This document shows, piece by piece, positions 1 through 64,000 of a stretch of 64,000 nt of DNA. The notes under the pieces are model-generated. The model searched no databases. It saw nothing but the letters and a program-made list of their open reading frames with translations, and was not told the DNA's origin. The stretch is from Erwinia sp. HDF1-3R (GTDB lineage Bacteria > Pseudomonadota > Gammaproteobacteria > Enterobacterales > Enterobacteriaceae), in contig NZ_CP155071.1 of NCBI RefSeq assembly GCF_039621855.1, forward strand, positions 3,596,001-3,660,000. The letters are read 5' to 3'. The position numbers were made by a program, and so were the translations under genes. How positions within the stretch are numbered: the stretch's first letter is position 1; the number at the start of each line of letters is the position of its first letter.

Positions 1-604
1 CGCGGCTCTGGCTGATGCGCTGCTGGAGCGTATGTTGCATATTAACGGCGGTCAGCGGCTGCCCCTTTTCCAGCAGCCCGTCAAACCAGCCAAAGGCTAC
101 CCCACCCTGTCGTCGTTGCAGCACCAGCAGGTTAGCGGGCCGCTCCTGACGCAGGATATCGCTGCTTAACAGGCTGCGGAAACCGGTTCCGCCCACCTCT
201 CGGCTACCGGTGTTAATCAGCAGGCGCGTCAGTTCGCTGGGCAGACTCGCCGGGAGGCGCGCACCACTCTCCTGAAGCTGCTGGCGGGTGACCTTCTGCG
301 ACTGTGCTATCTCGCCCAGCAGCGCAAATTGGGACGTGTTCTGCAGCAGCGTTGTCCCGCCGGAGAGCGGTGGGCGGGTGTCGCCCTGCAACGGCGTTGT
401 CTCGCTTGGCTGCTGCGGGCGCAAACGCCCGGATGCGCTCTCACCCGGTAGCTGAACGCTAAACAGCGTTACCGGCTGCGGCCAGAAATAGCTCAATCCC
501 TGCCAGCCGAGCAGCGCTATCAGCGCCAGAAAGGCCAGCAGACAGAGCGCAACCGCTCCCCCGGTCAGCCAGCGCCAGCGGTGATTAACCCGTGCTGCTC
601 TCAT
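1..604 (-). CDS. PstA-type phosphate ABC transporter permease, N-terminal part (runs off window)
   Basis: Reading leftward from an ATG at 604, an open frame continues without a stop to the window edge (about 201 codons). It has a basic N-terminus, one membrane segment at about residues 16-40, then a long hydrophilic stretch; the permease domain lies outside the window. It follows a PstC-type gene on the same strand, and large PstA proteins with an extracytoplasmic insert after the first helix occur with large PstC proteins in Pseudomonas and other gammaproteobacteria. The family call rests mainly on this context and architecture. The ATG overlaps the TGA of a 19-codon reading frame (ATGA), so translation is probably coupled. 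No SBP or ATPase gene is visible, so the substrate (phosphate) is inferred. Confidence 0.65.
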   Translation of the reverse strand, partial: MRAARVNHRWRWLTGGAVALCLLAFLALIALLGWQGLSYFWPQPVTLFSVQLPGESASGRLRPQQPSETTPLQGDTRPPLSGGTTLLQNTSQFALLGEIAQSQKVTRQQLQESGARLPASLPSELTRLLINTGSREVGGTGFRSLLSSDILRQERPANLLVLQRRQGGVAFGWFDGLLEKGQPLTAVNMQHTLQQRISQSR

Positions 605-688
605 TCCTGCCCCTCCCGCCAGGCAATGCGTCCGTGATAGCTTATCCTTACCGCCCTCATCCCTGCCCCTCCTGTCTGGCGAAGCGTC
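590..688. repeat. Imperfect duplication at the pstC/pstA junction, creating a 19-codon minicistron
   Basis: On the minus strand, the end of the PstC-type gene plus its ATGA overlap (688-646) recurs 56 bases downstream (632-590) with about 33 of 43 bases matching, including GGAGGGGCAGG before each ATGA. The copy places an ATG at 660-658, overlapping the PstC stop, and a TGA at 603-601, overlapping the PstA-type ATG. Between them runs a 19-codon frame ending in WREGQE, which resembles the RQEGQG end of PstC. The simplest reading is duplication of the ancestral stop/start overlap, leaving a mini reading frame that keeps coupled translation. Whether the peptide has any function is unknown. Confidence 0.6.
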
Positions 689-2855
689 GACGCAGCCGCT
701 GACGAATAAGCTCAGCCAGTGTGTTCACAATCAGCGTAAATACCAGCAGCACCAGCGCACTTAAGAACAGAATGCGGTAGTGGGCGCTACCGCTGGCGGC
801 CTCGGGCATTTCAATCGCGATATTCGCCGCCAGGCTTCTGACGCCCTGTAGCAGCCCGCCCCCGGTGACCGGCGTATTGCCCGTTGCCATCAGCACAATC
901 ATCGTCTCTCCCAATGCGCGGCCAAAACCTATCATCAGCGCAGCGAAAATTCCGGCGGAGGCAGAGGGTAACACCACGCGTGACAGGGTCTGCCACGGCG
1001 TCGCGCCAAGCGCCAGCGATCCCTGCCCCAGCGAGGCGGGAACGCTGAAAATGGCGTCTTCCGCAAGGGTAAAGATTAGCGGCACCAGCGCAAATCCCAT
1101 CGCCACGCCCGCGATCAGCAGATTACGCTGCTGATAGCCTCCGCTCAGCCGGTCGGCCAGCCCCTGCCTGAACAGGGCGTGCTCCAGCAGTGGAATACAC
1201 CACAGGCAAAATACCGTCGTCAGCAACAGTAAAGGCAGCAGCAGCCAGATTTCGCGGCCTTCATCGCACAGCCGCCTGCGCCAGCGCGACGGCAGACGGG
1301 CGGAGGCCCAGCTACAGAGCAGCAGCACACCGGCCAGCATTAGCGGCAGCAGCAGGACACCGGCAAGCCTGTCGGCCAGCTGCGGCGCCAGCCACAGTCC
1401 GGCGATAAGCCCTATCACCACGCTGGGCAGCGCGCCCATCATCTCAATAGCCGGTTTAACCCAGCGCCTCAGACCGGGGCTCATAAACCAGGCGGTGTAC
1501 ATGGCAGCAGCCAGCGCCAGCGGCGTGGCAAACAGCATCGCCAGCCCGGCCGCCTTAAGCGTGCCTGACACCATCGGCACCAGGCTGTATTTCCCCTGAT
1601 AATCATCATCAGCCGAAGTGGACTGCCAGACATAGTCCGGCGAGGGATAGTTTTCATACCATACCTTCTGCCACAGGCTGCGCCAGCTGATATCCGGCCA
1701 GGGGTTTGACAGGCGCAAATGCTGCCAGCGGCCCTGCCGCTCAATCAGTACGCCATCCCCCTGGGGTGCAAACGCGGCGCGGATGACGCCCGGTCCCAGC
1801 GGACAGGAGAAAATCGCCCCCGGCTGTTTACTGGCGTACAGGGAAAGGGTCCCCGCCGGGCTGACGGTAGCGAATACGCGGCGGTGCGCCTCGCTGAACA
1901 GCAGCGGCTGGGCGCGGGCGTCGCTGAAATAGCGGATCTGACGCAGGTGAAGCCCGGTTTCACTGGCCAAATCGAACCACTGCGAGAGGCCCTTCTGGTC
2001 GGCAAGCAGCAGTGACTGGCCGCCGCTCAGCAGCAGCATCTGCTGCGGCTTCTGCGCCAGCGTAATGCTGTCGCGCAGGGTCAGACCCTGCTCACCGATC
2101 TGCCAGACGCGCAGCAGCGCCCCCGAGAGGGTAAACAGGCGCTGACCGTCCGGCGCCAGCAGCATTTGGTTGATATCACTGACCGCCATGCTAAAGCTCA
2201 GAGGCGGCTGGGAGGGCTGAAACTGTTGCAGCGTCAGGCGCTGCTGGCTGGCCTGCGCCACCAGCCAGCGATCCGCCTGCGGATGCGCCAGCGCCAGTAC
2301 CTGAGCGTCAGGATCGGCGGCGATCGGCGCCTCACCCAGCGGGAATCGCCAGCGCGGCTCCGCCTGACTAAAATCAGGCACCACCAGCAGCAGACCGGCG
2401 GCGCTTTTTAGCAGCACGCTGCTATTATCCAGGGTCGCCGTTGCGTTCACCCTGCCACTGCCCTGTAATGCTGCAGCCGCGTTCACGCTGCCAGTGCTCA
2501 TTGCTGCCACCGCGTTCACATTCCCCGTCCCCATTAATGCCGGGGAGGAAGCCGTCTGACCCGCGAGGGGAATAAACTGGCCTTCGCCAGCATCGTCAAT
2601 GCGCCAGCCCCACTGTTGCTGCGGACCCAGCCCCATTGCCACCACGGGCCGGGCCTGCCCCAGCGGGATAGCCTGGCTGCCCTCGACAGCGGGGGAGCTG
2701 AACAGCGGCACTACCATGCCTGCCAGCCAGACAAATAGCAGCAGCATAACCAGCAAAATGGCTAGCCCACACGCCATCACCACGCGGCGCGTCAGCCGGT
2801 CTATAAGCTGGCGTCGCCGGTCGTTAAACTGAGCGGGAATGGGGGTTGGGATCAT
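657..2855 (-). CDS. Large PstC-type phosphate ABC transporter permease
   Basis: A 732-residue inner-membrane permease, more than twice the length of E. coli PstC (319). It has a membrane segment at about residues 27-50, then some 350 residues of extracytoplasmic sequence with loosely repeated blade-like strands, then five or more helices from about residue 435 carrying the BPD-type permease domain. The ABC-contact loop reads RVVLPSASAGIFAALMIGFG, followed by RALGETM, which is typical of PstC. Large PstC proteins of this build are known in Pseudomonas and Vibrio. The gene is divergent from ppk, so high-affinity phosphate uptake beside polyphosphate metabolism is plausible. No clear Pho box was found. 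The N-terminal region carries a short alanine-rich repeat. Confidence 0.8.
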   Translation of the reverse strand: MIPTPIPAQFNDRRRQLIDRLTRRVVMACGLAILLVMLLLFVWLAGMVVPLFSSPAVEGSQAIPLGQARPVVAMGLGPQQQWGWRIDDAGEGQFIPLAGQTASSPALMGTGNVNAVAAMSTGSVNAAAALQGSGRVNATATLDNSSVLLKSAAGLLLVVPDFSQAEPRWRFPLGEAPIAADPDAQVLALAHPQADRWLVAQASQQRLTLQQFQPSQPPLSFSMAVSDINQMLLAPDGQRLFTLSGALLRVWQIGEQGLTLRDSITLAQKPQQMLLLSGGQSLLLADQKGLSQWFDLASETGLHLRQIRYFSDARAQPLLFSEAHRRVFATVSPAGTLSLYASKQPGAIFSCPLGPGVIRAAFAPQGDGVLIERQGRWQHLRLSNPWPDISWRSLWQKVWYENYPSPDYVWQSTSADDDYQGKYSLVPMVSGTLKAAGLAMLFATPLALAAAMYTAWFMSPGLRRWVKPAIEMMGALPSVVIGLIAGLWLAPQLADRLAGVLLLPLMLAGVLLLCSWASARLPSRWRRRLCDEGREIWLLLPLLLLTTVFCLWCIPLLEHALFRQGLADRLSGGYQQRNLLIAGVAMGFALVPLIFTLAEDAIFSVPASLGQGSLALGATPWQTLSRVVLPSASAGIFAALMIGFGRALGETMIVLMATGNTPVTGGGLLQGVRSLAANIAIEMPEAASGSAHYRILFLSALVLLVFTLIVNTLAELIRQRLRRRFARQEGQG
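2431..2535 (-). repeat. Short tandem repeat inside the PstC-type gene (VNA motif, three copies)
   Basis: The octamer gcgttcac occurs at 2443, 2479 and 2512, a period of 36 then 33 bases. In protein these are three copies of a unit of 11-12 residues: GNVNAVAAMST, GSVNAAAALQGS and GRVNATATLDNS. They lie in the periplasmic part soon after the first membrane helix. In-frame minisatellites of this sort often vary in copy number between strains. Confidence 0.7.
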
Positions 2856-2922
2856 GCTAAGTGTCGCTTTCCTGTGCGCTGAGGGCCTTATGTTGCCCGT
2901 ATGCGGTTAATAAGACAATGAA

Positions 2923-2941
2923 CAATGTCCGTTGGACATTG
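2923..2941. promoter_or_regulatory. Perfect inverted repeat in the pstC/ppk divergent promoter region
   Basis: CAATGTCC, a three-base centre, then GGACATTG gives two perfect 8-base arms. The related words GACAATG (from 2915) and GGACAATGACC (from 2970) flank it. It lies 68 bases upstream of the PstC-type start and about 80 bases upstream of ppk. It does not match the PhoB consensus. It could be an operator for an unidentified regulator. Confidence 0.4.
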
Positions 2942-3022
2942 CTGCCCTACTCTCGCCATAATAAAGACGGACAATGACCGGCCAAAGGCAAGTTGGGTCG
3001 TGAATCTGCAAATGGAGTACAA

Positions 3023-5083
3023 ATGGGTCAGGAAAAGCTTTATACCGTTAAAGAGTTGAGCTGGCTCTCCTTTAACGAGCGCGTCTTACAGGAAGCAGCC
3101 GATAAAACCAACCCGCTGATTGAGCGCATGCGTTTTCTGGGCATTTATTCCAATAACCTTGAAGAGTTTTACAAGGTGCGCTTTGCCGATCTTAAGCGCA
3201 GGATCCTGATTGGTGAAGAACAGGGATCCCCCAGCACACCGCGCCATCTGCTAAAAAAAATCCAGGCGCGCGTGCTGAAGGCAGACCAGGAGTTTGACGG
3301 CCTGTATAACGACCTGCTGCTGGAAATGGCCCGTAACCAGATTTTCCTGATCAACGAACGCCAGCTCTCGCCCAATCAGCAGAGCTGGTTACGTCACTAT
3401 TTTAAACATCATCTGCGCCAGCACATCACGCCTATCCTGGTCAATCACGATACGGACCTGATTGAATTTCTTAAGGATGATTACACCTACCTGGCGGTGG
3501 AGATCATCCGTGGCGAGGAGATAAATTACGCGCTACTGGAGATCCCCTCCGATAAGGTGCCGCGTTTTGTTAACCTGCCGCCCGAAACGCCACGGCGCCG
3601 CAAGCCGATGATCCTGCTGGACAATATCCTCCGCTACTGCCTGGGCGATATCTTTCGTGGCTTCTTTGACTATGACGCGCTGAACGCCTACTCGATGAAG
3701 ATGACCCGCGACGCCGAGTACGATCTGGTCACGGAGATGGAGTCGAGCCTGCTGGAGCTGATGTCCTCAAGCCTTAAGCAGCGTCTGACCGCCGAGCCGG
3801 TGCGCTTTGTTTATCAGCGCGATATGCCGGATGCCATGGTGGAGATGCTGCGTAAGAAGCTCAATATCTCCAACTATGACTCCATTGTGCCGGGTGGGCG
3901 TTACCATAACTTCAAAGACTTTATTACCTTCCCAAACGTCGGCAAGGCAAATCTGGTCAACAAGCCGCTACCGCAGCTGCGCCATATCTGGTTTGACCGC
4001 TTTCGTAACGGTTTTGACGCCATTCGCAACCGCGATGTGCTGCTTTACTATCCCTATCATACCTTTGAGCACGTGCTTGAACTGCTGCGCCAGGCTTCGT
4101 TTGACCCGGCGGTGCTGGCGATAAAAATTAATATTTACCGCGTGGCAAAAAACTCGCGCATCATTGATGCGATGATCCACGCCGCCTACAACGGCAAGAA
4201 AGTGACCGTGGTGGTTGAGCTACAGGCGCGTTTTGATGAAGAAGCCAATATCCATTGGGCTAAACGGCTGACCGAGGCGGGCGTTCACGTTATTTTCTCC
4301 GCGCCCGGTCTGAAAATCCACGCGAAGCTTTTTCTGATTTCCCGACGCGAAAATGGCGAGATTGCCCGCTATGCGCATATCGGCACCGGCAACTTCAATG
4401 AAAAAACCGCGCGGCTCTATACCGACTACTCGCTGCTGACCGCCGATGCCCGCATCACTAACGAAGTCCGCCGGGTATTTAACTTTATTGAAAACCCCTA
4501 TCGGCCCGTCTCGTTTGAACACCTGATGGTCTCACCGCAAAACTCGCGCCAGATGCTTTATCAGCTGATCGACAGTGAAATTGCCAATGCGCAGAACGGG
4601 ATTCCCGCCGCCATCACCCTTAAAGTGAATAACCTTGTCGATAAGGGCCTGGTTGATCGCCTCTATACCGCCTCCAGCGTGGGCGTTAGCGTCAGCCTGC
4701 TGGTGCGTGGCATGTGTTCGCTTATTCCCAATCTTGAAGGAATTAGCGAAAATATCCGGGTAATCAGTATTGTTGACCGCTATCTCGAGCACGATCGCGT
4801 CTATATTTTTGAAAACGGCGGCGACAAAAAGGTCTTCCTCTCCTCCGCTGACTGGATGACCCGCAACATTGATTATCGTATCGAGGTGGCAGTGTCAGTC
4901 CTGGATCCTATTCTGAAACAGCGGGTGCAGGATATTATTGCCATCCTCTTCAGTGATACGCTTAAGGCGCGCTTCGTAGACAAAGAGCTAAGCAACCGGT
5001 ATGTTCCGCGCGGCAATCGCCGCAAGGTACGCGCGCAGCTGGCCATTTACGATTACATTAAATCTCTGGAACAACCTGACTAA
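3023..5083 (+). CDS. ppk: Polyphosphate kinase (Ppk1)
   Basis: Reversibly polymerises the gamma phosphate of ATP into inorganic polyphosphate. The product is 686 residues and aligns along its whole length with E. coli Ppk, two residues shorter near [10 protein letters not shown]. The phosphorylated active-site histidine is in GLKIHAKL (His433 here) and a second conserved histidine is in [10 protein letters not shown]. An in-frame ATG lies 30 bases upstream, but the start at 3023 is preferred because GGAG sits five bases before it and the product then begins MGQEKLY as in E. coli. ppx begins four bases after the stop, so polyphosphate synthesis and breakdown are co-transcribed. Confidence 0.97.
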
Positions 5084-5087
5084 CTTT

Positions 5088-6620
5088 ATGCCTATATCCC
5101 AGAAAAATACGCCTAAACCGCAGGAATTCGCCGCAATTGATTTAGGCTCGAACAGTTTTCATATGGTGATTGCCCGCGTGGTCGATGGCGCGATGCAGGT
5201 GCTGGGCAGGTTAAAACAGCGCGTCCATCTGGCTGACGGGCTGGACCATAACAATGTGCTGAGCGAAGCCGCCATTGAGCGCGGGCTAAAAAGCCTGGCG
5301 CTGTTCGCCGAGCGTCTTCAGGGATTTAGCCCAACCAATGTCACCATTGTCGGCACGCATACGCTGCGCCAGGCGGTTAACGCCGAGGATTTCCTGCGCC
5401 GCGCCGCCGACGTTATTCCCTATCCGATTGAAGTGATCTCCGGCAATGAAGAGGCGCGTCTGATTTTTATGGGCGTCGAGCATACTCAGCCGGAAAAAGG
5501 TCGCAAGCTGGTGATTGATATTGGCGGCGGTTCTACCGAGCTGGTGATTGGCGAAGACTTTGAGCCAAGCCTGGTCGAGAGCCGACGCATGGGCTGCGTC
5601 AGTTTTGCTAATCTCTACTTTCCCGGCCGCGTGATCAGTAAAGAGAACTTCCGCCGGGCAAGGCTGGCCGCGGCGCAAAAGCTGGAAACGCTGGCCTGGC
5701 AGTATCGCCTGCACGGCTGGCAGTATGCGCTGGGCGCGTCCGGCACCATTAAGGCCGCCTGCGAAGTGCTGCTGGCGATGGGGGAAAAAGAGAAGCTGAT
5801 TACCCCCGAGCGTCTGGAGATGCTCTACGCCGAGGTGATGAAGTATAAATCTTTCGACGCGCTCAGCCTGCCGGGGCTGTCAGATGAGCGCAAGGTGGTG
5901 TTTGTTCCCGGTCTGGCCATTCTGTTCGGCGTTTTTGACGCCCTGGCGATCCGTGAGCTACGCCTGTCCGATGGGGCCCTGCGCGAAGGCGTACTGTATG
6001 AAATGGAGGGCCGCTTTCGCCATCAGGATATCCGCAGCCGCACCGCTCAAAGCCTGGCAAATCATTACGCCATTGACAGCGATCAGGCGCGACGGGTGCT
6101 GGAGACCACGGAAGGACTTTACCATCAGTGGCGCGATTGCAACCCGAAGCAGGCGAACCCACAGCTGGCCGCCCTGCTGAAGTGGGCGTCCATGCTGCAT
6201 GAGGTCGGCCTGACCATCAACCACAGCGGATTACAGCGCCACTCCGCCTATATTTTGCAGAATACTAACCTGCCGGGTTTCAATCAGGATCAGCAGACCC
6301 TGCTGGCCACGCTGGTGCGCTTTCACCGTAAAGCGGTAAAAGTAGACGAGATGCCGCGCCTGACGCTGTATAAGAAAAAGCAGTTTCTGCCGCTGGTTTT
6401 CCTGCTGCGGCTGGGTGCGGTGCTGAATAACCAGCGTCAGGCCACCTCAACGCCTGCGACGCTCCGGCTAACCACCGACGAAGGCCACTGGACGCTGACC
6501 TTCCCTCACGGCTATTTCAGCCAGAATACGCTGATCCAGCTCGATCTTGAGCGCGAGCAAAACTACTGGAAGGATGTGACCGGCTGGCAGCTTACCATTG
6601 AGGAAGAGCCTGGGGCATGA
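5088..6620 (+). CDS. ppx: Exopolyphosphatase
   Basis: Removes terminal phosphates from polyphosphate and belongs to the Ppx/GppA branch of the ASKHA fold. The 510-residue product starts MPISQKN, four bases after the ppk stop, matching the E. coli start; a longer upstream frame reads into ppk and is rejected. Family signatures are [12 protein letters not shown] near the N-terminus, [13 protein letters not shown], and the phosphate loop [16 protein letters not shown]-terminal HD-like half carries [13 protein letters not shown]. Its last four bases overlap the next gene, tehB. Confidence 0.96.
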
Positions 6621-7231
6621 ACATCTCTCATCCAGCGGACGATCGCTACTACACCGAGAAATATCAGCTCACCGCCACGCACTCCGAAGTGGTTGACGCG
6701 ATGACGCTGCTTAAGCCCGGCCGGGCGCTGGATTTGGGCTGTGGCAGCGGTCGCAATGCGCTCTATCTGAATGCTAAAGGGTTTGACGTCACGGCCTGGG
6801 ATAACAACCCGGCCAGCCTCGCCCGGCTTAACCAGATAATCGCCAGCGAAGGATTAAGCAATATTCACACCGCCGAAAAGGACCTGAACGCCCTGCGCTT
6901 CAACGGCGCTTATGACTTTGTTTTTTCTACGGTGGTGATGATGTTTCTAAAGCCCGATGTCATTCCCCAGCTGATTGCGGATATGCAGGCCAGCACGGTC
7001 AGAGGCGGCTATAACCTGATTGTCGCGGCGATGGATACCGAAGATTACCCCTGTAACCAGGGGTTCTCATTCGCCTTTCGCTCAGGCGAACTGAGTGAAT
7101 ATTATCGCAAATGGCATATTGTGAAATATAACGAGCATGTGGGCCAGCTTCACCGCACCGACAGCGAAGGCAGGCGCATCTCTCTGCGCTTTGCCACGCT
7201 GCTGGCGCAAAAGGAGCTGGTAAAGGCGTAA
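6617..7231 (+). CDS. tehB: TehB-type tellurite methyltransferase
   Basis: SAM-dependent class I methyltransferase of 204 residues, close to E. coli TehB (197). Motif I is [15 protein letters not shown], and further TehB-like stretches are [18 protein letters not shown] and [13 protein letters not shown]. TehB methylates tellurite or selenite to volatile or less toxic forms and in E. coli pairs with the membrane protein TehA elsewhere on the chromosome. Here it is the third gene of the ppk-ppx operon, with an ATGA overlap, and no tehA is nearby. The native substrate is not known from sequence. Confidence 0.88.
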
Positions 7232-7361
7232 CGCCCGATACAGGCAGCGGCTGCGCCATGCAAAACGCAGACAGGGTGTGAATCCGGCCATAGAGCCCCG
7301 GTTGGCGCATCCCGGCGGTCTGCTTATCTGCTGACTCCACCCGTAGCACCATTTGGAACCG

Positions 7362-9626
7362 CTATCGCGGAGATGGGTCCTCGTCCGGCTTAGTCGGCGG
7401 GATCGGCTCAACGCTTTCGCACAAATCCTGTAGCGCGCAGGGCTGGCTGATAAAGTCGCCCTGCAGGTAGTCCACCCCCAGCAGACGCAGCAGCCGCTCG
7501 GCCTCTTCCGACTCCACGCCCGAGGCGATAACCTGCATACGCTTTAGCCGGGCTATCATGCAGATGGACTCAATAATTTGATAATTCAGGCTGCTGCTAA
7601 GCATATTGCTGACAAAGGTGGGGCTGATTTTCAGCATATCCATCTGCACCTCTTCCAGCTGGTTATAGCTGGCATAGCCGCTGCCAAAATTGTTAATTGC
7701 CAGCCGACAGCCGAGATGCCGAAGCTGAGTGATTGAGCGGTTTCCCCAGCTGTAGTCGGTCAGCATGGGCGACTCTTCCACTTCAATAATCAGCTGCCAG
7801 GGCTCAACGCCATACTCCTGCATAAAAACCTGCAGTTCGCGGGCCAGCTGTGGCCGACACAGGCTGGAGGCGAAGAGCCGGATGGCAAAGCGTACGCCCG
7901 GCAGTTTTTCCCTGTGGCGCTGTATAAAAGCCAGCGCCATCATGATTACCTGACGGTCTGCTTCCCACGTCAGGCCAAATTCATTGATAACGGGTATTAA
8001 ACGCGAATATTCGACCCACCCGCCATAGCGGTCCGCCATCTGAGGCCGGATTTCGTAATAATCATCGCCGCGAACGCCAGCGATCTTTTGCACCATCAGC
8101 TGAAAACCGCCATGTTTAAGCGCGGTCTGCGTATCATTCAGCAACGCGATCTTTTCAGCAACCTGCCGCTGTGCCGTCTGCCCCCGACGCTGCTGTAGGT
8201 TTTCCGCGACGCCACTGCGCAGTGAAACCTCTGCCATGGCGCTTAACTCACCCAGCAGCTCATGCAGATGGTTGACCGGTGGCCGGACGCTACAGTAGCT
8301 CAGTCCCACGGCCGGATGGATCGGCAGGCCATCCCAGCTAAGCTGATAATCTTTCAGTCTTACCGCAACATTCTCAATGCGCTCAACATGGTGGTCATAA
8401 TTCAGACGCATCACCAGATCGAAACCCGGCAGCTGATAGACGTCCTCCCCCGGCTGTAATTCAGGCATCAGATGGATAGCAAGGCTGCGTTTATACTGGA
8501 TGCGCATCTGTAGCCCGTAAGTTCTGCTCAGGCGGTCCAGATCAGGAATACTCAGGAAGCAGAGCGTTGAACGCGGGCTCTCTGCCAGATCCTGCGCCAG
8601 CGCGCGCAGGTTAGGCAGCCTGAACACCGGGTCGCTGAGCGAGGCGCGTTTTACCCTCGCCAGTGCGAAGCGCTGCCGCGTACTGATACTCGCCATCAGC
8701 AGGATAGTCAGCGTAAACACCAGCATATTGACGGAGATGACCGCCAGATGGTGGGGGTCCGTCTCCGGAGAGAGAAAGCGATCGCGCAGCTGGTAAATGC
8801 AGAGTAAGAGCATCGCCCAGCTTAGGGAGGTAATAAGATAGCCGAAGCGCACGGCAGACCACAGCATCAGCGGCAGAAAAAGGGGCAGACCATAATCCGT
8901 ATTCAGCAGGTTTTCATCGGCCTGTTCGAACTGTAGCTGCACCCCCAGCAGAAAGATCAGCAGGCCGGCCCACAGCGTCAGCTCAGCCTTACTGACGCCC
9001 GTGGCCATTTGCCTTACGGCCCGACGGGCGAGCAGGCTAATAAACGCTGGCTTGCGAATGCTGCGTATTACAAAGTAGCACAGCTGGATCATCACCAGGC
9101 AGGAGAGCAGCACTGACTGATAATTAAGCAGCGTGTGCAGCGACAGGGCTGAACGGGAAAATACGGAGTGATTAAACGGTGTCAGCCCCAGCAGCGTCAT
9201 TACATGCATAGTGAACACAAACAGCGTGGGCGTCATAAATGCCAGCCAGAACAGGCGAACTGACATCATGCGGAATTCTCCGTAATCCACCCCCCAGCGC
9301 TGGCGACTATGTAAACGGTAGCCCGCCCAGCACAGCATCAGAACGGTAAGGAAAACAGCGACAATGACGCTGGCCGTAAGCAGGTTGTAGCGAAAAAAGT
9401 AGTAGCTGGCTAACCCCAGCGCGATGCCCGGAAAAGCGGCCCAGTCATAAACCAGCAGCATCGCCACCAGCATTGCCAGCGGAAGATAAATCAGATACAC
9501 GTAGCCATCCGCCATCCACAGCCGGATGGAGAGCTGGGTACACAGCGGCATCAGGATCAGCGGAAGTAGCAGGGGTAATCCCAGTCTGCTGTGATAAAAA
9601 TATTTGAACCAGTGGGTAATTCTCAT
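7362..9626 (-). CDS. yfgF: YfgF/PdeF homologue with MASE1-type membrane domain, degenerate GGDEF and degenerate EAL
   Basis: A 754-residue inner-membrane protein in the E. coli yfgF position. About eight helices form a MASE1-like sensor (residues 15-310), followed by a GGDEF-like domain without its signature and a C-terminal EAL-like domain (about 490-740). E. coli YfgF is an anaerobic c-di-GMP phosphodiesterase with an intact EAL site. Here the catalytic positions are altered: HEILLRM has become YEIRPQM, INLS is IRLF, IDDFGTG is INNFGSG, LLKID is MLKIS and the AE of VVAEYVE is AS. The metal-binding Asp pair and other ligands are gone, so phosphodiesterase activity is very unlikely although the frame is intact. 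It may act as a c-di-GMP or partner-binding sensor. The call as YfgF is firm; the new role is unknown. Confidence 0.9.
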   Translation of the reverse strand: MRITHWFKYFYHSRLGLPLLLPLILMPLCTQLSIRLWMADGYVYLIYLPLAMLVAMLLVYDWAAFPGIALGLASYYFFRYNLLTASVIVAVFLTVLMLCWAGYRLHSRQRWGVDYGEFRMMSVRLFWLAFMTPTLFVFTMHVMTLLGLTPFNHSVFSRSALSLHTLLNYQSVLLSCLVMIQLCYFVIRSIRKPAFISLLARRAVRQMATGVSKAELTLWAGLLIFLLGVQLQFEQADENLLNTDYGLPLFLPLMLWSAVRFGYLITSLSWAMLLLCIYQLRDRFLSPETDPHHLAVISVNMLVFTLTILLMASISTRQRFALARVKRASLSDPVFRLPNLRALAQDLAESPRSTLCFLSIPDLDRLSRTYGLQMRIQYKRSLAIHLMPELQPGEDVYQLPGFDLVMRLNYDHHVERIENVAVRLKDYQLSWDGLPIHPAVGLSYCSVRPPVNHLHELLGELSAMAEVSLRSGVAENLQQRRGQTAQRQVAEKIALLNDTQTALKHGGFQLMVQKIAGVRGDDYYEIRPQMADRYGGWVEYSRLIPVINEFGLTWEADRQVIMMALAFIQRHREKLPGVRFAIRLFASSLCRPQLARELQVFMQEYGVEPWQLIIEVEESPMLTDYSWGNRSITQLRHLGCRLAINNFGSGYASYNQLEEVQMDMLKISPTFVSNMLSSSLNYQIIESICMIARLKRMQVIASGVESEEAERLLRLLGVDYLQGDFISQPCALQDLCESVEPIPPTKPDEDPSPR

Positions 9627-9727
9627 TGGGCTCGATATGCTGTGCGAAAATAACGATTCCCCGGGCGGGCTGCCTGACGGGGGACACTCTTTTGCGCGCC
9701 ATGGTAAAGTCTATCAACTACTATAAC

Positions 9728-9741
9728 TTGATCTAAGTCAA
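9728..9741. promoter_or_regulatory. FNR-like box between yfgF and yfgG
   Basis: TTGATCTAAGTCAA matches the FNR consensus TTGAT-N4-ATCAA at nine of ten half-site positions. It is about 100 bases upstream of yfgF and 190 upstream of yfgG. E. coli YfgF is an anaerobically relevant protein, so FNR control of the minus-strand gene is plausible. A second, weaker TTGAT word occurs from 9850. Confidence 0.5.
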
Positions 9742-9918
9742 ATTAGTGCAATTTTCATCCACATCAGTTTTTACCTTTGCGTGAATCCGCGCTTATTCAG
9801 CCACTCCCCGTGAGCCTCTGCGATCTCACCCTTTATTGACTCGTTTTCATTGATCAAATCACGCGACTGTGTCTAAATTGCACTATTGCCCGCATGGGCT
9901 AACCTCAGGACAAACTGC

Positions 9919-10095
9919 GTGAACAGGGCTATGCCATTACCCCGACGTAAAAAAACCAGCCGGATGACCCTCATCGTACTGCTGGTGAGTTTTATTCTTC
10001 TTGCCGCCAGACTCATTTTTGTAATCCCGGGCGCTATTGAGCATCATCAACAGAAACAGCACGACGCTCCCGTACCTACCGTCATAGCGAAATAG
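9919..10095 (+). CDS. yfgG: YfgG family small membrane protein
   Basis: A small single-pass protein (58 residues from the GTG at 9919). The core MTLIVLLVSFILLAARLIF and GAIEHHQQKQ matches E. coli YfgG (MTRIVLLISFIFFFGRFIY; GAWQHHQSKK), including the HHQ that follows the helix. GTG 9919 is preferred because AGGA lies nine bases before it and the 15-residue basic leader then fits E. coli; ATG at 9931 or 9886 are alternatives. YfgG has been linked to nickel and cobalt stress in E. coli. The stop codon falls inside the first copy of a 32-base tandem repeat. Confidence 0.75.
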   Translation: MNRAMPLPRRKKTSRMTLIVLLVSFILLAARLIFVIPGAIEHHQQKQHDAPVPTVIAK

Positions 10096-10154
10096 CTGCA
10101 TGAGTAACCGTTTACGCCTCTGAATAGCTGCATGAGTAACCGTTTGCACGTCTG
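10091..10154. repeat. Two tandem copies of a 32-base unit between yfgG and mgtE
   Basis: Copies at 10091-10122 and 10123-10154 share their first 23 bases (AATAGCTGCATGAGTAACCG plus TTT) and end in CTCTG or GTCTG. The first copy contains the yfgG stop. The array is about 95 bases before the mgtE start, inside its probable leader, and a 12-base palindrome TATTGCGCAATA follows at 10194-10205. No classical Mg2+ riboswitch was recognised. The function is unknown. Confidence 0.7.
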
Positions 10155-10248
10155 GTGACGCAAAAAAAACGGGCTTAGTCGCGGCTAAGGCCATATTGCG
10201 CAATACTTATCCCCCCGACTTTCTTTTGCCAGACACAAGGGAATTTTT

Positions 10249-11685
10249 ATGTCTGTAGCTTTATCTCACGCCCAGCAGCTCTCTGAAATACGCAGTCGTA
10301 TTCTCAACCTGCTGCTGAACGATGGCGATCTGGTCGATACGCTGCTTGGACGTCCACTGAAAGAGTCCCCTGCCGATGCCAAAGCGCATCAGGAGCAGGC
10401 TGAAGAGATCGCCCAGTATATCCCACTGCTGCACGCGGCTGACCTTGCCGACCTGCTGGAAGCGCTCCCCGAAGAGGAGCGCCTGGCGCTGTGGCAGCTG
10501 ATCGGCACCGATCGCCGTGGACGCGTCCTGATCGAAGCCTCCGAAAGCGTCTGGGAAAGCCTGATTGAAGAGATGAGCGACCGCGATCTGCTGCGCGCCA
10601 TTGAACCTCTGGATATCGACGAACAGGTCCACCTTGCTAAATATCTGCCGCGCGATTTAACCGGCCGCCTGCTCACCTCTCTGGAACCGTCACTCCGCTC
10701 CCGCGTGCTGGAAGTGATGGATTTCGACCGCGATCGCGTGGGTCGCATTATGGATTTCAATCTGATCACCGTTCGGGCAGATATTACCCTGGGGACCGTT
10801 CAGCGCTTTTTGCGCCGCAGAAAAGTGATCCCGGACGGGACGGATAAAATTTTTATCACCGATAAAAACAATATGCTGCTGGGTGAGGTTACGCTCACGG
10901 ATATCCTGCTCAATACGCCGAAAATGAAGGTCTTCGACGTTATGAATGCCAGGCCGACCACCTTTCTGATTAATGACAAGGCAGAGGATGCCGCAGGGGC
11001 ATTTGAGCGCTATAACCTGATCTCCGCAGCGGTGATTGATATTAAAGGAAAGCTGATGGGGCGCGTCACCGTCGAGGAAATTGTAGACCTGGTGAATGAA
11101 GAGAGCGACAGCAATATCCGTAAAATGGGTGGCGTAAACCCGGATGAGGATGTGTTTGCCCCGGTCAGAAAAGCCGTACGCACGCGCTGGACGTGGCTGG
11201 CCGTCAATCTCTGCACCGCGTTTGTTGCCTCGCGGGTGATTGGCCTGTTTGAAGATACCATCTCTCAGCTGGTGGCGCTGGCGACGCTGATGCCAATCGT
11301 GGCGGGCATTGGGGGGAACACCGGTAATCAGACCATCACCATGATTGTCCGTGCACTGGCGCTGCATCAGGTCGAACCGGGTAACTTCTCCTTCCTGATT
11401 GGCCGCGAGCTGGGCGTCGCACTGATTAACGGGCTGTGCTGGGGAGGCATTATGGGTGGCGTCACCTGGGCGATGTACGGCAACCCGGAGCTGGGCGGCG
11501 TCATGATGCTGGCAATGGTGCTAAATTTGCTGCTGGCGGCGCTGATGGGCGTCCTTATCCCACTGATTATGACCAAACTCAAGCGCGATCCCGCCGTTGG
11601 CTCCAGCGTATTGATTACCGCCCTGACCGATACCGGCGGATTTTTTATCTTCCTGGGTCTGGCAACGATCTTCCTGCTGCACTGA
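10249..11685 (+). CDS. mgtE: MgtE family magnesium transporter
   Basis: A 478-residue Mg2+ channel/transporter. The architecture is an acidic helical MgtE N domain (about residues 30-150), two CBS repeats (about 155-285, including VFDVMNARPTTF and the second unit ending RVTVEEIVDLVNEE), then five membrane helices from about 315. The pore region has PIVAGIGGNTGNQTITMIVR, a strong family signature. MgtE gates on cytosolic Mg2+ bound by the N and CBS domains. AAGGGA lies six bases before the ATG. E. coli lacks MgtE at this locus; the gene occupies the yfgH-yfgI position. Confidence 0.93.
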   Translation: MSVALSHAQQLSEIRSRILNLLLNDGDLVDTLLGRPLKESPADAKAHQEQAEEIAQYIPLLHAADLADLLEALPEEERLALWQLIGTDRRGRVLIEASESVWESLIEEMSDRDLLRAIEPLDIDEQVHLAKYLPRDLTGRLLTSLEPSLRSRVLEVMDFDRDRVGRIMDFNLITVRADITLGTVQRFLRRRKVIPDGTDKIFITDKNNMLLGEVTLTDILLNTPKMKVFDVMNARPTTFLINDKAEDAAGAFERYNLISAAVIDIKGKLMGRVTVEEIVDLVNEESDSNIRKMGGVNPDEDVFAPVRKAVRTRWTWLAVNLCTAFVASRVIGLFEDTISQLVALATLMPIVAGIGGNTGNQTITMIVRALALHQVEPGNFSFLIGRELGVALINGLCWGGIMGGVTWAMYGNPELGGVMMLAMVLNLLLAALMGVLIPLIMTKLKRDPAVGSSVLITALTDTGGFFIFLGLATIFLLH

Positions 11686-11689
11686 TTTT

Positions 11690-11712
11690 CCGGCAGCCTT
11701 CAGGGCTGCCGG
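11690..11712 (+). terminator. Hairpin downstream of mgtE
   Basis: CCGGCAGCC, a five-base loop and GGCTGCCGG form a perfect 9-bp stem starting five bases after the mgtE stop. There is no clean T tract, so it may be a weak terminator or a 3'-end stabiliser. Confidence 0.5.
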
Positions 11713-11822
11713 GGTTCTCCTTACTATCGGACCGGGAGCAGCTCGCTACTTACTCGCGCGGCGCCCTCCACCGGACGCTAAGATCGCTTTCTGATGGCGG
11801 CTCATTCACCCTGCGGCATAAA

Positions 11823-11852
11823 AACAAAAAAGCCCACAGTGACGCGGGCTTA
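11823..11852 (-). terminator. Rho-independent terminator of guaBA
   Basis: On the minus strand AAGCCC, a ten-base loop and GGGCTT are followed by a TTTTTGTTTTT tract, about 47 bases beyond the guaA stop. Confidence 0.8.
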
Positions 11853-11898
11853 GAGATGTTTTACTGCATATACGTGCAGGCTGTTGCCAGACGCTAAA

Positions 11899-13479
11899 TC
11901 ATTCCCACTCAATCGTCGCCGGCGGCTTACCGGAGATATCGTAAACGACGCGGGAGATACCGTCGATTTCGTTGATGATGCGGTTAGAAACGCGACCCAG
12001 GAACTCGTAAGGCAGATGCGCCCAGTGGGCGGTCATAAAGTCGATGGTTTCCACCGCGCGCAGGGAAACGACCCAGTCGTATTTACGACCGTCGCCCATG
12101 ACGCCGACGGAACGTACCGGCAGGAACACGGTAAAAGCCTGGCTAACCTTGTTGTACAGGTCGGCTTTATGCAGCTCTTCAATAAAAATGGCATCTGCAC
12201 GACGCAGCAGATCGCAGTACTCTTTCTTTACTTCGCCCAATACGCGCACGCCCAGACCCGGCCCCGGGAACGGATGACGGTAGAGCATGTTGTACGGCAG
12301 GCCCAGCTCCAGGCCGATTTTGCGCACTTCATCTTTAAACAGCTCTTTCAGCGGCTCAACCAGGCCCAGCTTCATCTCTTTCGGCAGGCCACCGACGTTG
12401 TGGTGCGACTTGATCACGTGGGCTTTACCCGTCGCGGAAGCGGCCGATTCAATCACATCCGGATAGATGGTGCCCTGCGCCAGCCATTTCACCTCGGTCA
12501 GGCGGGTTGCCTGCTCGTCGAACACTTCCACAAACACGCGACCAATGGTCTTGCGTTTCGCTTCCGGTTCGTCAATGCCCGCCAGCGCGTCCAGAAAACG
12601 TGCCTCGGCTGGAACGTGAACAATGTTCAGGCCGAAATGGTCGCCAAACATATCCATAACCTGTTCGGCTTCGTTAAGGCGCAGCAGGCCATTATCGACA
12701 AACACGCAGGTCAGACGATCGCCGATGGCGCGATGCAGCAGCATGGCGGTAACCGATGAATCCACCCCGCCGGACAGGCCAAGGATCACCTTGTCATTGC
12801 CGACCTGCTCACGCAGGCGATCGACGGTATCCTCGATGATTTTTGCCGGCGTCCACAGCATTTCGCACTGGCAGATATCGCGTACGAAACGCTCCAGCAG
12901 GCGCAGCCCCTGGCGCGTGTGGGTCACTTCCGGGTGGAACTGCACGCCGTACATACGCTTCTCTTCGTTAGCCATAATGGCAAACGGGCAGGTCTCGGTG
13001 CTGGCAACGGTGACGAAGTCTGACGGGATGGCGGTAACCTTGTCGCCGTGGCTCATCCAGACGTCCAGCAGAGGTTTACCCGCCTCGCTGAGCGAGTCTT
13101 CGATATCGCGGGTTAGCGCGCTTTCCACCGCCAGTTCTACCTGCGCATAACCGAATTCACGCTCGCTTGACCCTTCTACCTTGCCGCCCAGCTGGAGCGC
13201 CATGGTCTGCATGCCGTAGCACACGCCCAGTACCGGAACGCCGGCGGTGAACACATATTCTGGCGCACGCGGGCTGCCATGTTCGGTGGTGCTTTCCGGG
13301 CTACCGGAAAGAATGATGCCGTTCGGGTTGAACTGGCGGATCTGCTCTTCGGTAACGTCCCAGGCCCAGAGCTCACAGTAAACGCCCAGCTCACGCACGC
13401 GGCGCGCAACCAGCTGCGTATATTGAGAACCGAAATCGAGGATCAGTATGCGATGTTTATGAATATTTTCCGTCGTCAT
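11899..13479 (-). CDS. guaA: GMP synthase (glutamine-hydrolysing)
   Basis: Converts XMP to GMP using ATP and glutamine, the last step of GMP synthesis. It is 526 residues against 525 in E. coli. The N-terminal class I glutamine amidotransferase has the nucleophile in GVCYGMQ and the His/Glu pair in [11 protein letters not shown]. The ATP-pyrophosphatase domain has the P-loop [11 protein letters not shown], and the C-terminal dimerisation domain ends PPATIEWE. One oddity is that the usual SGGPES stretch of the amidotransferase reads SGSPES. It is second in the guaBA operon, 156 bases after guaB. Confidence 0.97.
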
Positions 13480-13595
13480 TTAAGGCGTTTTCCGGCAAAG
13501 AAATGAATATAAAAATCGATCGGTTCTGTACGGCAGGTGACAACCAGGGGTTTTACTCGTCGCGCCGTGGACAGATGATCAATAAGCAATGCGGA

Positions 13596-13627
13596 CGGCG
13601 AACGGCAGCACGCTGAGCCGTTCGCCG
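13596..13627 (-). promoter_or_regulatory. Strong hairpin in the guaB-guaA intercistronic gap
   Basis: CGGCGAACGGC, a ten-base loop and GCCGTTCGCCG make a perfect 11-bp stem beginning nine bases after the guaB stop on the transcribed strand. No T run follows, so full termination is unlikely. It could stabilise the guaB end of the message or tune the guaB:guaA ratio. Confidence 0.6.
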
Positions 13628-13635
13628 CAGCCATA

Positions 13636-15102
13636 TCAGGAGCCCATGCGGTAGTTCGGAGACTCTTTAGTGATGGTCACATCGTGCACGTGGCTTTCCG
13701 AGATCCCGGCGCCGCTGATGCGAACAAACTCCGCTTTAGTACGCAGTTCGTCGATAGTAGCACAGCCGGTCAGGCCCATACAGGAACGCAGGCCGCCCAT
13801 CTGCTGGTGAACGATCTCTTTCAGCAGGCCCTTATAGGCCACGCGGCCTTCAATCCCTTCCGGCACCAGCTTATCCGCGGCGTTATCGGTCTGGAAATAG
13901 CGATCCGACGAGCCTTTGGACATCGCGCCCAGTGAACCCATGCCGCGATAGGATTTGAAAGAGCGTCCCTGATAAAGCTCGATCTCGCCCGGTGACTCAT
14001 CGGTCCCGGCCAGCATCGAACCGACCATCACCGCCGAGGCGCCCGCGGCAATCGCTTTCGCAATATCGCCGGAGAAGCGGATACCGCCGTCAGCAATAAC
14101 CGGGATCCCGGTTCCTTCCAGTGCCTCTACCGCGTCAGACACGGCGGTGATCTGCGGTACGCCCACGCCAGTCACAATACGCGTGGTACAGATTGAGCCA
14201 GGGCCGATGCCGACTTTCACCGCGCTCACGCCCGCTTCTACCAGCGCCAGCGCGCCAGCACCGGTCGCCACGTTACCGCCCACGATTTGCAGATCGGGGT
14301 ATTTGGCGCGCGTTTCGCGAATACGCTGAAGTACGCCTTCGGAGTGGCCGTGTGAAGAGTCAATCAGCAGCACATCCACACCTGCCGCGACCAGCGCGTC
14401 CACGCGCTCTTCGTTACCGGCACCGGCGCCAACGGCGGCACCCACGCGCAGACGGCCATGTTCGTCTTTACAGGCGTTAGGCTTACGCTCGGCTTTCTGG
14501 AAGTCCTTGACGGTGATCATCCCCAGCAGATGGAAGCTATCATCCACCACCAGCGCTTTTTCAACGCGTTTTTCATGCATTTTATGCAGAACAACTTCGC
14601 GGGATTCGCCTTCGCGCACGGTCACCAGACGCTCTTTCGGCGTCATCACCGCCGATACCGGCTTGCTTAAGTCGGTGACAAACCGCACGTCACGACCGGT
14701 GATGATCCCCACCAGCTCGTTATCATCGTTTACCACCGGGTAACCCGCAAAGCCGTTACGCTGGGTGAGTGCTTTCACCTCGCTCAGCGCGGTCGTCGGC
14801 AGCACGGTTTGCGGGTCGGTAACTACGCCGCTTTCGTGCTTCTTCACCTTACGGACTTCTTCTGCCTGGCGTTCGATAGGCATATTCTTGTGAATAAAGC
14901 CCAGTCCCCCCTCCTGCGCCAGCGCAATGGCCAGACCCGCTTCGGTAACGGTATCCATAGCAGCGGAGAGCATGGGGATGTTCAGGCGAATGGTTTTAGT
15001 GAGCTGGGTGCTGAGGTCGGCCGTGTTAGGTAATACAGTCGAATGAGCGGGAACGAGCAGGACGTCGTCAAATGTCAGGGCTTCTTTAGCGATTCTTAGC
15101 AT
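13636..15102 (-). CDS. guaB: IMP dehydrogenase
   Basis: NAD-dependent oxidation of IMP to XMP, the committed step to GMP. It is 488 residues, the same length as E. coli GuaB. The TIM barrel is split by two CBS motifs (about residues 95-205). The catalytic cysteine loop is [17 protein letters not shown] and the mobile flap region contains [11 protein letters not shown]. It is first in guaBA, divergent from xseA, with a PurR-type operator 64-79 bases upstream of the start codon. Confidence 0.98.
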
Positions 15103-15165
15103 GGCAATATCTCAACCTCAGGGTGCGTGAGAACAATTTAAAATATTGCCGCGGCATTATACAGG

Positions 15166-15181
15166 CCGTAATCGATTGCCT
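15166..15181 (-). promoter_or_regulatory. PurR-type operator of guaBA
   Basis: The minus strand reads AGGCAATCGATTACGG, which matches the PurR consensus ANGCAANCGNTTNCNT at every defined position except the final T. PurR represses guaBA in E. coli. It lies between divergent guaB and xseA. Confidence 0.75.
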
Positions 15182-15273
15182 CCAGCATTATTTACGAAAA
15201 AACCTTGATCCCCTCAATGAGCCATGTAGTATCGGTTGATTAACCCTCTGATTTAAAGTTTGATCTTCATCAC

Positions 15274-16644
15274 ATGTCGCTACCGCCAACCGCCAATATA
15301 TTTACCGTCAGCCGTCTTAATACCACGGTGCGTAAGCTGCTGGAGATGGAAATGGGCCAGGTCTGGCTGAGCGCCGAGATCTCCAATTTCTCCCAGCCCT
15401 CTTCGGGTCACTGGTATTTCACCCTGAAGGATGATGGTGCCCAGGTGCGCTGCGCTATGTTCCGCAACAGCAACCGCCGCATGACTTTCCGACCGCAAAA
15501 CGGTCAGCAGGTGCTGGTACGGGCAACCATTACGCTCTATGAACCTCGCGGTGACTATCAGCTGATTGCGGAGAGCATGCAGCCCGCGGGTGACGGTTTA
15601 CTACAGCAGCAGTTTGAGCAGCTCCGCCAGCGGCTGCTGGGCGAGGGACTCTTTGATCAGCAGGCTAAGCAGCCGCTGCCCGACCCGGCCCGCCAGGTGG
15701 GCGTGATTACTTCTGCGACCGGTGCCGCCCTGCATGACGTGCTGAGAGTGCTTCACCGACGCGATCCGTCACTGCCGGTGGTTATCTACCCCACGCCGGT
15801 TCAGGGCGCAGACGCGCCCGCCCGCATCGTGCGCGCCATCGAAGTGGCTAACGCGCGCGCGGAGTGTGACGTGCTGATTGTCGGCCGCGGCGGCGGGTCG
15901 CTTGAAGATCTCTGGAGCTTTAACGATGAGCGGGTGGCGCGCGCTATTTTTGCCAGCCGCATTCCCATTGTCAGCGCGGTCGGCCACGAGACCGACGTAA
16001 CCATCGCCGATTTTGTAGCCGATCTGCGCGCGCCCACGCCGTCGGCGGCGGCCGAGCTGGTGAGCCGTAATCAGCTGGAACTGCTGCGCCAGCTGCAAAA
16101 TCAGCAGCAGCGCCTTGAGATGGCGATGGACTACTACCTGGCCCAGCAGAACCGCACCTTTACCCGTCTGCATCATCGTCTGCAACAGCAACACCCTCAG
16201 CTACGTCTGGCTCGCCAGCAGACCGGGCTGATGCGGCTTCAGCGCCGTCTGGATGATGCCATGCAGCTCAGCCTGCGTCAGGCGCGACGTAAGCAGGAAG
16301 GCGCGCTACAGCGCCTGAGCGCTTTCCAGCCGCAAAAGCGAATTTATCGTGCGCAGCAGCAGGTTCAGCAGTGGCAGTATCGCCTGCAGCAGGCGATGCA
16401 GCAGCAGATGAACGGCAGTAAACAGCGGTTTTCCACGCTGGCCGCCCAGCTGGAAGGCGTCAGTCCGCTGGCGACGCTGGCGCGTGGCTTCAGCGTAACC
16501 ACCTCCGCAGAAGGCCAGGTGGTGAGAAAAACCCGTCAGGTTCATCAGGGTGACAGGCTGAAGACCCGGCTGGACGACGGCTGGGTTGAAAGCGAAGTGA
16601 CCGCCATTACCCCACTTAAAGCACGGCGTAAGCCTAAAGGCTGA
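15274..16644 (+). CDS. xseA: Exodeoxyribonuclease VII large subunit
   Basis: Large subunit of ExoVII, which degrades single-stranded DNA to short oligonucleotides with XseB, whose gene is outside the window. It is 456 residues, equal to E. coli. An N-terminal OB fold (about 8-105; [35 protein letters not shown]) precedes the catalytic domain with [34 protein letters not shown] and [17 protein letters not shown] long Gln/Arg-rich coiled coil (about 270-400) follows, then the [13 protein letters not shown]-terminal segment. Confidence 0.97.
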
Positions 16645-16649
16645 ACGGT

Positions 16650-16676
16650 ACTGTCTGCACAGGGTTAGCAGACAGT
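16650..16676 (+). terminator. Hairpin downstream of xseA
   Basis: ACTGTCTGC, a nine-base loop and GCAGACAGT form a perfect 9-bp stem six bases after the xseA stop. There is no T tract, so termination is uncertain. Confidence 0.45.
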
Positions 16677-16761
16677 GCCATTCACTTCTGGAAAGTTTAA
16701 GCATACTTATGATTCGTTAACTATACTTTTTTGACACCTACTGTCGATTAAGGAGTTCCGA

Positions 16762-17778
16762 ATGCATTACGGCGTCATTCCTCCCTATATTTTGCGCAAA
16801 ATCATTGATAACGGTTCCGATGCTCAGCAGCACTGTGCCAGGCAAACCCTGGTCCACGTTCAGGCCCTGATGGCCGAAGAGTGGATCAAACCTCAGGGTG
16901 CGAAAACCGCAGCGGCAGGCAAAGTTCAGCGAGAAATCTACGACGCGCAGCAGAAAGAGACGCTGCCCGGCAAGCTGGTGCGTAGCGAAGGGGCCGCGGC
17001 TACCGGCGATGTCGCCACGACCGAAGCCTATGATTATCTTGGCGTCACCTACGATTTTTTCTGGCAGGCCTACCAGCGTAACTCTCTCGATAACAACGGG
17101 CTGGTGCTGAAGGGAACCGTTCACTACGGCAAAAATTACCAAAACGCTTTCTGGAACGGACAGCAAATGGTCTTTGGCGATGGCGACGGCCAAATCTTTA
17201 ATCGCTTCACCATCGCGATTGACGTCGTGGGTCATGAACTCTCTCACGGGGTGACGGAAACTGAAGCCGGACTGATCTATTTCCAGCAGGCTGGCGCGCT
17301 GAACGAGTCCCTTTCCGATGTGTTTGGCTCACTGGTGAAACAGTTCCACCTTAAACAAACTGCCGATAGCGCCGACTGGATCATCGGTGAAGGACTGCTG
17401 GCAAAAGGCATTAAAGGTAAGGGTCTGCGGTCGATGTCCGAACCAGGGACCGCCTATGACGATCCGCTGCTGGGTAAAGATCCGCAGCCTGCCAATATGA
17501 AAGATTACGTCCAGACCCGCGATGATAACGGCGGCGTCCATCTTAACTCCGGTATCCCTAACCGGGCATTCTATCTGGCGGCTAAGGCGCTGGGCGGCCA
17601 CGCCTGGGAACGCGCGGGCTGGGCCTGGTACGATACCGTGTGTGACAAAAGTCTGCCACAAAATGCCGATTTCAAAACCTTTGCAAAGCTGACCATCCAG
17701 CACGGTAAAAAACGTTTTGACCAGTCGGTAGGTCAGGCCATCGAGACCGCCTGGAAACAGGTCGGCGTACTGCCATGA
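16762..17778 (+). CDS. Protealysin-like M4 (thermolysin family) metalloprotease precursor
   Basis: A 338-residue zinc endopeptidase without a signal peptide. The short propeptide begins MHYGVIPPYILRKII, like the PPxxL-type precursor of Serratia protealysin. The mature domain has the zinc motif GHELSHGVTE, the third ligand in ALNESLSDVFGS and the catalytic histidine in GGVHLNSGIPNRAFY. AAGGAG lies eight bases upstream of the ATG. Its last four bases overlap an emfourin gene, the known partner arrangement for protealysin, whose inhibitor is emfourin. Protealysin-type enzymes are intracellular or non-classically exported and have been linked to host-cell invasion in Serratia. The target here is unknown. 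Confidence 0.93.
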   Translation: MHYGVIPPYILRKIIDNGSDAQQHCARQTLVHVQALMAEEWIKPQGAKTAAAGKVQREIYDAQQKETLPGKLVRSEGAAATGDVATTEAYDYLGVTYDFFWQAYQRNSLDNNGLVLKGTVHYGKNYQNAFWNGQQMVFGDGDGQIFNRFTIAIDVVGHELSHGVTETEAGLIYFQQAGALNESLSDVFGSLVKQFHLKQTADSADWIIGEGLLAKGIKGKGLRSMSEPGTAYDDPLLGKDPQPANMKDYVQTRDDNGGVHLNSGIPNRAFYLAAKALGGHAWERAGWAWYDTVCDKSLPQNADFKTFAKLTIQHGKKRFDQSVGQAIETAWKQVGVLP

Positions 17779-18107
17779 GTTCCCTCCCCGAGCTGAGCGA
17801 CGACGCCGTAATTGATGTTGCGCGCGAAGGCGGTTTTGCTTTTATTCCCCGGCTGGCAGAGCCGAGGCGCATTACGCTTGCTCAGCTTGATGGCGCGCAA
17901 AAACAACACGTGTGCAGTGTGCTTCGCCAGGCACTGGCGTTGGGTACCCCGCCCGGAGAGCAGAGTACTGCCGGACGCGGTGACCAGCGTTATTATCGTA
18001 TCGAGATTAGCTATGCCACCCCCCAGCGGATTGGCAATATTGTCCTGCAAATCCCGGAAGATCTGGCGCCTCCCGCGCTGGTTCAGCTCTGGCAGCACGG
18101 CCAGTAG
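17775..18107 (+). CDS. Emfourin-like protealysin inhibitor
   Basis: A small protein of 110 residues directly coupled to the protease by an ATGA overlap. It has the features of the emfourin family known from Serratia: a short strand near the N-terminus (IDVAREGGFAFIPRL), a central acidic-to-basic helix and the YRIEISYATPQRIGNIVL strand region. Emfourin binds protealysin tightly and is encoded in a bicistronic operon with it. I recognise it from context, size and these stretches, so the family call is strong but not alignment-proven. A strong terminator follows. Confidence 0.82.
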   Translation: MSSLPELSDDAVIDVAREGGFAFIPRLAEPRRITLAQLDGAQKQHVCSVLRQALALGTPPGEQSTAGRGDQRYYRIEISYATPQRIGNIVLQIPEDLAPPALVQLWQHGQ

Positions 18108-18121
18108 CCTTTCTGAGGCAT

Positions 18122-18157
18122 AAAAAAGCCCCCGCCATCGCTGGCGGGGGCTTTTTA
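18122..18157. terminator. Strong bidirectional terminator between emfourin and gcd
   Basis: AAAAAGCCCCCGCCA, a four-base loop and TGGCGGGGGCTTTTT give a 15-bp GC-rich stem with A and T tracts on both sides. It terminates the protease-inhibitor operon rightward and gcd leftward. Confidence 0.93.
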
Positions 18158-18189
18158 TTATGGGTTACGGGGAATCACTCCCCCACGCG

Positions 18190-20622
18190 TTATTTATCCA
18201 GTGCGTAGGCAATCACGTAGTCACCCCGATCCGGGGACTGACGCGCACCGCCAGCAGAAATCAGGATGTACTGTTTTCCGGTTTTAGGCGATTTGTAGCT
18301 GATTGGGCCGCCCTGGCTACCAACCGGCAGGCGTGCTTTCCACACTTCTTTACCGGTGGCAGTATCGAATGCGCGCAGATAGTAATCCTGTGTGCCAGCG
18401 ATAAACACCAGCCCACCCTGCGTCGCCAGCGTACCGCCCAGCGTTGGCATACCCACCGGCATCTTCACGTGCATTTTGATGCCGAATGGACCGGTATCCT
18501 GTACCGTTCCAACCGGTACCTGCCAGACCACTTTACGCGTCTTCAGGTCGACCGCAGAAAGCGTACCAAACGGTGGCTTCTGGCAGGGAATGCCCAGCGG
18601 AGACATAAAGCGATTTTTATTTACCGCGTAAGGCGTGCCTTTAAGCGGTACCGCTCCCATACCGGTGTTGATCGCTTCACCGCCGTTGCTACCACGTGAA
18701 ATCGCCGCGGTGTTGGCTGGGATCATTTGCACCCACAGACCCAGACGCATATCATTCACAAAGATGAGATGGTTATTAGGGTCGGTAGAGAGGCTACCCC
18801 AGTTCATGCCGCCCAGCGAGCCCGGGAAGCTAAGCGCTTTATCGGTACCGGGTACGGTATACAGGCCATCATAGCGCATTGATTTAAAGCCAATGCGGCA
18901 GGCCAGCTGGTCGAATGGCGTGGCACCCCACATATCAGATTCGGTCAGCGTTTCGGCACCGATCTGCGGCATCCCGACGGACTTAGGCTGGGTGGCAGTA
19001 TACTGCTCGTTCGGAATGTTCCCTTTCTTAACCGGGAACTCCTTCACTTCGGTCAGCGGCTTACCGGTCAGGCGATCCAGCACGTAGATCTGACCTGCTT
19101 TGGTCCCAATAACCACGGCGGGTTTAGTAGTGCCATCTTTTTCCGGGAAGTCGATAAGGCTTGGCTGCATCGGTAAGTCGAAGTCCCACAGATCGTTATG
19201 TACGGTCTGATAAACCCATTTCTCTTTACCGGTGGTTGCATCAACGGCCAGAATCGAGGCGCCATATTTGTGGTTAAGCGCGGTACGGGTTGCGCCCCAC
19301 AGGTCAACGGACGAGCTGCCCATAGGCATAAATACGGTGTTCATGCCGGGATCGTAGGACATCGGGCCCCATGAGTTCGGCGTACTGCGCACGTAGGTTT
19401 CGCCGGGCTTCAGCTTAGCCGTTGGGTCATCTTTACCCGGATCGAACGCCCAGCGCATCGCGCCGGTGATCACATCGAAACCGCGAATCACGCCGCCAGG
19501 CATATCGGTCTGGACGTTATCCGCTACGCGACCGCCCACCACCACGGTGGTGCCTGCAAGCGTTGGCGCAGAGGTCAGCTGATATTTAGGATCTTCAGCC
19601 TGGCCCAGGCCATCTTTCAGATTGACCACGCCGTGGTCGCCAAAGTTCTGGCAGAACTCACCGTTATCGGCGTTGATAGCAATCAGGCGCGCATCAATGG
19701 TGTTCATCAGCAGACGACGCTGGCAGGTATCACCTGCTGCCAGTGCAGGCTGAGGAACCGGCGTAGAGCCAGGAACGGTAGGCTGAGTCAGCGGCTTGGT
19801 TGCATCAAAGTAAGCCAGACCACGGCAGCGGTTCCAGACTTCCGCCTGAGCGTTAACGACGCGCTTCCAGATCTCTTTACCGGTATCGGCATTAACGGCG
19901 ATAACGTTGTTATGCGGGGTACAGAGATAGAGCACATCGCCAATCTGTAGCGGCGTCTGCTGATCTTCTGCGCCGTTGCCCGTAGGGCTTTCAGGGATAT
20001 CACCGGTGTGATAAGTCCAGGCCACCTTCAGATCTTTTACGTTATCGCGGGTAATCTGATCCAGCGCGACGAAGCGGCTGCCGCCCGGCGTGTTACCGTA
20101 GTTATCCCAGTTTTTTTGCTCAGCGGCTTTATTAACCGGCACCAGCGGCAGCTCTTTACCGTCAGCAACGGGAGAGTGTGGCTGAAACATCTGCGCGAAG
20201 GTGGCGACCATACCGATAGCCACCAGCGCGGCGATGGCCCATGCAGGCTTCGTCGCTGGCGTTTTCCCTTCGCGCTTACGCAGTGCTGGCAGCGTAACCA
20301 GCGCCAGCAGCAGGAAGCCCGCCAGCGTCATCAGGCGTGACACCAGCGGCCAGAAATCTATTCCCGCATCCTGCACGGCCCAGATGGCAGAGCCAATAAA
20401 GACCAGGACAAAAAGGGTAACGGCAGAGGATTTACGGCGGAAGAATTGAATAGCAGAGAGAACGGTGACGATACCAGCAATCACGAAATACCAGCTGCCA
20501 CCCAGTGAAACCAGTTTCCCACCACCAATGACAAAGTAGAGGCCGGTTGCAAGGAACAGTAAGCCCAGCACAAAGCACCACAAGCCCAGCCATTTAGATG
20601 ACGGGGCGTTCGTTTGAGACAT
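18190..20622 (-). CDS. gcd: Membrane-bound PQQ-dependent glucose dehydrogenase family protein
   Basis: An 810-residue quinoprotein. The N-terminal quarter has five hydrophobic helices (about 10-150) that anchor it and carry electrons to ubiquinone. The periplasmic eight-bladed PQQ propeller follows, with GWAW-like blade ends, WVYQTVHNDLWDFDLPMQP, ADNVQTDMPGGVIRGFDV and GKQYILISAGGARQ near the end. E. coli Gcd (796) aligns throughout. It oxidises glucose to gluconolactone in the periplasm; quinate/shikimate dehydrogenases share the family, so the substrate is not certain. It needs PQQ, and no pqq genes are in the window. It is not at the E. coli gcd locus. Confidence 0.87.
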   Translation of the reverse strand: MSQTNAPSSKWLGLWCFVLGLLFLATGLYFVIGGGKLVSLGGSWYFVIAGIVTVLSAIQFFRRKSSAVTLFVLVFIGSAIWAVQDAGIDFWPLVSRLMTLAGFLLLALVTLPALRKREGKTPATKPAWAIAALVAIGMVATFAQMFQPHSPVADGKELPLVPVNKAAEQKNWDNYGNTPGGSRFVALDQITRDNVKDLKVAWTYHTGDIPESPTGNGAEDQQTPLQIGDVLYLCTPHNNVIAVNADTGKEIWKRVVNAQAEVWNRCRGLAYFDATKPLTQPTVPGSTPVPQPALAAGDTCQRRLLMNTIDARLIAINADNGEFCQNFGDHGVVNLKDGLGQAEDPKYQLTSAPTLAGTTVVVGGRVADNVQTDMPGGVIRGFDVITGAMRWAFDPGKDDPTAKLKPGETYVRSTPNSWGPMSYDPGMNTVFMPMGSSSVDLWGATRTALNHKYGASILAVDATTGKEKWVYQTVHNDLWDFDLPMQPSLIDFPEKDGTTKPAVVIGTKAGQIYVLDRLTGKPLTEVKEFPVKKGNIPNEQYTATQPKSVGMPQIGAETLTESDMWGATPFDQLACRIGFKSMRYDGLYTVPGTDKALSFPGSLGGMNWGSLSTDPNNHLIFVNDMRLGLWVQMIPANTAAISRGSNGGEAINTGMGAVPLKGTPYAVNKNRFMSPLGIPCQKPPFGTLSAVDLKTRKVVWQVPVGTVQDTGPFGIKMHVKMPVGMPTLGGTLATQGGLVFIAGTQDYYLRAFDTATGKEVWKARLPVGSQGGPISYKSPKTGKQYILISAGGARQSPDRGDYVIAYALDK

Positions 20623-21239
20623 GATAAAAATACTCCTGAACTAAATAGGGCCTTAGCACAATCTTCATTCTCTGTCTGTTACCCACACCCGATGACGCGG
20701 GACCAGAAAGAAAAGAACATTATTCTTTAGTCGCTTATTTTAATTAACAATTTGATACGGGTCTGCCCCGTTTCTCGCTAACCAATACCGCAGTTTTCGT
20801 CCCCTGGTGGAGAACTGTGTCACTCAGCTAACCAAAAAATTGTACCACGCGGTTCATAAAGCTATAAACATAAAATTAACAAATAACACACTTACAGACC
20901 AAAAATCCGCTCTGGTAACAGCAGTAATTTCAATGAAATAATAGTTCATATAATCAATAATTCATTTTATCTAAAGAATAATTTCGGTATTTTTCAGTTA
21001 AAACAACAAGCGGAATGGCAACCCAGAGCATGGCGGGTAGAAAAGCGATTAATTAACCTTATAATAATTACAGGATTAGCTGCGGCCAGGCTAATGTTTT
21101 TCAGGGCGGCTTATTACAAACTGCCTGTTGAGCTATTTATTACCATGATATCTGTCAGGCTATTCCAGCACTGGCATCTTTATGCACTCTGAAGAGTTTG
21201 GAATAGTGTAAGCTCAGGAAAATTCTGTATCTGGCAGAT
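20623..21239 (-). other. AT-rich intergenic stretch upstream of gcd
   Basis: About 617 bases without a convincing reading frame. It should hold the gcd promoter. An 8-base inverted repeat (CTATTCCA 21160-21167, TGGAATAG 21199-21206) lies near the right end. In E. coli the corresponding gap between xseA and der holds yfgJ, which is not seen here. Base composition is clearly more AT-rich than the neighbouring genes. Confidence 0.6.
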
Positions 21240-21240
21240 A

Positions 21241-21264
21241 AAAAAAGGGGCCATCAGGCCCCTT
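21241..21264 (-). terminator. Rho-independent terminator of der
   Basis: On the minus strand AAGGGGCC, a four-base loop and GGCCCCTT run into TTTTTT, six bases after the der stop. Confidence 0.9.
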
Positions 21265-21269
21265 CAGGT

Positions 21270-22760
21270 TTAACGTTTGTTCTTTTTCAGGTGACTCATC
21301 AGACGCTTGCGTTTGCGCTGCTGGTTTGGCGTCAGCAGGTTGCGTTTACCGGCAAACGGATTATCGCCCTCTTTGAACTGAATACGGATAGGCGTACCCA
21401 TCACCTCCAGCGAGCGGCGGAAATAGTTCATCAGATAGCGTTTATACGAATCCGGCAGATCTTTGACCTGGTTACCGTGGATAACCACAATCGGTGGATT
21501 GTAGCCACCAGCGTGGGCGTATTTCAGCTTAACGCGACGGCCCTGAACCAGCGGCGGCTGATGGTCGTCAGCGGCCATGTTCATAATACGGGTCAGCATT
21601 GACGTATTAACACGCCGGGTTGAACAATCATAGGCTTCGGTAACGGATTCAAACAGGTTACCTACCCCACTGCCGTGTAGCGCAGAGATAAAATGCACGC
21701 GGGCGAAGTCGATAAAGCCCAGACGCAGGTCCAGCGCATCTTTCACCTCATCGCGCGCTTCCTGCGTCATGCCATCCCACTTGTTAACCACAATCACCAG
21801 TGAGCGACCGCTGTTAAGGATAAAGCCCAGTAGCGACAGATCCTGATCGGAGATACCTTCGCGGGCATCAATGATCAACATCACTACGTTGGCATCTTCG
21901 ATGGCTTTAAGCGTTTTGATGACCGAAAATTTCTCAACGGTATCGGTAATTTTTCCGCGCTTACGCACACCGGCGGTGTCGATCAGAATATATTCACGAC
22001 CGTCACGCTCCATGGGAATATAGATACTGTCGCGCGTGGTGCCCGGCATATCGTATACCACCACCCGCTCCTCGCCGAGGATACGGTTCGTCAGCGTCGA
22101 TTTGCCCACGTTAGGGCGTCCGACGATGGCCAGTTTGATCGGCAGATCGAGAGGGTTAAAGTCATCCTCAGCCTCTTCCTGCGCCTCATCGCTCTCTTCG
22201 GCTTCCAGCGCCGCCCAGTAGGCTGCGTTCTCTTCTTCCTCGGTCAGCGGTGCCTGGGGCACCACTTCTTCCATCCACGGCAGGAGGACCATTTCCAGCA
22301 GGCTGGTCACGCCACGTCCGTGAGAGGCGGCGATCGGGTGAATTTCACCCAGGCCCAGCGCATAGAAGTCAACCACGGCGGAATCAGGATCCATGCCGTC
22401 GGTTTTATTGGCCACCAGAAAGGTGGGTTTCTGCCGCGAGCGCAGATGTTGGGCAATGCCCTGATCGGCAGGCATCAGACCGGCGCGGGCATCGACCATA
22501 AACAGCACCACGTCAGCTTCCTCAATCGCCAACAGAGACTGCTCGGCCATGCGCGTTTCCACGCCCTCTTCGTTGCCATCAATACCGCCGGTATCAATGC
22601 AAATATACTCCCGCCCTTCGACCTCGGCACGACCGTATTTTCGGTCACGCGTAAGGCCAGGAAAATCCGCCACCAGCGCATCTCGCGTGTGCGTGAGACG
22701 GTTAAACAGGGTGGATTTTCCCACATTGGGACGCCCGACCAGCGCGACCACAGGTACCAT
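21270..22760 (-). CDS. der: Ribosome-assembly GTPase Der (EngA)
   Basis: Essential double GTPase that matures the 50S subunit. It is 496 residues. G domain 1 starts [16 protein letters not shown] and G domain 2 (from about residue 209) [16 protein letters not shown]. Both have DTxG switch motifs ([20 protein letters not shown]) and NKxD (VANKTDG, VVNKWDG). An acidic linker rich in Glu/Asp joins them, and a KH-like C-terminal domain ends in a basic tail ([17 protein letters not shown]). It is followed by its own terminator and preceded by bamB on the same strand. Confidence 0.98.
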
Positions 22761-22883
22761 ATTGAAGCCTCATTACAAAAATTAAGCGCCTGACATACAC
22801 CTTATTCTATACGACAAACAAAGGTTGCTGCCGCAAGGGCTCAGGCTGACGGCGTCAAGAATAACACGCCCAGAGAAAAACGA

Positions 22884-22911
22884 AACGGCCCCTGACGAAT
22901 CAGGAGCCGTT
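22884..22911 (-). terminator. Hairpin downstream of bamB
   Basis: On the minus strand AACGGCTCCTGA, a four-base loop and TCAGGGGCCGTT, with one mismatched pair, are followed by TCGTTTTTC. It probably separates bamB from der at least partly. Confidence 0.7.
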
Positions 22912-22935
22912 ACAGAGTGACGATCTAAGAAGGTA

Positions 22936-24117
22936 TTAGCGGGTAAACGCGTAAACTTCGCCGCCCTTCGCCTGAATTAACAGCTTGTCGCTGGCGACTA
23001 CTGGCTCGGTCTGGAAGCCGGAGCTGTCGACTTTCTGCTGGGCAACGAAACGCCCATCGTCAGTGTTGATCCAGTGCAGATAGCCTTCGCTGTCGCCAAC
23101 CACAATATAACCGTTGAAGAGCACCGGTGAGGTCAGGTTACGGTGCAGCAGATCGCTTTGACGCCAGACCGTTACGCCCCCTTCCGTGCTCAGAGCCACC
23201 ACGCGGTCGTCCTGATCAACCAGGTAGATACGGCCCGCATCAACGATCATATCGTGTACAGAGCCGATTTCACGCTTCCACAGGATCTGGCCGGAGCGGA
23301 GATCCAGCGCGCTGAGATTGCCATTATAGGCCAGCGCATAGACCACGCCGTTCAGGACGATTGGGGTGGTATCCACGTCGGACAGACGGTCAATTTCCGT
23401 TGCGCCAGTCGGCTGGGAAATACGCTGCTGCCAGATAATCTGGCCCTGATTCATCATCACCGCGCTGACGCGTCCGTTGTCACCGCCCACAATAGCCGCA
23501 CCGAAGGCGGTCGCGGGTGCTGACTCACCGCGCAGCGACAGGGCTGGCACGTCAAGGTTGACCGTCCATTTCACCGCGCCGTTGGTCTGGTCCAGACCCT
23601 GCAACATACCGTTGCTGGTGTGGATCAGCACCAGGCCATCACTGACCACCGGACGTGAGAGCACTTCACCGGCCGCTTTAGCCTGCCAGGCAATGGAGCC
23701 GTCGCTGCTGTTTAAGGCATAAACCTGTGCGCGTTCGCTGCCGACGTAGACGTGTCCACCGTCGACGGTCACGCCACCGGAGAGCAGCGCGGGATGATTT
23801 TTAGAGAAAAAGCCGGTTTTTTCTGACAGATCGACTTTCCACTGCTCTTTGCCATCACCCGCGTTTAGCGCTTTGACGATGCCGAAGCGATCGGCCGCAT
23901 AAACGGTACTGTCTGCCCAGGTCGGATGCAGGTTGGAGTAGAAATCACCTACGCCGTCACCGACCGACGTGCTCCAGACTTTTTCCGGGGTAAACTGATT
24001 TTCTACTTTTGGCAGCGGCGACATTTTGACCACGTCTTCTTCGCCGCTAAACCATGAACATCCGCTAAGTAAGGTGACTGAGATCAGTCCCGGCAGAAGT
24101 ATCTTACGCAATTCCAT
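22936..24117 (-). CDS. bamB: Outer-membrane assembly lipoprotein BamB
   Basis: A periplasm-facing outer-membrane lipoprotein of 393 residues. The signal peptide ends in the lipobox LLSGC (Cys at about 20), followed by an eight-bladed beta propeller with repeated blade ends such as GKEQWKVDL, GSIAWQAKA, GAVKWTVNL and GQILWKREI. BamB supports BamA in inserting beta-barrel proteins. yfgM and hisS lie upstream on the same strand in the E. coli order. Confidence 0.97.
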   Translation of the reverse strand: MELRKILLPGLISVTLLSGCSWFSGEEDVVKMSPLPKVENQFTPEKVWSTSVGDGVGDFYSNLHPTWADSTVYAADRFGIVKALNAGDGKEQWKVDLSEKTGFFSKNHPALLSGGVTVDGGHVYVGSERAQVYALNSSDGSIAWQAKAAGEVLSRPVVSDGLVLIHTSNGMLQGLDQTNGAVKWTVNLDVPALSLRGESAPATAFGAAIVGGDNGRVSAVMMNQGQIIWQQRISQPTGATEIDRLSDVDTTPIVLNGVVYALAYNGNLSALDLRSGQILWKREIGSVHDMIVDAGRIYLVDQDDRVVALSTEGGVTVWRQSDLLHRNLTSPVLFNGYIVVGDSEGYLHWINTDDGRFVAQQKVDSSGFQTEPVVASDKLLIQAKGGEVYAFTR

Positions 24118-24162
24118 GAAATCCCTCTTGAGCCTGTTTGAGGCAATTTAAACCGCCGGACG

Positions 24163-24783
24163 TTAGCCCGGCAGATTATTCATCTTCATTTGCAGCATCT
24201 CTTTCAGCGCCGGTGACGCATCAGAGGCAATGCCTTTACTCCAGGCATCGCGCGCGCCGTGGGTATCACCTTTACTCAGCAGAGCTTCTCCGCGTACGTC
24301 GGCGACAATCGCTGTCCAGCCATCACCCTTCACGCTGTCGAGGGTTTTTAACACCTCATCCGGCTTCTTCTGCTGCAGCTGAATACGCGCCAGACGCATA
24401 TTCATCACCGCCTGAAGGTTGGCATCGTTGGTATCTTTCAGCCCGACCTGGAGCTGCTCGGCGGCTTTATCCAGCTGATTCGCATCCACATAGCGCTTAG
24501 CCAGATCCAGCGAAGCCAGCGCACCATAGGTATTGCTGTTTTCGCTGGCAAATTTCGCCGCCGCGTCCAGCGTTGCAGGCTTGCTGGCATCCAGCGCGGT
24601 CGAAACCTGCTGATAAGACGCCGAGGCCTGACGGCTGCCGCCATCTTCATGGCTGCTCCAGTAGCGCCAGCCTGCCAGCGCACCGATGCCAATAATCACT
24701 CCGATAACCAGCGCCTTGCCGTTCTGGGCAAAGAACTGTTTTACCGCGTCGATCTGTTCATTTTCGTTGCTATATACTTCCAC
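24163..24783 (-). CDS. yfgM: YfgM, ancillary SecYEG translocon protein
   Basis: Inner-membrane protein of 206 residues: a short cytoplasmic N-terminus, one helix (about 24-43, ALVIGVIIGIGALAGWRYW) and a periplasmic TPR-like domain. In E. coli YfgM associates with PpiD at the SecYEG exit and helps hand over envelope proteins. The start is GTG, with an AAGGAG about six bases upstream. It lies between hisS and bamB. Confidence 0.94.
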   Translation of the reverse strand: MEVYSNENEQIDAVKQFFAQNGKALVIGVIIGIGALAGWRYWSSHEDGGSRQASASYQQVSTALDASKPATLDAAAKFASENSNTYGALASLDLAKRYVDANQLDKAAEQLQVGLKDTNDANLQAVMNMRLARIQLQQKKPDEVLKTLDSVKGDGWTAIVADVRGEALLSKGDTHGARDAWSKGIASDASPALKEMLQMKMNNLPG

Positions 24784-24814
24784 GCAAACCTTCTCCTTTT
24801 AATCGCGATCCTGC

Positions 24815-26089
24815 TTATTTCAACATTACCGCGAGCGTTGCTGCAGCATCACGCTGCGCCAGCGTTTGCTGCTCGCCGTTGCGCAAATCTTTAATAACGA
24901 CCTGACCGTTAGCGACTTCGTCTTCACCCAGCACCAGCGCGACGCGCGCGCCCCACTTATCGGCACGGGCAAACTGCTTTTTGAAGTTGCCGCCGCCGAA
25001 GTTGGTCATCAGCTTAAGTGACGGGTCGGCATCACGCAGCTGCTCGGCCAGCTGCATCGCGGCAGACTGCACGCCCTGGCCCGAAGCGATAACATAGACA
25101 TCGACAATGCGCGTCGGTTCAAATTCAGGATTAACCGCCTGGACTAACAGTACCAGACGCTCCAGTCCCATCGCAAAGCCTACGGCTGGCGTTGCGCGTC
25201 CGCCGAGCTGATCCACCAGGCCATCATAGCGCCCGCCCGCACATACGGTCCCCTGCGCGCCAAGGCTACTGGTGACCCATTCAAAAACGGTGCGATTATA
25301 GTAATCAAGTCCGCGCACCAGCCGCTGATTAACGGTATAGGCGATACCCGCTGCATCCAGTAGCTTACGCATCCCTTCAAAGTGCTCACGGGATTCGGCA
25401 TCCAGATAGTCACCCAGTTCTGGCGCGTCGTTAAGCAGCGTCTGCACGTCGGGATTTTTGCTGTCCAGCACGCGGAGCGGGTTACTGTACATGCGACGCT
25501 TGCAGTCTTCGTCGAGCACCTCTTTATGCTGCTCGAGGAAGGCCACCAGCGCCTCGCGATAGTTTGCGCGAGCCTCAAGGGAACCAATGGAGTTCAGCTC
25601 CAGACGAACGTGATCGGCAATGCCTAACGCTTTCCACCAGCGCGCCGTCATCATAATCAGTTCGGCATCAATATCCGGGCCCTGCAGGCCAAAGACTTCG
25701 GCACCAATCTGATAAAACTGACGGTAGCGCCCCTTCTGTGGACGCTCGTAGCGGAACATCGGACCGATATACCACAGACGCTGTTCCTGATTGTACAGCA
25801 GACCGTGTTCGATGCCGGCGCGCACGCAGCCCGCCGTGCCTTCCGGACGCAGCGTCAGGCTTTCACCATTGCGGTCATCGAAGGTGTACATCTCTTTTTC
25901 AACCACGTCGGTGACTTCACCGATAGCGCGTTTGAATAACGGGGTCTGCTCTACAATCGGCAGGCGGATTTCGCTGTAGCCATAGCTGGACAGCCCCTGC
26001 TTGAGGATCTGTTCAATACGCTGCCATACAACGGTATCCGCAGGCAGGTAATCATTCATGCCGCGAATAGCCTGGATATTTTTTGCCAC
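24815..26089 (-). CDS. hisS: Histidyl-tRNA synthetase
   Basis: Class II synthetase of 424 residues that charges tRNA-His. It shows motif 2 ([14 protein letters not shown]), the histidine-binding [11 protein letters not shown] and [21 protein letters not shown], motif 3 (GFAMGLERL) and the C-terminal anticodon-binding domain. The initiation codon is GTG, as in E. coli. It lies between ispG and yfgM on the same strand. Confidence 0.98.
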
Positions 26090-26118
26090 TACTTTTCTCT
26101 CACCCTTTAGCTGGAATC

Positions 26119-26141
26119 CCTGGCGAAATTTAATCGCCAGG
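26119..26141 (-). promoter_or_regulatory. Hairpin between ispG and hisS
   Basis: CCTGGCG, a nine-base loop and CGCCAGG form a perfect 7-bp stem about 30 bases upstream of hisS, without a T tract. It may be an intercistronic mRNA structure. Confidence 0.4.
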
Positions 26142-26186
26142 TTCAGTTCCGGCCGGTAAGTCGTAACTCACCCGCCAGCCGTCAGA

Positions 26187-27308
26187 TTATTTTTCAACCT
26201 GCTGGACGTCAATTCGACGGGACGCATCCATCATCGCTGCTTTTGCACGGATACGTGCTTCCAGCTGATCGATCATATCGTCATTGTCCAGGCGCTCACG
26301 AAGACGTACGCCATCCTCATAAAAGCCGCTTTTTTTATTGCTGCCGGTCACCCCAAGGGTGGAGACCAGCGCCTCACCGGGGCCGTTAACCACGCAGCCG
26401 ATGATTGACACGTCCATCGGCGTAATGATGTCTTCCAGCCGCTGCTCGAGCGCGTTAACCGTGCCAATCACGTCGAACTCCTGACGCGAACAGGTCGGGC
26501 AGGCAATAAAGTTGATGCCCCTGGCGCGAATACGCAGGGATTTCAGGATATCGAACCCAACCTTCACCTCTTCCACCGGGTCGGCCGCCAGGGAAATACG
26601 CAGCGTGTCACCAATTCCCTCGGAGAGAAGCAGGCCAAGACCGATCGCTGATTTCACCGATCCTGCCCGCGCGCCGCCCGCTTCCGTGATACCCAGGTGC
26701 AGAGGCTGATCGATCTGCTTAGCCAGCAGACGATAGGATTCTACGGCGAGGAACACATCTGAAGCTTTAACGCTGACTTTAAACTGATCGAAATTGAGGC
26801 GATCGAGATGATCGACATGGCGCATGGCCGACTCAAGCAGCGCCTGAGGCGTAGGTTCGCCATACTTTTCCTGCAGGTCCTTTTCCAGCGACCCGGCGTT
26901 GACGCCAATGCGAATCGGAATGTTGTAGTAGCGGGCGCAGTCAACCACCTGGCGGATACGCTCTTCGTTACCAATGTTGCCCGGATTGATGCGCAGGCAG
27001 TCAACGCCGTACTCGGCAACCTTAAGGGCAATACGGTAATCAAAATGGATATCGGCAACCAGCGGGACGTTAACCTGCTGCTTGATCAAACGGAAAGCCT
27101 CTGCGGCCTCCATGGTCGGTACGGAAACGCGTACGATATCGACGCCAACACGCTCAAGCGCTTTAATTTGGCCGACCGTTGCCGCCACGTCGGTGGTACG
27201 GGTATTCGTCATGGACTGTACGGCAATAGGTGCACCGTCGCCCACTGGCACCTTGCCGACGTAAATGCGCGTAGATTTGCGACGGATGATGGGTGCTTCG
27301 TTATGCAT
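26187..27308 (-). CDS. ispG: IspG, 4-hydroxy-3-methylbut-2-enyl diphosphate synthase
   Basis: [4Fe-4S] enzyme of the MEP isoprenoid pathway that converts MEcPP to HMBPP. The product is 373 residues. The cluster ligands are in [11 protein letters not shown] (two Cys) and [11 protein letters not shown] (Cys and Glu). The TIM barrel shows [22 protein letters not shown] and [13 protein letters not shown]. The ATG at 27308 is chosen over 27323 because GGAG lies seven bases before it and the product then starts MHNEAP as in E. coli. Its need for Fe-S clusters matters given the reduced isc locus in this window. Confidence 0.97.
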
Positions 27309-27346
27309 GTTTTTTCTCCACAATCACTCGCGACCGGAAGGATGCG

Positions 27347-28336
27347 TTATTGCGCACCCACCGACAGGCGAGCAACCTGGTTGGTACGGATGAAACGACT
27401 CAAATCGACCGGCTGGCCCTGATAGTGAATCTGGACTGCGCTCGGTGCGCCAATTTTCAGGCGATAGGGAGCAGTGCCATTGAGGCTGAGTTTACCACCG
27501 CTGCGCTGCATGCCGCTGAACAGTTTTTTCCCCGAGGCATCGGTCACTTCCAGCCAGCAGTCTTTAAGAAAGTTCAGTACCAGCGCATTACGGTCAGCAG
27601 CGGAAGCGTCTACGCTGGCAGCGGCAACGGGCATCTGCCCGCTGGCGCTCACCGCTGCGTTATTATCGGCCTGCTGTGCGGGTGAAGCGGCAGCGGGCTG
27701 CTGCGTCACAGGTGCACTGTCCGCCGGGGCAGTGGCAGCAGGCGCGGCGGCGGGCGCCGCCTGAGGCGCAGGTTCAGCGTTCTGGGCGGGTTCATTCTGT
27801 ACCGGTGCACTGGCTGCCGTCTGCGAGCCGTCGGCGCTGTTATCGGTCAGAGGAATGGACTGACCGTTTTCGCTGCCAGAAGACGCGTTCTGATCGGCCA
27901 TTGACACCAGATCGTCCTGCGCGGCCTTATGGTTTTGCCACCACCAGGCACCCGTTAAACCGACCACCACAAACAACACCAGCCAGGTGAAGGTCATCAG
28001 CCAGCCGTCGCGTTTTTTACGCCGCTTCCCTAAAGAGAAACTTTGCATCGGTTCCACTTTCGCCGCGCGGACGGGGGCCTGTTTGGCCATCATCGGCAGC
28101 AGTTCTTCCTCAGGTACATGCACCAGACGTGCGTAAGAACGGATGTAACCCCGCAGGAAGGTCGACGCCAGATTGGCCGGCGATTTGTCCTCTTCTATCT
28201 CCCGGACGGTGGAAAGTTTCAGGCAGAGGCGCTCAGCAACGTTCTGCTGAGTGAGTCCCATCTCTTCACGGGCCCCGCGGAGGCGCTCGCCTGTTGAATT
28301 TACTGCTGTTTTGTCTTGATTGGCTTCAGTATTCAT
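27347..28336 (-). CDS. rodZ: Cytoskeletal protein RodZ
   Basis: Links MreB to the wall-elongation machinery. It is 329 residues: an N-terminal HTH (about 15-85; [20 protein letters not shown]), the basic juxtamembrane [12 protein letters not shown], one helix (about 112-133), a periplasmic linker very rich in Ala, Pro and Gln (about 145-250) and a C-terminal domain ([16 protein letters not shown] ... [17 protein letters not shown]). Its start overlaps the pilW stop by 11 bases, so the two are co-transcribed. Confidence 0.96.
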
Positions 28337-29057
28337 TAGCTAAAAAATGCAGGTGCTGTATCGATTGTGGAAAATTTCGCGCCAGCTGCTCCCCGGCAAG
28401 CCTGACGCCCTCCGGATGCTGCGCCAGCGCGGCGAAGCGAATCTCTAACCACAGACTTTCCGCCGAAGCAGTAAAGTTGCGTTGATAAACATCTAACAGG
28501 AGCCGGGATGAAACCAGCTCCCTCTTTCCAAATCGCCTTTCGGCTTCTGCCAGCAACGCCAGGCCTTTATCCGGATGATGCATTGTCGCACGGGTGAGCG
28601 CGACGACAGCCTTATTCTGCTCTCCCGCAATGAGATAGCAGTAACCGGCATTCTCTAACGCATCCGCACGTCCGCCGTTTGACGTTAATTCTGCGGCCCT
28701 GCTGAACTGACGTTGAGCCGCATCATACTGCCCTAAACGACAGAGAAACGCACCGTAATTATTGATTACATCACGGTTTTCTGGAGCCAGAGCAAGTGCC
28801 GAACGATAAAAGTCCGTAGCGGCTTCCTCATCCCCCACCCGCTGCTGGTAGCGAGCCAGCGCCAGCTGGGTACGATAGTCCTGCGGGGCCAGCGCCGCCG
28901 CCTGGCGGAGGTTGCGCTGTGCAGCGATCAGGTCACCCTGAGTCAGATATTCAAGCCCTAACTGTAGTCGGGTTTGCACCCGTTCGCTGCGCGGCATGGC
29001 GGGGCTGCACCCCGCCATAAGTATGGCAATCAGCCATACCAGTAATCCTTTACCCAT
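28326..29057 (-). CDS. pilW: PilW/PilF-type TPR lipoprotein
   Basis: A 243-residue lipoprotein with signal peptide and lipobox LMAGC (Cys17), then about five TPR units (for example [60 protein letters not shown]). This family stabilises the type IV pilus secretin in Pseudomonas and Neisseria. It sits between rlmN and rodZ in many Enterobacterales even where no full pilus set is known, so its job in this host is unsettled. GGAGG lies six bases upstream of the ATG. Confidence 0.88.
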
Positions 29058-29140
29058 CCCGGCCTCCCTGAGGTTAAGCGCACTATCCTACGCCAATCCC
29101 CTCAGGTCCAACAGCAGCCCCGTCGCTGAAGCCTCAGGTT

Positions 29141-30310
29141 TCAGAGCGCTTTCACAGAAATGGCCTCTCCCGCCATTTTTTTACGCAGCGTTCGCTTCGT
29201 GCGGTCAATCACCTCGCCAGCAAGCTGACCACAGGCGGCGTCGATATCATCTCCGCGGGTTTTACGCACGATCGTGGTAAACCCATATTCCATCAGTACC
29301 TTAGAGAAGCGATCGATCCGGCTGTTGGAGCTGCGGCCATAGGGCGCCCCCGGGAAGGGGTTCCAGGGAATAAGGTTGATTTTGCACGGCGTATTCTTGA
29401 GCAGTGCGGCCAGCTCATGCGCGTTATCGGTACTGTCATTGACCTGATCGAGCATGACATATTCAATCGTCACGCGGCCCTGATTAGCATTTGATTTCGC
29501 GATATAGCGGCTAACCGCCCCTAAGAAAGTCTCGATATTGTACTTTTTGTTGATCGGCACAATTTCGTCACGAATTGTGTCATTCGGGGCGTGTAGCGAA
29601 ATTGCCAGCGCCACGTCGATCATATCACCCAGCTTGTCCAGCGCAGGAACCACGCCGGAGGTTGAGAGCGTGACGCGACGTTTTGACAAACCGAAGCCGA
29701 AATCATCCAGCATAATTTCCATGGCCGGTACAACGTTATTCAGGTTCAGCAGCGGTTCGCCCATCCCCATCATTACCACATTGGTAATAGGACGCTGGCC
29801 GGTCACTTTCGAGGCGCCGATAATTTTGGCCGCGCGCCAGACCTGACCGATAATTTCAGATACGCGGAGGTTGCGGTTAAAGCCCTGCTGAGCCGTCGAG
29901 CAGAATTTACACTCCAGCGCGCAGCCAACCTGTGAAGAGACGCAGAGCGTGGCGCGATCCTTTTCGGGGATGTAGACGGTTTCGACCTGCTGTCCCCCCA
30001 CGGTAATCGCCCACTTGATGGTGCCATCCGATGAGCGCTGCTCTTCTGCCACTTCCGGGGCACGGATCTCAGCCACCTCTTTCAGCTTGCCGCGAAAAAC
30101 CTTGTTGATGTCGGTCATCTCGTCGAAATCATCACAGCAGTAGTGATACATCCACTTCATCACCTGATCGGCGCGAAAGGGTTTCTCACCCAGGCTGGCG
30201 AAGAATTCGCGCATTTGCTGGCGATTAAGATCGAGCAGGTTAATTTTTTCTTTTTTGGCGGCGGCGATGACGGGGACGTCGGACGACGGACTCACAATAT
30301 GTTCAGACAT
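29141..30310 (-). CDS. rlmN: RlmN, dual 23S rRNA/tRNA m2A methyltransferase
   Basis: Radical-SAM enzyme that methylates C2 of A2503 in 23S rRNA and A37 in some tRNAs. It is 389 residues. The cluster motif is [15 protein letters not shown] (CxxxCxxC). [12 protein letters not shown] is present, with the two mechanistic cysteines in [10 protein letters not shown] and DAACGQLAG. It requires a [4Fe-4S] cluster. It is upstream of pilW and rodZ on the same strand. Confidence 0.97.
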
Positions 30311-30458
30311 AATTCCAGGCCTCGTTATTACACGTTATGGCAGAGGGGATAAAAGTATATACCCATTCGGGACGGGGCCGCGACATAGCAACGCGCCTGA
30401 CGTTTAACGGCGTATGCGTCAGATGGCAAGCCCGACAGAACGATGGATATAAATGAAA

Positions 30459-30490
30459 CGCCCCTGATGAGCATAGTCTCACCAGGGGCG
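30459..30490 (-). terminator. Terminator of ndk
   Basis: On the minus strand CGCCCCTG and CAGGGGCG close an extended hairpin with an inner TGAG/CTCA stem, followed by TTTCATTT. It lies about 85 bases beyond the ndk stop. Confidence 0.75.
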
Positions 30491-30575
30491 CATTATTGTA
30501 CTCGCGAGCGACTTAAGGTCAAAGGACGCAGCCAAAATAAATTGTAAACGCCCTGCCCTCAGTCTGCGCTAATGA

Positions 30576-31007
30576 TTAGCGGGTACGCGGGCACACTTCG
30601 TTTTCGCCGAAGAAATAAGCGATTTCGCGCGCGGCAGATTCAGCAGAGTCTGAACCGTGGGTGGCGTTCTCAGTGAAGCTGTCGGCGTAATCTGCACGCA
30701 GCGTACCTGCCAGCGCGTTAGCCGGGTTGGTAGCGCCCATCAGATCGCGGTGACGCTGTACGGCATTTTCGCCTTCCAGCACGGAAACCACTACCGGGCC
30801 AGAGGTCATGAACTCAACCAGGCCGTCGAAGAAAGGTTTGCCCTGGTGCTCAGCGTAGAAGCCTTCAGCCTGCTCTTTGCTCAGGTGCAGCATTTTGCTG
30901 CCAACGATTTTGAAGCCAGCGCTTTCAAAACGGTTAAAGATGGCACCAATCACGTTTTTTGCCACCGCGTTCGGCTTTACGATGGAAAAAGTACGTTCAA
31001 TAGTCAT
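30576..31007 (-). CDS. ndk: Nucleoside diphosphate kinase
   Basis: Transfers phosphate among nucleoside di- and triphosphates. It is 143 residues, equal to E. coli Ndk. The phosphohistidine is in NATHGSDS and the nucleotide-binding region in [11 protein letters not shown]. In E. coli pbpC and yfhM lie between ndk and sseA; neither is present here. Confidence 0.98.
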
Positions 31008-31275
31008 ATGGACCCCTGTTTGATGTCGAGTGTAGCCGGCGAAAAGGTTCCCCGGTCTGGAAAATGGCGCCGATTATAGGGGGCATCGTTCGCGTTGCCT
31101 ATCGGAGATTCAACATATTATTAAAAAAATGCGATCCTGATTCCCACAATTTCTCAACGGCTTTCGTCCCAGGTACGATCTCTGCGTGCCAGCGCGAAGC
31201 CTGGGGGATTACATCTTGTGATGCCCGCCAGGATCGTTGACACTCACTGTTCTCATCACCTTAAGCGAGGCCGCT

Positions 31276-32121
31276 ATGAATCGCTCATTTTTTGTTACCG
31301 CCGCCTGGCTGGCAGAACACCTCTCCGATGACGCTGTGCAGGTCATTGATGCCCGTCTGCTGCCCCCGGGCCAGGAGAAGCTGCGCGATATTCAGGCTGA
31401 GTATCTGGCGAAACATCTGCCTGACGCGCCGTTCTTCAATATTGAAGCGCTGTCGGACCCGCTCAGCCCTTATCCCCATATGATGCCCCGCGCAGAAAGC
31501 TTTGCCGTCGCCATGCGCGAACTGGGCATTAGCAGTGATAAACATCTGGTGGTTTACGATGAGGGTAATTTATTCTCTGCCCCGCGCGCCTGGTGGATGC
31601 TGCAACAGGCTGGCGTGGGCCAGGTGTCGATTCTCGCCGGGGGGTTGCAGAAATGGGAGCAAGCCGGTTTGCCACTGCAAAGCGGCGAAGTACATCTGCC
31701 TGAGGCCGAATTCGAGGCCGCCTTTGACGATGATGCCGTGGTGCGTTTAACGGACGTGCTACTGGTAAGCCATGAGCAGAGCGCACAGATTATCGATGCG
31801 CGGGCGGGAAACCGGTTTCGGGGTGAAGTGGATGAACCGCGTCCCGGTTTGCTGCGAGGACGCATTCCTGGCAGCCTGAATGTGCCGTGGAACGATCTGG
31901 TGGAAAACGGCGAACTCAAGCCCGCGACGGCGCTTAAAGCGATTTTCCAGCAGCAGGGTGTCAGCCTGACCCAACCCGTGGTGGCCAGCTGTGGTTCCGG
32001 CGTGACCGCCGTGGTGGTGATCCTCGCGCTGAACAGCCTGGGTGTGGAAAATGTCCGACTGTACGATGGTTCCTGGGGGGAATGGGGAAGCCGAAATGAT
32101 TTGCCGATTACCCTCGGCTAA
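31276..32121 (+). CDS. sseA: 3-mercaptopyruvate sulfurtransferase
   Basis: Tandem rhodanese of 281 residues that moves sulfur from 3-mercaptopyruvate to thiol acceptors or cyanide. The active loop is SCGSGVTAVVV (Cys in CGSGVT, which marks MST rather than thiosulfate sulfurtransferase). The N-terminal inactive rhodanese unit has IVYDEGNLFSAPRAWWM-like sequence. The start at 31276 is preferred because GAGG lies five bases upstream and the length then equals E. coli SseA; an upstream in-frame ATG at 31237 is rejected. Confidence 0.96.
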   Translation: MNRSFFVTAAWLAEHLSDDAVQVIDARLLPPGQEKLRDIQAEYLAKHLPDAPFFNIEALSDPLSPYPHMMPRAESFAVAMRELGISSDKHLVVYDEGNLFSAPRAWWMLQQAGVGQVSILAGGLQKWEQAGLPLQSGEVHLPEAEFEAAFDDDAVVRLTDVLLVSHEQSAQIIDARAGNRFRGEVDEPRPGLLRGRIPGSLNVPWNDLVENGELKPATALKAIFQQQGVSLTQPVVASCGSGVTAVVVILALNSLGVENVRLYDGSWGEWGSRNDLPITLG

Positions 32122-32304
32122 GCATCGGGCCATTCACGCCGGGCTATGGCATCGTTGCCCGGCCAGATAGCCGATGGCATTTATCAGAGGCAGCTTAACT
32201 GGTGTCATCAGTGAATATTGTCAGCGAGCCGCATACCATAATCAGCATGCGACTCGCCTGTAGAAAAGTTTGGCCGCTTCCGTGCCAGCCTGGACTTTAC
32301 TGCA

Positions 32305-33960
32305 TTATTTGGCAGGTAGCGCCAGGGGAATGGACATCTCGTGGCGGAAGAGATTATTAGGATCCACTGCCCGTTTGGTTTTCACCAGACTCTCGGCTTT
32401 GTCCCCGTAATAAAGTGTTAACCACTCTGGATCAACTTTCGCATGGTCGGCGGCGGTATATTTCATATCCGTGTCGGGGTAGTTGATGTAGCACCCCTGA
32501 TAGCGGCCATCATTACCGTAAGGTTTGCCGCCCTGATCGGCAAAACAGGCGGAATAAAGCTTCTGCATCCAGTTAATGCAGTATTGATCGTTCGCTTTAT
32601 CGGTCCAGTACACCTGGAACTGCGCCTTTAACAACGAGCTGCGCTGATATACCGAGGTCGGGTTGGTGGTTTCATCATTGGTATTAATACAGCCGCCGTA
32701 AGAGTCGATCTGCACCAGCGCCTGATTAAGGAGAGGATCGTCTGCGCCGTTCAGCCCTTCCCACAATGCGGTAATCTCGGTTGCGCCAAAATTACCAATC
32801 TGCTGGTCAGATTTATATTTGCCACGCTGGTTATCCCCTGAGCCATTGAGCGTCTGGGTGGCATACAGCCAGTCGATTAGCCGCGCATCCTTGACCGCGT
32901 CTTTGAACTTTCTTTTGCTTTCAGCCTGAGCGTTTACCACCCCATACGTCATGCCCATCTCAATAACATCCGGCACGACGCCAGCCGCCTTGTTCATGGT
33001 GTCCACGAAGTCAGCGAAGGGCTTTTCCTGCCCGCTGCCGTCCACCCGGCCATCATTGCCTGTGTACTGAATAAGCAGATGAATGTCGCCGGTGGAGCGG
33101 TGCTGGAGCTTCAGTAATGAGAAGAGTCCACCGTTAGCCTTCGTGATATCCTGGCTGTTCCATTCTGAATCATGGGTGTTAAACCACTGCCAGTAGCTAT
33201 TCAGGAACTGACCAAAGTGCGCTTTGTCTTTAAAAGTACTCCATGGCCAGGCCAGCGACAGCAGATAAACCTGCTCAGGTGCAGCAGGCAGTTCGGCAAA
33301 GTAGTAGTTAAGAATAATTCCGAAGTTACCCCCGCCCGCACCGCGACAGGCGATAAAAAGATCGCGATCGCTTCCGGTACTTTTCAGGCTCACGTGCTTT
33401 GCCAGGAGCGATTTTCCATCAGCCGCCGGTACCAGTATATCCACGCCCGACAGCCAGTCGACCGTCAGACCATGCAGGCGGGAGAGCAGCCCATATCCGC
33501 CCCCGCTGATATGACCGCCAGCGCCGACAGAGTAGCAGGAGCCGCCGGGAATAGAGCGGTTTGCCAGTTTGTATAAATTAACGGTGCCGTCCCAGTTTTG
33601 ATTACCACTTGCCGCACGAAACTTGTATTTTGCGCTGGTATCCCAGGGTGAGCTGATATCAGCATTTTCACTGAAATCCATCCCCACCAGCAGGCTGAGA
33701 TCGATTATCGCCAGGGGGGTCGTCCCATCCGCCGCCAGCTTGTTGCTGACAAAGCCTTCATAGCAGTGACCGCCACTGCGCACCGTAATCCGCTGATTAC
33801 GCGCCAGAGCGGCATTAGCCGCAGAGAGGACGTCTTCACTGTTGTTGCAGACATAAATATAATCTGCCCCACTGCCCTGCTCGGGCCAGCGTAAATTAAA
33901 CCCCTTTTTTAACGTTTCGAATCGGGTATCGGTTTTATCAATCAAGTTATAGCTACTCAT
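32305..33960 (-). CDS. Berberine-bridge-type FAD-linked oxidase, probably with bicovalent FAD
   Basis: A 551-residue flavoprotein with an N-terminal PCMH-type FAD domain and a C-terminal BBE segment (CYINYPDTDM ... YGDKAESLVKTKRAVDPNNLF). The usual sites for double flavin attachment are both visible: His in VRSGGHCYEGF and Cys in GGSCYSVGAGGHISGGGYG. Relatives oxidise sugars, oligosaccharides or alkaloids; the substrate cannot be read. No signal peptide is apparent. ATG 33960 is chosen (GGAG about eight bases upstream) over 33993. It is inserted between sseA and sseB, is absent from the E. coli locus and is likely acquired. Confidence 0.85.
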   Translation of the reverse strand: MSSYNLIDKTDTRFETLKKGFNLRWPEQGSGADYIYVCNNSEDVLSAANAALARNQRITVRSGGHCYEGFVSNKLAADGTTPLAIIDLSLLVGMDFSENADISSPWDTSAKYKFRAASGNQNWDGTVNLYKLANRSIPGGSCYSVGAGGHISGGGYGLLSRLHGLTVDWLSGVDILVPAADGKSLLAKHVSLKSTGSDRDLFIACRGAGGGNFGIILNYYFAELPAAPEQVYLLSLAWPWSTFKDKAHFGQFLNSYWQWFNTHDSEWNSQDITKANGGLFSLLKLQHRSTGDIHLLIQYTGNDGRVDGSGQEKPFADFVDTMNKAAGVVPDVIEMGMTYGVVNAQAESKRKFKDAVKDARLIDWLYATQTLNGSGDNQRGKYKSDQQIGNFGATEITALWEGLNGADDPLLNQALVQIDSYGGCINTNDETTNPTSVYQRSSLLKAQFQVYWTDKANDQYCINWMQKLYSACFADQGGKPYGNDGRYQGCYINYPDTDMKYTAADHAKVDPEWLTLYYGDKAESLVKTKRAVDPNNLFRHEMSIPLALPAK

Positions 33961-34392
33961 TCTATTTCTCCGTCTTAGTTTGGATAACGTCATAAGATGC
34001 AGGAAAGTAGCCGATTCATAAGGATGAAGGAAATTAAAGAAGAAGGTAAATAGTGCTAATCGACTTACACCACCCTAATGGAAATTATTCACGCCAGAGG
34101 CATAATAGTGACTCATGCCACCCATAGTAGTCATGAGTTAATTCATTCTCTTTGCTTTTTTTGATATTTTAACATGTAAAAAATGTCAAAATAACGCTCC
34201 CGACTGACGTAGCAACGTGCAACGGTATTACGTGCAGTTAATTATCAAAGCACATTACGGCGGTGAATGGGGTAATGGCCATCATCGCAGCGGAGAATGG
34301 GGTTATAGCCCATCATCGCGGCGGGTAACGCTGTGGGTCAGCAGCCTGATGTGGGCGAGTTATTGAGTCAGCGTAAAATTAGCGCCGTCAGA
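33961..34392. other. Gene-free interval between the flavoenzyme gene and sseB
   Basis: About 430 bases with no convincing frame. The left half is AT-rich and probably holds the flavoenzyme promoter. The right part holds an imperfect 30-base direct repeat. Confidence 0.5.
34262..34322. repeat. Imperfect 30-31-base direct repeat downstream of sseB
   Basis: Copy one (34262-34291) and copy two (34292-34322) share GG-GAATGGGGT-AT-GCC and ATCATCGC-GC. They are adjacent, with five substitutions or indels. No coding function is seen. Confidence 0.65.
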
Positions 34393-35163
34393 TTAATGCG
34401 GTAATTTGAAGTCGCGGAGGAAGCTTCCCCACTTCCGCTGATAAAAAGGGGTAATATGTGCGATAAAAAAATGGCTGATGCCTTTTTCATTTTCGACAAC
34501 CTGACAAATATCTACCGGCTCATCATCCGTTAATGTATCCGTGGCGACGCTACCGGCCGCCTGAATGATATTTTCAATGTCGCTGTCTGCCTCAATGCCA
34601 ATAAGCAGGTTAGCGGAGGCATCGGCTGATTCTTTAATTAAGGCTACCCAGGCGTGGCGCACCTGTTTATGCTTCGCAAACAGCTGAGTCAGAGAGGCGA
34701 TCATTTGTGCGGGCGGCTCGGCATGTTCAGAGAGCAGCAGGGATGTGCCTCCCTCAATGACCGTTTGCTCGCTCAGTGCATTACCGCTCTCCCCCAGCAG
34801 GCTGGCGATTTCACGCGGTGAAAACTCCTTGCCGGTCGGCAGCTTCGGGTTAAGAAACAGCGTTTCGCCCAGCGTCATTTCGAATAACGCGCGCACCGGG
34901 ATCACCAAAAAGCGCTGCTCCCCGCTGACTGCCTGCTGCATAGCGGTGAGTGAGGTGAAAAAAGGAATGATGCTGGTACCGTCGTCCTTTTCCCAGTGCT
35001 GTATCTCCACGGCCGGAGCCGCATCACCTTCTCCCTTTGCCGGGCTCTCGCCCGGAACCCAGACGCTGGCGTCCAGCAGTAAGGTAAAAAACTCGGGCCG
35101 GTGCGCCGGCTCGTTGGCCGCCAGTTTCAGCACCTCTTCAAGGCGCGGGTTGGTTTCATTCAT
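34393..35163 (-). CDS. sseB: SseB family protein (enhanced serine sensitivity)
   Basis: A 256-residue soluble protein that aligns with E. coli SseB (258) throughout, for example QHWEKDDGTSIIPFFTSL, RALFEMTLGETLFLNPKLP and IEADSDIENIIQAAGSVATD. Overexpression in E. coli causes serine sensitivity; the molecular role is unknown. It lies downstream of pepB on the same strand, as in E. coli. Confidence 0.95.
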   Translation of the reverse strand: MNETNPRLEEVLKLAANEPAHRPEFFTLLLDASVWVPGESPAKGEGDAAPAVEIQHWEKDDGTSIIPFFTSLTAMQQAVSGEQRFLVIPVRALFEMTLGETLFLNPKLPTGKEFSPREIASLLGESGNALSEQTVIEGGTSLLLSEHAEPPAQMIASLTQLFAKHKQVRHAWVALIKESADASANLLIGIEADSDIENIIQAAGSVATDTLTDDEPVDICQVVENEKGISHFFIAHITPFYQRKWGSFLRDFKLPH

Positions 35164-35272
35164 GGCTCTGATTCACTAAACGTTAACGGGCAGGACGCCG
35201 CCTGCCCTGCGGGGTTATCTGCCGATCCCGGGGAGATGTGCTCTCCCCGGAACCTCAGGCATCACCAACGGA

Positions 35273-36556
35273 TTATTTCAGCAGCAGGTTAGCCACCGTG
35301 CGAACGCCAAGGCCGGTGGCACCTGCGGACCACTGATCCACCGCTCCCTTACGGTAGGTGGCGGAACAGTCGATATGAAGCCAGCCCTGCTGATAACGGC
35401 TCACAAAGTGAGAAAGAAACGCCGCCGCCGAACTGGCTCCAGCCGTATGGGACGGGGCCGCGATATTGTTCAGATCGGCAAAGTTAGAGGGCAGGTAGCC
35501 GCGGTGGAACTCCGCCAGCGGCAGACGCCAGAAAGGCTCATTTTCATGCGCGGCACTGCTGAGCAGCGACTGAGCCAGCGAATCATCGAAGCTGAAAAGG
35601 GCGTGATAATCATTACCCAGCGCCGTTTTCGCCGCACCGGTCAGGGTGGCGGCATCGATCAGCAATTCCGGATCCTGCTGGCTGGCATCAATCAGGCCAT
35701 CGGCCAGCACCAGGCGACCTTCCGCATCGGTGTTCATCACCTCAACCGTTTTACCGTTGCGATAACGGATAATATCGCCCAACCGCAGCGCGTTGCCGCT
35801 GACCATATTATCCGCGCAGCAGAGATAGAGTTTGACGCGCTTTTTCAGTCCGCGAACAATAGCCAGCGCCAGTGCGCCGGTCAGGGTCGCGGCCCCGCCC
35901 ATATCCGATTTCATCGAATCCATGGATCCGCTGGGCTTCAGGCTGTACCCACCGGTATCGAAGGTAATACCTTTACCGACCAGGCAGGCAAATACGGGGG
36001 CATTTTCATCCCCGCCCGGATTATAATCCAGCACCAACAGCGCTGGCGCGCGGGTCGATCCCCGGCCCACGGTATGCAGCCCGGAATATCCCTGCTGGCG
36101 CAGATCGTCACCTTTGGTTATGCGATAGCTCACGCTTTCGCCAGCCACGCCGGACAGCAGATCGACGGCGCGCTGGGTCAGCTGTTCAGGGCTGAGATCT
36201 TCAGCCGGCAGGTTAATGGTGTTGCGTACCCAGTCAATAATCTTAAGGCGGTTATCAAATTCAGCGCGATCGCTCTCATTCAGATCGGCCCATTCGACTT
36301 TACGCTCGCCTTTGGGACCGCGATAGCCCTGCCAGAACGCCCAGCTTTTCTCCAGATCCCAGTCGCCACTAAGACTCACGTGCCGGATCCCCTGCGCATC
36401 AATTTTTCTCGCCGCGCGCTGGATAGTGGTCAGGGCATCGCCACCGTTAAGATGGATAGTCATGCCGCTGTCGTTGCTGGTCAATGTTGCCTTTTCTCCC
36501 CAGCGTGGATCTGCCGCTGTCGTTGACAGTGTTATTTTCATTGGTGTTGTTGTCAT
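35273..36556 (-). CDS. pepB: Peptidase B (M17 aminopeptidase)
   Basis: Leucyl-aminopeptidase family exopeptidase with two metals, 427 residues, equal to E. coli PepB. The M17 signature [15 protein letters not shown] and metal/catalytic regions [12 protein letters not shown] and MKSDMGGAA are intact. ATG 36556 (GGAG seven bases upstream) restores the E. coli length; the frame extending to 36610 is rejected. In E. coli pepB ends the isc cluster after iscX. Here it follows iscS by about 150 bases, with a terminator between. Confidence 0.97.
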
Positions 36557-36660
36557 CGCATGGCTCCTTTTGAGCTGTTCATCGAATTTGGTCTTGAATG
36601 CGTCGGTCACTACAATAAACCTTTATTTGCTTTCGTCTAACCCAAAGCGCAATTAAACGC

Positions 36661-36687
36661 AAAACGGGCCAGTTTTACCCGGCCCGT
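36661..36687 (-). terminator. Rho-independent terminator directly after iscS
   Basis: On the minus strand ACGGGCC, a ten-base loop and GGCCCGT are followed by TTTTG. It begins 22 bases after the iscS stop, where iscU begins in E. coli, and closes iscRS as a two-gene unit. Confidence 0.8.
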
Positions 36688-36708
36688 CAATGACATAAAA
36701 GCATGGCC

Positions 36709-37869
36709 TTAGCGCACGGCGAGCTCACGCAGGCGGCGAATAGTCCGCTGGATCAGCTGAACGGCATAGTCAATTTCTTCTTCGGTGGTGTAGCGCCCCA
36801 GCGAAAAACGGAGCGAACTGTGCGCCAGCGCCTCAGACAGCCCCAGCGCGCGCAGCACGTAGGAAGGTTCCAGGCTGGCAGAGGTACAGGCAGAGCCGGA
36901 GGAGAGCGCGAGATCCTTCAACCCCATGATCAGCGACTCGCCGTCAACATTACTGAAACTGACGTTCAGAATATTGGGCGCGCCGCCTTCTGCAACGCCA
37001 TTCACATACACCCCGTCAATTTCGCTGATGCCCCGCCACAGACGCGATCGCAGCTGATCTATGCGTGCCATTTCAGCCGTCATTACTTCTTTAGCAATAC
37101 CGTAGGCTTCGCCCATACCGACAATCTGATGCACCGGCAGCGTGCCGGAACGCATACCGCGCTCGTGGCCGCCACCGTGGATCTGCGCTTCCAGTCGAAT
37201 ACGGGGCTGGCGACGCACGTAAAGCCCGCCGATCCCCTTTGGACCATAGAGTTTATGCGCGGAAAATGACATCAGATCGACCGGGAGCTGGCTGAGGTCG
37301 ATGGGGAGTTTCCCCACGCTCTGCGTGGCGTCAACGTGAAAGAGGATATTGCGCGCGCGGCAGAGTTCGCCAATAGCGGCGATGTTCTGGATGACGCCGG
37401 TTTCGTTATTAACGTGCATGATCGAGACCAGAATGGTGTCTTCACGCAGGGCGTTTTGAATGGAGGCGAGATCGATCTGACCGCTGCGCTGCGGGGCAAG
37501 CCAGGTTATCTCGAAGCCTTCGCGCTCAAGCTGCAAGCAGGCATCCAGCACGGCTTTGTGTTCGGTCTGGCAGGTAACGATGTGTCGCCCTTTTTCCTGA
37601 TGAAAATGAGCAGCACCTTTGATGGCGAGGTTATCAGATTCGGTCGCGCCGGAGGTAAAAACAATCTCACGCGGGTCGGCGCCAATCAGATCGGCAACCT
37701 GATTACGGGCCACGTCAACGGCCTCTTCCGCCTGCCAGCCGTAGCGATGGGAACGGGAAGCCGCATTACCGAAGGTTCCGTCCAGGGTGAGAAACTGCAT
37801 CATCTTCTCTGCCACGCGCGGATCGGCAGGCGTGGTGGCGGCATAGTCCAGGTAGATCGGTAATTTCAT
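36709..37869 (-). CDS. iscS: Cysteine desulfurase IscS lacking the C-terminal IscU-binding tail
   Basis: PLP enzyme that draws sulfur from cysteine for Fe-S clusters, tRNA thiolation and cofactors. It is 386 residues against 404 in E. coli. The PLP lysine loop [16 protein letters not shown] and the active cysteine loop [21 protein letters not shown] are intact. Sequence identity is high up to [10 protein letters not shown], then it stops; E. coli continues for about 18 residues ending SIEWAHH. That tail contacts IscU in the known IscS-IscU complex. The start is ATG 37869 ([13 protein letters not shown] nine bases upstream). iscU and all later isc genes are absent. The enzyme should still release sulfur and could serve TusA, ThiI or other acceptors. 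Confidence 0.95.
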
Positions 37870-37982
37870 GACGTTCGGCTCCGTATCGCTCACAACCTGT
37901 CGGGCAATCTGACAGTGTGGCGACAGGTTCCTGCTGATTTCACGAAGGGGAGTCGGGAATCAGCAGGAAGCTTTAGCAACCG

Positions 37983-38480
37983 TCAGGCACGCAGGTTGAC
38001 GTTAATGGTTTCATGCGTGCGCCCGGCAGGCACACGATTTTTTTCAGTGGTGTTCTGGCGGTCGGCTACCTCAAGGATATCCTGATTATTGACCAGTTCA
38101 GCCAGCGTAATATTGTTCAGGAAGTCGCTAATGCGTTCACTCAGATCGCGCCACAGTACGTGGGTCAGACAGCGTTGACCACCCTGACAGCCCTCTTTGC
38201 CCTGGCACTTAGTGGCATCAACTGACTCATCCACGGCGGTGATCACCGCGCCAACGGCGATAGCATCCGAGGCTTTACCCAACAGATAACCGCCACCCGG
38301 TCCGCGAACGCTGGCGACCAGACCATTTTTGCGCAGGCGAGAGAACAGCTGTTCCAGATAGGAGAGGGAGATGCCCTGACGCTCTGAAATATCCGCGAGT
38401 GGCACCGGCCCCTCATGAGAGTGCAGCGCAACATCAAGCATAGCGGTAACGGCATAACGGCCTTTGGATGTCAGTCTCAT
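37983..38480 (-). CDS. iscR: Fe-S cluster regulator IscR
   Basis: Rrf2-family [2Fe-2S] regulator of 165 residues. The winged helix has [20 protein letters not shown] and [11 protein letters not shown]. The cluster ligands are conserved in [20 protein letters not shown] (three Cys and His). It represses its own operon when holding a cluster and acts in the apo form on type 2 sites such as the suf promoter. It is first in the operon with iscS, 113 bases apart. Repeated type 1 sites lie upstream. Confidence 0.97.
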
Positions 38481-38543
38481 GGCGTAAACGACCTCAGTTG
38501 TCCCCTGGTGGGGTTTAACAAAATGATGTCCGCAAGTCTGCCA

Positions 38544-38618
38544 TTCCCGAGTGATTTGGTCAACTATTTAACCAAGTAAAATACTCAACTATTTAACCTG
38601 GTAATTTACTCAACTATT
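38544..38618 (-). promoter_or_regulatory. Three tandem IscR type 1-like sites
   Basis: Three head-to-tail 25-base units (38544-38568, 38569-38593, 38594-38618) each begin AATAGTTGA on the minus strand. The middle and outer units differ at few positions; the promoter-proximal unit carries TTGACC, a probable -35. The units resemble the type 1 IscR sites of the E. coli iscR promoter, where I recall two. Confidence 0.75.
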
Positions 38619-38645
38619 AGCCCGCTTTCCGCCCTCCGCCGACCT

Positions 38646-39374
38646 CTACTTTTCGCTCTTAGGCTTCTCCACCGAAGAGAGCATGCCGCGCAGGATATTC
38701 AGCTCGTCACGCTCCGGACGCGCCCGGGTATAGAGGCGACGCAGCTTGCTCATCACCTGGCCGGGATTGCCTTCACGGATAAAGCCGCTTCTGACCATCA
38801 TCTGCTCCATATGCTGATAGAAGCGTTCGAGATCGTCTACCAGCGGATAGGGGGATTCCTCATACTCAGGCTTCGGCGTTTCCTGCTGCTGGAGCCAGGC
38901 CATACGCACTTCATAAGCGACGATCTGCACCGCCATCGCCAGATTCAGCGAGCTGTATTCAGGATTGGCAGCAATGGCAACGTGATAATGGCACTTTTGC
39001 AGTTCATCGTTGGTCAGGCCCACGCGTTCGCGGCCAAATACCAGCGCAACCGGAGCCTGCTGCCCCTCCGCAACGCTTTTGATGCCGCATTCACGCGGAT
39101 CGAGCATCGGCCACGGCAGCGAGCGGGAGCGGGCGCTGGTGCCAACCACCAGGCTACAGCCCGCCAGCGCGTCATCCAGCGTATCGACAATCTTCGCTTC
39201 GCCAATGACGTCACTGGCGCCGGCGGCCAGCGCAATGGCCTGCGAGTCGGGTTTTACCAGCGGATTAACCAGATAGAGGTTGGTCAGGCCCATGGTTTTC
39301 ATCGCGCGGGCGACGGATCCCATGTTACCGGTGTGAGAGGTTTCCACCAGCACGATTCGGATATTTTGCAGCAT
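38646..39374 (-). CDS. trmJ: TrmJ, tRNA Cm32/Um32 methyltransferase
   Basis: SPOUT-class 2'-O-methyltransferase, 242 residues, matching E. coli TrmJ. It has the N-terminal [22 protein letters not shown] and the knot region [15 protein letters not shown] and [15 protein letters not shown]. It lies upstream of iscR on the same strand and divergent from suhB. Confidence 0.96.
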
Positions 39375-39492
39375 AGGAATTCTGGTCTGTGAGATAATTT
39401 GGGGATACTAGCATATTTTCAGGACTTCTTACGATCTCCCTGCTATAATCCGCGCCGTTTTCCCGTTCTTTAACATCCAGTGAGAGAGACCG

Positions 39493-40296
39493 ATGCATCC
39501 GATGCTCAACATCGCCGTGCGCGCTGCGCGCAAGGCCGGTAATTTAATTGCCAAGAACTACGAAACTCCAGACGCCGTTGAAACCAGCCAGAAAGGCAGC
39601 AACGACTTCGTTACCAATGTTGACCGCGACGCCGAGCGCCTGATTATCGAGGTGATCCGCAAGTCTTATCCGCAACACACCATCATTTCTGAAGAGTGTG
39701 GTGAATTAGCCGGTGAAGACAAGGATGTGCAATGGGTTATCGATCCACTGGATGGCACCACCAACTTCATTAAGCGTCTCCCTCACTTTTCCGTCTCTAT
39801 CGCCGTGCGCATCAAAGGCCGTACCGAAGTCGCCGTGGTTTACGATCCGATGCGTAATGAGCTGTTCAGCGCGGTGCGCGGTCAGGGTACACAGCTGAAC
39901 GGTTACCGTCTGCGCGGCAGCACCGCTCGCGATCTGGATGGCACCATTCTGGCGACCGGTTTCCCGTTTAAGCATAAGCAGCACGCCACCCCTTACATCA
40001 ATATCGTTGGCAAGCTGTTTTCCCAGTGTGCTGATTTCCGCCGTACCGGTTCCGCCGCGCTGGATCTTGCCTACGTGGCCGCTGGCCGCGTAGACGGCTT
40101 CTTTGAAATCGGCCTGAAGCCATGGGACTTTGCAGCAGGCGAGCTGCTGGTACGTGAGGCGGGCGGTTTGGTGACTGACTTTGTTGGCGCACACGGTTAT
40201 CTGACTTCCGGCAACATCGTTGCGGGTAATCCACGCGTGGTGAAAGCGATGCTGGCTAACATGCGTGACGAACTGAGCGAAGCGCTTAAGCGCTAA
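39493..40296 (+). CDS. suhB: Inositol-1-monophosphatase / Nus factor SuhB
   Basis: A 267-residue protein with IMPase motifs ISEECGE, VIDPLDGTTNFIKRLPHF and KPWDFAAGELLVREAGG. In E. coli SuhB also acts with NusA/B/E/G in rRNA antitermination. It is divergent from trmJ. The ATG follows a GAGAGAG-like ribosome-binding site. Confidence 0.96.
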   Translation: MHPMLNIAVRAARKAGNLIAKNYETPDAVETSQKGSNDFVTNVDRDAERLIIEVIRKSYPQHTIISEECGELAGEDKDVQWVIDPLDGTTNFIKRLPHFSVSIAVRIKGRTEVAVVYDPMRNELFSAVRGQGTQLNGYRLRGSTARDLDGTILATGFPFKHKQHATPYINIVGKLFSQCADFRRTGSAALDLAYVAAGRVDGFFEIGLKPWDFAAGELLVREAGGLVTDFVGAHGYLTSGNIVAGNPRVVKAMLANMRDELSEALKR

Positions 40297-40327
40297 GCCG
40301 GTCAGGCCATCCCGAAAACGGGGTAAA

Positions 40328-40367
40328 GGGGCCGGGCGCGGGGAAACACTTTCCCGCGCCCGGGCCC
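40328..40367. terminator. Long GC-rich hairpin between convergent suhB and the NicO gene
   Basis: GGGGCCGGGCGCGGGGAAA, a three-base loop and TTTCCCGCGCCCGGGCCC pair over about 17 positions with one bulge and one mismatch. It lies between two convergent genes and has no long T tract, so it may work in both directions with Rho or as a processing block. Confidence 0.65.
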
Positions 40368-40405
40368 TGCTTTCCCGCCCGACAGGTCGCCTGTCGATGC
40401 CGGCA

Positions 40406-41491
40406 TCAGTGCAGAAACATCGGCCGAATGCCGCCTGACATCACCGGCTGAGCACTCAGCCACAGCACACCGCCCATCAATATCAGCAGTATGCCGCCGA
40501 CCAGCGACAACACCGGACGCCCCAGCCTTATCCAGCCCGTCGATGTGCCTTTGCGGCTAAGCTTTAGCGCCAGCGCACGCGAAACCTGCACCAGCAGCGC
40601 CATGGCAGACACCGTAAACGCCGTTCCTGCCGCCATCGTCAGCGCGGAGAATACCCCCCACAGATAGACGCCCGTTACCTTAGAAAACAGCAGCATCATA
40701 ATGGCGCCCGAACAGGGACGAAGCCCCATCGACAGCACCACCATCACCTGAGTTTTCAGGCTGACCGCCTTTTCCAGCTGCGCGGCATCCGGTACGTGTT
40801 GATGCCCACAGCCGCAGCTGAGCGGGTGGGAGTGGGAGATTGTCTGTTGGCCGGACCGGGTGCCAGCAGTCTGCTGCATAAGCCGGTGCCGACCCGATGA
40901 CAGGAGGCTGGCCGGATGATCTCCGGCGGGCATCATCCGGCGGTATAAGGGCGAAGCCCGCCGCGCCTGGCCGAGGCTTACTGCGGCCCGCCAGCAGAGC
41001 CACAGGCCCAGCCCCACCACCAGCAGATAACTCCCCTTCTCCAGCCAGTAGCTGCTGATATGCAGCTGGCGCGAGGAGAGTTTCAATGCGCCCAGCAGCA
41101 CGGTTACCAGCGCAATCGCCACACATCCCTGCACCAGCGACGCCGCCAGCGTGAGCTTAAGGCTGGTTTTAACCCTGGTCGGATGGGTGGCGAGAAACGC
41201 GGCGATCACCACTTTGCCATGTCCCGGCCCCAGCGCGTGCAGTACGCCATAAGCCAGACTAAAGCCCATTAGCGACAGGCCCGTCTGTCGGGGATGGCTG
41301 GCGACCTGTTGCAGTTGCGTGGTCATCTGCTGATGAAGCACTTTCTGCCACAGGATGTTCTGCAATAAAATCTGCGGCCAGTACTGCCAGACGGCAAGTG
41401 CCATGCTGGCAAAGGCCACAATCAGCAGAAGCACCGGCCAGGCCGATATTCCGCCGCGAAGGGATCGGGTCAGAGGTGATTTTAACGACAT
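40406..41491 (-). CDS. NicO/RcnA-type metal transporter, probably zinc-related
   Basis: A 361-residue membrane protein with about seven helices. NicO-family motifs include LAYGVLHALGPGHGKVVIAAFLATHP (broken here: GPGHGK and HP) and GLRPCSGAIMMLLFS. The cytoplasmic or periplasmic loop between has a metal-binding stretch HSHPLSCGCGHQH. Family members carry nickel or cobalt. The Zur-like box at the head of the operon argues for zinc. It overlaps the DUF1007 gene by ten bases, a common pairing. Confidence 0.8.
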   Translation of the reverse strand: MSLKSPLTRSLRGGISAWPVLLLIVAFASMALAVWQYWPQILLQNILWQKVLHQQMTTQLQQVASHPRQTGLSLMGFSLAYGVLHALGPGHGKVVIAAFLATHPTRVKTSLKLTLAASLVQGCVAIALVTVLLGALKLSSRQLHISSYWLEKGSYLLVVGLGLWLCWRAAVSLGQARRASPLYRRMMPAGDHPASLLSSGRHRLMQQTAGTRSGQQTISHSHPLSCGCGHQHVPDAAQLEKAVSLKTQVMVVLSMGLRPCSGAIMMLLFSKVTGVYLWGVFSALTMAAGTAFTVSAMALLVQVSRALALKLSRKGTSTGWIRLGRPVLSLVGGILLILMGGVLWLSAQPVMSGGIRPMFLH

Positions 41492-42144
41492 ATCAGCGTC
41501 ACCGTCTGGGCAAACTGTCGGCCCAGATCATCATCTGCGCGCGGCGCATCAGCTTTATCCAGCGACAGCGCCCAGGCCTGCAGCGCAGCGTTGGGTTTCG
41601 GCGTCTTTAGCGTCATTTTGCACTGTTTTTCCAGCTCAGCGGGCACGTGCAGGGATTGTTCAGAATCGTAAGTCATATCCACAAAATAGGTTGGATCAAA
41701 GGTCGAGAACCGGTAGCGCTGACCCGTCAGCGGCTGCGGTTCAGCCAGCGGCAGTATAAACTCCAGTACCGCCTTAGACCCCTGACGGGAGAGGTGATAC
41801 TCCGGGGGCAGGTTTTCAAACTTCACCGCTTTGCCCTCATGCCAGAACTCACTGAAATAGTGCTGTCCCAGCACGTTTGCCATGACTTCTGCCGCCAGTT
41901 TTTTCCACGCCACGCTGTCGGGTTTCGCGTCGCCCGCATCATAAAGCAGGTCCGCAGAGGTAATTTCATCCATCACCCAGTGCATTTTTAACCCGGTAAG
42001 CAGGTTATTTTTATGCACCAGCGTGACCTGCATGCTAATAAAACTGTGGGGATGCGCCAGCGCCTGCGTGGCTGTCGCCAGCAGCATGACGCACAATACC
42101 AGCTTTTTGCATATGTTATAACATAACAATTGAAAATTCCTCAT
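41482..42144 (-). CDS. DUF1007 family periplasmic protein
   Basis: A 220-residue protein with a signal-like N-terminus ending ATQALA and a mature start at HPHSFISMQV, typical of DUF1007, which is found beside NicO transporters and is thought to help metal handling. A His-rich mature N-terminus fits metal binding. The ATG at 42144 has poor ribosome-binding spacing and would place the Zur-like box inside codons 5-10, so the true start may differ. No in-frame ATG gives a better signal peptide. Confidence 0.75.
   Translation of the reverse strand: MRNFQLLCYNICKKLVLCVMLLATATQALAHPHSFISMQVTLVHKNNLLTGLKMHWVMDEITSADLLYDAGDAKPDSVAWKKLAAEVMANVLGQHYFSEFWHEGKAVKFENLPPEYHLSRQGSKAVLEFILPLAEPQPLTGQRYRFSTFDPTYFVDMTYDSEQSLHVPAELEKQCKMTLKTPKPNAALQAWALSLDKADAPRADDDLGRQFAQTVTLICR
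42114..42128 (-). promoter_or_regulatory. Zur-like operator for the DUF1007-NicO pair
   Basis: TGTTATAACATAACA matches the E. coli Zur core TGTTATANTATAACA with one mismatch. It overlaps the 5' end of the DUF1007 frame. This predicts derepression under zinc limitation. Confidence 0.65.
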
Positions 42145-42263
42145 CCTTCATCAACAAAATTTGTGACCCGGCTAATAAGCTTTAAATAAATCAGCGGCAG
42201 GATCCAGCAGCAGGTAGCGGAGAGTCTATTCTTAGAAGGTTACATTTACCGGGACCGCAGACA

Positions 42264-43532
42264 ATGAGTTCACCCCCCGTTGAGAATTCTGCCCTCTCCA
42301 CGTCGCAGCGTCACTGCCACCTCCTTTTGACGTTATTTCTTTCTGCCTCTTCCACCAGCCTCGAGACCCTGAGCCAGCTCAATGGCGTGAATCCTTCCGT
42401 CACTGAACAGGATCTTATTGAAGTTGCCTCCGCAATCCAGCGTTATCACCGGCTGAAGCTTACCTGCTGCCCGGCTGGCCACTATCGCGTAGAGGGGGAA
42501 GCGCTGGATCGTAAGCTCTGCCTGGTCTACTGGCTGCGCCGTGCGCTGCGGCTATCGCCTGCGTTTATCCAGCATCATTTTGCGCCGGCGATCAGGCTCC
42601 AGCTACAGGCCTGCCCGATTGATGCCTCCCTGTATGATGAGATGCAGCTAAAGCAGCTGTTAACCCAGTGCGCACTTAAGCTTTCACGCGAGTTCTCCGA
42701 GCGCGACGGCCAGTTTCTCCAGCTTTTTATGCAGCATATTCTGTGCGATCGCTGCTGCACGCCGTTTACTCCTTCCCAGCGCGTATGGCTTACCGCACGC
42801 ATTGAGCACCAGGTCGCCGATGAAATGATGGCGCAGTGGTGGCACGACAGCGGGCTGATATCGGAACCCGGTGACGTGCTGCTGTTTGCGCTGCTGTTCA
42901 GTCAGATGCACGTTCCCTCTGTCGACGAGGCGCAGCATGAACACGAGCGGGCCTTGCTGCATGCGGTAAAAGAGTTAATTGTGCGCTTTCAGTCATTTTC
43001 CGGTATGCGATTTAGCAATAAGGAGGGGATTTGCAATCAGCTCTATACGCACCTTGCGCAGGCGATGGAGCGATGCCTGTTCGGCATTGGCATTGATAAT
43101 ACCCTGACGGAAGAGGTGGGACGCCTCTACCCCAAACTGCTTCGCACCACGCAAAAGGCGCTGGCCGGTTTTGAACAACGCTACTGTCTGACCTTTTCGC
43201 CCGAAGAGGTGGGTTTGATTACCGTCATCTTCGGCGCCTGGCTGATGCAGGAAAGCGTTTTACAGGAAAAACAGGTGCTGCTGCTGACCGGCGGCAACCC
43301 GGCGCTTGAACAGCAGATTGAGCAACAGCTGAGGGAGCTGACGCTGATGCCGCTGAACATTAAATATCTTGAGGTCGGTGAATATCAGCGCAGCAGTGCC
43401 CCAAAGGGCATTGCGCTGGTGGTGACACCCTATGCCACCCCGCTGCCGCTCTACTCACCGCCGCTGATCCACGCCGAGCTGCCTTTACAGCCGCACCAGC
43501 AGCAGCGAATTCGCCAGCTGCTGGAGTCGTAA
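42264..43532 (+). CDS. csiE: Stationary-phase inducible protein CsiE
   Basis: A 422-residue protein similar in length to E. coli CsiE (426). It has an N-terminal winged-helix-like part, two PRD-like regions (LLHAVKELIVRFQSFSGM with the following HLAQAM) and a C-terminal PTS IIB-like fold (KQVLLLTGGNPALEQQIEQQ). The E. coli gene needs RpoS and cAMP-CRP; its target is unknown. It is between suhB and hcaT as in E. coli, apart from the inserted metal genes. Confidence 0.92.
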   Translation: MSSPPVENSALSTSQRHCHLLLTLFLSASSTSLETLSQLNGVNPSVTEQDLIEVASAIQRYHRLKLTCCPAGHYRVEGEALDRKLCLVYWLRRALRLSPAFIQHHFAPAIRLQLQACPIDASLYDEMQLKQLLTQCALKLSREFSERDGQFLQLFMQHILCDRCCTPFTPSQRVWLTARIEHQVADEMMAQWWHDSGLISEPGDVLLFALLFSQMHVPSVDEAQHEHERALLHAVKELIVRFQSFSGMRFSNKEGICNQLYTHLAQAMERCLFGIGIDNTLTEEVGRLYPKLLRTTQKALAGFEQRYCLTFSPEEVGLITVIFGAWLMQESVLQEKQVLLLTGGNPALEQQIEQQLRELTLMPLNIKYLEVGEYQRSSAPKGIALVVTPYATPLPLYSPPLIHAELPLQPHQQQRIRQLLES

Positions 43533-43585
43533 ATTTCAGACCCGGGCCTTGCCGTTGGCGTCACGCGCCTGAAACGCCTGGCCGT

Positions 43586-44722
43586 TCAGGAAACCCTGGG
43601 CCGCAGAAACAGCGCGGGTACCACCAGCACCGCCATCACCCAAAAAATCCCTCCGTGTAACGGCTGATACAGCACCCCGCAGACCATAGTCATAACGGCG
43701 ATACCACCGCCCATCGCCAGGGCAGAGTAGATGGATTGCAGACGGATGACCTCGGCCCCCTGCCGCGCCGCGATAAAGCGCATGGCCGCAAGATGGCAAA
43801 CGGTAAAGCTGCCGCAGTGCAGGATTTGCGCCACAATCAGCCACGGGAGCGCCGTCGTCGCGCCCAGCAGGCTCCAGCGGATAATGGCGCATACGCCCGA
43901 TAGCAGCAGGAGCTGGCTGGCACTCCAGCGGCGAAACAGCCGGTGGCTGAAGGCGAAGATGACGATCTCAGCGATGACGCCCAGCGACCAGAGATAGCCG
44001 ACCACGCTGGCGGTGTAACCCGCTTCCTGCCAGTAAATGGCGCTAAAACCGTAGTAGGCCGCATGTGCGCCCTGCATCAGCGTGACGCACAGCAAAAAGC
44101 GCCACACCGCGTTTTCCTGAAGCAGGCGCTGCCATTCCGGCCACCCTGCCCGCACATTTTGCTTCGTGTCGCCCTGCGGCATAACGGAGGGGCGCATAAG
44201 CATACCAGCGAACATGGCCGCCACGCCAAGGCAGAGCATTGCCAGCACGGCCTGATAAGAGAATGCATTCACCAGCACGCCCGTAAGCGCGGAACTGATC
44301 ACAAATGCCAGCGATCCCCAGAGTCTGACCGGCCCATAGGCCATGCCAATCTGGCTGAGCCAGGTCGATGCCAGCGCGTCGCTAAGGGGAACCAGCGGCG
44401 AGAAAAATAGATTAAAGGCAATCATCACCAGCAGCAGCCATACCCAGAAGGCGCTTACCCAGAAGCTGAGGACAAAAAGTAGCGATAGCAGTGCCAGCAG
44501 GCGAAGTACGGTAATCAGCTGCGAGGGGTGAGTTACGCGGGAAGCAATGAGCAGGCTGCCGAGAAAGCGGGCAATCATGCCGCAGCCGAGCAGCAGGCCG
44601 ATTTTCTCAGCCGTCAGGCCAGCGCCTTTAAGCCAGACGGCCCAAAAAGGAAGCCAGACGCCCCAGGCAAAAAAGTAGGTGAAATAGCCCAGGCCAAGCC
44701 AGTAAGCAGAACGAATGGTCAT
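43586..44722 (-). CDS. hcaT: HcaT-type MFS transporter (3-phenylpropionate family)
   Basis: A 378-residue protein with 12 predicted helices that aligns with E. coli HcaT, for example YFTYFFAWGVWLPFWAVWLK and SAIYWQEAGYTASVVGYLWS. In E. coli it is next to the hca dioxygenase operon, which is missing here, so the transported compound is doubtful. A 27-base palindrome lies about 50 bases upstream. Confidence 0.88.
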   Translation of the reverse strand: MTIRSAYWLGLGYFTYFFAWGVWLPFWAVWLKGAGLTAEKIGLLLGCGMIARFLGSLLIASRVTHPSQLITVLRLLALLSLLFVLSFWVSAFWVWLLLVMIAFNLFFSPLVPLSDALASTWLSQIGMAYGPVRLWGSLAFVISSALTGVLVNAFSYQAVLAMLCLGVAAMFAGMLMRPSVMPQGDTKQNVRAGWPEWQRLLQENAVWRFLLCVTLMQGAHAAYYGFSAIYWQEAGYTASVVGYLWSLGVIAEIVIFAFSHRLFRRWSASQLLLLSGVCAIIRWSLLGATTALPWLIVAQILHCGSFTVCHLAAMRFIAARQGAEVIRLQSIYSALAMGGGIAVMTMVCGVLYQPLHGGIFWVMAVLVVPALFLRPRVS

Positions 44723-44774
44723 TTTCCCTCCGACGATGTGCGCGCTACTCTGTCAGAGGTGGAGTTTAAGATCA

Positions 44775-44801
44775 AACAACGGGACAATTTGTCCCGTTGT
44801 T
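44775..44801. promoter_or_regulatory. 27-base palindrome between glyA and hcaT
   Basis: Arms AACAACGGGACAA and TTGTCCCGTTGTT are perfect over 13 bases around a single central base. It lies 28 bases past the glyA stop and about 53 before the hcaT start. It can form the stem of a glyA terminator, although the T tract is poor (GTTGTTTGATC), or be an operator for hcaT. Confidence 0.6.
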
Positions 44802-44828
44802 ATCACATTTCAGGTGCGCGGGAGCCTG

Positions 44829-46082
44829 TCAGGCATACACCGGGAAACGTGCACAAAGTGCCAGAACCTGTTTCTTGATGCGCTCGATGGTGCCTTCATC
44901 ACCGATGTTATCAAGAATATCGCTGATCCAACCGGCCAGCTCACGCACCTCAGCCTCTTTGAAACCCCGGCGGGTAATCGCAGGGGAACCGATACGAATA
45001 CCGGAAGTGACAAACGGGCTTTTCGGATCGTTAGGCACGCTGTTTTTGTTTACGGTGATATTTGCACGACCCAGCGCGGCATCCGCCTCTTTACCGGTCA
45101 GGTTTTTATCAACCAGATCCAGCAGGAACAGGTGGTTATGGGTGCCGCCTGAAACCACGTTATAGCCGCGCGCCAGGAACACCTCGACCATCGCTTTAGC
45201 ATTTTTCGCGACCTGCTGCTGATAGACCTTAAACTCCGGCTCCATCGCTTCTTTCAGCGCGACCGCTTTACCGGCAATCACATGCATCAGCGGGCCGCCC
45301 TGGCCACCAGGGAAGACTGCGGAGTTCAGCTTTTTATACAGATCTTCATCGCCGCCCTTCGCCAGGATCAGGCCACCGCGCGGCCCTGCCAGGGTTTTGT
45401 GGGTGGTAGTGGTGACGATGTGGGCATGAGGTACCGGGTTCGGGTAAACGTCAGCCGCAATCAGGCCCGCCACGTGCGCCATGTCCACGAACAGCCAGGC
45501 ACCGATACTGTCAGCAATTTCGCGCATTTTTGCCCAGTCACAAATACCGGAATAGGCGGAGAAGCCACCGATGATCATTTTTGGCTTATGCTTCTGCGCC
45601 TGGGCGGCCAGATCTTCGTAGTCAATTTTACCGGTTTCGTCGATGCCGTACGGCACCACGTTATACAGCTTACCGGAGAGGTTAACCGGCGAGCCATGCG
45701 TCAGGTGGCCGCCGTGCGCCAGATTCATACCCAGAATGGTATCGCCCGGCTGTAGCAGTGCGGTATAGACCGCAAAGTTGGCCTGTGAGCCAGAGTGAGG
45801 CTGCACGTTGGCATAGTCGGCGCCGAACAGCGCTTTAGCGCGATCGATAGCCAGCTGCTCAACGATATCAACATATTCACACCCGCCGTAGTAGCGTTTG
45901 CCCGGGTAACCTTCGGCATATTTGTTGGTCAGCTGAGATCCCTGCGCCTGCATTACGCGCGGGCTGGTGTAGTTTTCGGAAGCAATCAGCTCAATATGCT
46001 CTTCCTGACGCACTTTTTCCTGCTCCATTGCCTGCCACAATTCGGCATCGTAATCAGCAATATTCATATCACGCTTTAACAT
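44829..46082 (-). CDS. glyA: Serine hydroxymethyltransferase
   Basis: Converts serine and THF to glycine and 5,10-methylene-THF. It is 417 residues, equal to E. coli GlyA. The PLP lysine is in [18 protein letters not shown] 46082 is chosen (GGAG six bases upstream, [12 protein letters not shown]); the ATG at 46088 abuts the GGAG. A PurR-like site lies upstream, consistent with one-carbon supply for purines. Confidence 0.98.
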
Positions 46083-46195
46083 CCGCATCTCCTGACTCAG
46101 CTAACTTCATATCGGTATTTAACGGCCCGTTAGGGCGAAGACACACAGTGTAAACTGTTTTACCTGGGGAGGGGTAGCCACAAAGCAGGCTTTTT

Positions 46196-46211
46196 ACGCA
46201 AACGATTGGCC
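46196..46211. promoter_or_regulatory. PurR-type operator of glyA
   Basis: ACGCAAACGATTGGCC matches the PurR consensus ANGCAANCGNTTNCNT except at two positions in the second half. glyA is PurR-repressed in E. coli. It lies 114 bases upstream of the glyA start codon. Confidence 0.6.
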
Positions 46212-46370
46212 TGAGAGCGGGCAAGGGTTGGTTACCTTTTTTGCAAGCCTGATTGTCCGGCATTTTCGTCATCGTCCCCTTCATCAGGATTCATCTGATG
46301 CCTGGCGGGGCAGCCTAATGCCCCCGCTAACTGCACGGAGAATTCTACATCGCCAACCACCGCAGGATAA

Positions 46371-46607
46371 GAGGTGCTGGCGGCCTGGGGCAAAGCCTGT
46401 AACGTGCTGGCGATGAGCGGTCAGTTTGATACGGAAGGTTTGATGAATTTACTGCCGCTGGAAAGTCAGCTGAGCGATCCGGCCTGCCGCTATTACCTCT
46501 GCGGTCCGGAGGAGTTTATGCAGGCAGTGGCACAACAGCTGCTGAAGCTGGGGATTGACGCATCCCGTATTCACTATGAGGTGTTCGGGCCGCATAAGGT
46601 TCTCTAA
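46371..46607 (+). pseudogene. hmp: Remnant of hmp (flavohaemoglobin) with a large internal deletion
   Basis: In one frame [14 protein letters not shown] (46371-46412), which matches the end of the Hmp globin domain (VLDAWGKAYGVLA in E. coli), runs straight into [13 protein letters not shown] and on to [19 protein letters not shown] and [12 protein letters not shown], the C-terminal end of Hmp (QFYLCGPVGFMQ; IHYECFGPHKVL). About 190 residues between are missing. A TAA codon immediately precedes the globin fragment, and no N-terminal globin sequence is recognisable upstream. hmp is divergent from glyA in E. coli, so the position is right. The product cannot bind haem or FAD normally. Confidence 0.88.
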
Positions 46608-46668
46608 CCATCCGGGAGAGATCGCCGTCCGTGATGGGCGGCGAACGCTTCGGGGGTAAGGCAGGGAC

Positions 46669-47019
<351 letters not shown>

Positions 47020-47147
47020 TCAGTCCCCCCATCCGGGAGGGCAATTTCTATTCAGTATATGTGCAGCGGACAGATACCGCCGCGCGGTCCGTCTCTTTTC
47101 GGCATGCTACGCTACCATATCCCACCGGGGTAGCGGCACGGAAAATA

Positions 47148-48482
47148 CTATTCCTTAAAGTCTGAGGCATCCAGCTCGTGCCGCGACAGCAGCTTATAAA
47201 ACTCAGTGCGGTTACGCCCCGCCAGTCGGGCGGCGTGAGTCACATTGCCTTTGGTCATCTGTAGAATCTTTCTTAAGTAGTTAAGCTCGAACTGGTTTCT
47301 GGCTTCCGCAAAGGTGGGCAGTGCGGTATTTTCCCCCACCAGGGCCTGTTCAACCAGTGCCTCACCGATGACCGGAGCCGTGCTTAGCGCCACGCATTGC
47401 TCGATCACGTTAACCAGCTGGCGGACATTGCCTGGCCAGCTGGCGGCCATCAGCCGCTTCATCGCCTCGGTGGAGAACCGGCGTACCGAGGGTTTATGGC
47501 GTTCAGCAGACTGCTTCAGCAGATAGTTTGCCAGCAGCGGAATATCCTCCGCCCGCTCCTGAAGCGTGGGGATCTTAAGGTTTACCACATTCAGCCGGTA
47601 AAAGAGATCCTCGCGGAACACCTTTTTCTCCATCGCCTTAGGCAAATCGCGATGCGTGGCGGAAATAATCCGCACGTTGATATCCAGATCGCGGTTACTG
47701 CCCAGCGGCCGCACTTTACGCTCCTGGATCACCCGCAGGAGTTTTACCTGCAACGCCGGAGGCATATCACCGATCTCATCCAGAAACAGCGTTCCTCCCT
47801 CCGCAGCCTGGAACAGTCCCTCGCGGCTGCTGACCGCACCGGTAAAGGCCCCTTTCGCATGACCAAAAAGTTCCGACTCCAGCAGCTGCTCCGGCAGTGC
47901 GCCGCAGTTGATGGCGATAAAAGCCTTGTTCGCGCGTGGACTGGCAGCATGGATAGCCTGCGCCAGAATCTCTTTGCCGGTGCCGCTCTGCCCGTTGATC
48001 AGCACGCTGACGTCCGACTGGGCTACCATCCGCGCCTGTTCCAGCAGGCGGAGCATCAGCGGGCTGCGGGTCACAATGCCCTCGCGCCAGCTTTCGTCTC
48101 CGGCGGGCGCACGGTGTGCGAGTGCCTGATCGATGGCGCTATAGAGGGCGTCGCGATCCACCGGTTTGGTCAGAAAGCCAAACACTCCCTGCTGGGTAGC
48201 GGAAACGGCATCGGGAATGGAGCCATGCGCCGTCAGGATGATCACCGGCATGCCCGGCTGCTGCTTCTGGATTTCACTGAACAGCGCAAGGCCGTCCATC
48301 TCATCCATGCGCAGATCGCTGATGACCAGATCGATTCGCTCTTTCAGCAGCATTTTCAGCGCTTCAGGCCCGCTGGCTGCGGTACAGACGCTAAAGCCCT
48401 CGCTGGTCAGCCGCATGCCTAGCAGTTTGAGCAGGCTGGGATCATCATCCACCAGCAGCAGATTCGCCGATTTTTTTATCAT
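47148..48482 (-). CDS. glrR: GlrR, sigma-54 dependent response regulator
   Basis: NtrC-family activator of 444 residues: receiver domain with phospho-Asp in LVISDLRMDEMDG, AAA+ domain with the Walker A GQSGTGKEILAQAIH and sigma-54 contact GAFTGA, and a C-terminal Fis-type HTH (NVTHAARLAGRNRTEFYKLL). It activates glmY from sigma-54 promoters. Its start overlaps the qseG stop by four bases. Its probable sites are about 2.6 kb upstream in front of glmY. Confidence 0.97.
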   Translation of the reverse strand: MIKKSANLLLVDDDPSLLKLLGMRLTSEGFSVCTAASGPEALKMLLKERIDLVISDLRMDEMDGLALFSEIQKQQPGMPVIILTAHGSIPDAVSATQQGVFGFLTKPVDRDALYSAIDQALAHRAPAGDESWREGIVTRSPLMLRLLEQARMVAQSDVSVLINGQSGTGKEILAQAIHAASPRANKAFIAINCGALPEQLLESELFGHAKGAFTGAVSSREGLFQAAEGGTLFLDEIGDMPPALQVKLLRVIQERKVRPLGSNRDLDINVRIISATHRDLPKAMEKKVFREDLFYRLNVVNLKIPTLQERAEDIPLLANYLLKQSAERHKPSVRRFSTEAMKRLMAASWPGNVRQLVNVIEQCVALSTAPVIGEALVEQALVGENTALPTFAEARNQFELNYLRKILQMTKGNVTHAARLAGRNRTEFYKLLSRHELDASDFKE

Positions 48483-49225
48483 GGCTGCGGGGCATCCTGG
48501 GTTGTGTTATCCGGCACAGCGACGCTATCGCCCTGTGCGGCGCCATTTTTATCAATGTGGCCGTTATCTGAGGTATCAGGCGAGCGGCGCGAGGACAGCT
48601 GTCGCTCAATATCGGTCAGCGTTTGCAGCTTGCGGCGGACCAGCACCAGCTCTTTATTCTGGGCAATCTGCTGCTGGCGCAGGGCATCAAGCTGGGCATC
48701 GCTGCTTTGTTGCAGATGATGATACCGCGTGCGCGCTTCGGACAGCTGGAGCTGCGCCAGCTGGTTATCGCGCCAGAGCTGTATTAGCGGTCGCAGGGGA
48801 ACAGGATAATCGCCGATAAACCCATCCAGCCGCTGCAAATACTGCCGCCTCTCCACCGGCGTTTCGTTGCCATTGTCCATCAGCATCGCCTGCTTGAACG
48901 CGCTCTGCCAATCATCTGCCGGCCAGAGTCTGGCCTGCGCGCGTGCTTCCGCAGGTGATAACCTTACCGCACAGTCGATGGCTCTTAGCCAGTAGAGACT
49001 GCTGTCCATGACTTTGTTATCCGGCACGTCCCAGATCTCTTCGCAGGCCACCAGCGAATAGTTAACCACTTTGATTTCTGGTTCCGGCAGTGAATGCATA
49101 TTACTGACGCCCGGATCGGGTACTTTATTAACACAGGCCGTCAACGCCGTTGCCAGCAATATCGTCAGTGCTACCCTGGCGCAGGGAGCAGATCGCATGG
49201 CTGAAAAAAGGCGGGATGATTTCAT
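48479..49225 (-). CDS. qseG: QseG, outer-membrane lipoprotein of the GlrK/GlrR system
   Basis: A 248-residue lipoprotein with lipobox ALTAC (Cys about 31) and a predicted coiled coil rich in Gln, Leu and Arg (LAQLQLSEARTRYHHLQQSS onward). QseG interacts with the kinase GlrK in E. coli. The stop overlaps glrR, and the ATG shares one base with the glrK stop, so all three are translationally linked. Confidence 0.93.
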   Translation of the reverse strand: MKSSRLFSAMRSAPCARVALTILLATALTACVNKVPDPGVSNMHSLPEPEIKVVNYSLVACEEIWDVPDNKVMDSSLYWLRAIDCAVRLSPAEARAQARLWPADDWQSAFKQAMLMDNGNETPVERRQYLQRLDGFIGDYPVPLRPLIQLWRDNQLAQLQLSEARTRYHHLQQSSDAQLDALRQQQIAQNKELVLVRRKLQTLTDIERQLSSRRSPDTSDNGHIDKNGAAQGDSVAVPDNTTQDAPQP

Positions 49226-50655
49226 TATTTTTCGTTCCCTGAGAGGGTGTTAAGTTCGATACGAAAGCAAACATCAGCCGCATCGCTTTCCACCAGCTGG
49301 AGTTCTCCTCCCAGCCGATGGAGGGAGTCTTTGGCGATGCTCAGGCCCAGGCCACTGCCTTTCACGGCGCCTTTACGCTGGAGGCTACCCTGATAGAAGG
49401 GTTCAAATATCATCGCCTGCTCGGCGACGGGGATCGGCGTTCCGGTGTTCGCCACCTCCACCAGCACCCTGCCGCCCTGCCGACGGCTGCGGATCCAGAT
49501 GGTACCGGATTCACTGCCATAATGTATTGCATTCGAGTAAAGATTATCAATCGCACGCATCAGTAATGCAGGTTCGGCAAGGCAGCTCGCTTCGGCAAGG
49601 TTAATTTCGGTACGCATCGCCTTGGCGCGCGCCGTCAGGCTGTGCGTGGCGATGACCGCGTCCACAAGGGGAGCAAGGGCCACCGGGGCCCGTTCTACCG
49701 GTGCATCTGACAGTTTGCGATTATAGTCCAGCAGCTGTTCAATCAGCCGCTGGAGATGGCGGCTGCTTTCGTCAAGAATGCCCACCACCTCATGCTGATC
49801 CGGCGTTAGCGGCCCGGCTATCTCATCAGCCAGCAGGGCCGTACCTTCACGCATGCTGGCCAGGGGCGTTTTCAGTTCATGGGAGATATGACGCAGAAAC
49901 TCATGTCGCTGGGATTCCAGCCAGGCCAGCCGCTCACTCAGCCAGAGAATGCGCTGGCCCAGCGAACGTAGCTCTCGAGGCCCCTTTGCGGCGAGGTTAT
50001 AGCCAGGCGGTTTGCCCTCGCCAAGACGGTTGATCATTCGCTCCACCGCCTTGACCGGCCCGATAATCATGCGGGTGAAGAGCAGAACCAGGCCGAGGCT
50101 GAGCAGAAAGAGGATCAGCGCCTGCCAGCCAAAATACTGCCCCCGCTCGGCAATTTCCCGCTGAAGCTGCAACCCGCGAGAAAACACCACTTCCCGCGTG
50201 GACTGAACCAGCTGGGTATTGGCGGCGGAGAAGGCTTCCAGCCCGTCGGAGGCGGCTTTAACCGGGCTGCTGTTGTCGCAGGTGATGTCACTCAGCTGCA
50301 CCAGCCCCTGCCGCAGCGCATCGTAGATGCGCACGTCCGGCAGCACGGATCCGTGTGCATCCAGCATCCGTGCATACTTAGCCCGCTGGGTCTGATAAAG
50401 CCTGGCCAGCATCGGATCGTCGAGCACGCAGTATTGCCGGTAGCTGCGCTCCAGTTCCAGCGCGGTGCGTGCCATTGCTTCACTGCGGCGAACGTCGGTG
50501 AGGGTGGTACGGTTGGTTTCTGCCGCGCGATCGCTCAAAGCAGACAGGCTTTCCCAGGCCTGCCAGGCCAATACCAGCAGAGGAAGCAGCACCAGCAGAA
50601 ACGCCATCAGCACCAGCTGGCGAAGGGAGCGGGGAAACAGACGCCATTTTTTCAC
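49225..50655 (-). CDS. glrK: Sensor histidine kinase GlrK (QseE)
   Basis: A 476-residue membrane kinase: helix about 11-30, periplasmic domain about 31-165, second helix about 168-190, HAMP, dimerisation domain with FLRHISHELKTPLASMREG, and an HATPase with AIDNLYSNAIHYG and GSGLGLSIAKD. The start is GTG. It phosphorylates GlrR in response to envelope conditions. It is first in glrK-qseG-glrR; glmY lies just upstream. Confidence 0.96.
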   Translation of the reverse strand: MKKWRLFPRSLRQLVLMAFLLVLLPLLVLAWQAWESLSALSDRAAETNRTTLTDVRRSEAMARTALELERSYRQYCVLDDPMLARLYQTQRAKYARMLDAHGSVLPDVRIYDALRQGLVQLSDITCDNSSPVKAASDGLEAFSAANTQLVQSTREVVFSRGLQLQREIAERGQYFGWQALILFLLSLGLVLLFTRMIIGPVKAVERMINRLGEGKPPGYNLAAKGPRELRSLGQRILWLSERLAWLESQRHEFLRHISHELKTPLASMREGTALLADEIAGPLTPDQHEVVGILDESSRHLQRLIEQLLDYNRKLSDAPVERAPVALAPLVDAVIATHSLTARAKAMRTEINLAEASCLAEPALLMRAIDNLYSNAIHYGSESGTIWIRSRRQGGRVLVEVANTGTPIPVAEQAMIFEPFYQGSLQRKGAVKGSGLGLSIAKDSLHRLGGELQLVESDAADVCFRIELNTLSGNEK

Positions 50656-50730
50656 GGAACACCCTCACAAAATGCAACGTCTGGATGCTAGCTGACCTGG
50701 AGGCGGGAGGGAAGTGCTGTTATCAAAACG

Positions 50731-50949
50731 AAAAATGGCAGATTCAGAGAATCTGCCATCTGCCCGGAAGCGTGCGCTCCCTGAAATAGGTGGTGCCTAA
50801 CTCAACGTTGCGTCCGAAATTTGATAAAGCCACAGAGTGAACTGTTATCGGTTTGGTGGACGGCAGGCACCGTATTGTGCGTCATTCGATGTGTTATGAA
50901 GCGCTTGTCCGCTTTCGCAGGGCTGTCGTAACGAGGTGAATGAGCCACT
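50731..50949 (-). ncRNA. glmY: GlmY small RNA
   Basis: From 50949 leftward the RNA begins AGTGGCTCATTCACC, identical to the 5' end of E. coli GlmY. It later contains GAATGACGCA, GGTGCCTGCCGTCCACC and CAACGTTGAGTTAGGCACC, words shared by GlmY/GlmZ RNAs. A terminator stem (ATGGCAGATT/AATCTGCCAT) with TTTTTCG ends it at about 50731. GlmY sequesters RapZ and so protects GlmZ, raising GlmS and cell-wall precursor supply. A sigma-54 promoter lies exactly 12 bases upstream of the inferred 5' end. The implied length of about 219 nt exceeds the 184 nt I recall for E. coli. Confidence 0.9.
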
Positions 50950-50960
50950 GGCAGTGTAAT

Positions 50961-50976
50961 AGCAATTATCGTGCCA
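50961..50976 (-). promoter_or_regulatory. Sigma-54 promoter of glmY
   Basis: On the minus strand TGGCACGATAATTGCT fits the RpoN consensus TGGCAC-N5-TTGCW perfectly. The -12 element ends 12 bases before the inferred glmY start, as required. Confidence 0.9.
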
Positions 50977-51071
50977 TATATCCATGCTTTGTATAATATC
51001 TATATTTTTCAGCAATCTGAATAGCATTATTTGTTTTCCAGGCAACAAAAATGTCACCTTTGAGAATTAAG

Positions 51072-51184
51072 TGTCGCTATTGGGCAACAGTTTTAACGCT
51101 TATTACCGTATTACCTATAAAACATGCAGTTAAATGTCTCCATATGGAGACAGTTATTTAGAGTCCTGTCGTATATCTGCAACA
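51072..51184 (-). promoter_or_regulatory. Three GlrR-type activator sites upstream of glmY
   Basis: The GlrR motif is TGTC-N10-GACA. A perfect copy is at 51135-51152, and copies with one mismatch (AACA for GACA) are at 51072-51089 and 51167-51184. They lie about 120-235 bases upstream of the glmY start, a normal enhancer distance. Three sites are also reported for E. coli glmY. Confidence 0.82.
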
Positions 51185-51313
51185 CTTACGCCATGCATCT
51201 TAACGCATATGCGCTCCTGACAGGAAAGCAACCCCAACGCGCTGAGGCTCAGAGGGGTTCGTTTGGATATCGAAAATTATTGTTCGTTTAGATTGGACCC
51301 TGGCCATTCAGAT

Positions 51314-51506
51314 AGCTTTGTTGAATAAATCAGACTCGGGGCAAGAGTCCCTGTGGCTTGTCGGGTTTTCAGTCAATACTCTCGTTTCCTGGCATACCTG
51401 CCTTCGTCATCTGTCCCAGAAACCGATATGCCGCTTTGCTGTTACGACGCAGGGATCTTTGCGACAGTGCCCGTTTTTGTTCGATTGGGTTTCAGCCCCC
51501 GAGTAA
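51314..51506 (-). mobile_element. Remnant of an IS903-like (IS5 family) element, terminal repeat plus transposase C-terminus
   Basis: The sequence from 51314, AGCTTTGTTGAATAAATCAG, is the IS903 terminal inverted repeat with its first G changed to A. Internal to it, the minus strand ends a reading frame (stop at 51375-51373) with QMTKAGMPGNESID, similar to the IS903 transposase end ALNKMTKAGMPESVRIA. Only about 190 bases are recognisable before AT-rich sequence takes over, and no second terminus is seen. Confidence 0.78.
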
Positions 51507-51576
51507 GAGCGTTTTTTTTCATAAAAAAATTTTTAATTTATGCTCTAATTCTTATTTGAAATTTTAAGGTGTATAT

Positions 51577-52206
51577 ATGATTTCTAATATTTCGAGAGCG
51601 TCATCTTTTTTAGTAAAAAACATATGCAGCAGAAAAATCAGCAACCTGGAGGTTCGCTCTGAGAAAAAATACGGATTTATCGGGAATCTTTTAAAGATAA
51701 AAAATGAAGTTATTACTTTCACTTTTAATGGAAGAAAGGAAAGATTTGAAAGTAAAGAAATATACTCAGCAATAGATAAAGCACTTAAAGGTAGTAGAAA
51801 AACAGAATGGTTTAAGGAGGAAACGATAAGCATTTTATCCTCCGAGGTTAATAAAACTATCGATGCAGCATGTAAACAACAGGGTAACATTATAAACAAC
51901 AGACAGAGAGATGATATTTTCCGTAAAATATCATCGAGTCTTGGTGCGGTGAAATTAGATCCGAAATGTTCGCAAAGTAGCATCTCTCAGATACTGTATA
52001 ACAATAAGTCTTTATCAGAACGAATTGAGAGATTATCTGCTTTCTCGCAATCTCTGGATGAAAAAAATAAATTGAAAAATATCGTAAATTCAAGACTAAC
52101 CGATCAGGTTTTCATGAGGAAGTTTGGGGGTATTGATTTAAATCTGTTAAGACAAAAAATAGCGGAAGAAATGGCGTTTTTGGTAAAATTAGCTCATAAA
52201 TACTGA
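51577..52206 (+). CDS. AT-rich orphan gene, function unknown
   Basis: An intact frame of 209 residues with a good start (AAGG about eight bases before the ATG). I do not recognise a family. By eye G+C is near one third, against well over half in the flanking genes, and codons favour A/T endings. The product is hydrophilic, Ser/Lys/Ile rich, mainly helical in appearance (for example SKEIYSAIDKALKGSRK, EMAFLVKLAHKY) and has no membrane segment; the first residues are MISNISRASSFL. It sits between glmY and purL, beside an IS903-like remnant, so horizontal entry is likely. A secreted effector or toxin is possible but unsupported by any motif. Confidence 0.65.
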   Translation: MISNISRASSFLVKNICSRKISNLEVRSEKKYGFIGNLLKIKNEVITFTFNGRKERFESKEIYSAIDKALKGSRKTEWFKEETISILSSEVNKTIDAACKQQGNIINNRQRDDIFRKISSSLGAVKLDPKCSQSSISQILYNNKSLSERIERLSAFSQSLDEKNKLKNIVNSRLTDQVFMRKFGGIDLNLLRQKIAEEMAFLVKLAHKY

Positions 52207-52400
52207 AAATCAACTTTCGTCTTTTTTTTGAAAGACCCTAAAGTCAGAACATCAGAGCTATCGCGCCAGCGAACTGACGCTGTTAACGGTTGCGATCTCA
52301 CTCTGGAATAACGTGTATATGAAATGCCGTAAAGGCGTGATAAGGGCCGGTAAGAGGCCGAAAGCAGCACGCAGCACGTGCAGGCTTCCGGCTACAGCGA

Positions 52401-55400
52401 TTAACCCAGCTGCCTGCGCGCATTGCGGAAAATACGCATCCACGGGCTGTCTTCGCCCCACTCCGCCGGATGCCACGAGTTACTCACCGTACGGAATACG
52501 CGCTCAGGGTGCGGCATCATTATCGTCACCCGCCCACTTTCGTTGGTCAGCGCGGTAATGCCGTTGGGCGATCCATTTGGGTTCGCCGGATACTGCTGAG
52601 TGACGTTGCCCGCGTTATCGACAAAGCGCAGCGCCACCAGCCCCTGATGCTCAATCTTCGCCAGATGGGCCGCATCCCGCACCTCCACGAAACCTTCACC
52701 GTGAGAGACGGCAATTGGCATACGCGACCCCACCATACCGTCCAGCAGTAGCGACGGGCTGGCAGCCACTTCTACCAGGCTGAAGCGCGCTTCAAACCGT
52801 TCAGACTGATTACGCACGAAGCGTGGCCAGGCGTCGCTACCCGGGATCAGCTCATGCAGATTGGACATCATCTGACAGCCGTTACACACTCCCAGCGCCA
52901 GCGTTTGCGGGCGGTGGAAGAACTCTTCGAATGCGTCACGCACGCGAGTATTGAACAGGATGGATTTCGCCCATCCTTCACCCGCGCCCAGCACGTCGCC
53001 ATAGGAGAAACCGCCGCAGGCGACCAGCGTCTGGAAACGTTGCAGATCGGTGCGCCCTGCCAGCAGGTCACTCATATGTACGTCAACGGCATCGAAGCCT
53101 GCCCGATGGAAGGCTGCCGCCATTTCAACGTGAGAGTTAACGCCCTGCTCGCGCAGAACGGCCACTTTTGGCCGCGCGCCCGTGGCGATAAACGGCGCGG
53201 CAACGTCCTCTTCCGGCCTGAACGTCAGCGCGACGTTGAGACCCGGATCGCGACTGTTTTTCTTCGCTTCATGCTCCTGATCGGCACAGTCCGGGTTATC
53301 ACGCAGTCGCTGCATCTGCCAGGTGGTTTCTGCCCACCAGGTGCGCAGCTGGGTGCGGCTCTCGCTGTAAACCGCAGATTCGCCCGAGGTGATGACAAAA
53401 CGATCCCCTTCCTGTGCCCTGCCAAGGACGTGAACGCAGTCGGCCAGGCCGTTATCCGCAAAGGCCTGCTCAACCTGAGCGCGATCGGCGGCGGCAATCT
53501 GAATAACCGCGCCCAGCTCTTCGTTGAACAGCGCCGCCAGCGCGTCATCGCCCAGCGTGGCAATATCGACCTGGAGTCCACAGTGGCCGGTAAACGCCAT
53601 CTCTGCCAGCGTGACCAGCAGGCCACCGTCTGAACGGTCGTGGTAGGCCAGCAGTTTGCCCGCGGCCACCAGCGTCTGGATGGCGTTAAAGAAGCCCGCC
53701 AGCTGTTTGGCATCGCGCACATCCGCGGGTTTGTCGCCCAGCTGGCGATAAACCTGCGTCAGCGCGGTCGCCCCCAGCGCGTTATTCCCTTTACCCAAAT
53801 CGATAAGCAGCAGCGCATTATCCTGCCCGGGTTGCAGCTGCGGCGTCACGGTACGGCGGACATCCTCGACGCGGGCGAAGGCGGTGATCACCAGCGACAG
53901 AGGCGAGGTCATTTCGCGCTGTTCGTTGCCCTGCTTCCAGCGGGTTTTCATCGACATGGAGTCTTTGCCGACCGGGATAGTAATGCCCAGCGCCGGACAA
54001 AGCTCCTCGCCTACCGCCTTAACCGCTTCGTACAGACCGGCATCTTCACCCGGGTGACCCGCCGCCGCCATCCAGTTGGCGGAAAGTTTGATACGCTTCA
54101 GCGAACCGATCTGCGTGGCGGCAATGTTGGTCAGGGCTTCCCCCACCGCGAGGCGACCGGAAGCAGCAAAATCCAGCAGGGCAACCGGCGCACGCTCACC
54201 CAGCGCCATCGCCTCACCGTAGTAGCTGTCGAGGCTGGCGGTGGTCACGGCGCAGTTAGCCACCGGGATCTGCCAGGGACCAACCATCTGGTCGCGAGCC
54301 ACCATGCCGGTCACCGAGCGGTCACCAATAGTTATCAAAAAGGTTTTTTCCGCCACGGACGGCAGATGAAGCACCCGCCTGACCGCCTCGGCCAGGGTAA
54401 TATCGTGGCGATCCAGCGGCTCACCCACCGCTTTCAGCGTACTGACGTCGCGGGTCATTTTTGGCGTTTTGCCCAGCAGCACGTCCAGCGGCATATCAAT
54501 AGGCTGCGTGTTGAAGTGACTGTCGGAAAGTGCCAGATGCCGTTCTTCGGTCGCTTCACCAATTACCGCGTACGGTGCGCGTTCACGCTTACACAGGGCA
54601 TCAAACTGCGCCAGCTTATCCGGCGAAACGGAGAGCACGTAGCGCTCCTGCGATTCGTTACACCATACCTCCAGCGGGCTCATTCCCGGCTCATCGCTGA
54701 GGATGTCGCGGAGGTTGAAGCGACCGCCACGACCGCCGTCGCTAACCAGTTCCGGCATGGCGTTTGACAGGCCGCCCGCGCCCACATCGTGGATAAACTG
54801 AATCGGGTTGTCCTCGCCCAGCTGCCAGCAGCGATCGATCACTTCCTGACAGCGACGCTCCATTTCCGGGTTGTCACGCTGCACCGAGGCGAAGTCCAGA
54901 TCGGCATCAGACTGCCCTGACGCCATAGAGGAGGCTGCGCCGCCGCCCAGGCCGATATTCATCGCCGGGCCACCGAGAACGATCAGCTTCGCGCCCACGG
55001 TAATTTCACCCTTCTGTACGTGGTCGGCGCGGATATTCCCCATGCCACCCGCCAGCATAATCGGCTTGTGGTAGCCACGCAGCTCAATGCCGTTGTGGCT
55101 GTTTACCTCTTCTTCATAGGTGCGGAAGTAGCCATTCAGCGCCGGACGTCCAAATTCATTATTGAATGCCGCGCCGCCCAGCGGGCCATCCGTCATGATA
55201 TCCAGCGCCGTGACGATGCGTTCCGGCTTGCCGAAATCTTCTTCCCACGGCTGTTCAAAGCCTGGAATGCGCAGGTTGGAGACGGAGAAGCCCACCAGCC
55301 CCGCCTTCGGTTTAGCACCGCGGCCTGTCGCACCCTCATCGCGAATTTCACCGCCGGAACCGGTCGCGGCGCCCGGCCAGGGGGAGATTGCCGTAGGGTG

Positions 55401-56291
55401 GTTGTGCGTCTCCACCTTCATCAAGATGTCGGTCTGTTCCTGATGAAAGTCGTACTGATGCCGCTCGGCGTCGGCGTAGAAGCGACCTACCGTCGAGCCT
55501 TCCATTACCGCCGCGTTATCTTTATAGGCAGACAGCACGTAGTCAGGCGTTTTCTCGAAGGTATTCTTGATCATTTTGAACAGCGATTTTGGCTGCTGCT
55601 CACCGTCAATGATCCAGTCGGCGTTGAAGATTTTATGGCGGCAGTGCTCGGAGTTTGCCTGAGCAAACATATAGAGTTCAATGTCGTTTGGATTGCGCCC
55701 GAGGGTCTGAAATGCGCTAAGCAGGTAATCGATTTCATCCTCTGCCAGCGCCAGGCCCAGCCTGCGGTTGGCCTGCTCCAGGGCGCTACGCCCTTCGCCC
55801 AGCGCATCGACGCTCTGGAGTGGCGCAGGTTCGTGCTGAACAAAAAGTTGTTCGGCCTGGCTCAGCTCAGTCAGCACCACTTCCACCATCCGGTCGTGCA
55901 GCATCATACTCAACTGCGACCAGTGTGCGGACGTCAATGTTGGACCTTTAATGTAAAAAGCCAGCCCCCGCTCAAGACGCCTGACCTGCGGCAAACTGCA
56001 GTTATGGGCGATATCGGTCGCTTTTGACGACCAGGGTGAGAGCGTGCCGGGACGAGGCGTTACCAGCAGCAGGCGCCCTTCGGGGGTGTGTTCGGCGAGA
56101 GAGGGGCCATATTTCAGCAGGCGCTGCAGGCGAACCTTGTCTTCTGCATTTAGGGGCGCGCTGACATCGGCGAAATGGACGTACTCAGCGTATATATCAC
56201 TCACCGGCAGGTGAGCGTCCTGAAAGCGGGCCAGCAGTTTGTTAATACGAAATGCCGACAGAGCGGGCGAACCACGCAGAATTTCCATCAT
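52401..56291 (-). CDS. purL: Phosphoribosylformylglycinamidine synthase
   Basis: Fourth step of purine synthesis, FGAR to FGAM with glutamine and ATP. The product is 1296 residues from the ATG at 56291 (the codon before it is TTG). It shows the N-terminal PurS-like domain, FGAM synthetase halves ([48 protein letters not shown]) and a C-terminal amidotransferase with [14 protein letters not shown] and the ending [17 protein letters not shown] PurR-like operator lies upstream. It is divergent from mltF. Confidence 0.98.
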
Positions 56292-56380
56292 CAAAGATCT
56301 CTCGTCTTCGAAGCGCCGGGCGACGCTTCTTTGGGCGCAACAGGGAAAACGGGGGCCATTATAGAGAATCCCCGCCCTTT

Positions 56381-56396
56381 ACGAAACCGTTTGCGC
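56381..56396 (-). promoter_or_regulatory. PurR-type operator of purL
   Basis: On the minus strand GCGCAAACGGTTTCGT fits ANGCAANCGNTTNCNT except at the first base. It lies about 90 bases upstream of the purL start. purL is a PurR target in E. coli. Confidence 0.75.
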
Positions 56397-56561
56397 AGAA
56401 TATATCGGCCTGCGGAATTGGCTGAAAATCACCCAATTCCATATTAATTCTGTTGCGCAAGGGACATGAGTTGCGCAAAATGCCCCACGCTCGGGAGCCA
56501 ATACAAACAACATATACTGCCGCTAAAGGCAGAAACCTGAGCGAATTAGAGAGATAACTAT

Positions 56562-58019
56562 TTGAAACACCTAAAATTTAATTATCTTTTCATCGGGCTG
56601 ATCACCGTGCTGCTCGCGCTGGCACTGTGGCCTGCGATCCCCTGGCATGGGGGATCGCAGGACCGTATTGAGCAGATAAAATCGCGGGGCGTTCTGCGTG
56701 TCAGCACGCTAAATTCCCCGCTGACTTACTACACCATCAATAAAGCACCGGCCGGTATGGATTACGAGCTGGCGAAACGTTTTGCCCGCTATCTGGGCGT
56801 TAAGCTACAGGTAACCGTTCGTCAGAATTTGAGTGAGCTGTTTGACGACCTGGACGACGATCGGGCTGACGTGCTGGCGGCGGGACTGATTTATAGCAGC
56901 GACCGGTTGAAACACTTTCGTACCGGCCCCGCCTATTACTCCGTTTCACAGCAGCTGGTTTACCGTATGGGTCAACCGCGCCCTAAAAGTCTGGCAGACC
57001 TGAAGGGGCGCCTGACGGTGGCCTCCGATTCTGCTTATCTCTCTACGCTACGAAACATGAAGCAGGCGCAGTATCCGCATCTCGACTGGGCCATCTCCAC
57101 CGATCAGAGTCCCAGCACGCTGCTGGAAGCGGTCGCTGACGGCAAACTTGATTATACCGTGGGCGATTCCGTCTCCATTGCCCTGCTCCAGCGGATCCAC
57201 CCGCAGCTGGCGGTGGCGTTTGATATCACGGAAGAGGAGCCGGTCACCTGGTATATTCAGCGTGACCGCGATGACAGTCTGGATGCGGCGATGCTTGACT
57301 ACTTCAATGCGATGGCTGAAGAGGGGGCGATGGCACGGCTGGAGGAGAAGTATCTCGGACATGTCGGCACCTTCGACTATGTTGATACGCGCACCTTCCT
57401 GCGCGCCATTGATGGCACGCTGCCCGCCATTCGTCCGCTGTTTGAAAAGTACGCCAGCGCCATCGACTGGCGCCTGCTCGCCGCGATCTCCTGGCAGGAG
57501 TCACACTGGAACCCGCAGGCGACCTCCCCTACCGGCGTACGCGGCATGATGATGCTGACGCGCAATACGGCAGAGAGCCTGTCGGTCAGCGATCGTACCG
57601 ACCCGGAGCAAAGTATTCGCGGCGGCAGTGAATACCTGACAAGAATGATGGAAAAGATCCCGCAGACGATCCCGGAAGATGAGCGGATCTGGTTTGCGCT
57701 GGCGGCCTATAATATGGGCTATGCCCATATGCTGGACGCGCGAACGCTGACGCAGAAGCAGAATGGCAACCCGGATAGCTGGGCCGACGTGAAGCTGCGC
57801 CTGCCGATGCTCAGCCAGAAACGCTATTACAGCCAGACCAGCTATGGCTATGCGCGCGGGCAGGAGGCCTATAACTACGTGGAGAATATCCGTATTTACC
57901 AGCTCAGCCTGGCGGGATATTTACAAGAGCAGGAGCGCAGGCTGGCCCAGCAGGCCGCACTTGAGGCCCAGCTGGGCCACGCCTATCCGGCGGTGGAACC
58001 GCAGATCGCGCTGAACTGA
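56562..58019 (+). CDS. mltF: Membrane-bound lytic transglycosylase F
   Basis: A 485-residue envelope protein. It has an N-terminal signal/anchor (about 7-25, [17 protein letters not shown]), a periplasmic solute-binding-like domain (about 40-265) and a SLT domain from about 290 with the catalytic Glu in [11 protein letters not shown] and the motifs GVRGMMMLT and [11 protein letters not shown]. It cleaves peptidoglycan to anhydromuropeptides. The start is TTG, giving MKHLKFNYL as in E. coli. It is divergent from purL. Confidence 0.96.
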
Positions 58020-58072
58020 TGGGCTGATGGGCTGATATTGTGCGGTGGTGGAGCGGTATGACGCGCCGTGGT

Positions 58073-59342
<1,270 letters not shown>

Positions 59343-59547
59343 ACATTACTCCCTGGATATCATTAAATTCTGTACTTTGTGCCGTGCACGATACTCATAC
59401 CTTAGCAGCGATAATGATGAACGCCAACGCGATGCCCTGCCGTAGCTGCTGTCACTCTGCATTGTGAACGCTAATGCTAAATAGCCGGGCGTAACAGGTA
59501 CCACGGTTGCGCTATTTGTGCCGCAATTGAGTTAGCAGCGCGTTCGC

Positions 59548-60447
59548 TTACGCTTTATCTCCGAGGGCGGCACGGAGAAATCCATTATGCTTTGCCAGCC
59601 CTGCACTTGCCTGCGCGGCTGAAAGGCCGGTAAGCACCATCAGCACGGCGGGTTTAACCTCATAGTGGGTCTGCTTTAGCGCATGCTCCGCTTCCTGTGC
59701 AGTACAGCCGGTGGCCTGACACACCATCCGGCAGGCCCGATCGACCAGCTTAACGTTGGTTGCCTGCATATCCACCATCAAATTCTGATAGACCTTGCCG
59801 ACTTTAACCATCGCGCCGGTAGAGATCATATTCAGCACCAGCTTCTGCGCCGTACCCGATTTCAGCCGGGTTGAGCCGGTCAGCGCCTCCGGCCCCACCA
59901 CCGGAGAAATAACAATTTCAGCCTCTCGGGCAATGGGCGAATCCGGGTTACAGGAAACCGCCGCCGTATGGCAGCCCAGCTGGCGGGCAAAACGTAATCC
60001 CCCTATCACATACGGCGTTCTGCCAGAGGCGGCCAGCCCAACAACCATGTCGGCTGAGGTCAGGTTTAGCGCCTGCAAATCATCAATTCCCAGCTGCTCG
60101 CTGTCTTCAGCGCCTTCCACCGCCTTAAGCAGCGCACCGGGGCCGCCTGCAATCAACCCAATAACCTGGCCGTGAGGGACGCCAAAGGTTGGCGGGCACT
60201 CAGAGGCATCGAGCACGCCCAGACGCCCGCTGGTACCTGCGCCCATATAAATCAGCCTTCCGCCTGCCCTAAACGCGGCAGCAGCAGCCTCAACGGCCTG
60301 CGCAACCTGGGGCAGCGTCAGACGGACGGCTTCCGCCACCTTTGCATCCTGCTGATTGAATGCCGTTACCATCTCAAGCGTTGAGAGGCTGTCGAGATCC
60401 ATTGTTTCACTATTACGTGTTTCCGAAATCAGGGTACCAAGATTCAT
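59548..60447 (-). CDS. murQ: N-acetylmuramic acid 6-phosphate etherase
   Basis: SIS-domain enzyme of 299 residues that splits the lactyl ether of MurNAc-6-P to give GlcNAc-6-P, used in wall recycling and MurNAc use. Signatures are [24 protein letters not shown] (two parts, GAGTSGRLG and SECPPTFG) and [15 protein letters not shown]. It is not at this place in E. coli K-12. It is divergent from an RpiR-family regulator, the usual arrangement of murQ with murR. Confidence 0.96.
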
Positions 60448-60629
60448 AACGGGCTCATGTGTGAATTTTTAATTCAGTAATATAACCTGGTAAGGAATAT
60501 TATATTCGCAGTCGGGCATCGGGGCTCACTTTTAATGATGTTATGCGATAACCGTGCCGCAGCGCTACCGGCAGGCTATTATCAGTCTCTTTCGTTCAGG
60601 AAATTGTTACTCTCAGGAGAGATAAATCA

Positions 60630-61469
60630 ATGAGTTCACTACTGCGCATTCGTCAGCTCTATCCCAGTCTGGCGCTCAATGAGCGTCGGGTGGCTGATTT
60701 TGTATTGTCCCAGCCGGATCGTGCACGACATCTCAGCTCACAGAAGCTGGCGGAGGAGACCGGCGTCAGCCAGTCAAGCGTGGTGAAATTCGCGCAAAAG
60801 CTGGGCTATAAAGGCTTTCCTGCCCTCAAGCTGGCGCTGAGTGAATCGCTGGCCGGTAAAGATGCCCTCACCGTCCACAACCTGATCCTGAGTGACGATC
60901 CGCTGAAGGCGGTGGGAGAAAAGCTGCTGATGGAGAAGCAGTCAGCGATTCGCGCAACGCTGGATATTAACAGCGAGGCCATGCTGCTTGAGACGCTGAG
61001 GCTGCTGCAGGAAGCCAATCGCATTGTGCTGGTGGGGATTGGCGCATCGGGTCTGGTGGCAAAGGATTTCTCCTGGAAGCTGATGAAAATCGGCATGAGC
61101 GCGGTCGCCGAACAGGATATGCATGCCCTGCTGGCCAGCGTACAGGCGCTGGGCCCGGGCGATCTGCTGTTAGCCATCTCCTACACCGGCGAGCGACGCG
61201 AGATCAACCTTGCGGCCCAGGAAGCCCAACGCGCCGGGGCGAACGTGCTCGCCTTTACCGGCTTTACTCCCAACACGCTACAGCAGCGCGCTAACCACTG
61301 TCTTTATACGGTAGCCGAGGAGCAGACCACACGCAGCGCGGCTATCTCTTCCACCACCGCCCAGCTAACGCTGACCGACCTGCTGTTTATGGCGCTGGTA
61401 CAGCGCGATCCCGAGCGGGCCGGGGATCATATCCGGCATAGCGAGGCGCTGGTGAAAAAGCTGGTTTAA
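60630..61469 (+). CDS. yfhH: YfhH, RpiR/MurR-family regulator
   Basis: A 279-residue regulator with an N-terminal HTH_6 (HLSSQKLAEETGVSQSSVVK) and a C-terminal SIS domain (VLVGIGASGLVAKDFSWKL, LAISYTGERREINLAAQEA). It aligns closely with E. coli YfhH. Divergent placement with murQ, 182 bases apart, suggests that it senses a MurNAc or GlcNAc phosphate and controls murQ, like MurR; this is inference. Confidence 0.9.
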   Translation: MSSLLRIRQLYPSLALNERRVADFVLSQPDRARHLSSQKLAEETGVSQSSVVKFAQKLGYKGFPALKLALSESLAGKDALTVHNLILSDDPLKAVGEKLLMEKQSAIRATLDINSEAMLLETLRLLQEANRIVLVGIGASGLVAKDFSWKLMKIGMSAVAEQDMHALLASVQALGPGDLLLAISYTGERREINLAAQEAQRAGANVLAFTGFTPNTLQQRANHCLYTVAEEQTTRSAAISSTTAQLTLTDLLFMALVQRDPERAGDHIRHSEALVKKLV

Positions 61470-61757
61470 CGCCAGTCCTGTCAGGACAAGTCATTGTAAG
61501 GCACGGCAAGGCAAACTTAACGCTGCATATTTAAAAAGTATGCTTTGCCGCTTTCCTTCTTTCAACAACCTGCTTATCACAATCTTCAATAAGACGTACT
61601 TAGGCATCTGCCGCCATGCAGTTCATAGTGAAGCTGTGTAGAAGAAGTCCGGTTTTTTATTTAGGGGTAACTAAAGAAATGTCAATGAAGAAGAGGTGTT
61701 GCAGTGGATATCATAATAACGGACAATCTTACTAAAATGTACAATTCGAGAGGCCGT
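61470..61757. other. Gap at the prophage edge
   Basis: About 290 bases between yfhH and the glycosyltransferase gene. Composition drops to AT-rich from about 61520, so the prophage boundary and its attachment site should lie here, but the second copy of any att repeat is outside the window. A short GTCC/GGAC hairpin at 61475-61487 follows yfhH. Confidence 0.4.
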
Positions 61758-62519
61758 ATGAAAATTTTTGTTATCAATTTAAAAAAGTCAGTTTTCCGTA
61801 GAGAAGCTATCACCAGCCGTCTTGACGAACTGGGATTAGAATTCGAACTTCTAGATGCAGTCGATGGCCGTGACATGTCAGAGGAAGAAAGAAGAGTCCA
61901 TACGAAAGAATTAAATTATGCTTTTTTGCCAGGAGAAATTGGTTGCGCATTAAGCCATCAAAAAGCATACAAAAGGATGATTGATAATAATATCTCTGAG
62001 GCGTTAATTCTGGAAGATGATGCACTTCTTCCCGACTGCCTTCCATCACTATTAAGCAATGAGATGCTAACCTCCTCTAAACCGGGGATATTACTACTTA
62101 GCAGGGTTAACAAATATATAAAAAAACCGACACGCTCACTGAACGGAATTTTTTCAGTCCATTCAGTTCATAATGCAACCACTGCACATAGTTACATTAT
62201 AAACTTAAGTGGTGCCAAAAACCTCCTTAGGAGTTTGTATCCTATATGGATGACTTCTGACAAATGGAGTTTATTCGAAGATTACTCCCTTGTTAATATT
62301 GAGGCTATTATTCCAGAACCCGTTACCCTGGGTGAAAATGCAAAAACCTCAACAATAAACCATAGCAAATGCGATGATGATATTTTAAAGGTAAAAAAAG
62401 AAACCTGGGAAAAGCTAATGAAAAAAAGGCCTGTTAGGGTAAGAGTTAAACATCGTCTTCGTCGCGCTATTACGCCAATTTTCAATAAGATAATTGATCA
62501 GAAAAAGGGCCCACGCTAG
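61758..62519 (+). CDS. Glycosyltransferase family 25 (LPS-type) protein
   Basis: A 253-residue GT25 protein. Family features are MKIFVINLKKSVFRREAI at the start, LDAVDGRDMS, the acceptor/metal region GEIGCALSHQKAYKRMI and ALILEDDALLPD. GT25 enzymes add galactose or related sugars to LOS/LPS or glycans. The start at 61758 (GAGAGG about five bases upstream) is chosen over 61704. It is AT-rich and convergent with a phage tail-fibre gene, 14 bases apart, in the slot where phages often keep tail-fibre chaperones or host-surface modification genes. A role in altering host LPS is inferred. Confidence 0.85.
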   Translation: MKIFVINLKKSVFRREAITSRLDELGLEFELLDAVDGRDMSEEERRVHTKELNYAFLPGEIGCALSHQKAYKRMIDNNISEALILEDDALLPDCLPSLLSNEMLTSSKPGILLLSRVNKYIKKPTRSLNGIFSVHSVHNATTAHSYIINLSGAKNLLRSLYPIWMTSDKWSLFEDYSLVNIEAIIPEPVTLGENAKTSTINHSKCDDDILKVKKETWEKLMKKRPVRVRVKHRLRRAITPIFNKIIDQKKGPR

Positions 62520-62524
62520 TGGGC
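62501..62524 (-). terminator. Terminator of the tail-fibre gene, inside the 3' end of the GT25 gene
   Basis: On the minus strand GCCCAC, a four-base loop and GTGGGC are followed by CCTTTTTC. The stem starts ten bases after the tail-fibre stop and includes the stop codon of the opposite gene in its loop. Confidence 0.75.
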
Positions 62525-62533
62525 AACAACATT

Positions 62534-63421
62534 TTATTCACTTCGATACCAACCCATTAGTTTAATATATGAGTTTGTTAAATTTAGTGCTGATGCTGCA
62601 CCGGTATTCGCTGTAGAACCTGACAGTGAGTGTGAGTGGGCACCAATCCCAACCGTGTGGCTATGTGCTCCAGAACCAGCAATTCCGACATTATGTGCGT
62701 GTTGACCATTTACGGTGGTTACTGCCTGTGCTGCTGCTCCACTGCCTCCACGCGAAACAGCAGCAGTCCCACCGGCTGCATCCCATGTACCATTTATTGC
62801 AAGTCCATCCTGATTACTCGGTAGTCTCATCCCTGCACCATGTTGATGCTCCCCTTGCGCATCTGTCCATGCAGTATGACCATGATCCCCTACACCCGAT
62901 GTCCCTCTGGTACCATAGTCAAAAGTGCTCGTATTAGCAGAAAAGGTATGATTGTGGGCTGGGAGATTATCTATATTTAGTATTGTGGAATCAGCCCCCC
63001 CGATTGTCATGATATCGTTACCTGTCGCACTCCCTAAGCGAACAGTGCGGTTCTCACCAAGATACTTCCATGAAGTACCCGGGAATAATTTATTTGGATT
63101 TTTATTCTGAGCAAACCATACAACAATTCCAACAGGATATATACCGTTTATGCTTTGTGTCATAAATGCAGATTCCAGCCTAAGCTGTAGCATTTTTTCA
63201 TCACCATTGTCCAGCACGTCCTCCCCGCTTTTGTCAGCAATAAATTGCGCTAATACCGAAGCGATCACTGATGATTGTCGCCAGACCTTATTGAGCTGTT
63301 CACTTCGAGCAATTCCAGTCTGAAATCCATTACTCAGCGCATCAAGTGATTCATAATCCGATTGTGACAAAACATTCGCATTTTCACCAGTTGAAAAAGA
63401 TTTAAAATCGTTTATAGCCAT
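62534..63421 (-). CDS. Phage tail fibre protein with HxH-repeat tip
   Basis: A 295-residue protein. The N-terminal third is helical and hydrophilic, the middle has NGIYPVGIVVWFAQNKNPNKLFPGTSW (short version: YPVGIVVWF and FPGTSWKYLGE), common in fibre and collar proteins. The last 130 residues carry six HxH words (AHNH, DHGH, EHQH, QHAH, AHSH, AHSH) spaced by Gly/Ala/Thr-rich stretches. In phage T4 gp37 such motifs bind iron ions along the receptor-binding needle. It is likely the distal fibre of a prophage. The upstream tail gene ends three bases before its start. Confidence 0.88.
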   Translation of the reverse strand: MAINDFKSFSTGENANVLSQSDYESLDALSNGFQTGIARSEQLNKVWRQSSVIASVLAQFIADKSGEDVLDNGDEKMLQLRLESAFMTQSINGIYPVGIVVWFAQNKNPNKLFPGTSWKYLGENRTVRLGSATGNDIMTIGGADSTILNIDNLPAHNHTFSANTSTFDYGTRGTSGVGDHGHTAWTDAQGEHQHGAGMRLPSNQDGLAINGTWDAAGGTAAVSRGGSGAAAQAVTTVNGQHAHNVGIAGSGAHSHTVGIGAHSHSLSGSTANTGAASALNLTNSYIKLMGWYRSE

Positions 63422-63423
63422 TA

Positions 63424-63996
63424 TTACTCTCCATTAATCTTATAGATCACAGCTATTCCAGCAGGTTTAATTGCCAGGTACCCTTGATTAATAATTTCCT
63501 TCGTTATGCTCGGCATATTATCAGCCATAACATTAACGGTTATAGTCATATCCTGATTGTCAGTAAATGAAAGCTTGACATTCCCCCGGGTATAAATACC
63601 CTTAAGAATGGATGGTAGACTTTCGGCCGTGCCATCCCAGTTATTTGCACCTATTTTTGCTCGCAGCATAGTTCGAAAATCATCATCATCTACGCTTATT
63701 AGACCTGATACAGGTTCATAGCGGTCTTTCCATGTGCCTAAATCTAATCCTAAACTTTCACTATCCAGAGTAAAAAAATAGTCTTCAATTGGTGCATTAA
63801 TCTTGCGTGTTCGGCCAATCCACTCTCCCAACACATCCAGCTGCTTACCCGTTGCAACGTCAATATCAAATGCAGCGACTAGCCTTTCTAGTGAAAGAGA
63901 GAGTTCTTCAAAAGGTCGAGTTGAAAGATCTATGTGTTCGACAAAAAGAGGTTTAGCGCGGTGATAGTTGGTTATCAGGTCGGTATAGACACTCAT
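63424..63996 (-). CDS. Phage tail protein, DUF2612 type
   Basis: A 190-residue protein with the features of DUF2612 tail proteins: AFDIDVATGKQLDVLGEWIGRTRKI, DDDDFRTMLRAKIGANNWDGT and the C-terminal INQGYLAIKPAGIAVIY. Members lie just upstream of tail-fibre genes near the baseplate cluster. The gene starts four bases from the window end, so the remaining prophage lies beyond. Confidence 0.82.
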   Translation of the reverse strand: MSVYTDLITNYHRAKPLFVEHIDLSTRPFEELSLSLERLVAAFDIDVATGKQLDVLGEWIGRTRKINAPIEDYFFTLDSESLGLDLGTWKDRYEPVSGLISVDDDDFRTMLRAKIGANNWDGTAESLPSILKGIYTRGNVKLSFTDNQDMTITVNVMADNMPSITKEIINQGYLAIKPAGIAVIYKINGE

Positions 63997-64000
63997 GGTA

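Follow-up and report, generated by a model that had tools for sequence, protein, structure and literature searches.

Recurrent loss of the Isc machinery, and loss of frataxin, in Erwinia and its relatives, with partner-selective decay of the retained cysteine desulfurase IscS

In the plant-associated bacterium Erwinia sp. HDF1-3R the isc locus has been reduced to iscR and iscS. This genome encodes Suf and lacks both the Isc machinery and frataxin (CyaY), and the same is true of 35 of 36 further genomes sampled from the genus. We consider it very probable that ISC and CyaY were lost, that Suf is likely the sole maker of Fe-S clusters, and that IscS was kept, probably for tRNA sulfur, as the surfaces on which its former partners docked decayed.

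In the window (the whole stretch of 64,000 nucleotides analyzed), the minus-strand order is trmJ, iscR, iscS, a junction with a terminator-like hairpin, pepB, and sseB (Table 1). A reading made from the sequence alone had described a locus cut down to iscR-iscS, and this was borne out by ORFs checked against NCBIfam models and by tblastn, in which the Serratia isc proteins (L059) found no iscU, iscA, hscB, hscA, fdx, or iscX at the locus. IscS scored 662.7 bits against TIGR02006 (cut-off 643.2; profile positions 1-382 of 402 aligned). Exactly 152 bases separate the iscS stop from the pepB ATG, which agrees with that reading, as does the terminator within them. Its statement that no fragment of the six genes is visible holds for coding sequence, since the window did not exceed the shuffle 99th percentile for any of the six (74 junctions compared), but the terminator itself resembles the one that follows fdx in G006, the only sampled genome of the genus with ISC (local score 28, against 20 for the 99th percentile of shuffles). 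Of 76 IscU-minus junctions scanned for hairpins, 17 gave one with a T-run, so that a relic terminator is not universal. The Fe-S enzymes named in the sequence-only reading (IspG, RlmN, and IscR itself) are indeed present, the first two above their NCBIfam cut-offs and IscR with its cluster ligands. The window also contains a 562-aa ORF (32305-33993, minus strand) between sseB and sseA, with a weak match, far below cut-off, to the FAD-dependent oxygenase models BagG/FevA2; ORFs of 1650 and 655 aa between sseA and ndk in Pantoea L050 are absent from it.

Table 1. Features of the reduced isc locus, retained Fe-S enzymes, and the conserved region upstream of sufA. Coordinates are those of the window unless another record is named.
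Feature	Coordinates	Strand	Basis or remark
iscR, Fe-S cluster regulator	37983..38480	-	NF008110 and TIGR02010 above NCBIfam cut-off; C92, C98, C104, H107 kept
Three tandem 25-bp repeats 5' of iscR	38593-38617, 38568-38592, 38543-38567 (span 38543..38617)	-	
iscS, cysteine desulfurase, 386 aa, without C-terminal IscU-docking tail	36709..37869	-	NCBIfam model
iscS-pepB junction, 152 bp, iscU-iscA-hscB-hscA-fdx-iscX missing	36557..36708	-	ORF coordinates and tblastn
Terminator-like hairpin 3' of iscS	36663..36688	-	Hairpin scan; like the terminator after fdx in G006
pepB, right-hand flank of missing genes	35273..36556	-	NF003450 above cut-off
rlmN, radical-SAM Fe-S enzyme still needing clusters	29141..30310	-	NF008396 and TIGR00048 above cut-off
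ispG, Fe-S enzyme still needing clusters	26187..27308	-	NF001540 and TIGR00612 above cut-off
Conserved sufA upstream block	L092, about 4395-4470; also L125-L136		5' of sufA

Three ways for the cell to make clusters had been named from the sequence: Suf, isc genes relocated elsewhere, or another scaffold. That the isc genes lie elsewhere, or that the junction is an assembly error, has hardly any chance of being correct. The genome (4,847,909 bases in 2 contigs, 100% complete) gave no match in whole-genome profile searches to IscU/NifU_N (PF01592), the HscB C-terminal domain, or the IscX model, and its three A-type domain matches are SufA, ErpA, and NfuA, so that IscA is missing too; G006 has a fourth such match, at isc. 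The iscS-to-iscX DNA of G006, used as query, matched only iscS, a piece of sufA, and an hscA-like piece of about 195 bp that we take for dnaK; no isc copy of hscA or fdx was found by this DNA-level query, the level at which both were searched. The identical junction is present in a second assembly, Erwinia sp. ErVv1 (L002), the closest titled record, whose flanking proteins are 100% identical to those of the window, and IscU is also missing from G029, of the same species, and from 34 further genomes of the genus. Relocated isc genes were ruled out because the IscU, HscB, and IscX models and the operon DNA query all came back empty. The genome-wide search that the sequence-only reading had proposed thus found the isc genes missing and sufABCDSE and NfuA complete. 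With relocation excluded and a complete sufABCDSE operon in place, Suf is the answer by elimination.

The reduced locus is not peculiar to this strain. Profile searches of the 37 genomes of the genus found IscU missing from 36 and HscB in one, G006 in both cases being the genome that has it. For IscX, G006 alone exceeded the cut-off; G005 gave a weak remnant match, and an iscX remnant was seen at DNA level in G005 and G033. A comparison of the locus in relatives, likewise proposed beforehand, revealed the same lack of iscU in 53 of 80 titled pepB loci; 26 have iscU and L056 stops short of the region. The iscU-less loci belong to Erwinia, Pantoea, Winslowiella, Mixta mediterraneensis, and a few MAGs or otherwise labelled records, all in the Erwiniaceae part of the tree, and iscU is kept in Mixta theicola, M. 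tenebrionis, Izhakiella, Erwinia sp. OLFS4, Pectobacterium, Serratia, and the Enterobacteriaceae rows. None of 28 further loci from other IscU-minus genomes has a recognizable iscU (the best match, 51% in L118, was taken as a remnant). What had been seen as a change in one genome is therefore real but is the rule in sampled Erwinia and Pantoea, has arisen more than once, and also extends to frataxin and the surface of IscS.

Some record labels disagree with the tree. 'Enterobacter' EnVs2 and M004 fall inside Pantoea (records L025, L031, L047, and L071 have odd labels), Mixta mediterraneensis pairs with Pantoea haifensis, and Erwinia sp. OLFS4 pairs with Izhakiella. Genomes of 0.4-0.6 Mb in the same family (e.g., genera g11, g53, and g60) keep IscU, the opposite of free-living Erwinia.

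ISC was lost more than once, as judged from phylogenies of flanking proteins and from the remnants left behind. On the main tree (eight flanking proteins, 82 rows) the IscU label needs at least 3 changes; without L056 this tree implies 4 losses when regain is disallowed and rejects a single IscU-minus clade (p-AU 0.022). For a second tree, built from four proteins and 102 rows, the minimum is 5 changes, of which supported branches force 4, and the number of losses without any regain is 7; because that tree leaves 23 forks open and contains two long rows, we placed more weight on the eight-protein tree. Winslowiella (IscU-minus) is sister to G006 (IscU-plus) in both, with support of 95 and 100 in the eight- and four-protein trees, respectively. 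The remnants vary by lineage, with hscA in L098 and L104, hscB and iscX in L026, and iscX in, among others, both Winslowiella, L029 and L012. It is the rejection of a single isc-minus clade together with these differing remnants that argues for more than one loss.

A single loss in the Erwinia-Pantoea ancestor, followed by regain through transfer in G006, Mixta, and Izhakiella, would be compatible with the eight-protein tree, which needs only 3 changes when gains are allowed, yet we judge it decidedly unlikely. The G006 operon sits at the native locus, next to an iscS with the full tail, in a genome that has kept CyaY too, and the isc remnants are unlike between lineages. With support 100, the five isc proteins of G006 cluster with those of Mixta, Izhakiella, and OLFS4, in a clade that adjoins the Enterobacteriaceae rows and is not nested in a foreign family; most likely, then, G006 kept its own operon. 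Regain by transfer is not supported by the isc protein tree.

Frataxin followed the same pattern although cyaY is unlinked to isc. CyaY was found in 1 of the 37 genomes of the genus, G006, the same one that has IscU and HscB; in HDF1-3R the gene is gone from between cyaA and lptM-dapF, all of which (as we take the neighbors to be) are intact. Of the 392 genomes sampled from the family, 277 have IscU and 256 have CyaY: both in 254, IscU only in 23, CyaY only in 2, and neither in 113. CyaY without IscU occurs in G258, where the match has an E-value of 4.9e-4, and in G394, a draft assembly in 330 contigs. The IscU-only group of 23 consists of 17 genomes that do not exceed 1.0 Mb and six larger ones; in the latter, G346 has a completeness of 84%, and the matches in G176, G254, G337, and G396, near 1e-46, are weaker than the usual IscU match and may represent NifU rather than IscU. 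Many of the 113 genomes with neither are of symbiont size, and 29 of the 74 with a size shown are 2 Mb or larger. Because many IscU-only and neither genomes are small, the 392-genome table is no clean test by itself. Co-occurrence of frataxin with ISC genes has long been known, and the CyaY losses in Erwinia fit this association. The four large genomes without CyaY whose sole NifU_N match is weak (G176, G254, G337, and G396) have an isc locus reduced to iscR-iscS (L103, L107, L098, and L104), and may hold nif systems.

Suf is present throughout. The SufB/D core was detected in all 37 genomes of the genus by profile search (one match only in the fragmented G030), and in HDF1-3R sufA, B, C, D, S, and E are six ORFs in this order on L092, each above its NCBIfam cut-off. 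The carriers ErpA and NfuA are present and model-confirmed in the same genome. Data from E. coli pointed strongly to ErpA being unable to use SUF when SufA is absent (PMC2682760, in part), a result that fits the retention of both SufA and ErpA in Erwinia.

Could a different, unrecognized scaffold have replaced IscU, with Suf still serving as a stress system? Across 13 Erwinia sufA upstream regions, 12 of them ISC-minus and one from the ISC-plus G006, none of which matched type-2 IscR or Fur patterns, a block that begins near AATCCCTGCAAAACAAGAGGTTGAAG hardly varies. With this block shared by ISC-plus and ISC-minus genomes, no rewired suf promoter is visible, which would suit such a replacement. 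The genome, however, has no second NifU_N protein, so that a second NifU-type scaffold was rejected; NfuA, SufA, and ErpA are carriers that occur beside ISC too, and IscS has lost its scaffold-docking tail. We regard a replacement scaffold as very improbable, and infer that Suf alone suffices.

The retained IscS was compared with published partner sites. As described in excerpts of PMC2854127, IscU contacts residues 309-316, 347, and helix 379-391, and deletion of the C-terminal tail leaves IscU binding lost or low; TusA contacts W45, E49, D52, R55, and R237; and IscX and CyaY have common sites at R116, R220, R223, R225/E227, G234, R237/M239, and R340. The R220/R223/R225 patch also aids TusA binding (PMC11302665, in part). 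In total, 108 IscS proteins were aligned, 27 from IscU-plus and 81 from IscU-minus loci, the window included (E. coli numbering); the figures given below are identities to the IscU-plus consensus within the 81 IscU-minus rows. All 27 IscU-plus proteins are 404 aa long and end in EWxHH, an ending found in 0 of the 81 IscU-minus rows; the window's protein ends at residue 386. Five IscU-plus rows inside the Erwiniaceae part of the tree have the full tail, so tail loss is not a family trait.

Erosion of IscS was selective by partner across these rows. The catalytic residues H104, K206, and C328 are at 1.00, and so are the TusA contacts W45, E49, and D52, with R237 at 0.98 (mean with R55, 0.995). 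Helix 379-391 stands at 0.41 and the tail (392-404) at 0.04, both below all 5,000 random site sets, which ignore shared ancestry. R112 (0.04), E309 (0.31), E227 (0.42), R225 (0.48), and R223 (0.64) are eroded and R220 is kept (0.99). The five IscX/CyaY-only sites gave P = 0.006 against random site sets that again ignore shared ancestry, R39 and G234 being the ones not eroded. Taken as one set, the IscU crystal contacts 309-316 and 347 (0.842) do not fall below background (P = 0.27), nor does the broad TusA/ThiI site class rise above it (0.897 versus 0.882), since F89 (0.43) and R116 (0.63) are eroded. Four supported independent pairs all changed in the same direction (sign test p = 0.125, with significance out of reach for four pairs). 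Single changes D346R, L386R, and M389R still allowed IscU binding in pull-downs (PMC2854127, in part), so a substitution there alone need not abolish binding. The deletion of iscU could have clipped the IscS tail directly; it cannot have caused the internal substitutions.

K92, K101, R112, D283, N306, and M344 are invariant or nearly so in IscU-plus IscS and are kept in 0-17% of IscU-minus rows. With the exception of R112, these residues lie outside the published partner sites compared, and they may mark ISC contacts still to be assigned.

TusA had one match in each of the 37 genomes of the genus and was confirmed in HDF1-3R. IscS would probably have been retained as a sulfur donor to TusA, and perhaps ThiI, for tRNA thiolation and other thio-cofactors. 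SufS and SufE would mobilize the sulfur from which SufBCD builds all Fe-S clusters, as gene content suggests, with SufA, ErpA, and NfuA passing the clusters on. Once IscU was gone, the IscU-docking tail and some of the IscX/CyaY contacts of IscS would have been free to decay.

IscR has kept its cluster ligands. C92, C98, C104, and H107 are invariant in all 74 IscU-minus IscR rows, and two or three tandem 25-bp repeats precede iscR in 13 of 13 regions compared, IscU-plus and IscU-minus. These repeats resemble type-1 IscR sites; if they are such sites, IscR must still be supplied with a cluster, presumably by Suf, whose output it would then sense in place of that of Isc. An iscR deletion in Pantoea stewartii slowed growth in vitro in a 2022 study, an excerpt of which calls suf a second pathway, citing E. 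coli (PMC8882988). If that species is Suf-only, the defect would fit a cell that needs IscR for suf.

Taken together, enterobacterial lineages have, we think likely, repeatedly dropped ISC and frataxin and kept iscR-iscS, IscS each time shedding its IscU-docking surface and part of its IscX/frataxin surface and keeping the tRNA-sulfur surface. This natural experiment would map the faces of IscS, in which the eroded K92, K101, R112, D283, and M344 may mark contacts to be assigned, and would provide close relatives of E. coli that depend solely on Suf. Work on enterobacteria commonly assumes the E. coli division of labor, in which Isc is the housekeeping system and Suf the stress system. If Suf is all that Erwinia and Pantoea use, this model fails for a large plant-associated group of relatives. 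Closely related bacteria that differ in having ISC offer a direct test of what ISC and frataxin do, of whether Suf can serve respiratory complexes, and of how IscR behaves with Suf as the only supplier, and the partner-selective decay of IscS amounts to an interface map derived from evolution.

None of the literature matches listed described a loss of ISC from Erwinia or Pantoea, and survey tables (e.g., Garcia et al. 2022) may already list these genomes as SUF-only. The new part is the parallel losses beside ISC-plus sisters together with the partner-selective decay of IscS. The 'Erwinia chrysanthemi' of earlier work we take to be today's Dickeya; the name appears in a passage of PMC8593673. 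SUF-only bacteria are already known to be common, and the mutual exclusion of ISC and SUF is in print for Gammaproteobacteria (PMC11559095 and PMC10631705, in part). Relevant sections of PMC10631705 describe ISC as lost in many alphaproteobacteria and ISC and SUF as mutually exclusive in Gammaproteobacteria; the alphaproteobacterial case resembles ours in that ISC was inherited vertically and then repeatedly lost, and the part compared holds nothing on Erwinia, Pantoea, or IscS surfaces. Erwinia shares with E. coli, which has both ISC and SUF, the suf gene order, IscR, ErpA, NfuA, and the IscS-TusA contacts (PMC11559095 and PMC2682760, in part), but is without iscUA-hscBA-fdx-iscX and cyaY, ISC being the housekeeping system in E. 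coli. Like Staphylococcus aureus, Mycobacterium tuberculosis, and Enterococcus faecalis, the SUF-only bacteria named in an excerpt of PMC11559095, it has SUF as its one cluster machine and no IscU; unlike them, it has close ISC-plus sisters, an iscR-iscS stump still in place, and an IscS that decayed partner by partner.
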